Source: Nitrosomonadales bacterium (GTDB lineage Bacteria; Pseudomonadota; Gammaproteobacteria; Burkholderiales; Gallionellaceae). Taken from it: a stretch of DNA of 52,798 nt. Shown here piece after piece: positions 1-52,798 of the stretch. The stretch's first letter is position 1. Every line of letters begins with the position of its first letter. Both the position numbers and the translations under genes were made by a program. Location: positions 1 through 52,798 of the forward strand of contig JANXWX010000041.1 in NCBI GenBank assembly GCA_025350915.1, read 5' to 3'. Below the pieces are notes generated by a model, which made no database searches, was not told the origin of the DNA, and saw nothing but the letters and a program-made list of their open reading frames with translations.

Positions 1-2
1 TC

Positions 3-350
3 GGATTAACGACGGTAATGGTGAGCCATGACATCAGTGAAGTTTATAAACTATCGCAACGGGTCTTGGTCATAGAGCAGGGGCGCATATCCAAACAGGG
101 ATCACCTGCCGATGTATTTAAGGCGGGCCAGGCTGATAAAACTAACGGTTCGGCAGGTAAATTTAGTTTCGCGGGCGAGGTGTTGGAAATTGAAACGGCC
201 GATGTGGTGTTTGCCGTAACGCTGTTGGTGGGAAATCAGGTCGTGCGGGTTATAGCAACATCTGATGAAGCCAAGAATTTGCGGCAGGGAGACAGAGTCA
301 TGCTGATGTCAAAGGCATTTAATCCGGTGCTGGTTTCAGTTAAGCCATAA
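3..350 (+). CDS. Molybdate-type ABC transporter ATPase, C-terminal part (cut by window edge)
   Basis: The reading frame is open to the left edge, so only the C-terminal ~115 residues are seen. They begin with the end of an ABC ATPase domain: the switch histidine in VSHDISEV, then LVIEQGRISKQGSP, typical of the D-loop/H-loop region. A TOBE/Mop-like beta domain follows (about residues 50-115, from FAGEVLEIE to the end). That arrangement is known from ModC, the cytoplasmic ATPase that powers molybdate uptake through ModB. Other importers such as sulfate or polyamine systems also carry TOBE domains, so the substrate is an inference. The gene ends 21 bases before msrA on the same strand and may be cotranscribed with it. 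The start and the Walker motifs lie outside the window. Confidence 0.72.
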   Translation, partial: GLTTVMVSHDISEVYKLSQRVLVIEQGRISKQGSPADVFKAGQADKTNGSAGKFSFAGEVLEIETADVVFAVTLLVGNQVVRVIATSDEAKNLRQGDRVMLMSKAFNPVLVSVKP

Positions 351-371
351 GGTTACTTAGAGGGTGATGTG

Positions 372-908
372 ATGAGCGATAAGCAGACAGCAACATTGGC
401 AGGCGGTTGTTTCTGGTGTCTGGAAGCAGTGTACGAACAGATGCGCGGAGTGGAAAAAGTAGTGTCAGGTTATATTGCCGGCGAAAAACCGAACCCCTCT
501 TACGAGGCGGTATGCGGTGGCAATACAGGTCATGCTGAAGCGGTGCAAATTACCTACAATCCGGCACAAGTGACATACGGTGAGCTGCTCTCGGTATTTT
601 TTACGATCCATGATCCCACTACGTTAAACCGGCAGGGTAATGACAAGGGTACGCAGTATCGGTCGGCGATTTACTTTCACAATGAAGACCAGCGCGCAGA
701 AGCGGCCGAGCTCATGCTGGAGCTCAGGAAGCAGCATGTTTTTCCTGATCCACTGGTGACGGAGCTGGTCTCCGCGTCAACTTTCTATCCGGCAGAGGAC
801 TATCACCAGCACTACTATGCCAATCATCCAGGCCAGGGGTATTGCCAGTTCGTTGTGGCGCCAAAGCTGGCTAAATTCAAACAACATTTTGCGTCAAAAA
901 TGAAGTAA
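372..908 (+). CDS. msrA: Peptide-methionine (S)-S-oxide reductase MsrA
   Basis: MsrA reduces methionine-S-sulfoxide in proteins and free methionine, repairing oxidative damage in the cytoplasm with thioredoxin as electron donor. The signature GCFWC with the catalytic first cysteine sits near residue 13. It is followed by the conserved blocks GHAEAVQITYNP, FFTIHDPTTLNRQGNDKGTQYRSAI and YHQHYYANHPGQGYC, the last carrying a possible resolving cysteine. At 178 residues it is a normal single-domain MsrA without a fused MsrB. I start at the ATG at 372 rather than the GTG at 369 because GAGGG at 360-364 is then correctly spaced. The ABC ATPase lies just upstream on the same strand. The large block of peroxide-defence genes is elsewhere (29-36 kb). 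Confidence 0.95.
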   Translation: MSDKQTATLAGGCFWCLEAVYEQMRGVEKVVSGYIAGEKPNPSYEAVCGGNTGHAEAVQITYNPAQVTYGELLSVFFTIHDPTTLNRQGNDKGTQYRSAIYFHNEDQRAEAAELMLELRKQHVFPDPLVTELVSASTFYPAEDYHQHYYANHPGQGYCQFVVAPKLAKFKQHFASKMK

Positions 909-1038
909 TGCAGCGTGACAGTGTGATTGATACGTAAAGTGAAAATAACTAGATGAAGGTTGTATTGTAATAATTATGTAGCATAAAAATGACAACATAC
1001 GCGTGCAGTCTTTGTGCCGACAATTCAAAGGTGACGAT

Positions 1039-1167
1039 ATGTATGATTTTGACATTTTTAAATTTGATTTAACAAGAGGCCGGTTGTCTGCAGTAACCAA
1101 CCTTCTTGTCAAAATGTTTTTTTCTGAGCGAGATGTTAAAGCGGAATACAACCGGGAACATGCTTAA
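1039..1167 (+). CDS. Possible small protein of 42 residues, unknown function
   Basis: ATG at 1039 is preceded by AAAGGTGAC at 1026-1034, a reasonable ribosome-binding site about 6 bases from the start. The frame reads MYDFDIFKFDLTRGRLSAVT and continues to a stop at 1165-1167. The product is mixed-charge with no signal peptide and no membrane segment. The N-terminus alternates aromatic residues with Asp (YDFDIFKFD), and the C-terminal third is polar (SERDVKAEYNREHA). I recognise no family. Support is limited to the Shine-Dalgarno-like site and the otherwise empty gap. It could be a chance frame. Confidence 0.35.
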   Translation: MYDFDIFKFDLTRGRLSAVTNLLVKMFFSERDVKAEYNREHA

Positions 1168-1258
1168 GGTTCACGCATCCACTGTGAACGCAGAGTTCTC
1201 AACATCCGCATTGCCAAGCTTAATTGCAGCAGTAATTTTTCTTTAGGCCGACTTTCTG

Positions 1259-1276
1259 CCAGTGCCGGCGCACTGG
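1259..1276 (-). terminator. GC-rich stem-loop downstream of pgi
   Basis: CCAGTGC (1259-1265) pairs with GCACTGG (1270-1276) around a CGGC tetraloop, 62 bases past the pgi stop. A clear T-run is missing on either strand, so this is a weak terminator or RNA 3'-end stabilising hairpin at best. Confidence 0.35.
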
Positions 1277-1337
1277 AGGAAAAATCGGAAAGGATAGTGA
1301 CAGATTGAGGAAAGTTGAACCCCGCTGACAGTATCTT

Positions 1338-2990
1338 TTACGTACGCGGCTGTCTATGAGTCTTGAAATAGTTGATGAGGCTATTGGTAGAGCAATCATG
1401 GCTATTAACAGGCTCTGCGCCTGCCAATTCAGGTTGTATTGCTTTGGCCAGTTGCTTACCCAGCTCAACGCCCCATTGGTCGAAGGAGTTGATATTCCAG
1501 ATTATGCCCTGCACAAAAACCTTGTGTTCGTAAAAGGCAATCAGGGAACCCAGCGTTTTGGGATCCAGCTTTTGCAACACAATCGAATTGCTGGGCTTGT
1601 TGCCGGGGAAGATTTTGTGCGGCAGTAATTGTTTAATCTGCTCTTCGTCAAGACCTTCTGCTTTCAATTCCGCAGTTACTTCCTGTGCATTTTTACCGCG
1701 CATCAATGCTTCGGTTTGGGCAAAGAAGTTTGCCAGCAGGATGGTTTGATGTTCACCGATAGGGTGTTTGTTTTCTATCATCGCGATGTAATCGGCAGGT
1801 ATCAACCGCTCGCTTTGATGAATTAACTGGAAGAAGGCATGCTGACCATTGGAGCCAAGCTCACCCCAGATGATGGGGCCGGTCGCGTAATCGACTGGAT
1901 TGCCCTCGCGATCTACGCGTTTGCCGTTACTTTCCATATCCAGTTGCCGAATATAGGCGGGTAATCTACGCAGGTATTGATCGTAGGGAATAATGGCATG
2001 TGTATCAGCATCAAAAAAATTGTTGTACCAGATGCCTATCATGCCCATGATCACGGGTAAATTTCTCTCAAGTGGCGCATGGAGAAAATGCTCATCCATT
2101 TCATGCGCACCCTGCAACAACTCTTCAAAGCGGCTCATGCCTGCAGCAATGACAATTGATAGTCCGATGGCAGACCATAATGAATATCGACCGCCAACCC
2201 AATCCCAGAATTCGAACATAAGCTCCGGGCTTATGCCAAATTTAATCACTTCTTCGGTGTTGGTTGAGATCGCAACAAAGTGCCGGGGAATTGCGCTCTC
2301 ATCTTTTGCGATGTTCATAAACCATTCACGCGCCGTGCGGGCATTAGTCATGGTTTCCTGTGTGGTAAAGGTTTTGGAAGCGATAATAAATAGCGTCGTC
2401 TCGGGATTCAAGTGACGATTCGTTTCAAACATTTGTGTGCTGTCGATGTTGGAAACGAAGTGGAAGTTGATATTGGGCCGTTGATAATCCAGTAGCGCCT
2501 CTGTCACCATCGCAGGCCCAAGATCAGAGCCACCAATGCCGATATTGACCACGTCAGTGATAGGTTTGCCACTAAAGCCTTTCCACTCGCCATTGCGCAC
2601 ATCGTTTGCAAATTTTTTCATGCGCCCAAGGACTTCATTGACTTCAGGCATGACGTTTTTATCTTCTACCAGGATCGGGCGGTTGCTCCGGTTACGCAGT
2701 GCGATGTGGAGTACGGACCGCTTCTCTGTGGTGTTGATAGCTTCACCCTGGAACATTTTATTCATCCAGCCTTTTACATCCCTTTCTTCGGCCAGTTTCA
2801 GCAGCAATCGTAGCGTTTCGTCGGTGATGCGATGTTTGGAATAATCAAACAGAATGTCGTTGAAAACGAGGGAGAACTTCTCAAAGCGTTTGGGGTCGGA
2901 TTCGAATAAATCGCGCATATGCGTGTCCGCAATAGTTTGTTGATGCGCTTTCAAGGCGAGCCAGGCTGGAGAGTTGCTAAGTTTTTGCAT
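1338..2990 (-). CDS. pgi: Glucose-6-phosphate isomerase
   Basis: Pgi interconverts glucose 6-phosphate and fructose 6-phosphate in glycolysis and gluconeogenesis, in the cytoplasm. The 550-residue product has the usual length of bacterial Pgi. Family blocks appear in order: [13 protein letters not shown] (phosphate loop, about residue 152), [15 protein letters not shown] (second PGI signature region, about 205), [27 protein letters not shown] (about 382, with the catalytic-region His and Glu), and [15 protein letters not shown] near the C-terminus (PGI signature with the active-site Lys). It is transcribed away from tig, and 358 bases separate the two starts. No strong Shine-Dalgarno precedes the ATG at 2990, but the N-terminus [13 protein letters not shown] is the expected one. 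Confidence 0.97.
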
Positions 2991-3348
2991 AGTTAGTTGT
3001 ATTTACTGTTGTTTGTAACTAATTGCTTGCTGTGGGTTGTAATTCAAAAGAGCAGCACAATATTACTTAATGATTGTTACAGTTATATTTTAATGCTAAA
3101 AGCCTGATTTACTCTGTTTTGGTATCTCAAATACTCGTATTAAATAAGTGTTGGGTCAATTAAACTTGATTTAAGAGGTATTTCTTGCAGATTAACGCCT
3201 GAAGTGAATATCCGCAATGCTTGCAGGGACTGGGACTTGTCCGTTGTGGATGTTTTTACCCCCTGATTCATGTATTATTGAGGCGTTCCGCAAAGGGAAA
3301 AAGTCCCTTTAGCGATTCATTTATCTAATATTTTCAAGGAAAGTTTGT
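2991..3348. promoter_or_regulatory. Divergent control region between pgi and tig
   Basis: This 358-base AT-rich region must carry promoters for both pgi and the tig-clpP-clpX genes. On the tig side, CTTGTCC at 3236-3242 and CCCCTGAT at 3260-3267 resemble a sigma-32 promoter, but the 17-base spacing is longer than usual, so this is only a weak candidate. TATTAT at 3273-3278 is a possible sigma-70 -10 box without a good -35. No coding frame is supported here. Confidence 0.4.
3289..3314 (+). other. Stem-loop in the tig leader
   Basis: CGC-AAAGGGA (3289-3298) pairs with TCCCTTT-GCG (3304-3310 and 3312-3314), with loop AAAAG and one bulged A. It lies 34 bases before the tig start codon, so it is probably in the 5' untranslated RNA. 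No T-run follows, so it is not an obvious terminator. Confidence 0.45.
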
Positions 3349-4656
3349 ATGACGAGTGTTGAAACCCTGAGTGCCCTGGAGCGCCGCATAAATGCCTCCA
3401 TTCCACAGCAACAGTTATTGGGCGAGGTGGCTGCTCGTATTAAACGTATTGGGCGCACGGCGAAAGTCCCCGGTTTCCGTCCGGGTAAAGTGCCTTTTAA
3501 AATTTTGGAACAGCAATATGGTACGCAAGCGCATCACGAAGTATTGGGTGATGAGTTGCAGCGTTCTTTCGCCGAGGCTGCACAGGCAAACAAACTGAAG
3601 GTTGCCAGCTATCCAAACTTTGAAATCATAACCAAGGATATGAGCGCGCCGCTGATTGAGTACAGCGCGACATTCGAAGTGTATCCTGATGTCGTGCTGG
3701 GTGATATCGGTACGGAATCAATAGAACGCATTACATTTACCATCAATGACTCAAACATTGACAGTACGATCGAGACGCTGCGCAAACAACGTGCTGTATT
3801 TGAACCTGCAAGCCGTGCGGCACAGAATGAAGATCAGGTGCGCATCGACTTTAGCGGTGTGTTGGATGGCGCCGTGTTTGACGGTGGTGAAGCCAAGGAT
3901 TTTGCGCTGGTGTTGGGTGTGGGTCGCATGTTGCCTGATTTCGAGAAAGGCATAATTGGCATGAAGGCGGGTGAAACCAAATCCTTCGAGATGACATTCC
4001 CCGATGACTATCATGGTAAGGATGTAGCGGGTAAAAAAGTCACGTTTACAATTGTGATGCATACGGTAGAAGCGCCTCGTTTGCCGGAAGTTGACGCTGA
4101 TTTTGTTAAAGGGCTGGGCATTGCTGATGGTGATGTGTCCATGTTGAAGAGTGAGATCAAATCCAATTTAAACCTGGAAGCCGAGCGTCGCATTAAGGTG
4201 CGCAATAAAGATAATGTCATGGATGTATTGCTGAAAATTGCTCAGCTGGAGGCGCCCAAGTCATTGGTGGAAAGCGAGTCTCAGCGCATCATGCAGCAAA
4301 CCCTGCAGGATATGCAGGGCCGCGGCGTAAACATTCCCAAGGGCATGAATCTACCGGCGACGATGTTTGCAGATCGTGCAGTCAAGCGTGTCAAGCTGGG
4401 TCTGATTCTGGAAGAGTTGGTTAAACAACACAATCTTGAAGCCAAGCCTGAGCAAGTCAAGGCGCTGATTAATGAACATGCACGTGGTTATGAGAAGCCG
4501 GAAGAGGTTGTTCGCTGGTATGCGGCGGAACCTTCACGTATGCGTGACGTTGAAAATTTGGCCCTGGAAGACAACGTTGTTAGCTGGGTGATGAGCCATG
4601 CCAAAGTAACGGATAAGGCGGTTGATTTTAATGAACTGATGGGGAATGATAAATGA
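3349..4656 (+). CDS. tig: Trigger factor, ribosome-associated chaperone and prolyl isomerase
   Basis: Trigger factor binds ribosomal protein L23 at the exit tunnel and shields nascent chains. The ribosome-docking signature GFRPGK is at residues 42-47. The central FKBP-type peptidyl-prolyl isomerase domain runs from about 155 to 240 ([41 protein letters not shown]). The C-terminal helical chaperone arms follow ([22 protein letters not shown] onward). The length of 435 is typical. AAGGAAAG at 3335-3342 precedes the ATG. The stop codon overlaps the clpP start by four bases (ATGA), implying translational coupling. This tig-clpP-clpX-lon order is common in proteobacteria. Confidence 0.97.
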
Positions 4657-5282
4657 TGCAAAGCACGACACCGCAACAATCTGTAGAGCCGCAAAACCTG
4701 GGCATGATACCAATGGTGATCGAGACCAGCGGTCGGGGAGAGCGTGCTTATGATATCTATTCGCGCCTGTTGAAAGAGCGTGTAATTTTTCTGGTGGGAC
4801 CGATCAATGATGCAGTGGCTAACGTGGTCGTGGCGCAATTGCTGTTTCTGGAATCAGAAAATCCGGATAAAGAAATTTCTCTTTATATCAATTCACCGGG
4901 CGGTTCCATTTCTTCGGGTATGGCTATCTACGACACGATGCAATTTATCAAGCCGAATGTGTCTACGCTTTGTATCGGTATGGCGGCTTCGATGGGTGCA
5001 TTTCTGTTGCAGGCGGGAGCCAAAGGCAAGCGTTTTGCGTTGCCCAACTCAACCGTCATGATTCACCAGCCACTGGGCGGTTTTCAGGGGCAGGCGTCTG
5101 ATATCGAGATTCATGCAAAATATATACTGAGTTTGCGTGAACGCTTGTACAAACTGATGTCTGAGCATACTGGACGCACGGTAGAAGAAATTTCGCGTGA
5201 TAGTGAACGTGATAATTTCCTTACTGCCGCTGATGCGGTCGAGTATGGTTTGATTGATCAGGTTTTGGAAAAACGCGTATAA
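4653..5282 (+). CDS. clpP: ATP-dependent Clp protease proteolytic subunit
   Basis: ClpP is the serine peptidase that forms double heptameric rings and degrades substrates unfolded by ClpX or ClpA. The catalytic triad is complete: Ser113 in GMAASMGAF, His138 in MIHQPLGG and Asp187 in SERDNF, each offset by +2 from E. coli numbering as I recall it. A short N-terminal propeptide of about 15 residues is likely. The start overlaps the tig stop (ATGATG at 4653-4658), so either of two adjacent ATGs may be used. clpX follows after 45 bases. Confidence 0.97.
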
Positions 5283-5327
5283 ATATTATTTAATATGTTG
5301 CCGATAACGCTACAAGTGAGGTCATAA

Positions 5328-6587
5328 ATGTCGTCGGATAAAAATAAGAGTGACAAGTTGTTGTATTGCTCGTTTTGCGGAAAAAACCAGCATGAAGTGC
5401 GCAAGCTGATTGCGGGTCCGTCTGTATTTGTATGCGACGAGTGCATTGCACTGTGTAATGACATTATCCGTGAAGAATCTCAAAGTTCTGATGAAGTTGG
5501 CAAGCTGGATAAATCCGACTTGCCCGTTCCGCATGAAATACGCGCAAGCCTCGATGAGTATGTAATCGGCCAGGAGCAGGCGAAAAAAATCCTTTCAGTC
5601 GCGGTATATAACCATTACAAACGTTTAAAGAGTAATGACAACGACGGCGTTGAGTTATCCAAGAGCAATATTTTACTGTTAGGACCTACAGGCTCCGGCA
5701 AAACATTGCTTGCACAGACTTTGGCCAGGTTGTTGAATGTTCCGTTTGTGATGGCTGATGCGACCACGCTGACAGAGGCGGGCTATGTTGGTGAAGACGT
5801 AGAAAATATCGTGCAGAAGTTGTTAATGGCATGTGACTATGATGTTGAGAAAGCACAGCGCGGCATTATTTATATTGATGAGATAGACAAGATTTCGCGC
5901 AAGTCAGATAACCCATCCATCACGCGTGACGTTTCAGGTGAGGGTGTGCAACAGGCATTGCTTAAGCTGATTGAAGGCACCAAGGCATCAATACCGCCAC
6001 AGGGTGGACGTAAACACCCCAATACTGAATTTTTACAGGTAGACACGACGAATATCCTGTTTATATGTGGCGGCGCGTTTGACGGACTTGATAAGGTCAT
6101 CCGTAATCGTTCTGAAAAAGCCGGCATTGGATTTGGCGCAAAAGTAATCAACCGTGACGACCGCAAAGGTGTCGGTGCGGTATTACGGGAAGTTGAACCT
6201 GAAGACTTGATCAAGTTCGGTTTGATACCTGAATTTGTGGGCCGTTTACCTGTGGTTGCAACATTGGAGGAGCTGGATGAAGCTGCCTTGATACAGATAT
6301 TGACCGAGCCTAAAAATGCATTGACCAAACAGTATCAAAAACTGTTTACCATGGAAGGTGTTGAGCTTGAGTTTCATGAGGGCGTGCTGCACACCATCGC
6401 CAAAAAAGCATTGGCTCGCAAAGCCGGTGCGCGTGGTTTGCGTTCGATTCTTGAACACGCCTTGCTCGACATTATGTTTGATTTGCCTTCGCTGGATAAT
6501 GTCAGCAAGGTTGTACTGGATGCAAATGGTCCGAATGGTGAAATTAAGCCTATCGTGATGTATGCGGATGCAACAAAAGCAGCTTGA
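5328..6587 (+). CDS. clpX: ATP-dependent Clp protease ATP-binding subunit ClpX
   Basis: ClpX is the hexameric AAA+ unfoldase that recognises tagged substrates and feeds them to ClpP. The N-terminal zinc-binding domain has four cysteines at residues 14, 17, 36 and 39 (CSFC...CDEC). The AAA+ module shows Walker A GPTGSGKT (about 118), the pore loop GYVGED, Walker [11 protein letters not shown] and the sensor-2 region [10 protein letters not shown]. The IGF-type loop that docks onto ClpP is represented by the segment around KAGIGFGAK. The length of 419 is normal. Weak spacing signals (ACAAGTGAGG) precede the ATG at 5328. Confidence 0.97.
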
Positions 6588-6671
6588 CGGCAAGACTTAA
6601 AATTTTGATCTGACCTTGTGATCTGGATTTAAATTTTAAAACTGTTTGTATTTATTACGTTAGACGTGGGG

Positions 6672-6699
6672 CTTGAATAAGTCTGAATAGTCCCCACAT
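6672..6699 (+). promoter_or_regulatory. Sigma-32 (heat-shock) promoter of lon
   Basis: CTTGAAT (6672-6678), a 13-base spacer, then CCCCACAT (6692-6699) match the RpoH consensus CTTGAAA-N(11-16)-CCCCATNT closely. The predicted transcript starts near 6706, about 29 bases before the lon ATG. lon is a classical heat-shock gene, so motif and context agree. Confidence 0.75.
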
Positions 6700-6734
6700 T
6701 ATTTCCAATTATTAACTTAATAAAGAACCCTGCC

Positions 6735-9149
6735 ATGTCTGAAGAACTCGATATTACTACCCCCGGCCTGTATCCCTTGCTGCCATTGCGAGACGTGGTG
6801 GTGTTCCCGCATATGGTCATACCGCTCTTTGTTGGGCGGGCTAAATCGATCAAGGCGCTTGAGTCTGCGATGGAAGCCGGAAAAAGCATCGTCTTGGTTG
6901 CGCAAAAATCTGCGGCCAAGGATGAGCCTTCCATAGAGGATATGTATCGCATCGGCAGCATCGCGAATATTTTGCAGATGTTGAAACTGCCCGATGGGAC
7001 AGTCAAAGTATTGGTCGAAGGTACGCAACGTGCAAAGGTTATGCACATTCTGGATGACAAGTTGCATTTTGATGCCGAGATTGAGTTGATTCCGGTAGAT
7101 GAAGGCGCCGGCGCAGAAGTTGAAGCGATGCGCCGCGCGCTGATCAATCAATTTGACCAGTACGTAAAACTCAACAAGAAAATTCCGCCTGAAATTCTTA
7201 CCTCCTTGGCAGGCATTGATGATGCTGGCCGTCTGGCTGATACGATCGCTGCGCACCTGCCGTTGAAGCTGGAACAAAAGCAGGAAGTGCTGGAGATTTT
7301 TGATGTACGCAAGCGCTTGGAACATCTGCTGGGTCTGCTGGAAGCCGAGCTGGATATCTTGCAGGTTGAAAAACGTATCCGCGGCCGTGTCAAACGCCAG
7401 ATGGAAAAAAGCCAGCGCGAGTATTACCTGAATGAGCAGGTAAAAGCGATTCAGAAAGAACTGGGTGACGGTGAAGAAGGTGCGGACATTGAAGATCTTG
7501 AGAAGAAGATCAAGGCTGCACACATGCCCAAAGAAGCCCGCATCAAGGCAGAAAATGAATTAAAAAAATTGCGCCTGATGTCTCCCATGTCGGCTGAAGC
7601 GACGGTGGTGCGTAACTATATTGATGTGCTGGTCGGTCTGCCCTGGAAGAAAAAAACCAAGATTAATAATGATCTGAAATCAGCGGAAGCGGTGTTGGAA
7701 GCGGATCACTACGGCCTGGAAAAAGTTAAAGAGCGCATTGTGGAATATCTGGCAGTGCAACAACGTGTCGACAAGATGAAGGCACCTATTCTTTGTCTGG
7801 TAGGGCCACCTGGAGTTGGTAAAACATCGTTGGGTCAATCCATAGCACGTGCTACAGGGCGCAAATTTATGCGTATGTCACTGGGTGGTGTGCGTGATGA
7901 GTCCGAAATACGCGGGCATCGCCGTACCTATATTGGCTCTATGCCGGGCAAAATTTTGCAAAACATGACCAAGGTCGGCGTTAAGAACCCGTTGTTCCTG
8001 CTGGATGAAGTGGACAAGATGGGCATGGATTTCCGTGGCGACCCTTCATCTGCGTTGCTGGAAGTACTCGATCCCGAGCAGAACCATACATTTGTCGATC
8101 ACTATGTCGAGGTTGAATACGATCTGTCCGATGTGATGTTTGTGGCAACTGCCAACAGCATGAATATCCCCGGTCCATTATTGGATCGTATGGAAATCAT
8201 CCATGTATCAAGCTATACGGAAGACGAAAAGGTCAACATTGCGATACGTTATTTGATTCCCAAGGCATTAAAAAATAATGGCCTGAAGGAAGAGGAAATT
8301 AATATATCCGAAGCGGCGATACGCGACATCCTGCGTTACTACGTCAGAGAAGCCGGTGTACGCGGACTGGATAGAGAGCTTTCAAAGATTTGCAGAAAAG
8401 TTGTTAAAGCACAGGCGATTAAAAGCCGGTCAAGCAAGGTAATGATTAACGCACGCAACCTGGATAAATATTTGGGTGTTCGTCATTACAGTTATGGTAT
8501 TGCAGAAAAAGTGAATCAGGTCGGTCAGGTTACCGGTTTGGCCTGGACTGAAGTTGGCGGTGAATTGTTGACTATAGAAGCTGCAGTATTATCAGGGAAA
8601 GGAAAGATCACTACGACCGGTAAGTTGGGCGAGGTGATGCAGGAGTCGATCCAGGCAGCATTGAGCGTAGTACGCAGCAGGGCTCGTAGTCTGGGCATCG
8701 TCGATACTTTCTACGAAAAAAGCGATATACATATTCACTTGCCTGAAGGTGCGACACCCAAAGATGGCCCCAGTGCGGGTGCCGGTATCTGCACAGCGAT
8801 GGTCTCTGCGTTAACCGGTATACCGGTGAGAGCCGATGTGGCGATGACGGGCGAGATTACGTTGCGCGGCGAAGTGCTGCCTATCGGCGGGTTGAAGGAA
8901 AAGTTACTTGCCGCACAACGCGGCGGTATAAAAGTTGTGTTAATCCCACAGGAAAATGTAAAAGATTTAATTGAAATTCCCGACAACATTAAAAATAAAC
9001 TTGAAATTCATCCTGTAAAATGGATAGATCAAGTGTTGGAAATAGCACTTGAAACAAAACCTGTCGCATTACCGGAAGAAAAACCGGTTGCCCCTGCGGT
9101 AGCCGCAATCAGTGAAGTGGCCAGTTCTGCATTGTCAGTAAAGCATTAA
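6735..9149 (+). CDS. lon: ATP-dependent Lon protease
   Basis: Lon is a homo-oligomeric cytoplasmic protease with ATPase and peptidase in one chain. It removes misfolded proteins and some short-lived regulators. Order of domains: N-terminal substrate-binding domain (about 1-210, starting [20 protein letters not shown]), coiled-coil helical region, AAA+ module with GPPGVGKTS (about 355) and Walker [10 protein letters not shown], then the C-terminal protease domain. The catalytic dyad is Ser680 in PKDGPSAGA and Lys723 in GGLKEK, with the E. coli spacing of 43. The tail beyond about 775 is a low-complexity Ala/Pro/Val extension. Its own sigma-32-like promoter lies just upstream, 147 bases after clpX. 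Confidence 0.97.
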
Positions 9150-9297
9150 TTTATAAAAGTTTCATCGTGAACTAAAGGAAAGTGCGTCTGCTAGATTTTT
9201 GCGGGTAATAATAAAATTTTTAACCGGCTAGGATATGAATTTGCTGGTAGTTAATAATTTCTTCTATTGCATGCTGGTAATATTTAAAAAAGTCTTG

Positions 9298-9303
9298 TAG
9301 AAT
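9298..9303 (+). promoter_or_regulatory. Likely -10 box of the tRNA operon
   Basis: TAGAAT, preceded by TGT, is followed by a GC-rich discriminator (GCGCGGC) directly before tRNA-Val. That arrangement is usual for stringently controlled stable RNA promoters. The matching -35 (TGGTAA at 9275-9280) is poor. Confidence 0.4.
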
Positions 9304-9316
9304 GCGCGGCTTCTTT

Positions 9317-9392
9317 GGGTGATTAGCTCAGCTGGTAGAGCACCGCCCTTACAAGGCGATTGTCGGCGGTTCGATCCCGTCATCACCCACCA
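9317..9392 (+). tRNA. tRNA-Val (anticodon TAC)
   Basis: A full 76-base cloverleaf. The acceptor stem GGGTGAT pairs with ATCACCC, the D-arm contains AGCTCAGCTGGTAGAGC, the anticodon loop is CTTACAA with TAC at 9350-9352, and the T-arm is GGCGGTTCGATCCCGTC. The 3' ACCA is encoded in the DNA. A second tRNA follows after 7 bases. Confidence 0.97.
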
Positions 9393-9399
9393 AAGTTTT

Positions 9400-9476
9400 G
9401 GAGTGGTAGTTCAGTTGGTTAGAATACCGGCCTGTCACGCCGGGGGTCGCGGGTTCGAGTCCCGTCCACTCCGCCA
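9400..9476 (+). tRNA. tRNA-Asp (anticodon GTC)
   Basis: A 77-base cloverleaf. GGAGTGG pairs with CCACTCC, the anticodon stem CCGGC/GCCGG encloses loop CTGTCAC with GTC at 9434-9436, and the T-arm contains GGGTTCGAGTCCC. The encoded 3' end is GCCA. It is probably cotranscribed with tRNA-Val and processed from one precursor. Confidence 0.97.
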
Positions 9477-9480
9477 AATT

Positions 9481-9506
9481 AAGGTGAACGCGAGTTCGCC
9501 TTTTTC
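9481..9506 (+). terminator. Terminator after the tRNA pair
   Basis: AAGGTGAAC (9481-9489) pairs with GTTCGCCTT (9494-9502) through one wobble pair, with loop GCGA and a following T-run. It sits four bases past tRNA-Asp and ahead of ppiD. Confidence 0.75.
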
Positions 9507-9535
9507 GTTTATTAAAATCCATCAGGTGGCTTACT

Positions 9536-11431
9536 ATGTTTGATTTCGTGCAAGAGAAAAAACGTGTAGTGCAGATTGTATTAGGGTTGATTATTATTAC
9601 CTTCGGTTTTTTTGGCGTAGATTCGTACAGGAAGTCTGGCAGTAGCAATGCGCCGGCTACTGTAAACGGTGACAGAATCAGTCAACAGGAATTTGATAGC
9701 GCAGTTCGTCAGCAACAGGACAGAGTGCGCGAACAAGCGGGAAATAGTTATGATCCCACTTTGTTTGATAAGCCTGAAATAAAGCGGATGATTCTGGACA
9801 ATTTGATTGACCAGCGTTTGTTAAGTTCGCAGGCACATAAGGCTGGATTGACTTTAAGTAATGATCAATTGAAGCAAATTATCGCGGGTATCCCGGCATT
9901 TCAAAATGATGGCAAATTTGACCGGCAGCGTTACGAGTCTGCGTTGAGCAGTCAGAATATGTCTCCCCAAATTTTTGAGTCCCGAGTCAGAGACGAGCTG
10001 AGTACACGCCAGTTAGTCGATGGGTTTACTAAAAACGGTTACGCTTCTTTAAGCGGCGCTGAGAATCTGATTCGTTTAAATGAACAGCAGCGAGTTGTCA
10101 GTGTTGCACAAATTGCACCTGATTCATTTATCAAGCAAGTCAAGGTTGAGGATTCTGCTGTTCAGGCATATTACGAAAAAAACCAGGGAGAATTTCAAGT
10201 TCCTGAACGAGCGCGAGTCGAATATTTGATTTTGTCAGTGCCCGCATTGCAAGCTCAGGTTAAGGTTGATGATGCTGATATCAAGAAATATTACGAAGAG
10301 CATCAAGCAGAGTTTAGTACGCCTGAGCAGCGAAAAGCCGCACATATACTGATTTCAATTGATGCAAAGGCATCCGATGCAGACAAGCAGGCAGTAAAAG
10401 CGAAAGCCGAGCAGATATTGCAACAAGTAAAACAGTCGCCTGGACAGTTTGCCGAATTGGCAAAAAAATATTCCCAGGATCCGGGTTCAGCAGCCAATGG
10501 TGGCGATTTGGGTATGTTTGGTCGTGGCATGATGGTTAAGCCTTTCGATGACGCAACCTTCAAATTGTTGGTAGGCGAAATCAGCGGTCTGGTACAGTCA
10601 GATTTCGGATTCCATATTATCAAGCTGTTAGCGATTAAAGGCGGTAAAACGCAAAGTCTGAATGAGGTTAAGAGCGTGATTGCGCAAAAACTTAAGTCAC
10701 AGAAAGCAAATGACAGATTTGCCGAGCTATCTGAAAAATTCAACAATGCCGTTTATGAGCAAGGCGATACACTCAAGCCAGCTTCTGAATTGATAAAAAT
10801 TCCTGTACAGAAGGTAGAGTGGTTAAGCAAGGGACAGATAGGCGTTGCTCCCTGGACTGACAAAGCACTTCAGGCTGTATTTTCCGATGAAGTAGTAAAG
10901 AATAAACGGAATACACCTGCGATTGAAATTGCTCCGAATACGTTGCTGGCTGCAAGGATACTGGATTATAAACCTGCAGCCATATCTCCCTTTGTGGAAG
11001 CTGCTGCCACAATCAGGCAAAAGTTACAGCGCCTTCAGGCACAGGAGCTTTCTGTAAAGGAGGGTCGGGCTATTCTTGGGCGTTTACAGCATGGTGAGCA
11101 AGCGAGTGTTGAATGGAAATCCGCTCAATCTGTTACACGGTCTCAGCACGTCGCTTTGGATAATGAATTTACCAGAGAAATATTCAAGGCTGATACTGCA
11201 AAGTTGCCTGCGTATGTTGGTATGGAAAATGCGCAAGGCGTATACATGCTGGCGCGTATCGATTCAGTCAAGGATATTGGTGCAATAGATGAAGCGAAGC
11301 GTAATCGTTATTTGATGCAATTGAGCCAAATGACAGGTGAGGAATTGTTGCAATTGTATCTGGCAGATACCAGAAAAAATGCCAGCATCTCGATTGCTCC
11401 TTTTGTAGCAGCGGACAAAGGGGTTAATTAA
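9536..11431 (+). CDS. ppiD: SurA/PpiD-type membrane-anchored periplasmic peptidyl-prolyl isomerase
   Basis: PpiD is an inner-membrane chaperone at the Sec translocon exit that helps secreted and outer-membrane proteins fold. The N-terminus has one transmembrane helix (about residues 12-30, [18 protein letters not shown]) after a short basic cytoplasmic tail. A SurA_N-like helical region follows (about 35-220). A parvulin rotamase domain spans about 262-360, with blocks [29 protein letters not shown] and [10 protein letters not shown] second, degenerate helical and parvulin-like region occupies the C-terminal half. At 631 residues it matches PpiD. The position after lon and tRNAs is typical for proteobacteria. 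Confidence 0.93.
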
Positions 11432-11500
11432 TTTTTATTGTCTGTAGCTGACATAATCCCAGGTTGCTTTTGATGTTAATACATTGAATTTGATAGTCCG

Positions 11501-11530
11501 AAAAATGCCACCCCAAGGGTGGCATTTTTT
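11501..11530. terminator. Bidirectional terminator after ppiD
   Basis: TGCCACCC and GGGTGGCA form a strong 8-bp stem around loop CAA. It is flanked by AAAAA on the left and TTTTTT on the right, so it can work on either strand. Confidence 0.88.
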
Positions 11531-11601
11531 ATGGGGCTGCACCAATTAGAGGAATTTTTACTATTACCATCAAGGTTAACTATTGAACGAGCGCTATCGT
11601 A

Positions 11602-11607
11602 TATAAT
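11602..11607 (+). promoter_or_regulatory. Possible -10 box of the ccm operon
   Basis: A perfect TATAAT lies 52 bases before the ccmA start, in an AT-rich stretch after the ppiD terminator. No good -35 is found at 16-18 bases, so an activator may be needed. This is inferred from position only. Confidence 0.35.
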
Positions 11608-11658
11608 AATCCGATGAATATAGAAGGGTTGGCCTGAATCTATGCGAGAAGTGACCAA

Positions 11659-12273
11659 ATGCTTGAAGTGAAGGAGTTGGCCTGCGCACGTGGAGAGCAA
11701 AAGCTATTCTCCGATCTGAATTTTCGGTTAGCGGGCGGAGAGTTGTTGCAAGTTCAAGGTGAAAACGGCAGAGGTAAAACAACTTTATTGCGCACCCTAT
11801 GCGGGTTTATTCAGCCGCTCGAAGGCGAGATTCAATGGCAAGGTAAAAGTATCAACGAGTTGGATGAAGACTATTTCGCAAATATAGTCTATTTGGGACA
11901 TTTGAATGCGATCAAGGATGATTTGAGCGCACTGGAGAATCTTCGTGTCAGCAGCGCGTTGAGCGGCAGCACTATCAGTGACAGTGCTGCAATAGCTGTA
12001 CTGCGACGTATGGGTTTGCGCGGACGTGAAACTTTTCCGGTAAAGCTGTTGTCACAAGGCCTGCGCCGCCGCGCAGCCCTGGCTCGTTTGCTTATTAACA
12101 AAGCACCTTTGTGGATATTGGATGAGCCATTAACCGCGCTAGATGTCAGTGCGGTAGGTTTGATGCAGGAAATGATAGGTGAGCATCTGCGCAATAACGG
12201 GATAGTAATATTCACGACACATCAACCACTTGAAGTTAGCGGTGCCGTGTTAAGGCGGCTGACTTTGTCATGA
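11659..12273 (+). CDS. ccmA: Cytochrome c biogenesis ABC ATPase CcmA
   Basis: CcmA is the cytoplasmic ATPase of the CcmABCD complex, which releases haem-loaded CcmE during System I cytochrome c maturation. The ABC features are Walker A GENGRGKTTLLR (about 34-45), signature LSQGLRRRAALARLL, Walker B LWILDEPLTALD, and H-loop FTTHQPL. At 204 residues it is the standard compact size. It is the first gene of an operon of nine genes on one strand. Its stop overlaps the ccmB start by four bases. Haem itself is now thought not to be the transported substrate of this ABC complex. Confidence 0.96.
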   Translation: MLEVKELACARGEQKLFSDLNFRLAGGELLQVQGENGRGKTTLLRTLCGFIQPLEGEIQWQGKSINELDEDYFANIVYLGHLNAIKDDLSALENLRVSSALSGSTISDSAAIAVLRRMGLRGRETFPVKLLSQGLRRRAALARLLINKAPLWILDEPLTALDVSAVGLMQEMIGEHLRNNGIVIFTTHQPLEVSGAVLRRLTLS

Positions 12274-12953
12274 ATAAACTATCACTCATGGGATTGTTTG
12301 GTTTGGTGATACGGCGTGATTTAATGTTGGCGATGCGCAGGCGTGCCGATGTTTTGACGACGTTGATTTTTTTTGTCATTGTAGTGAGCCTGTTTCCTTT
12401 GGCAGTGGGTTCAGAGATGGATATGTTGCGCAAGATGGCGCCAGGGGTGGTGTGGGTGGCTGCATTGCTTGCTTCCATGCTCTCTCTGGGACGTATGTTT
12501 TCGGCTGACTATCTGGATGGTACGCTGGAGCAAATGTTGCTGGTACCCCAGTCGCTATCAATACTGGTACTTGGTAAAATTGCGGCGCATTGGATGCTGT
12601 CCGGTTTACCTTTGGTGTTGGTTGCGCCAGTACTGGGTTTGCAATTCGATATGTCGGGGCAAGCCCTGTTGATACTGGTATTGTCACTGCTTTTGGGAAC
12701 GCCGGTTTTAAGTATGATTGGCGCTTTTGGAGCCGCTCTCACACTGGGCTTGCGCGGTGGTGGTGTATTGGTTTCGTTGCTGGTATTACCCTTGTGTATT
12801 CCTGTGCTGATATTTGGTACAGGTGCAGTTATCGCGGTGACAAGCGGAGTAAGTCCTGCATCTAACCTGTCATTGCTAGGTGCATTTTTGCTGATGTCGT
12901 TGTTGTTTGCACCCTGGGTTTCGGCGCAAGCTTTACGTATTTCAATGGAGTAA
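12270..12953 (+). CDS. ccmB: Haem exporter-type membrane protein CcmB
   Basis: CcmB is the integral membrane partner of CcmA. The 227-residue protein has about six hydrophobic segments, and the N-terminal cytoplasmic stretch VIRRDLMLAMRRRADVLTTLIFF is a family hallmark. The start ATG at 12270 overlaps the ccmA stop as ATGA, so the two are translationally coupled. The C-terminus is SAQALRISME. Confidence 0.95.
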   Translation: MNKLSLMGLFGLVIRRDLMLAMRRRADVLTTLIFFVIVVSLFPLAVGSEMDMLRKMAPGVVWVAALLASMLSLGRMFSADYLDGTLEQMLLVPQSLSILVLGKIAAHWMLSGLPLVLVAPVLGLQFDMSGQALLILVLSLLLGTPVLSMIGAFGAALTLGLRGGGVLVSLLVLPLCIPVLIFGTGAVIAVTSGVSPASNLSLLGAFLLMSLLFAPWVSAQALRISME

Positions 12954-12956
12954 CAA

Positions 12957-13694
12957 TTGGCTATAAACTGGTTTAAATATGCCGCACCCAGCAGCTTTTA
13001 TGGCTTGGCGGGAAAACTTGTCCCCTGGTTTGCCTGGCCAGCAGCTATTTTATTTTGTGTGGGTATCTATATTGGTTTTTTTGTTGCACCTACCGATGCG
13101 GTGCAAAGTGAAGCCTACCGAATAATATTTATTCATGTACCTGCTTCCATCTTGTCCATGTTTATCTATTTGATCATGGCGGGATATGCTGCACTGGGCT
13201 TGATATTTAATACCCGTTTATCATCTATGATGGCAACTTCGCTGGCACCAACTGGCGCGCTGTTTGCTTTTATATCACTCTGGACAGGAGCGCTGTGGGG
13301 TAAACCCATGTGGGGAGCATGGTGGGTTTGGGATGCGAGACTGACATCAGAATTGATTTTATTATTTTTGTATCTTGGATTTATTTCATTGCAGGCTTCG
13401 ATAGAAGATCCACGGCGTGCAGACCGCGCCGGTGCATTGCTGGCGATCGTTGGCTCAGTAAACGTGCCCATAATTTATTTCTCGGTGAAGTGGTGGAATA
13501 CCCTGCATCAGGGATCTACTGTAAAACTGAGCGGAACCAGCATGCATATTTCGATGCAGCAAGCCATGTTTACCATGTTTGCTGCGTTGTGGCTTTATGC
13601 CATCGCAATATCATTGCTGCGAGTTCGCAGTATTATTCTTGAACGTGAACGCAATTCACAATGGGTTACTGAGATTGTGGAGATGAAGCAATGA
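12957..13694 (+). CDS. ccmC: Haem-handling membrane protein CcmC
   Basis: CcmC loads haem onto CcmE at the periplasmic face. It has six predicted membrane segments and the tryptophan-rich WWD motif around residue 120 (GKPMWGAWWVWDARLTSELILLF), flanked by conserved His in FIHVPAS and in TSMHISM. The length of 245 is typical. The start is TTG at 12957, preceded by GGAG at 12947-12950. No ATG fits as well, so this is one of the few non-ATG starts in the operon. Its stop overlaps ccmD by four bases. Confidence 0.95.
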   Translation: MAINWFKYAAPSSFYGLAGKLVPWFAWPAAILFCVGIYIGFFVAPTDAVQSEAYRIIFIHVPASILSMFIYLIMAGYAALGLIFNTRLSSMMATSLAPTGALFAFISLWTGALWGKPMWGAWWVWDARLTSELILLFLYLGFISLQASIEDPRRADRAGALLAIVGSVNVPIIYFSVKWWNTLHQGSTVKLSGTSMHISMQQAMFTMFAALWLYAIAISLLRVRSIILERERNSQWVTEIVEMKQ

Positions 13695-13858
13695 ACTGGT
13701 TAGGGTTTTTCGAAATGAAGGGTTATGCCTGGTATATCTGGGGTTCTTACGGCGTCACTTTATTGATAATCATGGTCGAAATTTTACTGGTCGTACATAA
13801 AAGAAAAGTTGTCTTGCAGCAATTGCGCCTCATCCGTGATGCTGAAATTAAGGAGTAA
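13691..13858 (+). CDS. ccmD: Small haem exporter subunit CcmD
   Basis: A 55-residue single-pass membrane protein, MNWLGFFEMKGYAWYIWGSY followed by a hydrophobic helix and a basic tail (HKRKVVLQQLRL). It matches CcmD, which stabilises CcmC-CcmE and helps release holo-CcmE. The motif GYAWYIWGSYGVT is characteristic. The start overlaps the ccmC stop (ATGA at 13691-13694), and the stop lies one base before the ccmE ATG. Small size makes it easy to miss, but its place in the operon is diagnostic. Confidence 0.93.
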   Translation: MNWLGFFEMKGYAWYIWGSYGVTLLIIMVEILLVVHKRKVVLQQLRLIRDAEIKE

Positions 13859-13859
13859 T

Positions 13860-14348
13860 ATGAAGCCGCGCCATAAAAGATTTATGTTCATTTTAGTAGG
13901 CATTGCAATTTTAGGCACTGCCGTAGGGCTTGTTTTATATGCACTGCAAAATAATGTTAGCCTGTATTTCACTCCCACACAGGTCTATAACAAAGAGGCT
14001 CCGCAGGGGCGTAATTTCCGCATAGGTGGTTTGGTTGTGGATGGTAGCCTCAAGCGTGAGCGAGATGGCCTGACTGTTCGCTTCGACGTTACTGATACTT
14101 TGAAGACGATGCAGGTCAACTACAAAGGCATCCTGCCCGATCTATTTAAAGAAGGTAAGGGTGTAGTGGCACACGGTCAGTTGCAAGCCGATAATACCTT
14201 CCTCGCCGATGAGGTACTGGCCAAGCATGATGAAAACTACAACGCTGCAGAGGTTGTACATGCACTGGAATTGGCCAACCAGGCACAATCAGGCGTAATG
14301 GCCACCAAACCTGTCTCATCAGGATATCAAATTCCCTCTACTAAATAA
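13860..14348 (+). CDS. ccmE: Cytochrome c maturation haem chaperone CcmE
   Basis: CcmE covalently binds haem in the periplasm and hands it to CcmF/H. An N-terminal membrane anchor (about 8-28) precedes an OB-fold domain. The haem-binding histidine is His123 in LAKHDENY, with the neighbouring Tyr127, equivalent to His130/Tyr134 of E. coli. The ATG at 13860 follows AAGGAG inside the ccmD 3' end. The frame extends 17 codons upstream, but that extension overlaps ccmD and lacks support. The length of 162 is typical. Confidence 0.96.
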   Translation: MKPRHKRFMFILVGIAILGTAVGLVLYALQNNVSLYFTPTQVYNKEAPQGRNFRIGGLVVDGSLKRERDGLTVRFDVTDTLKTMQVNYKGILPDLFKEGKGVVAHGQLQADNTFLADEVLAKHDENYNAAEVVHALELANQAQSGVMATKPVSSGYQIPSTK

Positions 14349-14362
14349 AAACGGACACAAAC

Positions 14363-16357
14363 ATGATCCCAGAAATTGGTAACTTTGCTCTCGTTGTTGC
14401 ATTAGTATTAGCCCTGACTCAAGGTGTGCTACCTATATGGGGAGCTGCCCGTTCAAACACAGTGCTGATGGGTACAGCGCGCCCCTTGGCATATGGCCAG
14501 TTTGTTTTTGTTGCCATCGCATTTATCTGTTTGGTGTATTCATTTCTGAATAATGATTTTTCGGTCCTGTATGTGGCAGAACACTCCAATTCTCAATTAC
14601 CTGGCCATTATCGCTTTGCCGCCTTATGGGGCGGGCACGAGGGATCTCTGCTGCTGTGGGCATTCATCCTGGCTATATGGACAACTGCGGTAGCCACCTT
14701 CAGCAAACATCTGCCTGATGAAATGGTGGCGCGAGTTTTAGGGGTCATGGGTCTGATTTCCGTGGGTTTCCTGTTATTTATGCTGTTAACCTCCAACCCA
14801 TTTGATCGTCTGTTACCCGCTGCGATGGATGGCAGGGATTTGAATCCATTGTTGCAGGATATTGGCCTGATTATCCATCCACCCATGTTGTATATGGGTT
14901 ATGTGGGATTTTCAGTCGCTTTCGCATTTTCTCTATCTGCACTACTGGGCGGTAAACTTGACGCAACCTGGGCACGCTGGTCACGTCCGTGGACGACTGT
15001 GGCATGGGTATTCCTGACACTTGGCGTTGCACTGGGCAGTGGCTGGGCGTATTACGAATTAGGTTGGGGTGGCTGGTGGTTCTGGGACCCGGTAGAGAAC
15101 GCCTCCTTCATGCCATGGCTGGTTGGTACCGCATTGATACACTCACTGGCCGTAACGGAGAAACGCGGTGCATTCAAGAGCTGGACCGTATTGCTTGCAA
15201 TTTCCGCTTTCTCGCTCAGTCTGCTGGGTACCTTCCTTGTGCGTTCTGGCGTGCTGACTTCAGTACACTCGTTTGCGACCGACCCCAAACGCGGCGTGTT
15301 CATCCTATCCTTTTTAGTGATAGTGATTGGTTCATCACTACTGCTGTTTGCCTGGCGTGCGCCTAAAATCGGTCTGGGAGGCAAATTTGATCTGGTCTCG
15401 CGTGAGTCCATGTTGTTATCAAACAACGTGCTGCTGGTTGTGGCTTCGGCATCTGTATTTCTTGGCACACTCTACCCACTGTTCGTAGATGCGCTTGGTT
15501 TTGGCAAGATTTCAGTAGGCCCACCTTATTTCAACACCGTTTTTGTTCCTATCATGGTGCCTATGGTGCTGATGATGGGGTTGGGGCCGATAGCCCGCTG
15601 GAAACAAGCAACCGTGCCCGAGCTGTGGATACGCGTACGCTGGGCATTTGCGTCTAGTTTGATCATCGCGTTACTGCTGCCGTTTGTGTTGGGCAAGTGG
15701 ACGCCGTTGATTGCACTGGGTTTGATGCTGGCATTATGGGTTATCACGACAGTGGGTACGGATTTGTACAAACGTATCAATACGCGCGATGGGAAATTAT
15801 TGCAGCGCCTGAAAAGCCAGTCCCTCAGCTACTACGGCATGCAATTGGCCCATTTAGGCGTGGCAGCCTTCATCATCGGCGTAACCATGGTCAAGGGATA
15901 TGAAACCGAGCGCGATGTACGCATGGATGTTGGCGATACTGTGGTGGCCGGTGGTTATGTGTTCCGCTTTGATGGTGTCAGGGAACAGGAAGGTCCTAAC
16001 TATCATGCCTATCAGGGACGTGTAACCATCACCAAAAATGATAAATTGGTTACCCAGTTATATCCCGAAAAACGTACCTACAATGCATCAGGCATGCCGA
16101 TGACAGAGGCAGCGATAGATACCGGATTTCTGCGGGATCTTTATGTTTCGCTGGGCGAGCCTATACCCGACAGCAATGGCGCGTGGGCCGTACGTATTTA
16201 CCACAAGCCGTTTATTGACTGGATATGGTTTGGTTGCTTGATGATGGCATTAGGCGGTGTGCTGGCAATCAGCGATCGTCGTTATCGGATACACGCCCGT
16301 AAAACCCTTGCAGTAAAAGACGGGGTAGAGATGCCATTGAAGGAGAAGACGGTATGA
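14363..16357 (+). CDS. ccmF: Cytochrome c haem lyase core subunit CcmF
   Basis: CcmF is the large membrane protein of the CcmFGH complex that attaches haem to apocytochrome CXXCH sites and reduces it. It has about 14-15 hydrophobic segments. The WWD domain is at about residue 232 (GWGGWWFWDPVENASFMPWL), and conserved elements include WGGHEGSLLLW, HPPMLYMGYVGFSVAFAF and FLVRSGVLTSVHSFA. The C-terminal periplasmic domain (YETERDVRMDVGD, YPEKRTYNASGMPMTEAAI) leads into a last membrane helix. The length of 664 is normal. It overlaps ccmG by four bases. Confidence 0.97.
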   Translation: MIPEIGNFALVVALVLALTQGVLPIWGAARSNTVLMGTARPLAYGQFVFVAIAFICLVYSFLNNDFSVLYVAEHSNSQLPGHYRFAALWGGHEGSLLLWAFILAIWTTAVATFSKHLPDEMVARVLGVMGLISVGFLLFMLLTSNPFDRLLPAAMDGRDLNPLLQDIGLIIHPPMLYMGYVGFSVAFAFSLSALLGGKLDATWARWSRPWTTVAWVFLTLGVALGSGWAYYELGWGGWWFWDPVENASFMPWLVGTALIHSLAVTEKRGAFKSWTVLLAISAFSLSLLGTFLVRSGVLTSVHSFATDPKRGVFILSFLVIVIGSSLLLFAWRAPKIGLGGKFDLVSRESMLLSNNVLLVVASASVFLGTLYPLFVDALGFGKISVGPPYFNTVFVPIMVPMVLMMGLGPIARWKQATVPELWIRVRWAFASSLIIALLLPFVLGKWTPLIALGLMLALWVITTVGTDLYKRINTRDGKLLQRLKSQSLSYYGMQLAHLGVAAFIIGVTMVKGYETERDVRMDVGDTVVAGGYVFRFDGVREQEGPNYHAYQGRVTITKNDKLVTQLYPEKRTYNASGMPMTEAAIDTGFLRDLYVSLGEPIPDSNGAWAVRIYHKPFIDWIWFGCLMMALGGVLAISDRRYRIHARKTLAVKDGVEMPLKEKTV

Positions 16358-16881
16358 TGCGCTTCATCCTGCCCTTTGTCGTTTTTATCGTACTGACTGT
16401 ATTTTTGTTTGTAGGTTTGAAGCTTGATCCCCGTGAGGTTCCTTCTCCCCTGGTTGGAAAACCAGCGCCAGCATTTGTATTGCCACAGCTGCATGTCCCC
16501 GGTAAACAATTTTCTCCAGCCGATATGAAAGGCAAGGTCTGGTTATTTAACGTGTGGGCTTCCTGGTGCGTTGCCTGTGAGGAAGAGCATCCCGTGTTGA
16601 TGGAATTGGCGCGGCAAAACATCGTTCCTATTTACGGTATGGATTACAAGGATAAAAGGGATGCCGCCCTGGCAGTATTAGAAAGGCGTGGCAATCCCTA
16701 TCTGATGAATGTGTCAGATACCGATGGCCGTGTGGGCATTGATTATGGTGTGTATGGCGTGCCGGAGACTTACGTGATCGACAAGCAGGGCGTCATTCAA
16801 TATAAACAGATAGGTCCGGTTACTGCAGAAAATCTCAGGAAAAAAATCTTGCCTTTGGTGGCGGAACTGGAGAAAAAATAA
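16354..16881 (+). CDS. ccmG: Thiol:disulfide interchange protein CcmG/DsbE
   Basis: CcmG is a membrane-anchored periplasmic thioredoxin-like reductant that keeps the apocytochrome CXXCH or CcmH cysteines reduced. The N-terminal anchor spans about 4-22. The thioredoxin active site WCVAC has Cys72 and Cys75 in NVWASWCVACEEEHP, which matches the acidic DsbE type. The cis-proline region is YGVYGVPETYVID. The length of 175 is typical. It is coupled to ccmF (ATGA overlap) and shares one base with the ccmH start. Confidence 0.95.
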   Translation: MMRFILPFVVFIVLTVFLFVGLKLDPREVPSPLVGKPAPAFVLPQLHVPGKQFSPADMKGKVWLFNVWASWCVACEEEHPVLMELARQNIVPIYGMDYKDKRDAALAVLERRGNPYLMNVSDTDGRVGIDYGVYGVPETYVIDKQGVIQYKQIGPVTAENLRKKILPLVAELEKK

Positions 16882-17336
16882 TGCGCGCTATTATCTTGTT
16901 ATTTAGTTTTCTGCCTTTGTTAACGTTTGCCGGTGAAGCTCGGGATTTGGCTAAAGATCCTGTTGTGGAAAAGCGCATGGTGGGCCTGGCCGAAAACCTG
17001 CGCTGCCTGGTATGCCAGAACGAGTCACTGGCAAGCTCACATGCCGAACTTGCCGAAGACCTCAGACGGGAGGTGCGCGAGCTGATACAAAAGGGTATGT
17101 CAGATCAGGAAATAAAGGATTATCTGGTGGCCCGCTATGGCGACTTTGTGTTGTATGAGCCACCCATGAAAGGCTCGACTCTGGTGCTGTGGCTTGGTCC
17201 ATTTGGGTTATTACTGGTTGGCTTGGGCGCGTTGCTTTTTCAATTGAGAAATCGTCGAAAAGTAATGAGAGAAACGATTCTGAGTCCAGAGGCACAACAA
17301 CGTGCTATAGCTTTGCTTAACGATGAAAAGAGATAA
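16881..17336 (+). CDS. ccmH: Cytochrome c maturation protein CcmH (CycL)
   Basis: CcmH is a periplasmic thiol-redox protein of the haem lyase. A cleavable signal or anchor (about 1-18) is followed by the redox motif LRCLVCQNES with Cys42 and Cys45, the three-helix bundle (HAELAEDLRREVRELIQKGMSDQEIKDYLVARYGDFVLY), and a C-terminal transmembrane helix (about 107-126). At 151 residues it is the short form, and CcmI is encoded separately next door, unlike the fused CcmH of E. coli. Confidence 0.95.
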   Translation: MRAIILLFSFLPLLTFAGEARDLAKDPVVEKRMVGLAENLRCLVCQNESLASSHAELAEDLRREVRELIQKGMSDQEIKDYLVARYGDFVLYEPPMKGSTLVLWLGPFGLLLVGLGALLFQLRNRRKVMRETILSPEAQQRAIALLNDEKR

Positions 17337-17342
17337 ACAAGC

Positions 17343-18602
17343 ATGATAATATTTTGGATAATTTGCGCTGCGTTACTTGTGATTGCGTTGTTGTTTGTCA
17401 TCCTGCCGCTGTGGCTGGGCAATCCGGAAAAAAGCAATGTTCAGAGGGATAGCGCCAATCTGGAAATTTTCCGCGATCAGATTGCGGAAATGGATGCTGA
17501 TTTACGTAACGGCTTGTTGACGCAGGAGATGTATGAGCAGGGGAAGCGTGAGCTGCAATCCCGCTTGGTAGACGAGGTAGGTGAAGCGCAAAATATCAGC
17601 CCTGCCGCTGTTCGTGATCCGCTCAAAATACTGGCGTTGGTTCTGGCTGTCATTTTCCCAGTCGCTGCGATCGGAATATATTGGCAAGTAGGCAATCGGC
17701 ATGCTTTGGTGGCGCAGACGAATAATGTTAGCGCAGACCAATTTACCAGTGTTCGTTCAGAGTCTGCACTCAAGGCACTGGAAGAAAAAGTGGCAGCACA
17801 ACCTCAGGACGGTGATAGTTTGTACCAGTTGGCTCGCTCATATGCGGACATGGAACGTTTTACCGATTCGGTACAGGCATATGACAAGCTAACGCAAATG
17901 ATGCCAAATGAAGCACAGTTGTGGGCTGATTATGCCGACGTACTTGCAATGGCTTCAGGTAAAACACTGGTTGGTACACCGACGAAGCTGCTCAATAAGG
18001 CCCTTGCTATCGATCCGGATAATTTTAAGGCGCTTGCATTGTCAGGGTCGGCTGCAATGGAGCGGACGGATTATGCAGCAGCAGCAGGCTATTGGGAAAA
18101 ATTGCTGAAACTGATTCCGCAAGATAACGAAAATGCGCAGATCGTTGCTGACGGGATTAAGCATGCCCGCGAATTGATGGCGCAAAAAACGGGTGGTAAA
18201 GCACCCGTTCAGTCTGCTTCAGCAGCACAAGCCGAAACGCAAGTGGTGCAAGCTGGCAAAGAAGCGATTTCCGGTACGGTTGTGTTGAGTAGTGCGATTA
18301 AAGCCCAAGCCAGTCTCGAGGATACATTGTTTGTGCTTGTGCGTGCCGCTGAAGGCCCGAAAATGCCGCTGGCCATAGTGCGCAAACAGGTAAAGGATTT
18401 GCCGCTGAAGTTTACGCTGGATGACAGTACAGCGATGTCACCACAGATGAAAATGTCTAATTTTGAACAGGTTGTGGTTATTGCAAAAGTATCGAAATCC
18501 GGTAATCCAATTACGCAACCTGGAGATTTACAGGGCATGAGCGCTGTCATGAAGCCGGGAGCTAAAGGGATAAAACTCGTTATTGATAAAGTCTCTCCGT
18601 GA
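17343..18602 (+). CDS. ccmI: Apocytochrome c chaperone CcmI (CycH)
   Basis: CcmI binds the C-terminus of apocytochromes and presents them to the haem lyase. Two N-terminal membrane helices (about 2-22 and 95-115) flank a cytoplasmic loop with a leucine-rich pattern (RDQIAEMDADLRNGLLTQEMYEQGKRELQSRLV). A periplasmic TPR region follows (about 145-290, YQLARSYADMERFTDSVQAYDKL and similar units). The C-terminal beta-rich domain (about 310-419) matches the usual CcmI tail. It is the last gene of the ccm operon, followed by a terminator. Confidence 0.93.
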   Translation: MIIFWIICAALLVIALLFVILPLWLGNPEKSNVQRDSANLEIFRDQIAEMDADLRNGLLTQEMYEQGKRELQSRLVDEVGEAQNISPAAVRDPLKILALVLAVIFPVAAIGIYWQVGNRHALVAQTNNVSADQFTSVRSESALKALEEKVAAQPQDGDSLYQLARSYADMERFTDSVQAYDKLTQMMPNEAQLWADYADVLAMASGKTLVGTPTKLLNKALAIDPDNFKALALSGSAAMERTDYAAAAGYWEKLLKLIPQDNENAQIVADGIKHARELMAQKTGGKAPVQSASAAQAETQVVQAGKEAISGTVVLSSAIKAQASLEDTLFVLVRAAEGPKMPLAIVRKQVKDLPLKFTLDDSTAMSPQMKMSNFEQVVVIAKVSKSGNPITQPGDLQGMSAVMKPGAKGIKLVIDKVSP

Positions 18603-18631
18603 TCTTGATGTATTCGCAAGGTAAATAAAAA

Positions 18632-18655
18632 TCCGCATTGATGCGGGTTTTTTGT
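18632..18655 (+). terminator. Terminator of the ccm operon
   Basis: CCGCAT (18633-18638) pairs with ATGCGG (18641-18646) around TG and is followed by a GTTTTTTG run. It lies 30 bases past the ccmI stop and just beyond the 3' end of the convergent rhodanese gene. Confidence 0.8.
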
Positions 18656-18668
18656 TGTCTCCCTCAGG

Positions 18669-19148
18669 TTATTTAGCTTCGGGTTTGGGTGTATTTTTCA
18701 GTGCTTCCAATTCGGTTTCTGTTAACACCTTTATCAGCGCTTTATATCCGCCAGCGAGTGAAAATCCACGCTGGTATCCCAGGGAACGTAACAACCTTGC
18801 AGCATGCATACTGCGGCGCCCGCTGTTGCAATAACAAAGCAATATGCAATCCTTGGTGTAATGCAACTGATTGATATTCGAAAGAAAGTGCTGCACATCC
18901 AGATTGTCGGGTGTGTCACCATCGAGTATTTCATGTTCTTCTTCGGTCATTTGATGACCAAGTAATTGTTTGAAACGAAATAAAGGAAGTGAAATCGCCC
19001 CCGGGATTTCACCTTCCATTTCCAGTTCAAATTTCTGACGGACATCAACCAGGCAAACGAGTTTTAACCGGATTAATTCAAGTGTCGTCGGAACAGTAAT
19101 TTCCAGCAAGGAATCAGGAATATGCTCGGTTATTTTTATATGTGGCAT
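18669..19148 (-). CDS. Rhodanese-like domain protein
   Basis: A 159-residue cytoplasmic protein with a single rhodanese fold covering about 20-145. The motif LVDVRQKFELEMEGEIPGAISLPL marks the N-terminal part, and the active-site loop is CYCNSGRRS, whose cysteine would carry a persulfide. The region RSLGYQRGFSLAGGYKAL is the usual rhodanese C-terminal signature. An insert of about 30 residues (TEEEHEILDGDTPDNLDVQH) separates the halves. Its role in sulfur transfer or redox signalling cannot be assigned from context. It converges on ccmI and is followed upstream by adk on the same strand. Confidence 0.85.
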   Translation of the reverse strand: MPHIKITEHIPDSLLEITVPTTLELIRLKLVCLVDVRQKFELEMEGEIPGAISLPLFRFKQLLGHQMTEEEHEILDGDTPDNLDVQHFLSNINQLHYTKDCILLCYCNSGRRSMHAARLLRSLGYQRGFSLAGGYKALIKVLTETELEALKNTPKPEAK

Positions 19149-19222
19149 GATAATCCGCTAAGAATGGAAAACGCTGTAAATATACTACACCTGCTTGAGG
19201 TTGGCTATTTGAGGCATAATTA

Positions 19223-19246
19223 AAGGGCGCCCTTTAATGCGCCCTT
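19223..19246 (-). terminator. Terminator of adk
   Basis: AAGGGCGC (19223-19230) and GCGCCCTT (19239-19246) form a perfect 8-bp stem. On the minus strand, the direction of adk, a TTTAATTAT tract follows. Confidence 0.7.
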
Positions 19247-19269
19247 AGTGTTACACCGTCATAAACAAA

Positions 19270-20019
<750 letters not shown>

Positions 20020-20025
20020 TTACTT

Positions 20026-20063
20026 AATACGAATTCCGGTTTTCAATATGAATTTCTGGTTTC
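20026..20063. repeat. Imperfect tandem 19-bp duplication across the kdsB stop codon
   Basis: Two adjacent 19-base units (20026-20044 and 20045-20063) match at 15 positions. Read on the minus strand, the first encodes the KdsB tail ETRNSY and the second, one frame over, encodes ENRNSY plus a stop. This suggests duplication of the gene's 3' end followed by a frame change. Confidence 0.6.
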
Positions 20064-20813
20064 AAAAATTTCACGCGCCAATATCAGATCTGCTTCGGTA
20101 TCAACTCCGCTGGGTGGTGCATCCTGGGTGATGGTCACGCCGATTTTGTAACCATGCCACAGGGCCCGCAGTTGCTCCAATGCCTCGATCTGCTCTATGG
20201 CAGCAGGTGCCAGCTGGCTATAGGCACGCAGGAAACCGGCACGGTATGCGTAGATACCAATGTGGCGCAATACAGCCATGTTGGCAGGCAGGGCACTGTT
20301 ATTGGCAAAGGCGTCGCGCGGGTAGGGAACAGGTGCCCGGCTGAAATACATCGCGTTGCCGTCTTTGTCCAGCACCGCCTTGACGATATTGGGATTGCGC
20401 ATTGAAGTTTCATCATGCACGGGGTGGCAAGCGGTCGCGATCGCACATTCGGGGTGGTCGTGCAGGTGCTGAGCAACAGCGTGGATTAATGTTGGTGGTA
20501 TCAGGGGTTCGTCTCCCTGCACATTCACCACGATGGTGTCGTCCGGCCAGTTGTGTTGCGCCACCACCTCGGCAATGCGGTCGGTGCCGCTGGGGTGGTC
20601 TGCCCTGGTCATGCAGGCTTTGAAGCCGTGTTCATGCATAGCAGCCATTATGGGTTGATGATCGGTCGCGATCCAGATTTGCTGCGCACCGCTTAGCGCT
20701 GCCTGTTCGGCAACACGTACCACCATCGGCTTGCCGCCTATCAACAACAACGGCTTGCCGGGCAGACGGGTAGAGCTGATGCGTGCGGGAATGACGACAT
20801 GGAAATCAACCAT
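20043..20813 (-). CDS. kdsB: 3-deoxy-manno-octulosonate cytidylyltransferase (CMP-KDO synthetase)
   Basis: KdsB activates KDO with CTP for transfer to lipid A. The N-terminal nucleotide-binding motif [27 protein letters not shown] is diagnostic. The blocks [22 protein letters not shown] and [13 protein letters not shown] (metal and CMP site) follow, and [12 protein letters not shown] comes later. The length of 256 is typical. The start ATG shares one base with the stop of the preceding small gene (TGATG), so they are coupled. The 3' end carries a short tandem duplication. Confidence 0.96.
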
Positions 20814-20998
20814 CAGAGTTTTTCTATTTCATCCAGGGTCAATTTGCGCGCCTCATCCGCTAGCATGACAGGGATATCATCCTGAATGGCGAAGGCAAGT
20901 CGATCTGCTTTGCAGATTAATTCCTGTTCAGCTTTGCGGTAAATCAGGGGTGATTTGCATAAGGGGCAAACCAGAATGTCGAGTAGTTTGGGATCCAT
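20813..20998 (-). CDS. ycaR: Trm112/YcaR-family small zinc-ribbon-like protein
   Basis: A 61-residue protein starting [20 protein letters not shown], with cysteines in CPLC and a third in [11 protein letters not shown]. It belongs to the Trm112p-like family (YcaR in E. coli), commonly encoded between lpxK and kdsB. In eukaryotes Trm112 activates methyltransferases. The bacterial function is not established. It overlaps both neighbours by one base (TGATG on both sides), an unusually tight coupling that suggests fixed stoichiometry. Confidence 0.9.
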
Positions 20999-21990
20999 CA
21001 GGGCGTAATCTTTTTAGTAATAAGTTGGGTAAGGGCCGAATCCAGGTGCGCATCTACACGTAGCACCCAGCAAGTCTCGTCAGCGTAACTGATGCATTTT
21101 ACCGCATCTTTTTCGGTCATGAGTAGCGCATTTGCACCTTCGTAGACCAGATCGGCAGCAGTGTAGCTATGGTGATCGGGAAACGAGTGCGTGTGTACGG
21201 TCAGGCCCAGTTTGTGCAAATGCGCAAAGAAGCGCTCTGGATGGCCGATTCCGGCGATTGCATGCACTGATAGATCTTTGAAATCAATTGCAGTTGCTGT
21301 CTGTTCGGGGTTGAGCAGGTTGTAGAAATGTACTCCCTCCAGCTGCATCGGAAACTCGCCCGGTTTCGCCCGCCCGCCGTTGGCGATAACCGCGTCCACC
21401 TTGCGCAAGCGTGAAGTGCGTTCACGCAACGGCCCAGCCGGCAATAAAAAACCATTGCCAAAACGACGCACACCGTCAATTACCACCAGTTCTACATCGC
21501 GTTGCAAGCGGTAATGTTGCAGCCCGTCGTCGCTGAGGATGACATCGCATTCCGGATGGGCACGCAACAGTGCCTGAGCAGCAGCGGGGCGGTCTCGCCC
21601 TATCCACACGGGGCAAAGTTTGCGCTGTGCCATCAATACGGGTTCATCACCTGCCAGCGCGGGATCACTGTTATGGTTTACAGCTTGGGAAGTGTTGCCA
21701 TTGCCGCCAAATCCGCGACTGATGATGCCCGGGTGCCAGCCATCGGCCAACAATTGCCCGGCAAGCCAGAGGGTAAGCGGTGTCTTGCCGGTTCCGCCGA
21801 CAGAAATATTGCCCACAATAATGACCGGCACGGGCAGTTTGACGCTGGGCAATATACCCCAACGAAATAACTGGCGACGGGTGCTTGAAAGCAGAAAAAA
21901 TAAAAAACTGAAAGGCAGTAACAGCAGAAGCAGCAAAGGAGAGATGTGATACCAGCTCCTTTGTATGCCGCGTAGCGCAGTGCTGATCAT
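20998..21990 (-). CDS. lpxK: Tetraacyldisaccharide 4'-kinase
   Basis: LpxK phosphorylates the 4' position of the lipid A disaccharide at the inner membrane. The N-terminal hydrophobic segment (about 15-38) anchors it. The Walker A motif is in [15 protein letters not shown] (about 60-73). Further family blocks are [37 protein letters not shown] and LLPAGPLRE. The length of 330 is normal. exbD ends two bases upstream, and the small Trm112-like gene overlaps the stop. Confidence 0.96.
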
Positions 21991-21992
21991 CC

Positions 21993-22412
21993 CTATTTGT
22001 CTTGGCTTTGTGTCGTAAAGGTGATTCGACCATAACCCGCCAAACGTGCGGCTTCCATGATGTTAACCACGGATTGATGCGAGGCTTTTGCATCAGCGTT
22101 GATGATGATGGTTGGATCTGTCTGTTTACCCGCCGCTTTTTGTATGGCTTGCGAGAGGTTATCTACCCCATCGTATTTGACAGTTTTGTTGTTGATGGCG
22201 TAATGCATGGTGGCATCAATCGCGATATTAATTTGATTGGCTGCGGTTGAAGCCTGGTTACCGCCTGCCTGCGGCAAATTAATTTGCAGCTCTGCATGCT
22301 TGGAGTAAGTGGTTGTAACCAGCATGAAGATCAATATCACCAGCAACACGTCAATCAGGGCGATCAGATTGATCTCGGGTTCTTCACGGCTTTTGCCACG
22401 TTGGAAGTTCAT
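21993..22412 (-). CDS. exbD: ExbD/TolR-family energy-coupling protein
   Basis: A 139-residue inner-membrane protein with one transmembrane helix (about 18-37). It bears the essential aspartate motif in LIALIDVLLVILIFMLV and a periplasmic domain. With ExbB it harvests proton motive force to energise TonB or Tol-like partners. The pair's position directly upstream of lpxK is a conserved betaproteobacterial arrangement. No tonB or tolA is in the window, so whether the pair serves TonB receptors such as the one at 48 kb is inferred. Confidence 0.92.
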   Translation of the reverse strand: MNFQRGKSREEPEINLIALIDVLLVILIFMLVTTTYSKHAELQINLPQAGGNQASTAANQINIAIDATMHYAINNKTVKYDGVDNLSQAIQKAAGKQTDPTIIINADAKASHQSVVNIMEAARLAGYGRITFTTQSQDK

Positions 22413-22418
22413 CGTTGA

Positions 22419-23027
22419 TTACTCCCTGCGCTCGCCATGAACAATTTCCACCAGCTTGATGGCTTGCTGCTCCATCTCGATGGTCAAACTATCAACCTGG
22501 GCGCGGAAGTGGCGATAAAAAATCATGCTGGGAACAGCAACGATCAAGCCGAAGGCCGTGTTATACAAAGCTACCGAGATACCGTGGGCGAGGATGGCGG
22601 GGGAATTGCCAACTGCGGTTTGCGAACCGAATATTTCTATCATGCCCACTACGGTGCCAAACAAACCGAGCAGCGGGCTGGTGGAGGCGATCGTGCCTAG
22701 TGTGGTCAGGAAACGTTCCAGATCATGCGTGGCAGCGCGTCCGGCTTCTTCAATCGCTTCTTTCATCACGCCGGGTGAGCTTTTTACATTTTTAAGGCCG
22801 GCAGCAAAGATACGTCCCAGCGGAGATCCTCTTTGTAAACGAGCCAGCATTTCATCGCTAACACCTTTTTGTTTCAGTTCCTGAATAACTTCACTGAGCA
22901 GGGTGATGGGGGCAATCGTTTTGCTTCTCAGGTACATCATTCGTTCGGCAATCAATGCAACAGCAGTAATAGAGGCCAGAATCAGAAACCAGATAGGCCA
23001 ACCGGCAGCTTCAATAATAGTGAACAC
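22419..23027 (-). CDS. exbB: MotA/TolQ/ExbB proton channel family protein
   Basis: A 202-residue protein with three membrane helices. The first is near residues 10-32, and the other two flank the conserved TLGTIASTSPLLGLFGTVVGMIEIF and the block ISVALYNTAFGLIVAVPSMIFY. It forms the pentameric channel around the ExbD helices. The start is GTG at 23027, supported by GGAG seven bases upstream. exbD follows after six bases. The 470-base gap upstream probably holds its promoter. Confidence 0.93.
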   Translation of the reverse strand: MFTIIEAAGWPIWFLILASITAVALIAERMMYLRSKTIAPITLLSEVIQELKQKGVSDEMLARLQRGSPLGRIFAAGLKNVKSSPGVMKEAIEEAGRAATHDLERFLTTLGTIASTSPLLGLFGTVVGMIEIFGSQTAVGNSPAILAHGISVALYNTAFGLIVAVPSMIFYRHFRAQVDSLTIEMEQQAIKLVEIVHGERRE

Positions 23028-23199
23028 GCAAATTCTCCAGAAAAAATTTAAGAATTGATCAACCTGACTAGCGTTTTATTACAAGACAAGCATAAATCCG
23101 AAGCACGAACTGTAACTTGTCGAACGGGTTTGGGCAAGAATTCTCCGTGACTATATTACTGGTAGTGCGTTGCATGTCATGCGGCGGGTTGCTTAAAAG

Positions 23200-23222
23200 T
23201 TATACACAAAAACTGTGGATAA
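23200..23222. promoter_or_regulatory. Inverted pair of DnaA-box-like 9-mers
   Basis: TTATACACA (23200-23208) and TGTGGATAA (23214-23222) face each other across five bases. The second is the exact reverse complement of the consensus TTATCCACA, and the first differs by one base. The surrounding DNA is AT-rich. Confidence 0.6.
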
Positions 23223-23393
23223 CTTTGTTGATAAAGTCCTGCGTATGTACTTAACTATCTATCTGGTAACCGTTTTTCATTGTTGCATATTTATTGCGCA
23301 CACCGTTTTATCTAATGTAAACAATATGTTATTAATGCCTTGTTGGGCTTGTATAACTTGCCTGGCTTGCAAATGGCGTGGTTGATGAGGGTT

Positions 23394-23402
23394 GTGGATT
23401 AT
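23394..23402 (-). promoter_or_regulatory. Third DnaA-box-like 9-mer
   Basis: TGTGGATTA is the reverse complement of TAATCCACA, one base from the consensus. It lies 171 bases beyond the inverted pair in the same gap. Confidence 0.4.
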
Positions 23403-23500
23403 TCGGTATTGTCAATAGGATAGTTGAACTAAATTTTGACTATGAAGCTCAGGCAGGGCACGCGTTATTTTGTTGTTATGTGTATACAGCGCAGGAATAT

Positions 23501-23719
23501 TTAAGGTAATTTTTCTTCCAAACTGTACAGCCGATGTTCAACATACTGAATTTCTTCCATATCCAGAGGCACAACCATTTTCATCGCCAGGAAGAAGCCC
23601 TGAATTTGACCGAACTGTTGGCGCGTCGATTTAATGTCTTTGCTATTGGTCATAATTTCCATCTTCAGATTGGAATAAAGATCTTCAAAACATTCAATCA
23701 TCTCTTCTTTGTCTATCAT
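23501..23719 (-). CDS. Small conserved-looking cytoplasmic protein, unknown function
   Basis: A 72-residue acidic, helix-rich protein (MIDKEEMIECFEDLYSNLKM at the start). It has no signal peptide or membrane helix, and its C-terminus is EHRLYSLEEKLP. I start at 23719 because GGAG lies eight bases upstream on the minus strand. The frame is open 26 codons further, but that extension has no ribosome site. The heptad-like pattern suggests a helical bundle or coiled coil. It is divergent from xseA, with 134 bases between. I do not recognise a family. Confidence 0.65.
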   Translation of the reverse strand: MIDKEEMIECFEDLYSNLKMEIMTNSKDIKSTRQQFGQIQGFFLAMKMVVPLDMEEIQYVEHRLYSLEEKLP

Positions 23720-23853
23720 TAATGATTCTCCAAATTGGGTTGAGTCAGTATACTTGCAAGAACGCAAGAGTATGGTGAGCATGCCATACCCTGTCAATTA
23801 AACTCATACTCTGCATGGTTTTCTACAAATGACTTCTGCAACAAAACTGAATA

Positions 23854-25179
23854 ATGATCGATAAAAATCGTGTAATGAGTGTGCGCGAATTAAATTTTGC
23901 TGCCAAGCAACTGATTGAAGGTGGGCTTCCTTTACTCTGGGTACGCGGTGAAATTTCAAATTTTGTCAGTGCAGCTTCGGGCCATTGGTATTTTTCCCTG
24001 AAAGATGAGCTGGCCCAGGTTCGTTGCGTGATGTTTCGTCATAAAAGCCAATATCTTGACTGGCAACCGAGGAGCGGTAACCAGGTTGAAGTGCTGGCCC
24101 TGCCAAGCCTGTATGAGGCACGCGGCGAATTTCAACTGACGCTGGAACAGATGCGTCCAGCCGGACTGGGTGCATTATTCGAAGCGTTTGAAAGGCTGAA
24201 GAAAAAGCTGGAGCTTGAAGGTTTGTTTGCCGAGTCACGCAAACGTCCATTGCCTTTGTTCCCTGCGCGAATAGGTATTGTGACTTCACCCCAGGCGGTA
24301 GCGCTGCGTGACGTGCTCACTACACTCGCAAAACGTATGCCCGCTCTGCCGGTAGTGTTGTATCCCACACCGGTTCAGGGTGAAGGGTCGGCACAGAAAA
24401 TTGCCCAAGCGATTGAGCAAGCCAATCAGCGCAAGGAATGCGATGTATTGATAGTGTGTCGCGGCGGCGGCAGCATCGAAGATCTGTGGGCGTTCAACGA
24501 GGAGGTGGTTGCACGAGCAATCGTCGCCAGTCATATTCCGGTGGTGTGCGGCGTGGGGCATGAAACCGATTTTACGATTGCAGACTTTGTTGCCGATCAG
24601 CGTGCCGCGACACCAACCGCAGCCGCTCAGGCTGCGACACCGGATCGTCTGGAATTAAAACAAAGCATGAAACAGTTGGACAATCGCATGGTAAGGGCAA
24701 TGCTGCGACTGCTGGAGCGTGCGATGCAGCAGCTCGATTATTTGCAGCGGCGAATATTGCATCCGGCACAGCGCGCGCATCAGCAAATGCAGCATCTGGG
24801 GCAGTTGCAGCAACGCTTGCAGGTGTCGTTAAATTATGTAATGCAAAATCAACAGTGGCGTCTGCAATCAGTCCAGCGGCGCTTCACGAGCGCAAGGCCT
24901 AATTTACTAAGTAATTTTGAACATCTGTCAGATATTGGGCTGGGACTTAAAGCTGCGATTCAGAGCAGTCTGGAACAATATAGTCTGCGCTTGATAACGG
25001 CGCAGAAAAATTTACAGCATCTGGATCCGCACCAGGTGTTGGCACGCGGTTACAGTATGGTTCGTGACGAGCAGGGAGTTGTAATACGGGATGCTGCTGT
25101 ATTACCCGTTGGCGCCAATCTGCAGATTACCTTTGCGCAAGGTTGGGCCAAGGCCGAGGTCAAGAAATGTGGTAATTAG
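23854..25179 (+). CDS. xseA: Exodeoxyribonuclease VII large subunit
   Basis: XseA, with the small subunit XseB, degrades single-stranded DNA from both ends. The N-terminal OB-fold (about 10-105, SVRELNFAAKQLIEGGLPLLWVRGEISNF) is followed by the catalytic domain with RIGIVTSPQAVALRDVL (about 140), VCRGGGSIEDLWAFNEEVVARAI and GVGHETDFTIADFVADQRAATPTAAA. The C-terminal coiled-coil region is Gln/Leu-rich (about 275-400). The length of 441 is typical. A second in-frame ATG at 23875 (MSVRELN) is a possible alternative start. No xseB is visible nearby. Confidence 0.96.
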   Translation: MIDKNRVMSVRELNFAAKQLIEGGLPLLWVRGEISNFVSAASGHWYFSLKDELAQVRCVMFRHKSQYLDWQPRSGNQVEVLALPSLYEARGEFQLTLEQMRPAGLGALFEAFERLKKKLELEGLFAESRKRPLPLFPARIGIVTSPQAVALRDVLTTLAKRMPALPVVLYPTPVQGEGSAQKIAQAIEQANQRKECDVLIVCRGGGSIEDLWAFNEEVVARAIVASHIPVVCGVGHETDFTIADFVADQRAATPTAAAQAATPDRLELKQSMKQLDNRMVRAMLRLLERAMQQLDYLQRRILHPAQRAHQQMQHLGQLQQRLQVSLNYVMQNQQWRLQSVQRRFTSARPNLLSNFEHLSDIGLGLKAAIQSSLEQYSLRLITAQKNLQHLDPHQVLARGYSMVRDEQGVVIRDAAVLPVGANLQITFAQGWAKAEVKKCGN

Positions 25180-25227
25180 GTTAGAATTACGCAATTACTT
25201 TTTCCACGTCATTCCAAGATCAACTGA

Positions 25228-26715
25228 ATGAAAAAATTCTTTAAAAGCCTGACACCGCTGCAGGCCACGTTACTGCTGATATTGGCTACAACGATATTGC
25301 GGATTGTTGCGGCAGTCTCAACAGAGTTAACCACCGACGAAGCCCATTATGCCCTCTATGGCTATTATCTGGACTGGAGCTATTTCGATCATCCGCCGCT
25401 GATAGGCTGGTTGCAGGCTGTTGTGTTGGCTTTCTCGGATTCTGATTTTTCCCTCAGGCTGATGCCGATACTGCTTTTTGTAGCAGCCAGCATTACGCTA
25501 TTCAAAGTCAGTATCAAATTATTTCCCAATCAAACGCCCTGGTTGGGATTCCTGGCTGTGGCCATCATGCACTCGGGCGTCATGCTGCAATTAATCGGCC
25601 TGGCAATGTTGCCTGATAGCCCGTTATTGTTATTGGGATTGCTGGTGTTGCTTGCCTTGCATGGCGTGTTAACGGATGGCCGATTGCGATACTGGTTGTG
25701 GTTAGGCCTGTGGCTGGGTCTTTCCGGCATATCAAAATACACGGCGGTCACCTTTGTTCTTACCGTGCTGCTGGCGCTGCTGTTTAGCAGGCAATGGCGA
25801 CAACTGTTAAGACCCGGTCCGTGGCTGGCAATGATTATTGCTTTTGTTTTGATTCTACCGGTACTTTACTGGAATCAGCGGCATGAGTGGATTTCTTTCC
25901 TGTATCAGCTGCATCATGGTACCGGAAAACTGAGTTGGGAATTCAAGCGATTTATCATTTCGCAGGCGGGTCAGTTATTGGTTTATGGACCACTAATTTA
26001 TGTATTTGGAATGATTGCAGCTTATGCAGGCCTGAAAGACTTTAAAAAATTGTTTGAGCCGGAGCAGCTTGGGGCCATGTTAAGCCTTGCACTGGCAATG
26101 CCTTTGCTGTTGATGTTTGCCTGGAACTCCGGCTATGAAATGACTCTGCCGCATTGGACCTCTTTTGGCTGGCTCGCCCTGTCACCATTGACTGCGCACT
26201 GGATAATCAACGCATGGAAAAAACGTTGGGTACGTGATAGCGTTCGCGCATCGGTTGTATATGCGGTATTGTTTACTGCAGTGGTATTCAGCCAGCTTAT
26301 CTCTCCCTGGATGCCGTTCTCTGACAATAAAAATGCACTGCGTGATCTTTATGGATGGGGGCAGGCTGCCCGCAAGGCAGAAAAATTACGTACTGAGCTG
26401 GCTGCCTTGCAGGGTGAGACACCTAAATTGTTTACCGAAAACTGGACCCTTGCCAGCCGCATTTCCTGGTATGCGAGGCCATCACCGGTTGTCGTACTGG
26501 ATGACAAATATAATCAGTTTGATATCTGGTATGGCTCACCTCAAAACGGCATGCGTGGCATATTGATCCTGTGGCCGGGTGAAAATGCCAAACCAAAAAC
26601 TGGTGGAAAAGGCGAGTTTGCCGAATGTTCATTGAAGGAAAAAATGCCGATTATTTCCAATGGCCATATTGCCTCGGTATTCTCTTTCTATTTTTGTCAC
26701 GACTACCGACCCTAA
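25228..26715 (+). CDS. ArnT-like family 39 (PMT-type) membrane glycosyltransferase
   Basis: A 495-residue inner-membrane protein with about 11 hydrophobic segments. The first periplasmic loop has the GT39 acidic motif TTDEAHYALYGYYLDWSYFDHPP, where the Asp-Glu pair is the expected catalytic or metal site of enzymes using polyprenyl-phosphate sugars. The C-terminal soluble part (about 385-495) is short. Known relatives include ArnT (aminoarabinose to lipid A) and protein O-mannosyltransferases. The downstream PAP2 phosphatase and ArnD-like deacetylase on the same strand favour a role in modifying lipid A or another envelope glycolipid, but the sugar is unknown. No arnA, arnB or arnC is in the window. 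Confidence 0.82.
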   Translation: MKKFFKSLTPLQATLLLILATTILRIVAAVSTELTTDEAHYALYGYYLDWSYFDHPPLIGWLQAVVLAFSDSDFSLRLMPILLFVAASITLFKVSIKLFPNQTPWLGFLAVAIMHSGVMLQLIGLAMLPDSPLLLLGLLVLLALHGVLTDGRLRYWLWLGLWLGLSGISKYTAVTFVLTVLLALLFSRQWRQLLRPGPWLAMIIAFVLILPVLYWNQRHEWISFLYQLHHGTGKLSWEFKRFIISQAGQLLVYGPLIYVFGMIAAYAGLKDFKKLFEPEQLGAMLSLALAMPLLLMFAWNSGYEMTLPHWTSFGWLALSPLTAHWIINAWKKRWVRDSVRASVVYAVLFTAVVFSQLISPWMPFSDNKNALRDLYGWGQAARKAEKLRTELAALQGETPKLFTENWTLASRISWYARPSPVVVLDDKYNQFDIWYGSPQNGMRGILILWPGENAKPKTGGKGEFAECSLKEKMPIISNGHIASVFSFYFCHDYRP

Positions 26716-26719
26716 TATT

Positions 26720-27520
26720 ATGAAATCTATTGCTTCTACTTCGACGCTGGTTGCCTTCAATAGTCCATGGCGCTGGGCTGTTCCATTGGTGTCATTTTGC
26801 GGTCTGCTGGTGGTGTATATTTCAGGAATGAATGTTGTTTTATTCCAGTTTTTGAACCATATACTATCGTATGCAAGCGATAGTATATGGTTGCATCTGT
26901 CATTACTGGCGGACGGACAACTGGTCATCCTGTTTGTGTTACCTTTTCTTGGGCGACGTCCCGATGTGGTATGGCAATATATTCTGGCGATCATATTGGG
27001 CGGATTATTTGTTTATGTAATGAAAGAGCTATTTTCGGTATTGCGCCCCCCCGCGAGTTTATTAGCCGGCAGTTTCCATCTGATTGGCCCTGACCTGCAA
27101 AATAATGCCTTCCCCTCCGGTCACACCACAGCATTTTTTGTGTTGGCAGGATTGGTGTGTCTGCAAAAAGTTAACCCCGGTTTTAAATATCTGATCTTGC
27201 TGCTGGCAATACTCGTTGGGCTATCTCGTATTGCCAGCGGTGTGCATTGGCCCCTCGATGTGATGGGGGCAGCATTTGGCGGCTGGGTTGTCGCTATGGC
27301 TGCAGTTTGGCTGGGTCAGTATTGGCGTGTTGGCTTGAATATCTGGTTACAACGGATATTGGCAGTGATTGTAACGACACTTTCGCTGTGGGCGGTGTGG
27401 ACCCTGTGGAATTACTATGGAGAGATATATCCCGGGACGGGTGTTATGCAAATTAGCCTGCTGGTAATTTGCCTGGCCTTGTCTGTGCCGGGCCAGCTTC
27501 GCTTGTTTAACCTGAAGTGA
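26720..27520 (+). CDS. PAP2-family membrane phosphatase
   Basis: A phosphatidic acid phosphatase type 2 enzyme with six membrane segments. All three catalytic motifs are present: KELFSVLRPP (Lys...Arg-Pro, about residue 97), PSGHTT (about 131) and SRIASGVHWPLDV (about 170), which places the active site at the periplasmic face. Substrates in the family include undecaprenyl pyrophosphate and lipid A phosphates (LpxE/LpxF-like). Between an ArnT-like transferase and an ArnD-like protein, lipid A or lipid-carrier dephosphorylation is plausible. I use the ATG at 26720. An upstream ATG at 26660 would overlap the previous gene. Neither has a clear Shine-Dalgarno. A perfect 15-bp inverted repeat lies inside the gene. 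Confidence 0.85.
   Translation: MKSIASTSTLVAFNSPWRWAVPLVSFCGLLVVYISGMNVVLFQFLNHILSYASDSIWLHLSLLADGQLVILFVLPFLGRRPDVVWQYILAIILGGLFVYVMKELFSVLRPPASLLAGSFHLIGPDLQNNAFPSGHTTAFFVLAGLVCLQKVNPGFKYLILLLAILVGLSRIASGVHWPLDVMGAAFGGWVVAMAAVWLGQYWRVGLNIWLQRILAVIVTTLSLWAVWTLWNYYGEIYPGTGVMQISLLVICLALSVPGQLRLFNLK
26855..26892. repeat. Perfect 15-bp inverted repeat inside the PAP2 gene
   Basis: AACCATATACTATCG (26855-26869) and its exact reverse complement (26878-26892) flank the 8-base loop TATGCAAG. The repeat sits at about codons 46-58 and, in mRNA, would form a long AU-rich hairpin within the coding region. Confidence 0.85.
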
Positions 27521-27612
27521 GCAAACTCCGTTAAGGTTGTGTAGAGCTGCCAATACAGCCATAAAATTTGAGTTAGAATTAACTGCCCACACATTATTTG
27601 AAAGTTGCTTTA

Positions 27613-28506
27613 ATGCCGAAATTAGCGCTAAAAGTTGATGTAAATACCTATCGTGGAACACGTATCGGCGTGCCTGCTCTTGTGGATGCATTGCAGCGGC
27701 ATCAGGCAACTGCAAGTTTTTACTTTACGCTGGGCAAAGACAAAACGGGCCGTTCCATTACCCGTGTATTTCGCCATGGCTTTCTGAGCAAAACTGCACG
27801 TCTGTCTGTTTGGGGTCACTACGGTATTAAGACATTACTGTACGGCACGTTATTGCCGGCTCCGGACATAGGTCGAAAATGTGCGGATGTAATGCGCTCG
27901 GTGCGTGATGCAGGGTTTGAAGTTGGTATTCATGGCTATGATCGTAGGCAATGGCAAGACCAGGCAGCAGAGCAAGATATGGAATGGACTAAGCGCGATA
28001 TGCAGCTCGCGGTGAACAGATACACCGAAATATTTGGTGCAGCACCGAAGACGTATGCTGTAACATCCTGGCAATTAAATCGCCATGCGTTAAGACTGAT
28101 GCAACATTTCGGCTTTAACTACACATCGGATACACGCGGTGCCTATCCATACATCCCCACCTGGAATGCAGAGATTATTGCCTGCCCACAACTTCCAACC
28201 ACGCTTCCGACACTGGACGAGCTGATCAACCGTGATGGCATTACACTTGAAAATGTCGTAGAGCACATATTGCAACTTACTAAAAATCCGCCACCACAGG
28301 GCCATGTGTTTACCTTGCAGGCGGAATTTGAGGGCGGCAAATGGTTGCCAGTGTTTGAGCAATTGCTGGTTGCCTGGAAAGCGCAGGGTTATGATATTGT
28401 GTCGCTGCAGCAGTATGCACAGGGTTTACCTGCCAACTTACCCCGCCATGAAGTTGCAATGCGAGCGGTGCCTGGCAGCGTTGGAACACAGGCAGTGCAG
28501 GTCTGA
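27613..28506 (+). CDS. ArnD-like polysaccharide deacetylase-family protein with altered metal site
   Basis: A 297-residue protein that aligns, from memory, over its whole length with ArnD, the deformylase acting on undecaprenyl-phosphate formyl-aminoarabinose. Shared features: KVDVNTYRGTRIGVPALV at the N-terminus, SFYFTLGKDKTGR, EVGIHGYD, YTSDTRGAYPY, LPTTLPTLDELINRDG and VFTLQAEFEG. The first Asp (residue 9) is kept, but positions equivalent to metal ligands differ: Asn11 for Asp, Arg111 for His, and Gln236 for His. It may therefore be non-catalytic, or use a different mechanism. I start at the ATG at 27613, which matches the ArnD N-terminus. An upstream TTG at 27598 is less likely. The neighbours are the GT39 and PAP2 genes. 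Confidence 0.8.
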   Translation: MPKLALKVDVNTYRGTRIGVPALVDALQRHQATASFYFTLGKDKTGRSITRVFRHGFLSKTARLSVWGHYGIKTLLYGTLLPAPDIGRKCADVMRSVRDAGFEVGIHGYDRRQWQDQAAEQDMEWTKRDMQLAVNRYTEIFGAAPKTYAVTSWQLNRHALRLMQHFGFNYTSDTRGAYPYIPTWNAEIIACPQLPTTLPTLDELINRDGITLENVVEHILQLTKNPPPQGHVFTLQAEFEGGKWLPVFEQLLVAWKAQGYDIVSLQQYAQGLPANLPRHEVAMRAVPGSVGTQAVQV

Positions 28507-28570
28507 CATAGCTTGATTTAGGGTTGGGTGGGCATTCGATAAACTCACTGTATTATTACCGGGAGTCAAC

Positions 28571-29401
28571 ATGCAACAGGGAGCAAAAGATTTGCAGGGC
28601 TGGGTGACGTTTCTCAGTAATGTTGACATTCCGGTTCTCAAGCAGACCCTGCGAGACCTGCATACCCTGCGTGATACGGGTGACAGTGCCAGTGCGCTTT
28701 CCATCAGCCTGATAATCGCACGCGACCCCCTGATGACTACGTTGCTGTTGCGCTATTTACAGTCGCACAAACGACGCAGCCAAACAACCGAAGTGATGGA
28801 AGTGGAGCAGGCATTGCTGATGTTGGGCATCGAACCATTTTTCAACAATGTTGTTTCGAAAATTTCAGTTGAAGAAATGATGGGCGAGCAAAAAATTGCC
28901 TTGTTGTCATGCTTGCGCGTTGTGCATCGTGCGCATCGAGCCTCTTCTTTTGCCTTTGACTGGGCCGTTCGATTGCGTGATTTGCATTTTGAAGAGGTGC
29001 GGATTGCGGCATTATTGCGCGATCTTGCTGAAATTTTAATGTGGTGTTTCGCGCCTGCCGAAATGCTTAAAATCAAGGCAAAGCAGGATCAAAATCCAGC
29101 CTTGCGCAGTGGATCAGCACAGGAAGAAGTTTTTGGTTTCCGGCTTAAATCATTACAAACTGAATTGGTTAAACAATGGCAGTTGCCAAACCTGTTACTA
29201 CGTTTGATGGGTACTGAAAGTGGCAAAACCCCCCGTGTACTCAACGTCGTTCTGGCTGACAGGCTGGCACGACACTCTTCGCATGGCTGGGATGACGCGG
29301 GATTGCCGGATGATTACAAAGATATCGCAGCCTTGCTCAATATGAAAGTGGGCGACGTGAAAGAGATCGTCGGTGCCGAACCAGCCCCTGACGATAAATG
29401 A
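28571..29401 (+). CDS. HDOD-domain signalling protein
   Basis: A 276-residue cytoplasmic protein whose region from about 20 to 220 has the HDOD pattern: an N-terminal LPVLPxxL-like segment (VDIPVLKQTLRDLHTL), SISLIIARDPLMTTLLLRYLQS, then VEQALLMLGIEPFFNNV, the usual xAIxxLGxxxxxxLV block. A later segment (IAALLRDLAEILMWCF) recalls the degenerate HD core. HDOD proteins lack phosphodiesterase activity and act in regulation, motility or stress. GGGAG precedes the ATG. It ends one base before the stop of the convergent DUF3501 gene. No partner can be named. Confidence 0.78.
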   Translation: MQQGAKDLQGWVTFLSNVDIPVLKQTLRDLHTLRDTGDSASALSISLIIARDPLMTTLLLRYLQSHKRRSQTTEVMEVEQALLMLGIEPFFNNVVSKISVEEMMGEQKIALLSCLRVVHRAHRASSFAFDWAVRLRDLHFEEVRIAALLRDLAEILMWCFAPAEMLKIKAKQDQNPALRSGSAQEEVFGFRLKSLQTELVKQWQLPNLLLRLMGTESGKTPRVLNVVLADRLARHSSHGWDDAGLPDDYKDIAALLNMKVGDVKEIVGAEPAPDDK

Positions 29402-29402
29402 A

Positions 29403-29981
29403 CTAGCGCAGGTCGTTGGTCAGTGAATGGCGCTGATCAACTGTGAGTTCTGTCTCAAGTCGATAGGCTGGCAAGTCGATACCCGCCGTGATCGTAGCGC
29501 CCTGCTTGGCCGACACCACCATCTCCTTAGTCAATTCAAAACGCATGAAGTGGACTGCCGACGTTTTATCAGGCTCGCTGCGATCCAGATCTTCATTGGC
29601 GATCGCAAATACCTTATCGTATTTTCCAATTTTTACCCAGACTGTATCTTCAATTCCGGTCAGCCTGGATAATGCCGTTTTACGCTCTTCCACATCATCG
29701 TACTCAACCATAAAGGTGGCTTTCCAGTTACTACCGTCAGGAATGAGTGGATTGTATACATCCAGTTCTTCCTGTATCGCATCCGCCTCGAAGATACGTT
29801 CAAGGCGCAGCATTTCCTGTACCTGATATTGCATGGTGAGCGCATCTTCAAAATAAAGCGCAGCATGATCGCCGATTTGAATTCTGCGATTCTTTTTATG
29901 CGCCATTACTTTGGCGCGATAGTCGGCCTTGATCGCCGAGTATTTTTCCAGACTAAAGAGATCTTCACGGGTGAGGGTCAT
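29403..29981 (-). CDS. DUF3501 family protein
   Basis: A 192-residue soluble protein (TREDLFSLEKYSAIKADYRAKV at the start) that I recognise as DUF3501. Features: KKNRRIQIGDHAALYFED, a central MQYQVQEMLRLERIFE, and a C-terminal HFMRFELT...QRHSLTNDL. No cysteine cluster or signal peptide is visible. Its function is unknown. In many proteobacteria it is encoded with a CCG-domain Fe-S protein and rubrerythrin, exactly as here, so a role in the same peroxide or redox pathway is likely. AAAGGAAC precedes the ATG. It is the last gene of the minus-strand trio. Confidence 0.82.
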   Translation of the reverse strand: MTLTREDLFSLEKYSAIKADYRAKVMAHKKNRRIQIGDHAALYFEDALTMQYQVQEMLRLERIFEADAIQEELDVYNPLIPDGSNWKATFMVEYDDVEERKTALSRLTGIEDTVWVKIGKYDKVFAIANEDLDRSEPDKTSAVHFMRFELTKEMVVSAKQGATITAGIDLPAYRLETELTVDQRHSLTNDLR

Positions 29982-30016
29982 GTTATGTTCCTTTTTTATT
30001 CGTTTATGCCTAGTAT

Positions 30017-31351
30017 TTAAATGCCATACGCAATGCGTATCAGCGTGATCGGATGTTCGGGTGCGCGGCCATCCTTGAGTGCGTTTTCAATATGGTGCCC
30101 GGCCATCGCGCAGTCGCTGCCGTAGTGCGCGGCTCCTGCATTCTTTACCCGCTCGGCTACCGGTTTGACGATCTTCATGGACACAGCATGAAACTCTTTC
30201 TTTACGGCATAAGTACCGTCGTGGCCAGAGCAACGCTCGATAATTTCCACTTCGGAACCGGGTATCAACGCCAGCATCTCGCGCGTTTTTTGGCCGATGT
30301 TCTGCACGCGCTGATGGCAGGATGCATGATAGGCAACCTTACCTAGCGGATTTTTGAAATCCGTTTTGAGTTTCCCTTCTTTGTGCCGTAGCACCAGGTA
30401 CTCAAACGGATCGAAGAAGGCTTCCTTAACTTTTTGCACATCGGGATCATTCGGGAACATCAGCGGTAATTCCTGTTTGAACATCAGTACGCATGAGGGC
30501 ACCAGCCCTGTCAGATCCCAACCTTCATCCACCAGCTTTGCAAGTACAGGAATATTAAACTCCTTCGCTTCCTTCACCGCTTCCAGATTACCCAGTTCCA
30601 GCTTGGGCATGCCGCAGCAACGTTCCTTTTGCGCGATGGTGACAGGAATACCGTTGTGCTCGTACACCGCGACAAAATCTTCACCCGGCCCCGGCTCGTT
30701 ACGGTTGGTGTAGCAGGTGGCAAACAGCGCGACTTTACCTTTGGTGCGTCCCGCTGGCACAGCCTCGGAAATGCTTTCATGTCCGGCCAGGCGTTTGCGC
30801 AGCGTGTTGCTTTGATATTCGGGCAGTTTTGCATCGGCATGCACGCCCAGCACAATTTCAAGTGCCTTGCGCGCGGGGCCGAATTTATTCGCCGCATTCA
30901 CCACCTGTGCTACCACCGGAATGCCGGCCAGGTTACCGACTGTGTCGGTGCTGGTCAGGATACGGTCGCGCGTTTTGACATCGCCATTCTTGAATTTGTA
31001 CGACTTGGCGCGCAGCATCAAATGCGGGAAATCCAGATTCCATTCGTGCGGCGGTGTATACGGACATTTGGTCATAAAACACAGGTCGCACAGATAACAG
31101 TGATCCACCACTTTCATGTAGTCTGCTTTGGGTATGCCATCCACTTCCATCGTGGGAGACTCATCCACCAGATCAAACAGGGTAGGGAAAGATTCGCACA
31201 GGCTTACACAACGGCGGCAACCGTGGCAGATATCAAACACACGTTCCATTTCATCGAACAACGATTTTTCGTTGTAAAAATCCGGATTAAGCCAATCCAG
31301 AGGATGGCGGGTAGGTGCTTGCAGATTACCTTCACGACTAGCAGTTGCCAT
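30017..31351 (-). CDS. CCG-domain iron-sulfur protein (heterodisulfide reductase/GlpC-like)
   Basis: A 444-residue cytoplasmic Fe-S protein. Two 4Fe-4S ferredoxin-type motifs occur near the N-terminus (CHGCRRCVSLC, about 39-49, and CYLCDLCFMTKCP, about 86-98). Two cysteine-rich CCG domains follow. The first has CYTNRN and ERCCGMPKLELG. The second has HASCHQ and ERCSGHDGTYAVKKEF, where the second CCG is CSG. This layout occurs in HdrB/GlpC-type electron-transfer subunits. It lies between DUF3501 and rubrerythrin, suggesting it passes electrons to or from rubrerythrin. AGGAGG is well placed before the ATG. No catalytic dehydrogenase subunit is adjacent. Confidence 0.88.
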   Translation of the reverse strand: MATASREGNLQAPTRHPLDWLNPDFYNEKSLFDEMERVFDICHGCRRCVSLCESFPTLFDLVDESPTMEVDGIPKADYMKVVDHCYLCDLCFMTKCPYTPPHEWNLDFPHLMLRAKSYKFKNGDVKTRDRILTSTDTVGNLAGIPVVAQVVNAANKFGPARKALEIVLGVHADAKLPEYQSNTLRKRLAGHESISEAVPAGRTKGKVALFATCYTNRNEPGPGEDFVAVYEHNGIPVTIAQKERCCGMPKLELGNLEAVKEAKEFNIPVLAKLVDEGWDLTGLVPSCVLMFKQELPLMFPNDPDVQKVKEAFFDPFEYLVLRHKEGKLKTDFKNPLGKVAYHASCHQRVQNIGQKTREMLALIPGSEVEIIERCSGHDGTYAVKKEFHAVSMKIVKPVAERVKNAGAAHYGSDCAMAGHHIENALKDGRAPEHPITLIRIAYGI

Positions 31352-31519
31352 AGTGTTGCCTCCTGTACAAACTTATTTTGCAGAATATCAACCTCGTATT
31401 ATTCAAGGCTGGAGAAATTTTATGGCTGACTATTCAAGCCTAAGAGAGTTAAAAGCACTTCAAGTACGCGGCAATTACATCATGCTTTTGCCGCGTACCA
31501 GTGCTGTGATGCTTTGCTA

Positions 31520-31939
31520 TTACGCTACAAACTCGTTCAGCGCTTTGGTGTAACGGTTAGCGTGTGAACGCTCGGCCTTGGCCAATGTTTCAAACCAGTT
31601 GGCAACTTCTTCAAAGCCTTCGGTACGTGCTGTTTTGGCCATACCAGGATACATGTCAGTGTATTCATGGGTTTCGCCTGCTACTGAAGTTTTCAAGTTG
31701 TCGCCGGTTGAGCCGAAAGGCATGCCGGTAGCCGGATCGCCGCACTGCTCAAGAAACTCAAGGTGACCATGGGCGTGCCCAGTCTCGCCTTCAGCTGTAG
31801 AACGGAACAATGCTGCCACATCGTTGTAACCTTCCACGTCCGCTTTAGCTGCGAAATAGAGATAACGACGGTTGGCTTGAGATTCGCCTGAAAACGCATC
31901 TTTCAGATGTTGTTCGGTTTTGCTACCTTTTAATTTCAT
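31520..31939 (-). CDS. Rubrerythrin (diiron domain only)
   Basis: A 139-residue ferritin-like diiron protein that reduces hydrogen peroxide in the cytoplasm. Ligand motifs are visible: [53 protein letters not shown] and AERSHANRY. The C-terminal rubredoxin domain of classical rubrerythrin is absent, so electrons must come from another protein, perhaps the neighbouring CCG Fe-S protein. I start at 31939 (MKLKGSKTE), where GGAGG lies eight bases upstream. The frame is open for 18 more codons without support. A possible -10 (TATACT, complement of 31997-32002) lies upstream. Confidence 0.92.
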
Positions 31940-32202
31940 GATGTTGACCTCCAACGTGAGTAAATAAACAAAGGTGGTTGTTCGACCACACATAAAGTAT
32001 AGGCTTTATGTTTGATTGATAGAAGCTGATTTTTTCAATCAGCCTGATCTATTTTATCAATGGTAATTGTCAATGTTCAACGATGCTTATATAAAACCGG
32101 ATTCCATTTCCACCTTGCTAAAAATTTGCGATGAACATGATATCGCAGCAAAAATAACAAAGGTGAAGCGGCATATTATTTCCTTTTTTCTTCCAGTAAA
32201 TT

Positions 32203-32234
32203 TCAGAACAAGACCTTTAAATGGTCTTTTCTGA
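32203..32234 (-). terminator. Hairpin directly after katG
   Basis: TCAGAA-AAGACC (32203-32215, one bulge) pairs with GGTCTT-TTCTGA (32223-32234) around TTTAAAT, beginning three bases beyond the katG stop. The T-tract on the minus strand is weak, but the stem is long. Confidence 0.55.
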
Positions 32235-32236
32235 GA

Positions 32237-34844
<2,608 letters not shown>

Positions 34845-35747
34845 CTACGGAATCGCCAAGGTATGGGGAGGTAAAGAATCTTTCAGTGTTTTGGCCAACT
34901 GCTCCATGGTGGCGGCCAAGGGTGAGCGTTTGCGCCAGACCAGTCCAATTGTACGGGATGCGCCGGGGTCAGCCAGACGGCGTAACGCAACCTGGGTAAT
35001 GGCCGTCGTACCGCCGCTGGCAAGTACCGGGATCAAGGTGACACCAAGCCCCATACCCACCATCTGGCGCAGTGTTTCGAGGCTGGTGGCGCTGACCTCT
35101 TCATTTTGCATGCCATCCAGATGACATGCTTCGAGAGCGTGATCACGCAGGCAGTGACCTTCTTCCAGCAACAGCAGACCGGCTTTGGCCAGTTCCTTGA
35201 TCTTGATGGTCGTGTTGCTGGCAAGTTTGTGTTTGGCCGGTACAGCAGCGAGAAAGGGTTCTTTAAACAGCGGCACTACATCGAGATTGGCATCATCAAC
35301 AGGCAATGCCAGCAAGCCCGCATCGAGTTTTCCATCGGCGATATGGGTAAGTACATGCGGCGTCATTTCTTCTCGCAACAATAAACGCAGCTTGGGGTAA
35401 ATGCGGTGCAGTTGCTTGAGCACATGGGGCAAATAATAGGGGCCGAGGGTAGGGATGACGCCGAGGTTGACTGTGCGTTCCATAGGATCGTCGGTCTGGC
35501 GGGCCAGCTCGCGGATGCGATTGGCTTCATCAAGAATCAGGCGGGCAGATGCAACAATTTCACGCCCGACTGCGGTCAGGGTAACTTGTTTCAGCGAGCG
35601 ATCAAACAGCACTACACCAAGAAAGTCTTCAAGTTTTTTTATTTGTGTGGAGAGTGTGGACTGGCTGATAAAGCAAGCTTCGGCTGCCTTGCCGAAATGG
35701 CCGGTATCGGCCAGTGCCACGATGTAACGTAACTCTTGCAGTGTCAT
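34845..35747 (-). CDS. oxyR: Hydrogen peroxide-sensing LysR-type regulator OxyR
   Basis: A 300-residue LysR-family activator. The N-terminal winged helix-turn-helix (about 2-60) contains GKAAEACFISQSTLSTQIKKLE. The redox-sensing cysteines are exactly at 199 and 208 in GHCLRDHALEAC, as in E. coli OxyR, where a disulfide between them switches the protein on. Specific blocks LLLLEEGHCLRDH and TSLETLRQMVGMGLGVTLIP support OxyR over other LysR proteins. katG, rubrerythrin and associated genes downstream are likely targets. Confidence 0.95.
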   Translation of the reverse strand: MTLQELRYIVALADTGHFGKAAEACFISQSTLSTQIKKLEDFLGVVLFDRSLKQVTLTAVGREIVASARLILDEANRIRELARQTDDPMERTVNLGVIPTLGPYYLPHVLKQLHRIYPKLRLLLREEMTPHVLTHIADGKLDAGLLALPVDDANLDVVPLFKEPFLAAVPAKHKLASNTTIKIKELAKAGLLLLEEGHCLRDHALEACHLDGMQNEEVSATSLETLRQMVGMGLGVTLIPVLASGGTTAITQVALRRLADPGASRTIGLVWRKRSPLAATMEQLAKTLKDSLPPHTLAIP

Positions 35748-35767
35748 TTTTTGCTCCGGCGAAAAGC

Positions 35768-36625
35768 TTAATCTTTTAGTTTCAGCACCATCAGATGATA
35801 AGTTTTGTAGCGTTCAAAGGTCTCCTTGTTGCGGTGACCCTCAAAATATTTGTAGTTCATGCGGTCGAATTTCTTGCGCAACATTTTTTTGATTAGCCAG
35901 GAAATTTTCGGATAGTTATCGCTTAAGTATTTATCCAGGGTCAATCCAACCGGTTTGATCGTATTGTGCAATAAATCATTCACCAATTGCAGGTTGGGGC
36001 TGACGCGTTTGGTGATGTCCTCATCGCGCACCAGTTCAAATTTTGATTCTTTTACCTTGCGGTAAAAATCCGCCATCGCATGACCGCCACCAAAACTGCC
36101 GTCGCCGGGGCCACCATCGCCATGATGTTCGGTTTTAAAGAAGTCGCAAATTACCACGATGCCACCCGGCTTTAATATTTTTTGCAGCAAATCAAATGAT
36201 GCTTCCATTGAAATATACTGGAAGCTCTCGCTGAACAGGCAAACATCGTATTGATGTTCCAGTTCATTAAAAGGCAAGTCTTCAAAACGACACTCAAAAA
36301 ATCGACTTTTAATATCGGGAAATTTGGCTTGCTGCTTGCGCACCAATTTGGCCAGGCTCGCGGCCGGTACCAGGCCGTCTGCCAGATAGCCGCGCGAGAG
36401 CAGTTGACCGAGTACATGGCCGGTGCCGCATCCGATATCCAATACCTTGACCGGGCCCGGTTTTGGCGCAGGCATCGCTGCAATCATGTTGTCGGTATAA
36501 CGTTGCTGGGCGATACCAAGGTTGGTCATCTTGAGTTCGAGGCCCTCATCCCACAACCCGTAGTGCAAATCGTCCACACCCAGAATTTGTTGAGTGAGCA
36601 CCAGACCCAATTCACGACTACCCAT
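35768..36625 (-). CDS. Class I SAM-dependent methyltransferase
   Basis: A 285-residue protein with the SAM-binding motif VLDIGCGTGHVLGQLL near residue 64, an acidic post-motif region (FECRFEDLPF) and a motif-IV-like LFSESFQYI. The block GGIVVICDFFKTEHHGDGGPGDGSFGGGH has the flexible Gly/His/Asp stretch of small-molecule methyltransferases. The C-terminal ~100 residues are basic and may form a lid. The substrate is unknown. A start at 36640 (TTG) with GGGAG upstream is also possible. The ATG at 36625 has AAGGAG only three bases away. It lies 20 bases upstream of oxyR in the same direction but shows no clear functional link. Confidence 0.7.
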   Translation of the reverse strand: MGSRELGLVLTQQILGVDDLHYGLWDEGLELKMTNLGIAQQRYTDNMIAAMPAPKPGPVKVLDIGCGTGHVLGQLLSRGYLADGLVPAASLAKLVRKQQAKFPDIKSRFFECRFEDLPFNELEHQYDVCLFSESFQYISMEASFDLLQKILKPGGIVVICDFFKTEHHGDGGPGDGSFGGGHAMADFYRKVKESKFELVRDEDITKRVSPNLQLVNDLLHNTIKPVGLTLDKYLSDNYPKISWLIKKMLRKKFDRMNYKYFEGHRNKETFERYKTYHLMVLKLKD

Positions 36626-36791
36626 TTTCTCCTTGACCAAAGCTGACTCCCTGACTACACACTAAATTGAATCCGATATTATATTCGTTAATGCCACCCG
36701 GGCGTTTGGTTTTTTCCCGGTACATCACAATCGCGGCTCGACATGACTTACTCAAACCATTGGTAAACATGCAATATTTAAACAGGAAAAA

Positions 36792-36830
36792 CGGAAGGCC
36801 AAGTCAGATATTCTCTGACTTGGCCTTCCG
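36792..36830 (-). terminator. Very strong terminator (17-bp perfect stem)
   Basis: A perfect 17-bp stem (36792-36808 with 36814-36830) closes a 5-base loop, and on the minus strand TTTTTCC follows. It serves the small secreted-protein gene at 36867-37049. Such a long stem is unusual for a 60-codon gene. Confidence 0.9.
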
Positions 36831-36866
36831 CATTGTGTACCCGATTATTTTTGGGTTACAGCGATA

Positions 36867-37049
36867 TTACATTGGTGCTTTGGATTTTTTTGCTTTTTTG
36901 GCATGTGCTTTTGGTGCAGATTTTGCGGCGTGAGCTTTAGCTGCAGGAGCAGTAGCAGTAGGCGCACCAGCAGTGTCGGCGGCAACAGCGCTAAAGCTTA
37001 AAGATGCAGCAAATGCAGTAGTGATAAGAGCCAGTAATAGTTTTTTCAT
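36867..37049 (-). CDS. Small secreted Ala/Lys-rich protein, acid-shock (Asr)-like
   Basis: A 60-residue protein with a textbook signal peptide: MKKLLLALITTAFAASLSFS leads to a cleavage site after AVAA. The mature part of about 36 residues is almost only Ala, Lys, Pro, Thr, His and Ser, arranged as repeated AKAHA/KSAPKAHAKKAKK units. It would be strongly basic, disordered and periplasmic. This resembles the acid-shock protein Asr of enterobacteria in composition and layout, although low complexity limits the inference. AAGGAG precedes the ATG, and a very strong terminator follows, suggesting high, self-contained expression. Confidence 0.78.
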   Translation of the reverse strand: MKKLLLALITTAFAASLSFSAVAADTAGAPTATAPAAKAHAAKSAPKAHAKKAKKSKAPM

Positions 37050-37157
37050 TTGTTTCTCCTTGAAGGGTGCAGGTTAAAAAAACAGAACACTATTAATCAC
37101 AGTGTCGAGCTAATAACGTCGCTACCCAGGCGTGCGTTGACAGGAATAAACCGTATT

Positions 37158-38210
37158 TCAGACTACCCAGCTACCATCCTGATAAACAACCTCGTCATCC
37201 AGCAATACAGACTCGGTTATTGCAAATACATCAACATGATACTTGGCTTCCTTGCGCTTGATCAACGGTTTGGAATAAATCCCGTGTTTAGCACCGAGCG
37301 ACAAATGGATGCCGCACATACGCTCATAAGTACCGATATCATCAACAATACGATCACGGGTAAAGGCGCGGTTCATGCCAAAGCCAAGTTCGCGCAGCCA
37401 TACTTCACCTTCATCGGCACGAATATTGGCGAGCACGGTGTCGAATTCGGGTGTTGAATTAAGCGCATTAATTACCCTGCCTTTTTCAATTACCAGCGTG
37501 ATGGGTTGGTCGGGCTTGTTCACCATGAATGCGGTGTCGCCAAAAACAAATATTCTGACGCGGCCGCTAACCGCTTCCAGATCCTGCGCCTCCGTAAATA
37601 CCTCGCCGATCGGAAACTGGCCGCCGATATTTTTCATCTCGCTGTAGTCGCCAATATTTAATTTAGCCGATTCAAACGGTGAAGCGAAAACTAACAATTC
37701 GCCGCCACTGTCTACCGTGCCCGATTGTGCACGATCAATCCGCGCCTTAAGTGCTTTGCCAATACCGCGGTAATAATCCGGGTCATAAGCCAGTGACGCG
37801 ATGTAGTCCAGCGCCTGTGTACCGGGCAAACGGGATAGATGCACATGCTCAATCACTTTCAATGAACGTTTAAATAGCTCTACGCGGATACGAAATGCCT
37901 CAAGACGAAAACTGGTCGACTGAATCAACACAATCAGATCAGATGGCGCCAAGGGCTTAAACGCGGCATGCACATCTTCAGGTGTGACCGCAGCAAAGTC
38001 GATAAACCTGGCCGCAGGCAGGCAGCGCCTGTAGGCTTCTGCCAGCGCAATGGCAAGGTCACATTGCGAGTCAAACACAATCAGCGCGGCATGTGCAGGT
38101 GTATGCTCGATTGCGATCTTGAGGATGTCATCAATATTTTTGGTCAGTGTTGCGAAAGATTTTGGGTCTATCACCCCGAAGCTTTCAGCAGAAGATGTTG
38201 CGCTGTTCAT
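37158..38210 (-). CDS. M29-like (thermophilic aminopeptidase-type) metallopeptidase homologue
   Basis: A 350-residue cytoplasmic protein. The C-terminal 130 residues carry features of family M29 aminopeptidases: a Glu in LRELGFGMN, then IHLSLGAKHGI, and the metal-ligand-like HVD in KYHVDVFA. The N-terminal half (about 40-160) is a Rossmann-like domain (AALIVFDSQCDLAIALAEAYRR) with no motif I can name. Overall similarity to true M29 enzymes is distant, so peptidase activity is uncertain. Its first codons overlap the miaA stop by four bases, implying cotranslation downstream of miaA and mutL. Confidence 0.55.
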   Translation of the reverse strand: MNSATSSAESFGVIDPKSFATLTKNIDDILKIAIEHTPAHAALIVFDSQCDLAIALAEAYRRCLPAARFIDFAAVTPEDVHAAFKPLAPSDLIVLIQSTSFRLEAFRIRVELFKRSLKVIEHVHLSRLPGTQALDYIASLAYDPDYYRGIGKALKARIDRAQSGTVDSGGELLVFASPFESAKLNIGDYSEMKNIGGQFPIGEVFTEAQDLEAVSGRVRIFVFGDTAFMVNKPDQPITLVIEKGRVINALNSTPEFDTVLANIRADEGEVWLRELGFGMNRAFTRDRIVDDIGTYERMCGIHLSLGAKHGIYSKPLIKRKEAKYHVDVFAITESVLLDDEVVYQDGSWVV

Positions 38211-39169
38211 AATGGGTTTCTGGAATGTAGTTGATCGAGTTGAGCATGCACCGTGTTCAAGACTTGCTGATTGAGATCGGGTTTAAGGCAGTCAAACTGA
38301 ATGTTGTCCGGCATGCTGCGCAGCCAGGTAAGCTGGCGTTTGGCGAGTTGGCGAGTCGCGGCAATGCCTTGTTCAAGCAATTCGGTATGGTCGATGTCGC
38401 CTGCAAGATATTGCCACGCTTGTCTGTAACCCACGCAGCGCATTGATGCCATATCGCTGTTAAGGTCATATTTATCTTGCAGTTCGCGCAGTTCATCGAG
38501 CAAGCCCAGCTTAAGCATCTCCGTAAACCTTGCCGCAATACGATCGTGCAACGGTTTGCGTTCGGAGGGAATCAACGCGAGCGGAATGAGTTTGTAAGGC
38601 AGTTGATAGGGCTGCTGTTGTTGCAGCAGTTCCGACATAGGTTGCCCGCTGATGCGGAATATTTCCAGCGCACGCTGTATGCGTTGCGAGTCATTCGGTT
38701 TGAGTCTGGCGGCGGTTACGGGGTCAATTTTTGCCAATTCATCGTGCATTTGCGGCCAGCCATTCTGTGCGGCCTGTTTTTCGATGTCAGCACGCACATC
38801 TTCATCGGCCTGTGGCAGATCGCTTAAACCAAACTGCAATGCGCGGAAATATAGCATCGTGCCGCCCACCAGCAAGGGAATTTTGCCGCGTGCGGTGATG
38901 TCCTGCATCAGTTGTAGCGCATCCGTGCGAAAGGCCGCAGCGGAATAAACAGCGGTGGGGTCGATAATGTCGATGAGGTGATGCGGAGCGGCTGCAAGGG
39001 TAGCCGCATCCGGTTTTGCCGTGCCGATATTCATATCACGATACACCAGAGCAGAGTCTACGCTGACCAGTTCGACTGGCAGCTGCTGTGCAAGTTCAAC
39101 CGCAGCGGCAGTCTTGCCGCTGGCGGTGGGGCCCATCAGGAAGATTGCAGGATATTGGTGTAGGGACAT
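38207..39169 (-). CDS. miaA: tRNA dimethylallyltransferase
   Basis: MiaA adds a dimethylallyl group to A37 of tRNAs reading UNN codons. The P-loop GPTASGKTAAAVELA is at about residues 12-26. SVDSALVYRDMNIGTAKPD holds the catalytic Asp region, and HHLIDIIDP, GGTMLYFRALQ and the tRNA-contact block DSQRIQRALEIFRISG follow. MRCVGYRQAWQYL and RQLAKRQLTWLRS complete the signature. The length of 320 is typical. It lies downstream of mutL, a widely conserved pairing. Here the two are separated by a 126-bp structured element. Confidence 0.96.
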   Translation of the reverse strand: MSLHQYPAIFLMGPTASGKTAAAVELAQQLPVELVSVDSALVYRDMNIGTAKPDAATLAAAPHHLIDIIDPTAVYSAAAFRTDALQLMQDITARGKIPLLVGGTMLYFRALQFGLSDLPQADEDVRADIEKQAAQNGWPQMHDELAKIDPVTAARLKPNDSQRIQRALEIFRISGQPMSELLQQQQPYQLPYKLIPLALIPSERKPLHDRIAARFTEMLKLGLLDELRELQDKYDLNSDMASMRCVGYRQAWQYLAGDIDHTELLEQGIAATRQLAKRQLTWLRSMPDNIQFDCLKPDLNQQVLNTVHAQLDQLHSRNPL

Positions 39170-39207
39170 AATTAAATCGATTGGTTTTTTGAAAACTTAA
39201 AAACATT

Positions 39208-39333
39208 GCCACAGAGTACACAGAGACCACAGAGAGATGGGTAGGTTTTCTTTGTGTACCCTGTACCCGCAAGGGGTAGGCCGAGATAGTATGGGGCTAA
39301 AGCCCCAACAACATACGCACTGATCTCTGTGGC
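39208..39333. repeat. 126-bp structured element with 9-bp terminal inverted repeats
   Basis: GCCACAGAG (39208-39216) is mirrored by CTCTGTGGC (39325-39333). Next to the left end, CACAGAG occurs three times within about 28 bases. Inside are two further hairpins: TACCC/GGGTA (39264-39268 with 39274-39278) and GGGGCT/AGCCCC (39293-39306). The layout resembles a small non-autonomous mobile element or REP-like sequence between mutL and miaA. CACAGAG-rich short repeats of this type are known in several bacterial genomes. Confidence 0.6.
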
Positions 39334-39345
39334 TAATTGTTTGTT

Positions 39346-41157
39346 TTACTTCCCGCGCATGAACATTTTATCCAGATCCGAAATTGACATCTGGAACCAG
39401 GTTGGACGACCGTGGTTGCACTGCCCCGAGCGTTCGGTGTTTTCCATCTCGCGCAGGATGTGGTTCATCTCCGTGATCGTCAGTTCCTGATTGGCACGTA
39501 TCGCAGCGTGGCAGGCCATAGTGCCCAGCAACTCATTGCTCCGTTCGGTCAGCGCGCGGGTGGCGCCGTATTCACGCAATTCCCGCAACACATCGCGTGC
39601 AGCCGCTTCGGCGTGAGATTGTTTGAGCATCGCCGGCATCGCACGCACGGCAAGGGTAGTGGGGGAGAGCGGGGCAATATCGAAGCCAAGTGTATTCAAG
39701 GCAGCCTGCTCTTCTTCGGCAGTGGCGACATCCAGTGTGTCCGCCTGAAAGGTCACCGGGATAAGCAGGGGCTGATTGGGGATTTGCTGGCCATCCAAAG
39801 CTACTTTCAGTTTTTCATACACGATCCGTTCATGCGCCGCATGCATATCGACCACCACCATGCCTTGTTCATTTTGCGCGAGTATATAAATGCCGGCCAG
39901 TTGCGCCAGTGCAAAACCAAGTGGCGGTATGCCGTTGTCAGCGTTTGGTTGTATGTTGTAACTGGCTGGCGTTTCTTTCGCTTCAGAGCGTTCCTGTGAA
40001 CTGAACATGTTCTCGTAGAAAGACAGCGCCTGCGCCGGTGTATGCAGCGGCATAGGTTGTTGCATGGAAACGCCTGTTGCTGAGTTGGCCCATGGATTCA
40101 TGCCAGTTCCAGGAGGCGGAGAAGAATTTTCCCTCGACGCGTTCATGGTTGAAATCGGTCCACTCAGTGCCTGTTGCAGTGTGTGGAAAATAAACTGGTG
40201 CATCGCCTGGCTTTCGCGGAAGCGCACTTCACTTTTTGCCGGGTGCACGTTTACATCCACCAGCTCGGGCGGCATATCGAGGAAGAGGACGAAGGCAGGG
40301 TGGCGCTGGTGATGCAAAATATCCTGATAGGCCTGGCGTATTGCATGGGCAACAACCTTGTCGCGGATAAAGCGCCCGTTCAGGAAAAAATATTGGCTGT
40401 CGCGCGTAGCCTTGGAATAGGCCGGCTGTGTCACCGTGCCATACAGATGCAGCCCGGCTGCCTGGCGCTCTATGTGCACCGCATTTTGCGCGAACTCTTT
40501 ACCGAGTATCGAGGTAATGCGTTGTTGTAAACCTTCGGCAGCAGGTAAATTACTTGCAGGCAGTTGCCACACTACCTTTGCATTGTGCTGCAAGCTAAAA
40601 TCCACATCGGGTCGCGACAGCGCAATACGTTTGAATGTTTCTTCGCAATACGCAAACTCGGTGGCTTCGGATTTTAAAAATTTGCGTCGTGCCGGCGTAT
40701 TGAAATACAGCTCGCGCATCTCCACGCTGGTACCCAGCGCATGGGCGGCAGGTACAGCTTCACTCTGCGAGCCATCGACAGCCTCAATTTTCCAGGCATG
40801 TTCAACCTCAGCATTACGGCTGATCAGCGCAACATGTGACACTGCTGCCATACTCGCCAATGCCTCACCCCGAAAGCCCATGCTGCCGACCCGCTGCAAG
40901 TCGTCCAGTGACGCGATCTTGCTGGTGGCATGGCGCATCAATGCAAGAGGCAGCTGCTGCGGTGCAATACCACGGCCATTGTCGCGCACGCGCAGCAGCT
41001 TTACTCCGCCTGCCTCAAGCTGCACGGTAATCTCGGTTGCACCGGCATCCAGGCTGTTTTCCAGCAATTCCTTTAGCGCAGAGGCCGGACGCTCAATCAC
41101 CTCACCAGCGGCAATCTGGTTGATGAGCAAGTCGGGCAGCAGGCGGATAAGTGACAT
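39346..41157 (-). CDS. mutL: DNA mismatch repair protein MutL
   Basis: MutL couples MutS mismatch recognition to strand excision. The GHKL ATPase region is at the N-terminus: LPDLLINQIAAGEVIERPASALKELLENSLDAGA, DNGRGI, and RHATSKI followed by GFRGEALASMAAVS. The middle has the transducer-domain block FLNGRFIRDKVVAHAIRQAY and VDVNVHPAKSEVRFRE. A variable linker (about 325-415) joins the dimerisation domain. The metal-binding endonuclease motif DQHA(X)2E(X)4E appears as DMHAAHERIVYEKL, as in methyl-directed-type MutL, so no nuclease is expected. I start at 41157 (MSLIRLLPDLL). A longer frame to 41184 adds nine atypical residues. Confidence 0.95.
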   Translation of the reverse strand: MSLIRLLPDLLINQIAAGEVIERPASALKELLENSLDAGATEITVQLEAGGVKLLRVRDNGRGIAPQQLPLALMRHATSKIASLDDLQRVGSMGFRGEALASMAAVSHVALISRNAEVEHAWKIEAVDGSQSEAVPAAHALGTSVEMRELYFNTPARRKFLKSEATEFAYCEETFKRIALSRPDVDFSLQHNAKVVWQLPASNLPAAEGLQQRITSILGKEFAQNAVHIERQAAGLHLYGTVTQPAYSKATRDSQYFFLNGRFIRDKVVAHAIRQAYQDILHHQRHPAFVLFLDMPPELVDVNVHPAKSEVRFRESQAMHQFIFHTLQQALSGPISTMNASRENSSPPPGTGMNPWANSATGVSMQQPMPLHTPAQALSFYENMFSSQERSEAKETPASYNIQPNADNGIPPLGFALAQLAGIYILAQNEQGMVVVDMHAAHERIVYEKLKVALDGQQIPNQPLLIPVTFQADTLDVATAEEEQAALNTLGFDIAPLSPTTLAVRAMPAMLKQSHAEAAARDVLRELREYGATRALTERSNELLGTMACHAAIRANQELTITEMNHILREMENTERSGQCNHGRPTWFQMSISDLDKMFMRGK

Positions 41158-41288
41158 GGAAGTGGCGGAGTGAAAAAAATACATGGCATTATATAACGGA
41201 GAACCTGATCAGACCCTGTTCAAGTCGAATATGACCGTATTGCCAAACAACAGAATAACAGTCAACGAAAAATGATTTACCTATATTA

Positions 41289-42059
41289 ATGGCTGATTCG
41301 CTGACGACCCTACACATCATCATGCTTTGCACACTGGCATACTGCGCGGGGCTGATCGACTCAGTCGGCGGCGGGGGTCTGATACAGATACCTGCACTGT
41401 TCAATGTGCTGCCCACAGCACCGGAAGCCTCCCTCCTGGGCACCAATAAATTAGCCGCTGTATGCGGTACAACGGTTGCGGCCCGGACGTATATAGGGCG
41501 TGTGCATATCGCCTGGAGCCTGGTGCTGCCTGCCGCCATTACAGCCTTTGTGATGGCATTTCTGGGTGCCGCAACCGTCTCCCTGATACCGCGCGGCGTG
41601 CTGCGCCCATTAGTGATTGCCTTAATTGTGGTGATGGCTTTCTATGTGTTCTGGAAAAAGGATTTTGGCAAACTGCAACGCCCGCTGAAAATTGGCACGC
41701 GCGAACGCGTACTTGCCGTATTAATCGGTGGTGTCATCGGATTTTATGATGGACTGCTGGGGCCGGGTACCGGCAGCTTCCTTATATTTCTGTTTATACG
41801 CTTTTTTGCTTTCGATTTTTTGCAGGCTTCAGCCTCGGCAAAGTTTGTAAACATCGCAACCAATATCGCCGCACTGGCCTTTTTTGTACCGTCCGGCAAT
41901 GTTCTATATTTGATCGGCATCCCTATGGCGGCTTTTAATATATTGGGCGCATTTACCGGTACATGGGTTGCAATGAAGCACGGCACAGGTTTTGTACGAA
42001 TTATGTTTTTAAGCCTGCTGGTATTGCTGATTTTTAAACTAGCCTATGATATTGTTTGA
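41289..42059 (+). CDS. TSUP (TauE/SafE) family membrane permease
   Basis: A 256-residue inner-membrane protein with seven to eight hydrophobic segments. The family signature is AGLIDSVGGGGLIQIPALF near residue 20 and, in the second half, IGFYDGLLGPGTGSFLIFLF. Such permeases move sulfite, sulfonates or other small anions. The substrate is not evident. It is divergent from mutL and lies upstream of a small gene and the hyp remnants. No sulfur-metabolism genes adjoin it. Confidence 0.88.
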   Translation: MADSLTTLHIIMLCTLAYCAGLIDSVGGGGLIQIPALFNVLPTAPEASLLGTNKLAAVCGTTVAARTYIGRVHIAWSLVLPAAITAFVMAFLGAATVSLIPRGVLRPLVIALIVVMAFYVFWKKDFGKLQRPLKIGTRERVLAVLIGGVIGFYDGLLGPGTGSFLIFLFIRFFAFDFLQASASAKFVNIATNIAALAFFVPSGNVLYLIGIPMAAFNILGAFTGTWVAMKHGTGFVRIMFLSLLVLLIFKLAYDIV

Positions 42060-42154
42060 ATGCATGCTGGATACTGATAAACCAGTATGTGCAACTGTTT
42101 CAAAATCGTTAATTCGTATTACTATTAAAATCCACTAAACCAAGGAGAATCATC

Positions 42155-42226
42155 ATGGCTAAAGGTCAACAACGCAAAAATAAAGAAGAAAAAAAACCAA
42201 AAAAGAAACCAGTACCGGCTGTTTGA
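42155..42226 (+). CDS. Small Lys-rich protein (23 residues), MAKGQQR type
   Basis: ATG at 42155 is preceded by AAGGAG with a spacing of seven bases, one of the best ribosome sites in the window. The product is MAKGQQRKNKEEKKPKKKP plus VPAV, strongly basic and disordered. I recall very short proteins in other proteobacteria beginning MAKGQ..R.N.E.KKPK, so this is probably a genuine conserved small gene of unknown function. It could bind RNA or ribosomes by charge, but that is a guess. It stands alone in a 305-base gap. Confidence 0.65.
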   Translation: MAKGQQRKNKEEKKPKKKPVPAV

Positions 42227-42364
42227 TCTATTCGATCCTTTAGCTGATTATCACCTCGGCATGCGAGACAACTATTACTGGTGAGTTAATGGCCAGCTTG
42301 CAACTCATCAGTCGGGATGACTTGTTCATGTATAACCGTCTATCAGGCTGAGGGATTTCTTTAT

Positions 42365-42706
42365 ATGCATGAAATGTCGCTGGCCGAAAGCGTGCTGCAA
42401 ATTATCGAAGATACCGCGCGGGTCCAGCCCTTCAAACACGTGCGCAGCGTGGTGCTGGAGATAGGCGTATTATCCGCCGTGGAGCCCGAGGCCATGATCT
42501 TCTGTTTTGACGCCGTCACGCGCGGCAGCATTGCCGAAGGCGCCAGGCTCGAGATAGTCGAAGTCCCCGGCTCCGGCTGGTGCATGGAGTGCGGCAAAAT
42601 CGTCAACCTGGCCGAGCGCTATGGCCTATGCCCTGTATGTGGCGATGCGCGCGTCGAAATAACCAGCGGCAATGAAATGCGCGTCAGGGATATGCAAGTG
42701 GAATAA
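42365..42706 (+). CDS. hypA: Hydrogenase maturation nickel metallochaperone HypA
   Basis: HypA delivers nickel to the large subunit of [NiFe]-hydrogenases together with HypB. The 113-residue protein begins MHEMSLAES, where His2 is the nickel ligand. The zinc site is formed by [10 protein letters not shown] and CPVCGD. The frame is open upstream to 42317, but the family start is the ATG at 42365. hypB follows after 32 bases. No hydrogenase structural genes are in the window, and the locus is incomplete (see the hypE fragment). Confidence 0.93.
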
Positions 42707-42738
42707 GCGAGGGCTTATATCAAATTAGGAGTGAACGT

Positions 42739-43614
42739 ATGTGCTCCACCTGCGGTTGTGGCAGTAATGAAGTACTAATAAGCGGCAAGGCCGTTGCCAA
42801 TCGCGCTGCGCGCAAGGGTGCGCTGGGTGCAGTCTCCTATCGCCCACGTGCTGCAACACTACAAACTCAAGCAGAAGCAACCCCGGCACCAATCCCGGCG
42901 CCCGTACATAACCACGCGCCATTACACAACCCCGACCCCGCAAACACCCGCAGAATACTGGTTGAACGCGACCTCCTCGCCAAAAATGATGCCCTCGCAA
43001 CCACAAATCGCGCCTTCTTCGCTGCGCGCCACATGCTCACCCTCAACCTCGTTTCCAGCCCCGGCTCAAGCAAAACCACGCTGCTGGTGCGCACCATCGA
43101 GGCGCTCAAAAATAAAAAACAGCTGGCCGTTATTGAAGGCGACCAGCAGACCGAAAACGATGCCGAACGCATCCGCGCCACCGGCGTGCAGGCCATCCAG
43201 ATCAACACCGGCAAGGGCTGTCATCTCGACGCCGGTATGGTGGGGCAGGCGCTGAAGCAACTCAGCTTACCGCAAGACACCGTGCTGTTTATCGAAAACG
43301 TCGGCAACCTGGTGTGTCCAGCCTCTTTCGATCTGGGTGAAGCATGCAAAGTCGTGGTGCTGTCAGTCACCGAAGGCGAAGACAAACCCCTTAAATATCC
43401 CGACATGTTCCGCGCCGCACGCCTGATGCTGCTGAACAAATGCGACCTGCTGCCTTACCTGAATTTTGATGTGGCACTGGCCGCAGCCAATGCACGGCGT
43501 GTAAATCCCGATATGGAAATTATCCAGCTTTCTGCTACCAGTGGAGTGGGTATGGATGAATGGCTGGCGTGGATCGCACAGGCTCAGCAATCCGGCTTTA
43601 CGCTAAGAGTATAA
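42739..43614 (+). CDS. hypB: Hydrogenase nickel incorporation GTPase HypB
   Basis: HypB is the GTPase that drives nickel insertion. The N-terminal high-affinity nickel motif is CSTCGCG (residues 2-8), followed by a His-poor Ala/Pro linker. The G domain (about 95-285) has KGCHLDAGM (metal site), [16 protein letters not shown], and NKCDLLPYL (NKxD). The P-loop reads [11 protein letters not shown]: residue 111 is Ser where the usual sequence has Gly before the Lys. GGAG precedes the ATG. After the stop, only 53 bases separate it from a truncated hypE, where hypF, hypC and hypD would normally lie. Confidence 0.92.
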
Positions 43615-43667
43615 AGTGACTTGGTAGGCAGCTTACGGCCATGAACCGACTGTCATGAGAGGCACAT

Positions 43668-44447
43668 GGTACGGTGAATGATCTTGCAGTTTCCGGCGCA
43701 ACACCGCTCTACCTGACCCTGAATGCTTTTATTGAGGAAGGTTTTGAGATTGCCAGCCTGGAACGCATTATCGCCAGCCTCGCGCAGGCTGTGCGTGAAG
43801 CGAATGTTGTGGTGGTGGCGGGCGATACCAAAGTGGCGCGGCGCGGAGAAGGTGGTGGTATTTATCTTGCTACCACCGGTATAGGGCTACGTCCACCATC
43901 TTTGAAGCTGGGTCTGGATAAGGTGCGGGCGGGTGATGCTATCCTGGTGAGCGGCCCGGTAGGCGATCACGGTATTGCTGTATTGCTTGCACGCGAGCAA
44001 TTTTGGTTGAGCGGTAGTTTGTTCTCGGATGCGGCGAGTGTATACCCATTGGCTCAGACCCTGGTGGCAATGGAAGGACTGCGCTTTATGCGCGACCCCA
44101 CACGCGGCGGCATAGCCACAGTGATGCACGAGATATGCCGCGCCACTAATCTGCAAATCATCCTCAACCAGCAAGCTATTCCGGTGCGTGAGCAAGTCAG
44201 CTCCGTGTGTGAAATGCTTGGATATGACCCGATGTTTCTGGCGTGCGAAGGGAGGGTAGTGGCTGTTGTGGAAAGCTCGCAAGCCGTACTGGCACTTGCG
44301 CGGTGGCGGGCCATGCCACAGGGAAATGAAGCGGCCATCATCGGCTATGTGAGTGAAGGTCGTGCACATGTGGTGTTGGAAACAGAGCTGGGGGGACGCC
44401 GCATTTTGGAAGAACTGGAAGACGATCCGTTGCCGCGTATTTGTTAA
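43668..44447 (+). pseudogene. hypE: N-terminally truncated hypE (hydrogenase maturation protein HypE)
   Basis: The homology begins abruptly at GTVNDLAVSGATPLYL, which in full-length HypE lies about 90-95 residues from the N-terminus. An in-frame stop sits at 43656-43658, just upstream. The remaining ~257 residues are intact: GDTKVARRGEGGGIYLATTG, GDAILVSGPVGDHGIAVL, RDPTRGGIATVMHEI and the C-terminal DPLPRIC, whose cysteine carries the thiocarbamoyl/cyano group. The lost part holds the ATP-binding and dimerisation half of the AIRS domain, so function is unlikely. A GTG at 43674 could start translation but lacks a good ribosome site. An internal deletion of hypF, hypC, hypD and the 5' part of hypE is the simplest explanation. 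Confidence 0.85.
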
Positions 44448-44496
44448 ATAGGACTGTGCCTGAGTGTAGCTCCCAAGTGGGATGAAAAAAATTAAA

Positions 44497-46221
44497 TCAT
44501 GATCTGGCCAGCAATATGGCAATGATAATTGCCAGAATGAAAGTTACGCTTTTCCAGAACAGCACCGGGTTGCGTTCCATCAGAGGGGGACGGGTTTTAC
44601 TCAGGAATGTTTTATTCGGGTGACGCAGGTCATACAGAAATTCGGATAGTTCTTCGTAGCGCTTGTAGGGGTTGGGATGCAGCATCTTTTTGATAGCCTC
44701 ATCGATCCAGGCAGGTATGTCACGATCATCATCCAGCAAGGAATCATAAGATAATTTATTTTGTGCATTTTTTGTTCTGCACTGCGCAACTTTGGCACCG
44801 TAGGGTAGTTTTCCTGACAGCATTTGGTAGGCAATTACCCCGAGCGAAAACATGTCAGAGCGTGTAGTACCGCTTTCCCCCAAGAAATATTCCGGTGCGG
44901 TATATTGTGCTGTTCCCAGTATATTGTTGCGCTCGACTGGTGAGCTGATTTCCATAATGCTTGCTACCAGTGTTGAGCCAAAATCGATGATCTTCACTGT
45001 GCCGTTACTGTCGATCATGATGTTGTTGGGTCTTAAATCCTGATGCAACATTTCCATGCGGTGAAACGCGCGCAAGCCTTTGGCAATTTGCTCAACAATG
45101 CCGCGCATGGTTTCCAGGTCCGGCTTCGGGTTGTCTGTCATCCATTGCGCCAGTGTTTTCCCCTCGATAAATTCGGTGACAATATACAGAAAGTTGCGCT
45201 TGCGGGTCTGCAGGCAGGGCTTGAGCACGTGCGCACTGTTAATGCGCCGCGCGATCCACTCTTCCATCAGGAATCGTTCCAGGTAAGCCGTGTCGCCCCG
45301 CAGATCTATAGAGGGCGTTTTGATGATGACTTGTGTATTGGTTTCCTGGTCCAATGCCAGATAGACGTGGCTGCGGCTGCTGGCGTGCACCTCGCGGATG
45401 ATTTTATAGCCATCAAACAGCATCCTTGCTTCGAGAATCGGAGGAAAGGGTAACTCGGTTAATTGCTGCAATAGCTCATTGGCATCCTGGCTGGGTAGTT
45501 CATTTACGTGAACAAGTTGTATGGTGAGGTTGTCCGTGCTGCCCTGATTGTAAGCCTCGTCTGCGATTAATTTTGCGGCATGGTTGAGGTTATCTTGATG
45601 CGCATTAACTGTGTTTATGATGAACCCGGGTTTGGCATATTCATACACGCCATCAGTGGCAAGCAGAAAGATATCGCCCTGCGTCACTTGTATGGATTCA
45701 TAATCAATTTCGAGTTGCGGATTTATCCCCAGCCCGCGGCTCAAATAACTTTTGTCTTCTGAAACCCACAGCCGGTGATCTTTGGTTAGTTGCTCCAGCG
45801 CATGCTCACCCAGGCGATAGATGCGTGTATCACCCGCATGAAAAATATGCGCCGTTGTAGACTTGAGTACCAAGGCGCTAAAGGTGCAGACATAACCTCT
45901 GTCTTTGTCATAACGGTGTTGGCTTCGCAGGGTTTGTGAGTGCAGCCAGGAGTTGGTCGCGATTAATACGCGTTGCGCCGAGGTCTTGACCGACCACGCC
46001 TCTGACGTGCAAAAATAATCCTCCAGAAATCCTTTAACGGCGGCTTCGCTGGCGATCTGGCTGACTTCGCTGCTGCTGATGCCATCCGCCAGCGCGATGG
46101 CGATGCCCTTGGAGGTCAGCAGGGGTTCATTCGGTATAGTGATACCGTGAAAATCCTGATTGATCTCTTTGCGACCCTTGGTAGAATATTGTCCAACCGA
46201 TACTTTTAATTGGGTGGGCAT
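44497..46221 (-). CDS. Fused PP2C phosphatase-Ser/Thr protein kinase with C-terminal membrane anchor
   Basis: A 574-residue bifunctional regulator. The N-terminal PP2C domain (about 5-240) has the metal-site motifs IALADGISSSEVSQ and LLATDGVYEY and the typical FHAGDTRIYRL. The kinase domain spans about 270-540: catalytic Lys in VIIKTP, catalytic loop HQDLRPNN instead of HRDLKPxN, DFGS, APEYFLG and SDMFSLGVIAYQMLSG. The glycine-rich loop is degenerate (REVHASSRSHVYL). A transmembrane helix (about 555-573) ends the protein, so the enzyme faces the cytoplasm. Related fusions often accompany nitrate or nitrite assimilation genes. Here it follows cynS and a formate/nitrite channel. Confidence 0.88.
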   Translation of the reverse strand: MPTQLKVSVGQYSTKGRKEINQDFHGITIPNEPLLTSKGIAIALADGISSSEVSQIASEAAVKGFLEDYFCTSEAWSVKTSAQRVLIATNSWLHSQTLRSQHRYDKDRGYVCTFSALVLKSTTAHIFHAGDTRIYRLGEHALEQLTKDHRLWVSEDKSYLSRGLGINPQLEIDYESIQVTQGDIFLLATDGVYEYAKPGFIINTVNAHQDNLNHAAKLIADEAYNQGSTDNLTIQLVHVNELPSQDANELLQQLTELPFPPILEARMLFDGYKIIREVHASSRSHVYLALDQETNTQVIIKTPSIDLRGDTAYLERFLMEEWIARRINSAHVLKPCLQTRKRNFLYIVTEFIEGKTLAQWMTDNPKPDLETMRGIVEQIAKGLRAFHRMEMLHQDLRPNNIMIDSNGTVKIIDFGSTLVASIMEISSPVERNNILGTAQYTAPEYFLGESGTTRSDMFSLGVIAYQMLSGKLPYGAKVAQCRTKNAQNKLSYDSLLDDDRDIPAWIDEAIKKMLHPNPYKRYEELSEFLYDLRHPNKTFLSKTRPPLMERNPVLFWKSVTFILAIIIAILLARS

Positions 46222-46266
46222 TTGTTCTGGGCAATGAAGCGTTCGCGACTAATCGGCATAAGGCTT

Positions 46267-46710
46267 TCAATAACTTTTGTAAGGAAGAAATTTACCACTC
46301 ATCACAATCCTGACGCGGTCACCTTTTGGATCGGCTTCGCGTTGTAGGTCCATATTGAAATCAATAGCACTCATGATACCGTCTCCGAACTCTTCGTGTA
46401 TCAGTGCTTTAAAAGTCGTGCCATAAACGTTGGCCAGTTCATAGAAGCGATAAATAAGCGGATCGGTCGGTACCGCGGTGGGCAGAGATCCTTTATAGGG
46501 TACAACTTGCAGTTGCACTATAGCCTCGGCGGGCAAGTCCAGCATCGTGCCAATTTTGCTTGCCTGTGCTTCAGTAAGCGTCATTTGGCCCAGCAGGGCG
46601 GCCGTTGCCCATTCCTTGCTCATATTGATGGCATTAGCCAGTTGGGGCCAGGTCAATTTTTTGTGTAATTTTTGCGTGATGATTAAGTCGGTGACTTCAT
46701 TGCGTGTCAT
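46267..46710 (-). CDS. cynS: Cyanate hydratase (cyanase)
   Basis: CynS converts cyanate and bicarbonate to ammonia and CO2, giving nitrogen and detoxifying cyanate. The 147-residue protein has an N-terminal HTH-like domain (about 1-80) and the catalytic C-terminal domain. The active-site residues are Arg in YRFYELANVYG, the following Glu, and Ser in FGDGIMSAIDF, which match the E. coli Arg96/Glu99/Ser122 set. The C-terminus GKFLPYKSY is typical. AAAGGAAAC precedes the ATG. It lies 82 bases after the FNT channel gene and before the kinase gene. No cynR, cynT or cynABD is present, so the channel may import cyanate or nitrite. Confidence 0.95.
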   Translation of the reverse strand: MTRNEVTDLIITQKLHKKLTWPQLANAINMSKEWATAALLGQMTLTEAQASKIGTMLDLPAEAIVQLQVVPYKGSLPTAVPTDPLIYRFYELANVYGTTFKALIHEEFGDGIMSAIDFNMDLQREADPKGDRVRIVMSGKFLPYKSY

Positions 46711-46792
46711 GATGTTTCCTTTAAAAAATTAACTTATAAAGTTAAAGAGCCTCAAGCCCATACAGGATTGAGGCTCACGTTGATGAAGCGGT

Positions 46793-47605
46793 TTAGCTAA
46801 AAGCGCGTTTAGCTCCGGTTTTTATGTGTGTGGTGTAAAGGGTTAGGCCGGTGAAGGCAAGTCCGCCAACCAGGTTTCCCAAAGCGGTTGGTATCTCATT
46901 CCAGATCAGGTAATCCATGATCGAGAAGTCACCACCCATCATCATGGCTGAAGGGAACAGGAACATATTCACAACAGAGTGCTCAAAGGCCATAGCAAAG
47001 AACAGCATGATAGGCATCCACATCGCAACCACCTTGCCGGTAACAGAAGTTGAGATCATTGCCCCAACAACACCCATTGATACCATCCAGTTACATAACA
47101 TGCCGCGGATAAAGAGTGTCAACATGCCAGCAGCGCCATATTTTTCATATCCCAAAGTACGTGAAACACCGATACCGGCAATCTTTTTGCCAACTGCATC
47201 AGGTTCAATGGAGAAGCCGTAGGTAAAGATAATGGCCATCAAAAAGGCGACGGTTAAGGCACCTGCGAAGTTGCCAACGAACACCAACCCCCAGTTTCTT
47301 AACACACCGCCAATGGTAACGCCCGGGCGTTTATCAATGAGTGCCAGTGGAGTTAATACAAATACACCGGTCAACAAATCGAACCCCATCAAATACAACA
47401 TGACAAAACCAACAGGGAACAAGATGGCACCAATTAGAGGTGAACCGGTCTGTACGGCAACGGTGATCGCAAATACAGCGGCCAATGCAAGAATGGCACC
47501 GGCCATATAAGCCCTGATCAATGTATCTCTGGTGGACATGAAAATTTTTGACTCACCTGCATCTACCATCTTGGTCACAAATTCTGATGGGACTAAATAA
47601 GACAT
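46793..47605 (-). CDS. Formate/nitrite transporter (FNT) family channel
   Basis: A 270-residue pentameric-channel protein with six membrane segments. FNT signatures are present: an N-terminal AGESKIFMSTRDTLIRAYMAGAILALAA segment, LVFVGNFAGALTVAF, a central GMLCNWMVSMGVVGAMIS and MPIMLFFAMAFEHSVVNMFLFP with the central His. The last resembles the pore region of NirC/FocA. With cyanase directly downstream, transport of nitrite or cyanate is likelier than formate. It is the first gene of a three-gene minus-strand unit with a sigma-54-type promoter. AGAGAGGAAAC precedes the ATG. Confidence 0.9.
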   Translation of the reverse strand: MSYLVPSEFVTKMVDAGESKIFMSTRDTLIRAYMAGAILALAAVFAITVAVQTGSPLIGAILFPVGFVMLYLMGFDLLTGVFVLTPLALIDKRPGVTIGGVLRNWGLVFVGNFAGALTVAFLMAIIFTYGFSIEPDAVGKKIAGIGVSRTLGYEKYGAAGMLTLFIRGMLCNWMVSMGVVGAMISTSVTGKVVAMWMPIMLFFAMAFEHSVVNMFLFPSAMMMGGDFSIMDYLIWNEIPTALGNLVGGLAFTGLTLYTTHIKTGAKRAFS

Positions 47606-47686
47606 ATTGTTTCCTCTCTTATGTTAATTAATATTGGCGGCGTATTTAACAACCGGTTGTATACGTGTTCGTACAAACTCAATTAT

Positions 47687-47701
47687 GCAATTGTCATGCC
47701 A
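47687..47701 (-). promoter_or_regulatory. Sigma-54 (RpoN) promoter of the FNT-cynS-kinase operon
   Basis: Read on the minus strand, TGGCATG-N4-TTGCAT matches the consensus TGGCACG-N4-TTGCW, with GG (-24) and GC (-12) exactly ten bases apart. Transcription should start near 47675, about 70 bases before the FNT start codon. Confidence 0.82.
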
Positions 47702-47785
47702 GGACTTATATTAAATTTATATCATGCTGATATATAGATGTTTTTATTGTTATGCATATTGGTTTTAAATTCCAGGAAGATGCGT

Positions 47786-47823
47786 TGCACTTATGTGGTG
47801 CGTTTCGGCATTAAATTGGTGCG
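47786..47823. promoter_or_regulatory. Two helically phased NtrC-like enhancer sites
   Basis: TGCAC-N5-TGGTGCG (47786-47802) and GGCAT-N5-TGGTGCG (47807-47823) both fit the NtrC consensus TGCACCA-N3-TGGTGCA, the first best. Their centres are 21 bp apart (two turns). They sit about 110-150 bp upstream of the predicted sigma-54 start, the usual enhancer distance. Confidence 0.75.
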
Positions 47824-47915
47824 TGGTTTATTTGAGCGCACTGATTGAATGCGCTTTTGATTTCTGAGCGCCTTTATTTGTAATTAAGAGTGTTATGCGG
47901 CTGGTGAAATAGCAA

Positions 47916-47936
47916 CTGCGACAATTTGCCACATTC
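47916..47936. promoter_or_regulatory. 21-bp operator, copy A, with -10 TATAAT at 47957-47962
   Basis: Core TGCGACAATTTGCCACA is an imperfect palindrome. A 20-base gap separates the 21-bp block from a perfect TATAAT upstream of the TonB receptor gene. The same block recurs at 51809-51829 with identical spacing. It overlaps the expected -35, so binding would directly control RNA polymerase. Confidence 0.7.
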
Positions 47937-47999
47937 TCTGCCACAGATTCAATATCTATAATTCGCGCCTGGTTTAATCAGGCTACAGAGTTCTTGAAT

Positions 48000-50129
48000 A
48001 TGAAATCGAGTATTACAAAGTTTTCCTCTCTAAGTTTTAGTGTTCTTTCCATTGCGTTGATACAAGCGGTATACGCGGCTGATGATGCATCTGTCCTTGA
48101 CGAAGTGGTGGTGAGCGGTTCACGCACTGAAACAAAATTATCTGACACGCCCATGTCCATTGGCTTGGTCGATGAAAAATCGCTGAAGCGCGACAAGCCG
48201 AAACTAATGGGTGATGCGATCAACCGACTTGCAGGAGTTAGTTGGGTTGATCTGGGTAATGAGCAGCATATGATGGGTATTCGCCAACCGAACAGCACCA
48301 ATGCTGTGTATCAATATCTGGAAGACGGCATCCCGATTCGGCCGTTGGGTGTGTTTAACCACAATTCGCTGAATGAGTTAAATCTGGCCGGTGCAGAGCG
48401 TGTCGAAGTGGTAAAGGGCGCTTCGTCATCGCTATACGGCAGTAATGCAGTCGGTGGCGCGGTAAATTTTATTACGGCGCATCCTTCGTCGACACCCGAA
48501 GCGACGGTCGGTTTTCGCAATGAAGCGGTAACAGGCTATCAGCGTATCGATACCGGTGCGAACAATACCTGGGGTGATATGGGTATGCGTTTCTCGCACT
48601 ATAGTTCTCGCCGCTCGGAGAATAACTGGCAGCAATACATTAACGGCAACAAAGATTCTGCAACGTTGCGTACAGACTATGCGCTGAGTGGTTCATCGTT
48701 GTTGCATGCGGTCGTGTCCTATAATAATCTTGATTCAGCCACGCCGGGTAGCTTGAATCCAGTGGACTTTCAACTCAGTCCGGGGAAGAGCTACCAGACT
48801 TTTTCATATCGCAAAGATAAAACGGCACGGGCGAATATCGGCTGGGAAGGCGAAACAATCAACGACGGCTTGAGCACTGTAACGTTGTTTGCGCGTGACA
48901 ATGATCACGGCCAGTTGCCTAATTACACGATCAGCGCCTGTACGATTAGTGCGGCCTGTCCGAGCGGATATCGCGGAACAATCAACAACAACCATGTCAG
49001 TTCGCTGGGTCTTGATGCAAAACACCAGCAGGAATTTACATTCCTCTCTTCACGTTTGGTTGGCGGTCTGTACTACGATTTGAGTCCCAATACTTACATT
49101 AGCGATAACCTGGATGTGACACGGGATCCAGCCACGCTGGTTTACACAGGCTATGCACCCAATACGACCTATGCAACAGGTACGCGCGACTATAAAACAT
49201 ATATACGCAATGTTGCGTTATTTGCGCAATGGGAACTCAGCCCGCTCGATAAAGTGCGAGTAGTAATGGGTGGTCGCTACGACACCATCAACTATGGTTT
49301 TGTGAATTACCTGACCCCGGGTGTTGATTATGGTGCAGCAAATGAATCGCGTGACTTCAGCCATTTCAGCCCAAAATTAGGTGGCACTTATTCTGTGAGT
49401 GCAAATACCAATTTATTCGTCAATGCCAGCCAGGGCTTTACACCACCCGAAGTAAGCCAGCTGTATGGCAAGAGCGCAATCCCTGATTTGCGTCCGGCCA
49501 CTTATGATAGTTACGAAACCGGACTACGCATGGCATTTTTTGAACGTACACTGAAATTCAATGCCACATTATTCAGGCTTGATGGTCGTGACACCATCGT
49601 GAGTTACACCATTACACCGGGTAATTCAGAAAACCGCAATGCCGGCAGCACGCGTAGCACCGGTGTGGAGATTAGCCTGAGCTATGAAGCAGGAAAGCTG
49701 GATGGCCGTGTAGGAGCAAGTCTTGCCCACCACCAGTACATAGACTATCAAGCTTCAAGCACACTGGACTACAGCGGCAAGGATATGCCCGTTGCGCCAA
49801 ATACACTTACTGCTGAAATCGGCTATAAACCAATACCCGATGCACGGCTCGCTTTTGAAGTAATTCAGCAAAGTTCTTACTGGATGAATAATGCCAATAC
49901 GGTGAGTTACTCAGGTTACACGTTGCTTAACTTGCGCGGCAATTACAAGATTGATACTGCATGGGAAAGCTGGATACAGGGGCGCAATCTGACTAATCAG
50001 CTATATGCCGAAACAGCCAGCAGTTCATATAGCGGCATAGGCGCTTATGATGCACTGAAAGACCAGTATACAGTTGGCGCGCCCAAAAGTCTGATGATAG
50101 GTTTGACCTATACATTTGCAGCAAGGTAA
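48000..50129 (+). CDS. TonB-dependent outer-membrane receptor
   Basis: A 709-residue outer-membrane beta-barrel receptor that imports a bound ligand using the TonB/ExbB/ExbD system. The signal peptide ends in VYAADD. A TonB-box-like segment (LDEVVVSGSRTE, about 35-46) is followed by the plug domain with RLAGVSWVDLG, VYQYLEDGIPIRPLGVFNHN and ERVEVVKGASSSLYGSNAVGGAVNFIT. The barrel ends with SLMIGLTYTFAAR, a terminal aromatic-containing strand. One loop carries a small Cys pair (SACTISAACPSG). The ligand is unknown. An ATG at 48000 is used, and the TTG at 47994 is unlikely. It shares an operator with the BNR protein at 51.9 kb. Confidence 0.93.
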   Translation: MKSSITKFSSLSFSVLSIALIQAVYAADDASVLDEVVVSGSRTETKLSDTPMSIGLVDEKSLKRDKPKLMGDAINRLAGVSWVDLGNEQHMMGIRQPNSTNAVYQYLEDGIPIRPLGVFNHNSLNELNLAGAERVEVVKGASSSLYGSNAVGGAVNFITAHPSSTPEATVGFRNEAVTGYQRIDTGANNTWGDMGMRFSHYSSRRSENNWQQYINGNKDSATLRTDYALSGSSLLHAVVSYNNLDSATPGSLNPVDFQLSPGKSYQTFSYRKDKTARANIGWEGETINDGLSTVTLFARDNDHGQLPNYTISACTISAACPSGYRGTINNNHVSSLGLDAKHQQEFTFLSSRLVGGLYYDLSPNTYISDNLDVTRDPATLVYTGYAPNTTYATGTRDYKTYIRNVALFAQWELSPLDKVRVVMGGRYDTINYGFVNYLTPGVDYGAANESRDFSHFSPKLGGTYSVSANTNLFVNASQGFTPPEVSQLYGKSAIPDLRPATYDSYETGLRMAFFERTLKFNATLFRLDGRDTIVSYTITPGNSENRNAGSTRSTGVEISLSYEAGKLDGRVGASLAHHQYIDYQASSTLDYSGKDMPVAPNTLTAEIGYKPIPDARLAFEVIQQSSYWMNNANTVSYSGYTLLNLRGNYKIDTAWESWIQGRNLTNQLYAETASSSYSGIGAYDALKDQYTVGAPKSLMIGLTYTFAAR

Positions 50130-50190
50130 GCCGGCTTGATATTAACGGTTAGCCGTACGATGACCGTAGCAGGTTACAGTTGATATAAAA

Positions 50191-50226
50191 ATTAATAGCC
50201 GCAAACTTCTTCGCGGCTATTTTTAT
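50191..50226. terminator. Bidirectional terminator after the TonB receptor gene
   Basis: ATAGCCGC (50195-50202) and GCGGCTAT (50213-50220) form a perfect 8-bp stem. TTTTTA follows on the plus strand and A-rich sequence precedes, so it may also end the convergent SDR transcript. Confidence 0.85.
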
Positions 50227-50246
50227 TCGTGATTCAATTTTAATAC

Positions 50247-50996
50247 CTATACTGCCAGATATCCCCCATCAACGACCAGGTCAGTCGCATTCACATAGGA
50301 AGATTCGTCGGAAGCCAGGAATAATGCTGCATTGGCTATTTCTTCCGGACTACCAAATCGATGCATGGGAACCGTCTGAGTGATGGATGCACCCAAGCCA
50401 TCCAGTGCTTCCTGGGGTAAACCTGTTTTGCCATAGATGGGCGTTGTAATGCCGCCCGGACTGATAGTGTTCACCCGGATACCTCTTTCCCCAAGATAGG
50501 AGCCCAGCGTTCCGCCCAGTGAGATGACAGCTGCTTTGGTTGCGGAGTAGGCGGCCATCATCGCAAAACCTTTATGCCCGGCGATTGAGGAGGTCATGAT
50601 GACTGACGAGCCTTTGCCCAACAACGGTAATGCCTTCTGTATCGTAAAGAAAGGACCTTTGATATTCACATTCATATTGCTGTCATAGTCAGCTTCTGTT
50701 GTAGCCTCAAATGGCTTCATTGCGGCAATACCGGCGTTAAGGAACAGGACATCAATTTTACCGGCTGATTTCTTTACTTGCTCAAGCAGGCTGTCAATAT
50801 CGGTAAGGCTGGCCGCATCCGATTTGATGATCGTAATCTCCCTGGGTAAAGAGTTCTTTGCTTCCGCCAAGGTTTTGTCATTGTGTCCCGTGATGAATAC
50901 GCGGGCGCCTTCAGCGTAAAAGAGTTTTGCTGTGGCATAACCTATGCCTGTTGTTCCACCGGTTATTAGCGCTATTTTCCCTTTTAATCTGCTCAT
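50247..50996 (-). CDS. Short-chain dehydrogenase/reductase (SDR) family oxidoreductase
   Basis: A 249-residue classical SDR with cofactor motif TGGTTGIG (residues 12-19), NAG (87-89), catalytic Ser in MTSSIAG (about 136) and YSATK with Tyr150 and Lys154. RVNTISPGGITTPIYGKTGL and the C-terminal YVNATDLVVDGGYLAV are usual. The GHND sequence after the second strand gives no firm NAD/NADP preference. I start at 50996 because GGAG lies six bases upstream. The longer frame to 51131 is unsupported and runs through an operator. The substrate is unknown. The adjacent TetR gene probably controls it, possibly in response to an electrophile or quinone. Confidence 0.88.
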   Translation of the reverse strand: MSRLKGKIALITGGTTGIGYATAKLFYAEGARVFITGHNDKTLAEAKNSLPREITIIKSDAASLTDIDSLLEQVKKSAGKIDVLFLNAGIAAMKPFEATTEADYDSNMNVNIKGPFFTIQKALPLLGKGSSVIMTSSIAGHKGFAMMAAYSATKAAVISLGGTLGSYLGERGIRVNTISPGGITTPIYGKTGLPQEALDGLGASITQTVPMHRFGSPEEIANAALFLASDESSYVNATDLVVDGGYLAV

Positions 50997-51103
50997 TTGT
51001 ATCTCCATAATATATATTAACGGAATGATTGTTCTGGAATTGGGTAAAAAAATATGGTCAGTAACTATTTCATGGGCATCTCCTTTATATGTTATATGGT
51101 TTA

Positions 51104-51121
51104 ACAGAACATCCATTCTGT
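51104..51121. promoter_or_regulatory. TetR-type operator O1, before the SDR gene
   Basis: ACAGAA-CATCCA-TTCTGT is a perfect 6+6 palindrome between the tetR stop and the SDR start. It shares the flank TTTAACAGAA with O2 at 51729-51746, strongly suggesting the same protein binds both. Confidence 0.72.
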
Positions 51122-51137
51122 TTATGGGCAAAAAAAT

Positions 51138-51716
51138 TTAAAGTGAAGCCAGCGACATTTTCAGGGTGTTACCTATCATCTCCCTGCTGGCACCCGAGCG
51201 CACCATAACCGAGGCGCCAAGCAAGGTGCCGGTTAAAAAATCAGCAGCCTGTTTTATGTCCAGATCGGCTCTGACTTCGCTGCGATCTTTGGCATTCGCC
51301 AATGCCTTGGTAAATCCGTCTGTCATTCTGACCAGCGCGATTTTGACTTTTTTTTGTACTGATTTATCATGGGGCGCTACTTCGGTCGCGGTGTTGCACA
51401 TCAAACATCCCAATTTGCCTTCCGGTTGCGCATACCAGTTGAGTAAGGTGTCGAAATAAAGCCTGATTTCCGGCATGGCAGCACCGGCGTGTTCAATAAT
51501 GCCGAAATAAGCATTCACAGCTGTATTTTGATAATGATCCAGGCTGGCCAGAAACAAGCCGCGCTTACTGCCAAATTCATCATAAAGACCATATCTGCTA
51601 ACCCCGGTGGCATCGACAAGATCATCAATGGAGGTGTCGACATAGCCCTTTTGCCAGAACACCATCATCGCCTTTTCGAGTGCTTCAGTAGGATCAAATT
51701 CCCGGTTTCTTGCCAT
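51138..51716 (-). CDS. TetR/AcrR family transcriptional regulator
   Basis: A 192-residue repressor with an N-terminal helix-turn-helix (about 10-55): FDPTEALEKAMMVFWQKGYV then TSIDDLVDATGVSRYGLYDEFGSKRGLF, the standard TetR_N signature. The C-terminal part has Cys in LGCLMCNTATEVA, which resembles redox-responsive or electrophile-responsive TetR proteins (NemR/QacR-like). Whether those Cys residues sense anything is inference. It is transcribed toward the SDR gene. Matching palindromes lie at its own promoter and before the SDR gene, indicating autoregulation and control of the oxidoreductase. Confidence 0.88.
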   Translation of the reverse strand: MARNREFDPTEALEKAMMVFWQKGYVDTSIDDLVDATGVSRYGLYDEFGSKRGLFLASLDHYQNTAVNAYFGIIEHAGAAMPEIRLYFDTLLNWYAQPEGKLGCLMCNTATEVAPHDKSVQKKVKIALVRMTDGFTKALANAKDRSEVRADLDIKQAADFLTGTLLGASVMVRSGASREMIGNTLKMSLASL

Positions 51717-51728
51717 TGCTATTGTTTA

Positions 51729-51746
51729 ACAGAATATACGTTCTGG
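51729..51746. promoter_or_regulatory. TetR-type operator O2, at the tetR promoter
   Basis: ACAGAA-TATACG-TTCTGG begins 13 bases upstream of the tetR start codon. It matches O1 in both arms (11 of 12 bases) and in the left flank, and lies where a repressor would block its own transcription. Confidence 0.7.
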
Positions 51747-51808
51747 ATAATTCTCTGCGCATTAAATCATCCTGTCAAGCAAGGCAAACTCCATTTGTGG
51801 ATCAGCGC

Positions 51809-51829
51809 CTGCGACAAATTGTCACATTC
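51809..51829. promoter_or_regulatory. 21-bp operator, copy B, with -10 TATAAT at 51850-51855
   Basis: Core TGCGACAAATTGTCACA is a better palindrome (TGCGACA/TGTCACA) than copy A, with three differences over 21 bases. The 20-base gap to a perfect TATAAT is identical. It precedes the BNR protein gene. Confidence 0.7.
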
Positions 51830-51898
51830 CCCATATTCAGCCTAATAACTATAATGTTGGAGGCCATTTAATTGGGCGTATATTTTTGGAGCATATTG

Positions 51899-52786
51899 AT
51901 GGAATTACGTTTTTTGCCCGGACTATTTTTCAGTTATTTACTGTTCAGTACGGTATATGCAGCAGACCAGAGCAAGCCGCATGACATGTCAAAAATGTGG
52001 CAAAAATCATTGTCCAGCAGGCAAATTTCTGCCACTGCAGTTTTCGATGAGCAGGGAACATTGTGGCTGGCACGTGTAGAAGACGGCCATGTATTGGTAA
52101 GCAATTCGTCAGATCAGGGTAAATCGTTTAGTGATCCAGTAGAAGTTAATCAGCAAGTCGAAGCTGTTGCGGCAAGCGGTGAGACCAGACCGAAAATTTT
52201 ACGGGCCAATAACGGCAATATCTATATCGCATATACACAAAGCCTGGATACACCCTTTGCCGGAAATATCCGTTTCAGTCGTTCTGTAGACGGTGGCAAA
52301 AGTTTTTCTACTCCAATCACTGTCAATGACAATCTTGACCCCATTACACATCGTTTCGAGACGCTGGGTATTAACGCACGCGGGCAGATTTTTCTGGTAT
52401 GGCTGGATAAACGCGATGCCGTTGCAGCGAAGAGTAAAGGTGAACAATATTCCGGTATAGCCCTATATTCCGCGATGTCGGATGACGAAGGCAAAAGCTT
52501 TCACGCCAATACAAAGGTAGCAGACCATACCTGCGAATGTTGCCGTGTCGCGATGGCGATTGACAATACCGATACACCGGTAATTGTATGGCGGCATATA
52601 TTCGGCAAGAACGTGCGTGATCATGGCCTGGCTCGTCTTGATGGCAGCATGGGCAAGAATGGTGCCGAGTCGCAAGTACAGCGAGTCACTTTTGAAAATT
52701 GGGAAGTGGATGCCTGTCCGCACCATGGGCCGGCCTTGACTATCACTGGCGATGTCTATCACCTGACCGAAATACTGTTCGGTTAG
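51899..52786 (+). CDS. Secreted BNR/sialidase-like beta-propeller protein, possibly truncated
   Basis: A 295-residue protein with a signal peptide (MELRFLPGLFFSYLLFSTVYA). The mature part has repeated Asp-box turns: SSDQGKSFS, SVDGGKSFS and SDDEGKSFH, typical of sialidase-fold propellers. A Cys-rich motif HTCECC (about residue 218) and ACPHHG (about 277) could bind a metal. No sialidase Arg triad is evident, so sialidase activity is not implied. I start at 51899, where GGAG is seven bases upstream, rather than at TTG 51872. The stop at 52784-52786 comes soon after a conserved-looking segment, so the chain may be shortened by a frameshift at the window edge. It shares its operator with the TonB receptor. 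Confidence 0.75.
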   Translation: MELRFLPGLFFSYLLFSTVYAADQSKPHDMSKMWQKSLSSRQISATAVFDEQGTLWLARVEDGHVLVSNSSDQGKSFSDPVEVNQQVEAVAASGETRPKILRANNGNIYIAYTQSLDTPFAGNIRFSRSVDGGKSFSTPITVNDNLDPITHRFETLGINARGQIFLVWLDKRDAVAAKSKGEQYSGIALYSAMSDDEGKSFHANTKVADHTCECCRVAMAIDNTDTPVIVWRHIFGKNVRDHGLARLDGSMGKNGAESQVQRVTFENWEVDACPHHGPALTITGDVYHLTEILFG

Positions 52787-52798
52787 ATGACTTTTGCA

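Follow-up and report, generated by a model that had tools for sequence, protein, structure and literature searches.

Systems of the RegB/RegA type, which include PrrB/PrrA, ActS/ActR and RoxS/RoxR, are usually described with regulons of degenerate operator sites, and the phospho-dependent action of RegA does not need Cys156. The RegA of R. capsulatus is a copper-binding protein in which this residue forms a copper-dependent disulfide cross-link (PMC9147068). In RegB, the GGXXNPF motif has been described as the quinone feature and Cys265 as the redox cysteine (PMC8191878). Published operators include YSCGGC-N5-GWCRMA for PrrA and GNGRCRTTNNGNCGC for RegR, and no RegA motif was deducible in the iron oxidiser Acidithiobacillus ferrooxidans (PMC5506826). 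RegA has been tied to iron transport in R. capsulatus (PMC5359404); in Methylomonas sp. DH-1 it is linked with the uptake of ferrous iron, where it binds the feo promoter and affects a TonB receptor and a tonB operon indirectly (PMC13274454). Another system that resembles the locus described below is CrtA/BfrG of Bordetella, a TonB-dependent copper transporter regulated by CruR and apparently linked to the copper supply of respiration, with TonB/ExbBD, PCuAC and Sco genes sometimes alongside, a PepSY_TM neighbour in over 75% of the CrtA loci and the conserved ligand-site residues Y130, W265, E337, Q356, H358 and R395 (PMC12914433).

The window analysed here, 52,798 nucleotides long, is the complete contig C151 of a genome of 2.97 Mb in 263 contigs that belongs to an iron-oxidiser-type bacterium of the Gallionellaceae. 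Within it, a gene for a TonB-dependent receptor and a gene for an exported BNR beta-propeller protein are each preceded by a 21-bp block, CTGCGACAATTTGCCACATTC (47916-47936) and CTGCGACAAATTGTCACATTC (51809-51829), with exactly 20 bases between each block and a TATAAT downstream of it (Table 1). A preliminary description of this DNA had given the agreement of the two blocks as 18 of 21 bases; the count is 19 of 21, and the positions and the distance to TATAAT were confirmed. The core of the twin sites is a 17-base palindrome, TGCGACANNNTGTCRCA, with TATAAT 23 bases past it; a -35-like hexamer (TTCTCT or TTCCCC), a poor match, abuts each box, and TATAAT follows 17 bases further on. No other pair in the window agrees at 18 or more of 21 bases at an equal position relative to TATAAT, and in 300 first-order Markov windows the best comparable pair reached 14/21, with none at 18. 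High identity inside one window might also be left by a recent duplication or a mobile repeat, but this origin is extremely improbable here, as the likeness ends at the promoter elements while spacer and flanks differ, the genome of Gallionellales bacterium 39-52-133 has the same pair before the same two genes, 5.9 kb apart, and the conservation of the box alone before orthologues contradicts it.

Table 1. Features of the twin promoters and their genes, with positions in the window.
Feature	Position	Strand	Basis or remark
Predicted RegA box of the TonB-receptor promoter, TGCGACAATTTGCCACA	47917..47933	+	Box before the orthologous receptor in all 12 of the 12 family genomes that hold it
Poor -35-like hexamer TTCTCT adjoining the box	47934..47939	+	Sequence; TTCyC behind the box in most relatives; role deduced
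-10 box TATAAT, 23 nt past the 17-bp box	47957..47962	+	TANNAT at +22/+23 in relatives
TonB-dependent outer-membrane receptor, 709 aa from ATG 48000	48000..50129	+	Pfam PF00593, PF07715; orthologues 62-81% identical
SDR oxidoreductase, intervening, convergent, without RegA box; outside the regulon	50247..50996	-	Family search
TetR-family regulator, intervening, without RegA box; outside the regulon	51138..51716	-	Family search
Predicted RegA box of the BNR promoter, TGCGACAAATTGTCACA	51810..51826	+	Box before BNR in relatives (L044, L047, L051, L052, L056)
Poor -35-like hexamer TTCCCC adjoining the box	51827..51832	+	Sequence; conserved TTCyC; role deduced
-10 box TATAAT, 23 nt past the 17-bp box	51850..51855	+	Equal distance in relatives
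Exported BNR/Asp-box beta-propeller protein, cut short by the contig end; invariant CECCR, RDH, CP-H-HG	51899..52786	+	Relatives about 410-450 aa

The genome search proposed in the preliminary description was carried out with the consensus of relatives, TGYGRCANNNTGYCRCA, and yielded exactly three exact matches in 2.97 Mb, where about 0.2 are expected from its degeneracy, in place of the many randomly placed copies that had been named as evidence against a shared regulator. Two of these lie in the window, and the third, a perfect palindrome, precedes a RegB/RegA (PrrB/PrrA) operon of sensor kinase and regulator. A scan with TGYGACAAWTTGTCRCA, allowing at most one mismatch, likewise gave three places, two in the window and TGCGACAAATTGTCGCA at C57:5082-5098, located 34 bp upstream of a RegB/PrrB-type histidine kinase gene that is followed by a RegA/PrrA-type response regulator gene. 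When TANAAT at +23 was added to TGYGRCANNNTGYCRCA, the only exact genome matches were the two window sites. One-mismatch sites numbered 13 against 5 in the control, and among those with near architecture (contigs C169 and C181) no convincing fourth promoter was found. The loose pattern TGCGACANNNTGNCACA with two mismatches gave 34 genome matches and its backwards control 32, and such loose sites are therefore not evidence.

The kinase encoded behind the third site (L029:5133-6413) carries GGSTNPF at residue 97, the phospho-acceptor His225 and Cys265, and the regulator combines an NtrC-type receiver domain with a Fis-type HTH containing NMHRRTLQR, features shared with the RegB/RegA, PrrB/PrrA, ActS/ActR and RoxS/RoxR systems. 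The best NCBIfam families were NF033792 (ActS/PrrB/RegB) for the kinase and NF033791 (ActR/PrrA/RegA) for the regulator, with scores below the equivalog cut-offs, at 245 of 350 bits for RegB and 193 of 250 bits for RegA; the RegA cut-off of 250 bits was reached by none of 250 genomes of the order. Unlike the R. capsulatus protein, this RegA lacks Cys156 and has only Cys21, and the family sequences inspected also lack a cysteine at that position, so that the copper-dependent disulfide route of R. capsulatus is unavailable here in the same form. Upstream of regB lies an ORF (L029, 3817-4983) in which a fatty-acid desaturase (PF00487) is joined to an ISL3-type transposase fragment (PF01610).

Of the 12 positions of the PrrA pattern YSCGGC-N5-GWCRMA, the window sites match 11 and 10, and the pattern is fitted fully by sites in the regB promoters of relatives, for example TGCGGCATTTTGTCGCA. 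The likeness to RegA/PrrA-type operators suspected from the window alone was correct; the early view that the sites do not match this type exactly is amended by their fit to the published pattern. The same early suspicion had extended to CusR/CopR-type sites, and indeed the TGACA/TGTCA half-sites look alike and copper proteins occur among the targets in relatives. Ownership of the box by such a metal-responsive, OmpR-type regulator is nevertheless very improbable, given that the box-carrying regulator gene encodes an NtrC-type receiver and a Fis-type HTH, not an OmpR-type protein, that the promoter architecture is confined to RegA-positive genomes (see below), and that the published RegA, PrrA and RegR motifs fit the box with its 5-base spacer (PMC5506826). 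A regulator of the CusR/CopR (OmpR/PhoB) type was rejected because the one at the third site is of the RegA type.

The box is widely conserved in relatives. RegA is present in 113 of 120 family genomes, and the exact core TGYGACANNNTGTCRCA occurs in 78 of the 120, at about 150 places in all; the backwards control gave about 5. A box with 0-1 mismatch lies just upstream of regB in 26 of the 30 regBA loci examined, and it also precedes the BNR gene or the TonB-BNR operon in relatives, usually 22-23 nt ahead of a TANNAT -10. Of 131 box contexts, a set that includes a few loci chosen because they contain the receptor, 28 had TANAAT at +21 to +24; the other 50 offsets together gave 8. Across 250 genomes of the order, the box with TANNAT at +23 gave 62 sites in 41 genomes and none in the control. 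RegA scores in these genomes fell into two classes split by a wide gap (E at most 2.5e-37 against at least 1.4e-25), with 114 positive and 136 negative genomes. All 41 architecture-bearing genomes were RegA-positive and none of the 136 RegA-negative genomes had the architecture (Fisher p 9e-17, a value that ignores kinship and overstates independence); outside the family, the corresponding numbers were 38 of 107 RegA-positive and 0 of 136 RegA-negative genomes. The strict architecture is missing from 73 RegA-positive genomes of the order, and the regulon therefore varies. Second copies of regA lie directly beside the TonB-receptor/BNR locus in two genomes (G009:C17:43994-44473 and G076:C50:9577-10095).

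The box is assigned to RegA because the third site precedes regB-regA and the architecture occurs only in RegA-positive genomes. It is proposed, with a probability of roughly 0.88, that both genes are under RegB/RegA control via the twin boxes. The earlier proposal of one shared regulator is strongly supported, by the rarity of the sites, by the third site and by the confinement of the architecture to genomes with RegA; the SDR/TetR pair between the two genes, which it called unrelated, is not counted as part of the regulon. RegB, a membrane kinase, would phosphorylate RegA in response to a reduced quinone pool or to low oxygen, as known for RegB elsewhere. A RegA dimer would then bind TGCGACA-N3-TGTCRCA directly upstream of the weak -35, with the box centred near -44 as judged from geometry, and bring RNA polymerase to the TATAAT that lies 23 nt further on; the same geometry suggests class II-like activation rather than repression. 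RegA would also activate its own operon from the perfect copy of the box. Predicted autoregulation, an operator like YSCGGC-N5-GWCRMA and GNGRCRTTNNGNCGC, and a connection with copper enzymes of respiration, among them ccoN and nosZ, are shared with RegB/RegA-type systems elsewhere. The latter have degenerate, variably spaced sites, in contrast to the strict palindrome at a fixed distance from the -10 found here, with only three exact sites in this genome and targets centred on TonB uptake and copper supply.

Some promoters show further box arrangements. Overlapping tandem boxes 15 bp apart with a common half-site were seen at five loci (L105, L111, L114, L128 and L130), and a cluster of three box-like sites at another (L049, 3461-3523), which suggest cooperative RegA binding. 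In the regB promoters of relatives (L091-L120; for example L094, L097 and L267) only about 6-10 nt separate the -10, TAAAAT or TAGAAT, from the regB ATG, and the regB transcript may therefore lack a leader or carry a very short one.

Relatives of the BNR gene were found genome-wide in Gallionella, Nitrotoga, Sulfuricella, Thiobacillus, Methylomonas and others. Of 65 readable BNR loci, 47 have a TonB receptor directly upstream of BNR and 42 have a TlpA-like thioredoxin directly downstream, with TonB, ExbB and ExbD after the TlpA-like gene in part of them. Where such operon loci bear the box, it precedes the receptor gene, in most cases with TANNAT at +23. The usual form is thus a single operon, with one RegA promoter in Gallionellaceae and near relatives. 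A BNR gene with its own box occurs in this genome, in Gallionellales bacterium 39-52-133 (G002) and in several Nitrotoga genomes. The twin promoters are best read as a TonB-receptor/BNR/TlpA operon split in two, each half with a RegA promoter; in this genus the targets would be the two halves of the usual operon of TonB receptor, BNR beta-propeller, TlpA-like thioredoxin and TonB/ExbBD, with a promoter copy on each. The search of the own genome turned up no TlpA-like partner, a negative of limited weight because the BNR gene runs into the contig end. The BNR gene is also common in methanotrophs and other proteobacteria (L221-L258: Methylomonas, Methylobacter, Magnetovibrio and others); most of these lack the RegA box, and the gene there is presumably under different control.

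A full-length relative of the BNR protein matches PF13088 and PF02012, and the predicted model (pLDDT 82, pTM 0.83) has sialidases among its top PDB matches, with TM of about 0.5. The CECCR, RDH and CP-H-HG residues are invariant in 15 relatives and suggest a metal or redox site. The ORF departs from its relatives about 30 bases short of the contig end (52769-52798) and then stops, at an assembly edge or an insertion; these final 30 bases had no match in the other loci examined and nothing useful in plasmids.

The receptor is closest, among solved structures, to PqqU/YncD (PQQ, 102 bits) and FecA (ferric citrate, 81 bits), with CrtA (9rvq) at 56 bits. Its neighbours in the window are focA-type, SDR, TetR and BNR genes, and no PepSY_TM gene was found there. 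Assignment to the CrtA copper subfamily was rejected, since PqqU and FecA score above CrtA and the PepSY_TM neighbour is missing from the window. Like CrtA/BfrG, the receptor is apparently linked to copper supply for respiration and occasionally has TonB/ExbBD, PCuAC and Sco genes alongside; it differs from CrtA/BfrG in its low similarity, in its neighbours and in its predicted control by RegA instead of CruR. With Methylomonas sp. DH-1 the locus shares an influence of RegA, here a predicted one, on a TonB receptor and a tonB operon; there these effects are indirect and feo is the direct target, whereas here a conserved box stands at the receptor promoter itself.

What the receptor imports is suggested by the other genes behind the box. 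Pfam assignment of 58 such genes in relatives gave 19 TonB receptors, 4 PCuAC, 4 RegB and 3 TonB proteins, together with cytochromes c, 2 multicopper oxidases, 2 NosZ and one each of COX1, SCO1/SenC and MbnP; the box-bearing genes of the family also include a cbb3 oxidase gene (ccoN). The preliminary description had seen metal uptake as a possible theme; the box-bearing genes of relatives give it indirect support and point to copper as the probable metal. On this basis, supply of a copper complex for respiration is the best inference for the role of the locus and a fairly probable one. The receptor would import the metal complex, and the Cys/His-rich propeller and its thioredoxin partner would reduce the metal or hand it on in the periplasm, most likely for copper-dependent respiration. 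The own genome encodes an aa3-type and a cbb3-type oxidase; no box was found in the DNA around their genes, and no copper protein gene with an exact box was seen in this genome, so that the case for copper comes from the relatives.

RegA could equally control both genes if the substrate were iron, another metal or an organic molecule and not copper. This alternative is the less probable one and still a serious one, considering that the closest solved receptors take PQQ and ferric citrate and none of them is a copper receptor, and that work on Methylomonas (PMC13274454) and on R. capsulatus (PMC5359404) connects RegA with the uptake of ferrous iron and with iron transport, respectively. It is weakened by the copper chaperones and copper enzymes among the box-bearing genes of the family, by the lack of feo- or Fur-type genes among those examined, and by the frequency of the BNR family in methanotrophs and denitrifiers, both of which depend on copper.

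A wider proposal can be put forward tentatively, at slightly less than even odds: in Gallionellaceae and neighbouring betaproteobacteria, RegB/RegA may have turned into a compact copper-supply regulator that couples a TonB uptake operon to the redox state of the quinone pool. This operon would comprise a new Cys/His beta-propeller for metal handling (BNR, CECC...CPHHG) and its thioredoxin partner, and copper import would rise when copper-dependent oxidases and N2O reductase are needed. The type of regulator is known, while its regulon and targets are apparently new and its sites unusually sharp, as judged against a limited open-access literature; a search of that set found nothing relevant on an association of BNR, TonB and copper. 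A sharp operator and fixed promoter geometry obtained by comparative genomics make RegA regulons readable from sequence in iron-oxidising, nitrite-oxidising (Nitrotoga) and sulfur-oxidising betaproteobacteria, all hard to grow, and point to an unstudied uptake operon with a propeller protein of metal-binding appearance; they also hint that redox sensing and the acquisition of copper are connected.

Several other proteins recur behind the box. Box-linked sequences resembling four-helix copper-storage proteins, without a Pfam match, were noticed in relatives, and a CopC-like sequence stands behind a box at order level (L280). An outer-membrane-type protein of about 330-360 aa (CxxC...TL..DW..QG), mostly without a Pfam family and possibly a metal-related porin, is often found behind a RegA box (L066, L068, L076, L082, L145, L155, L156, L160, L167 and L171).
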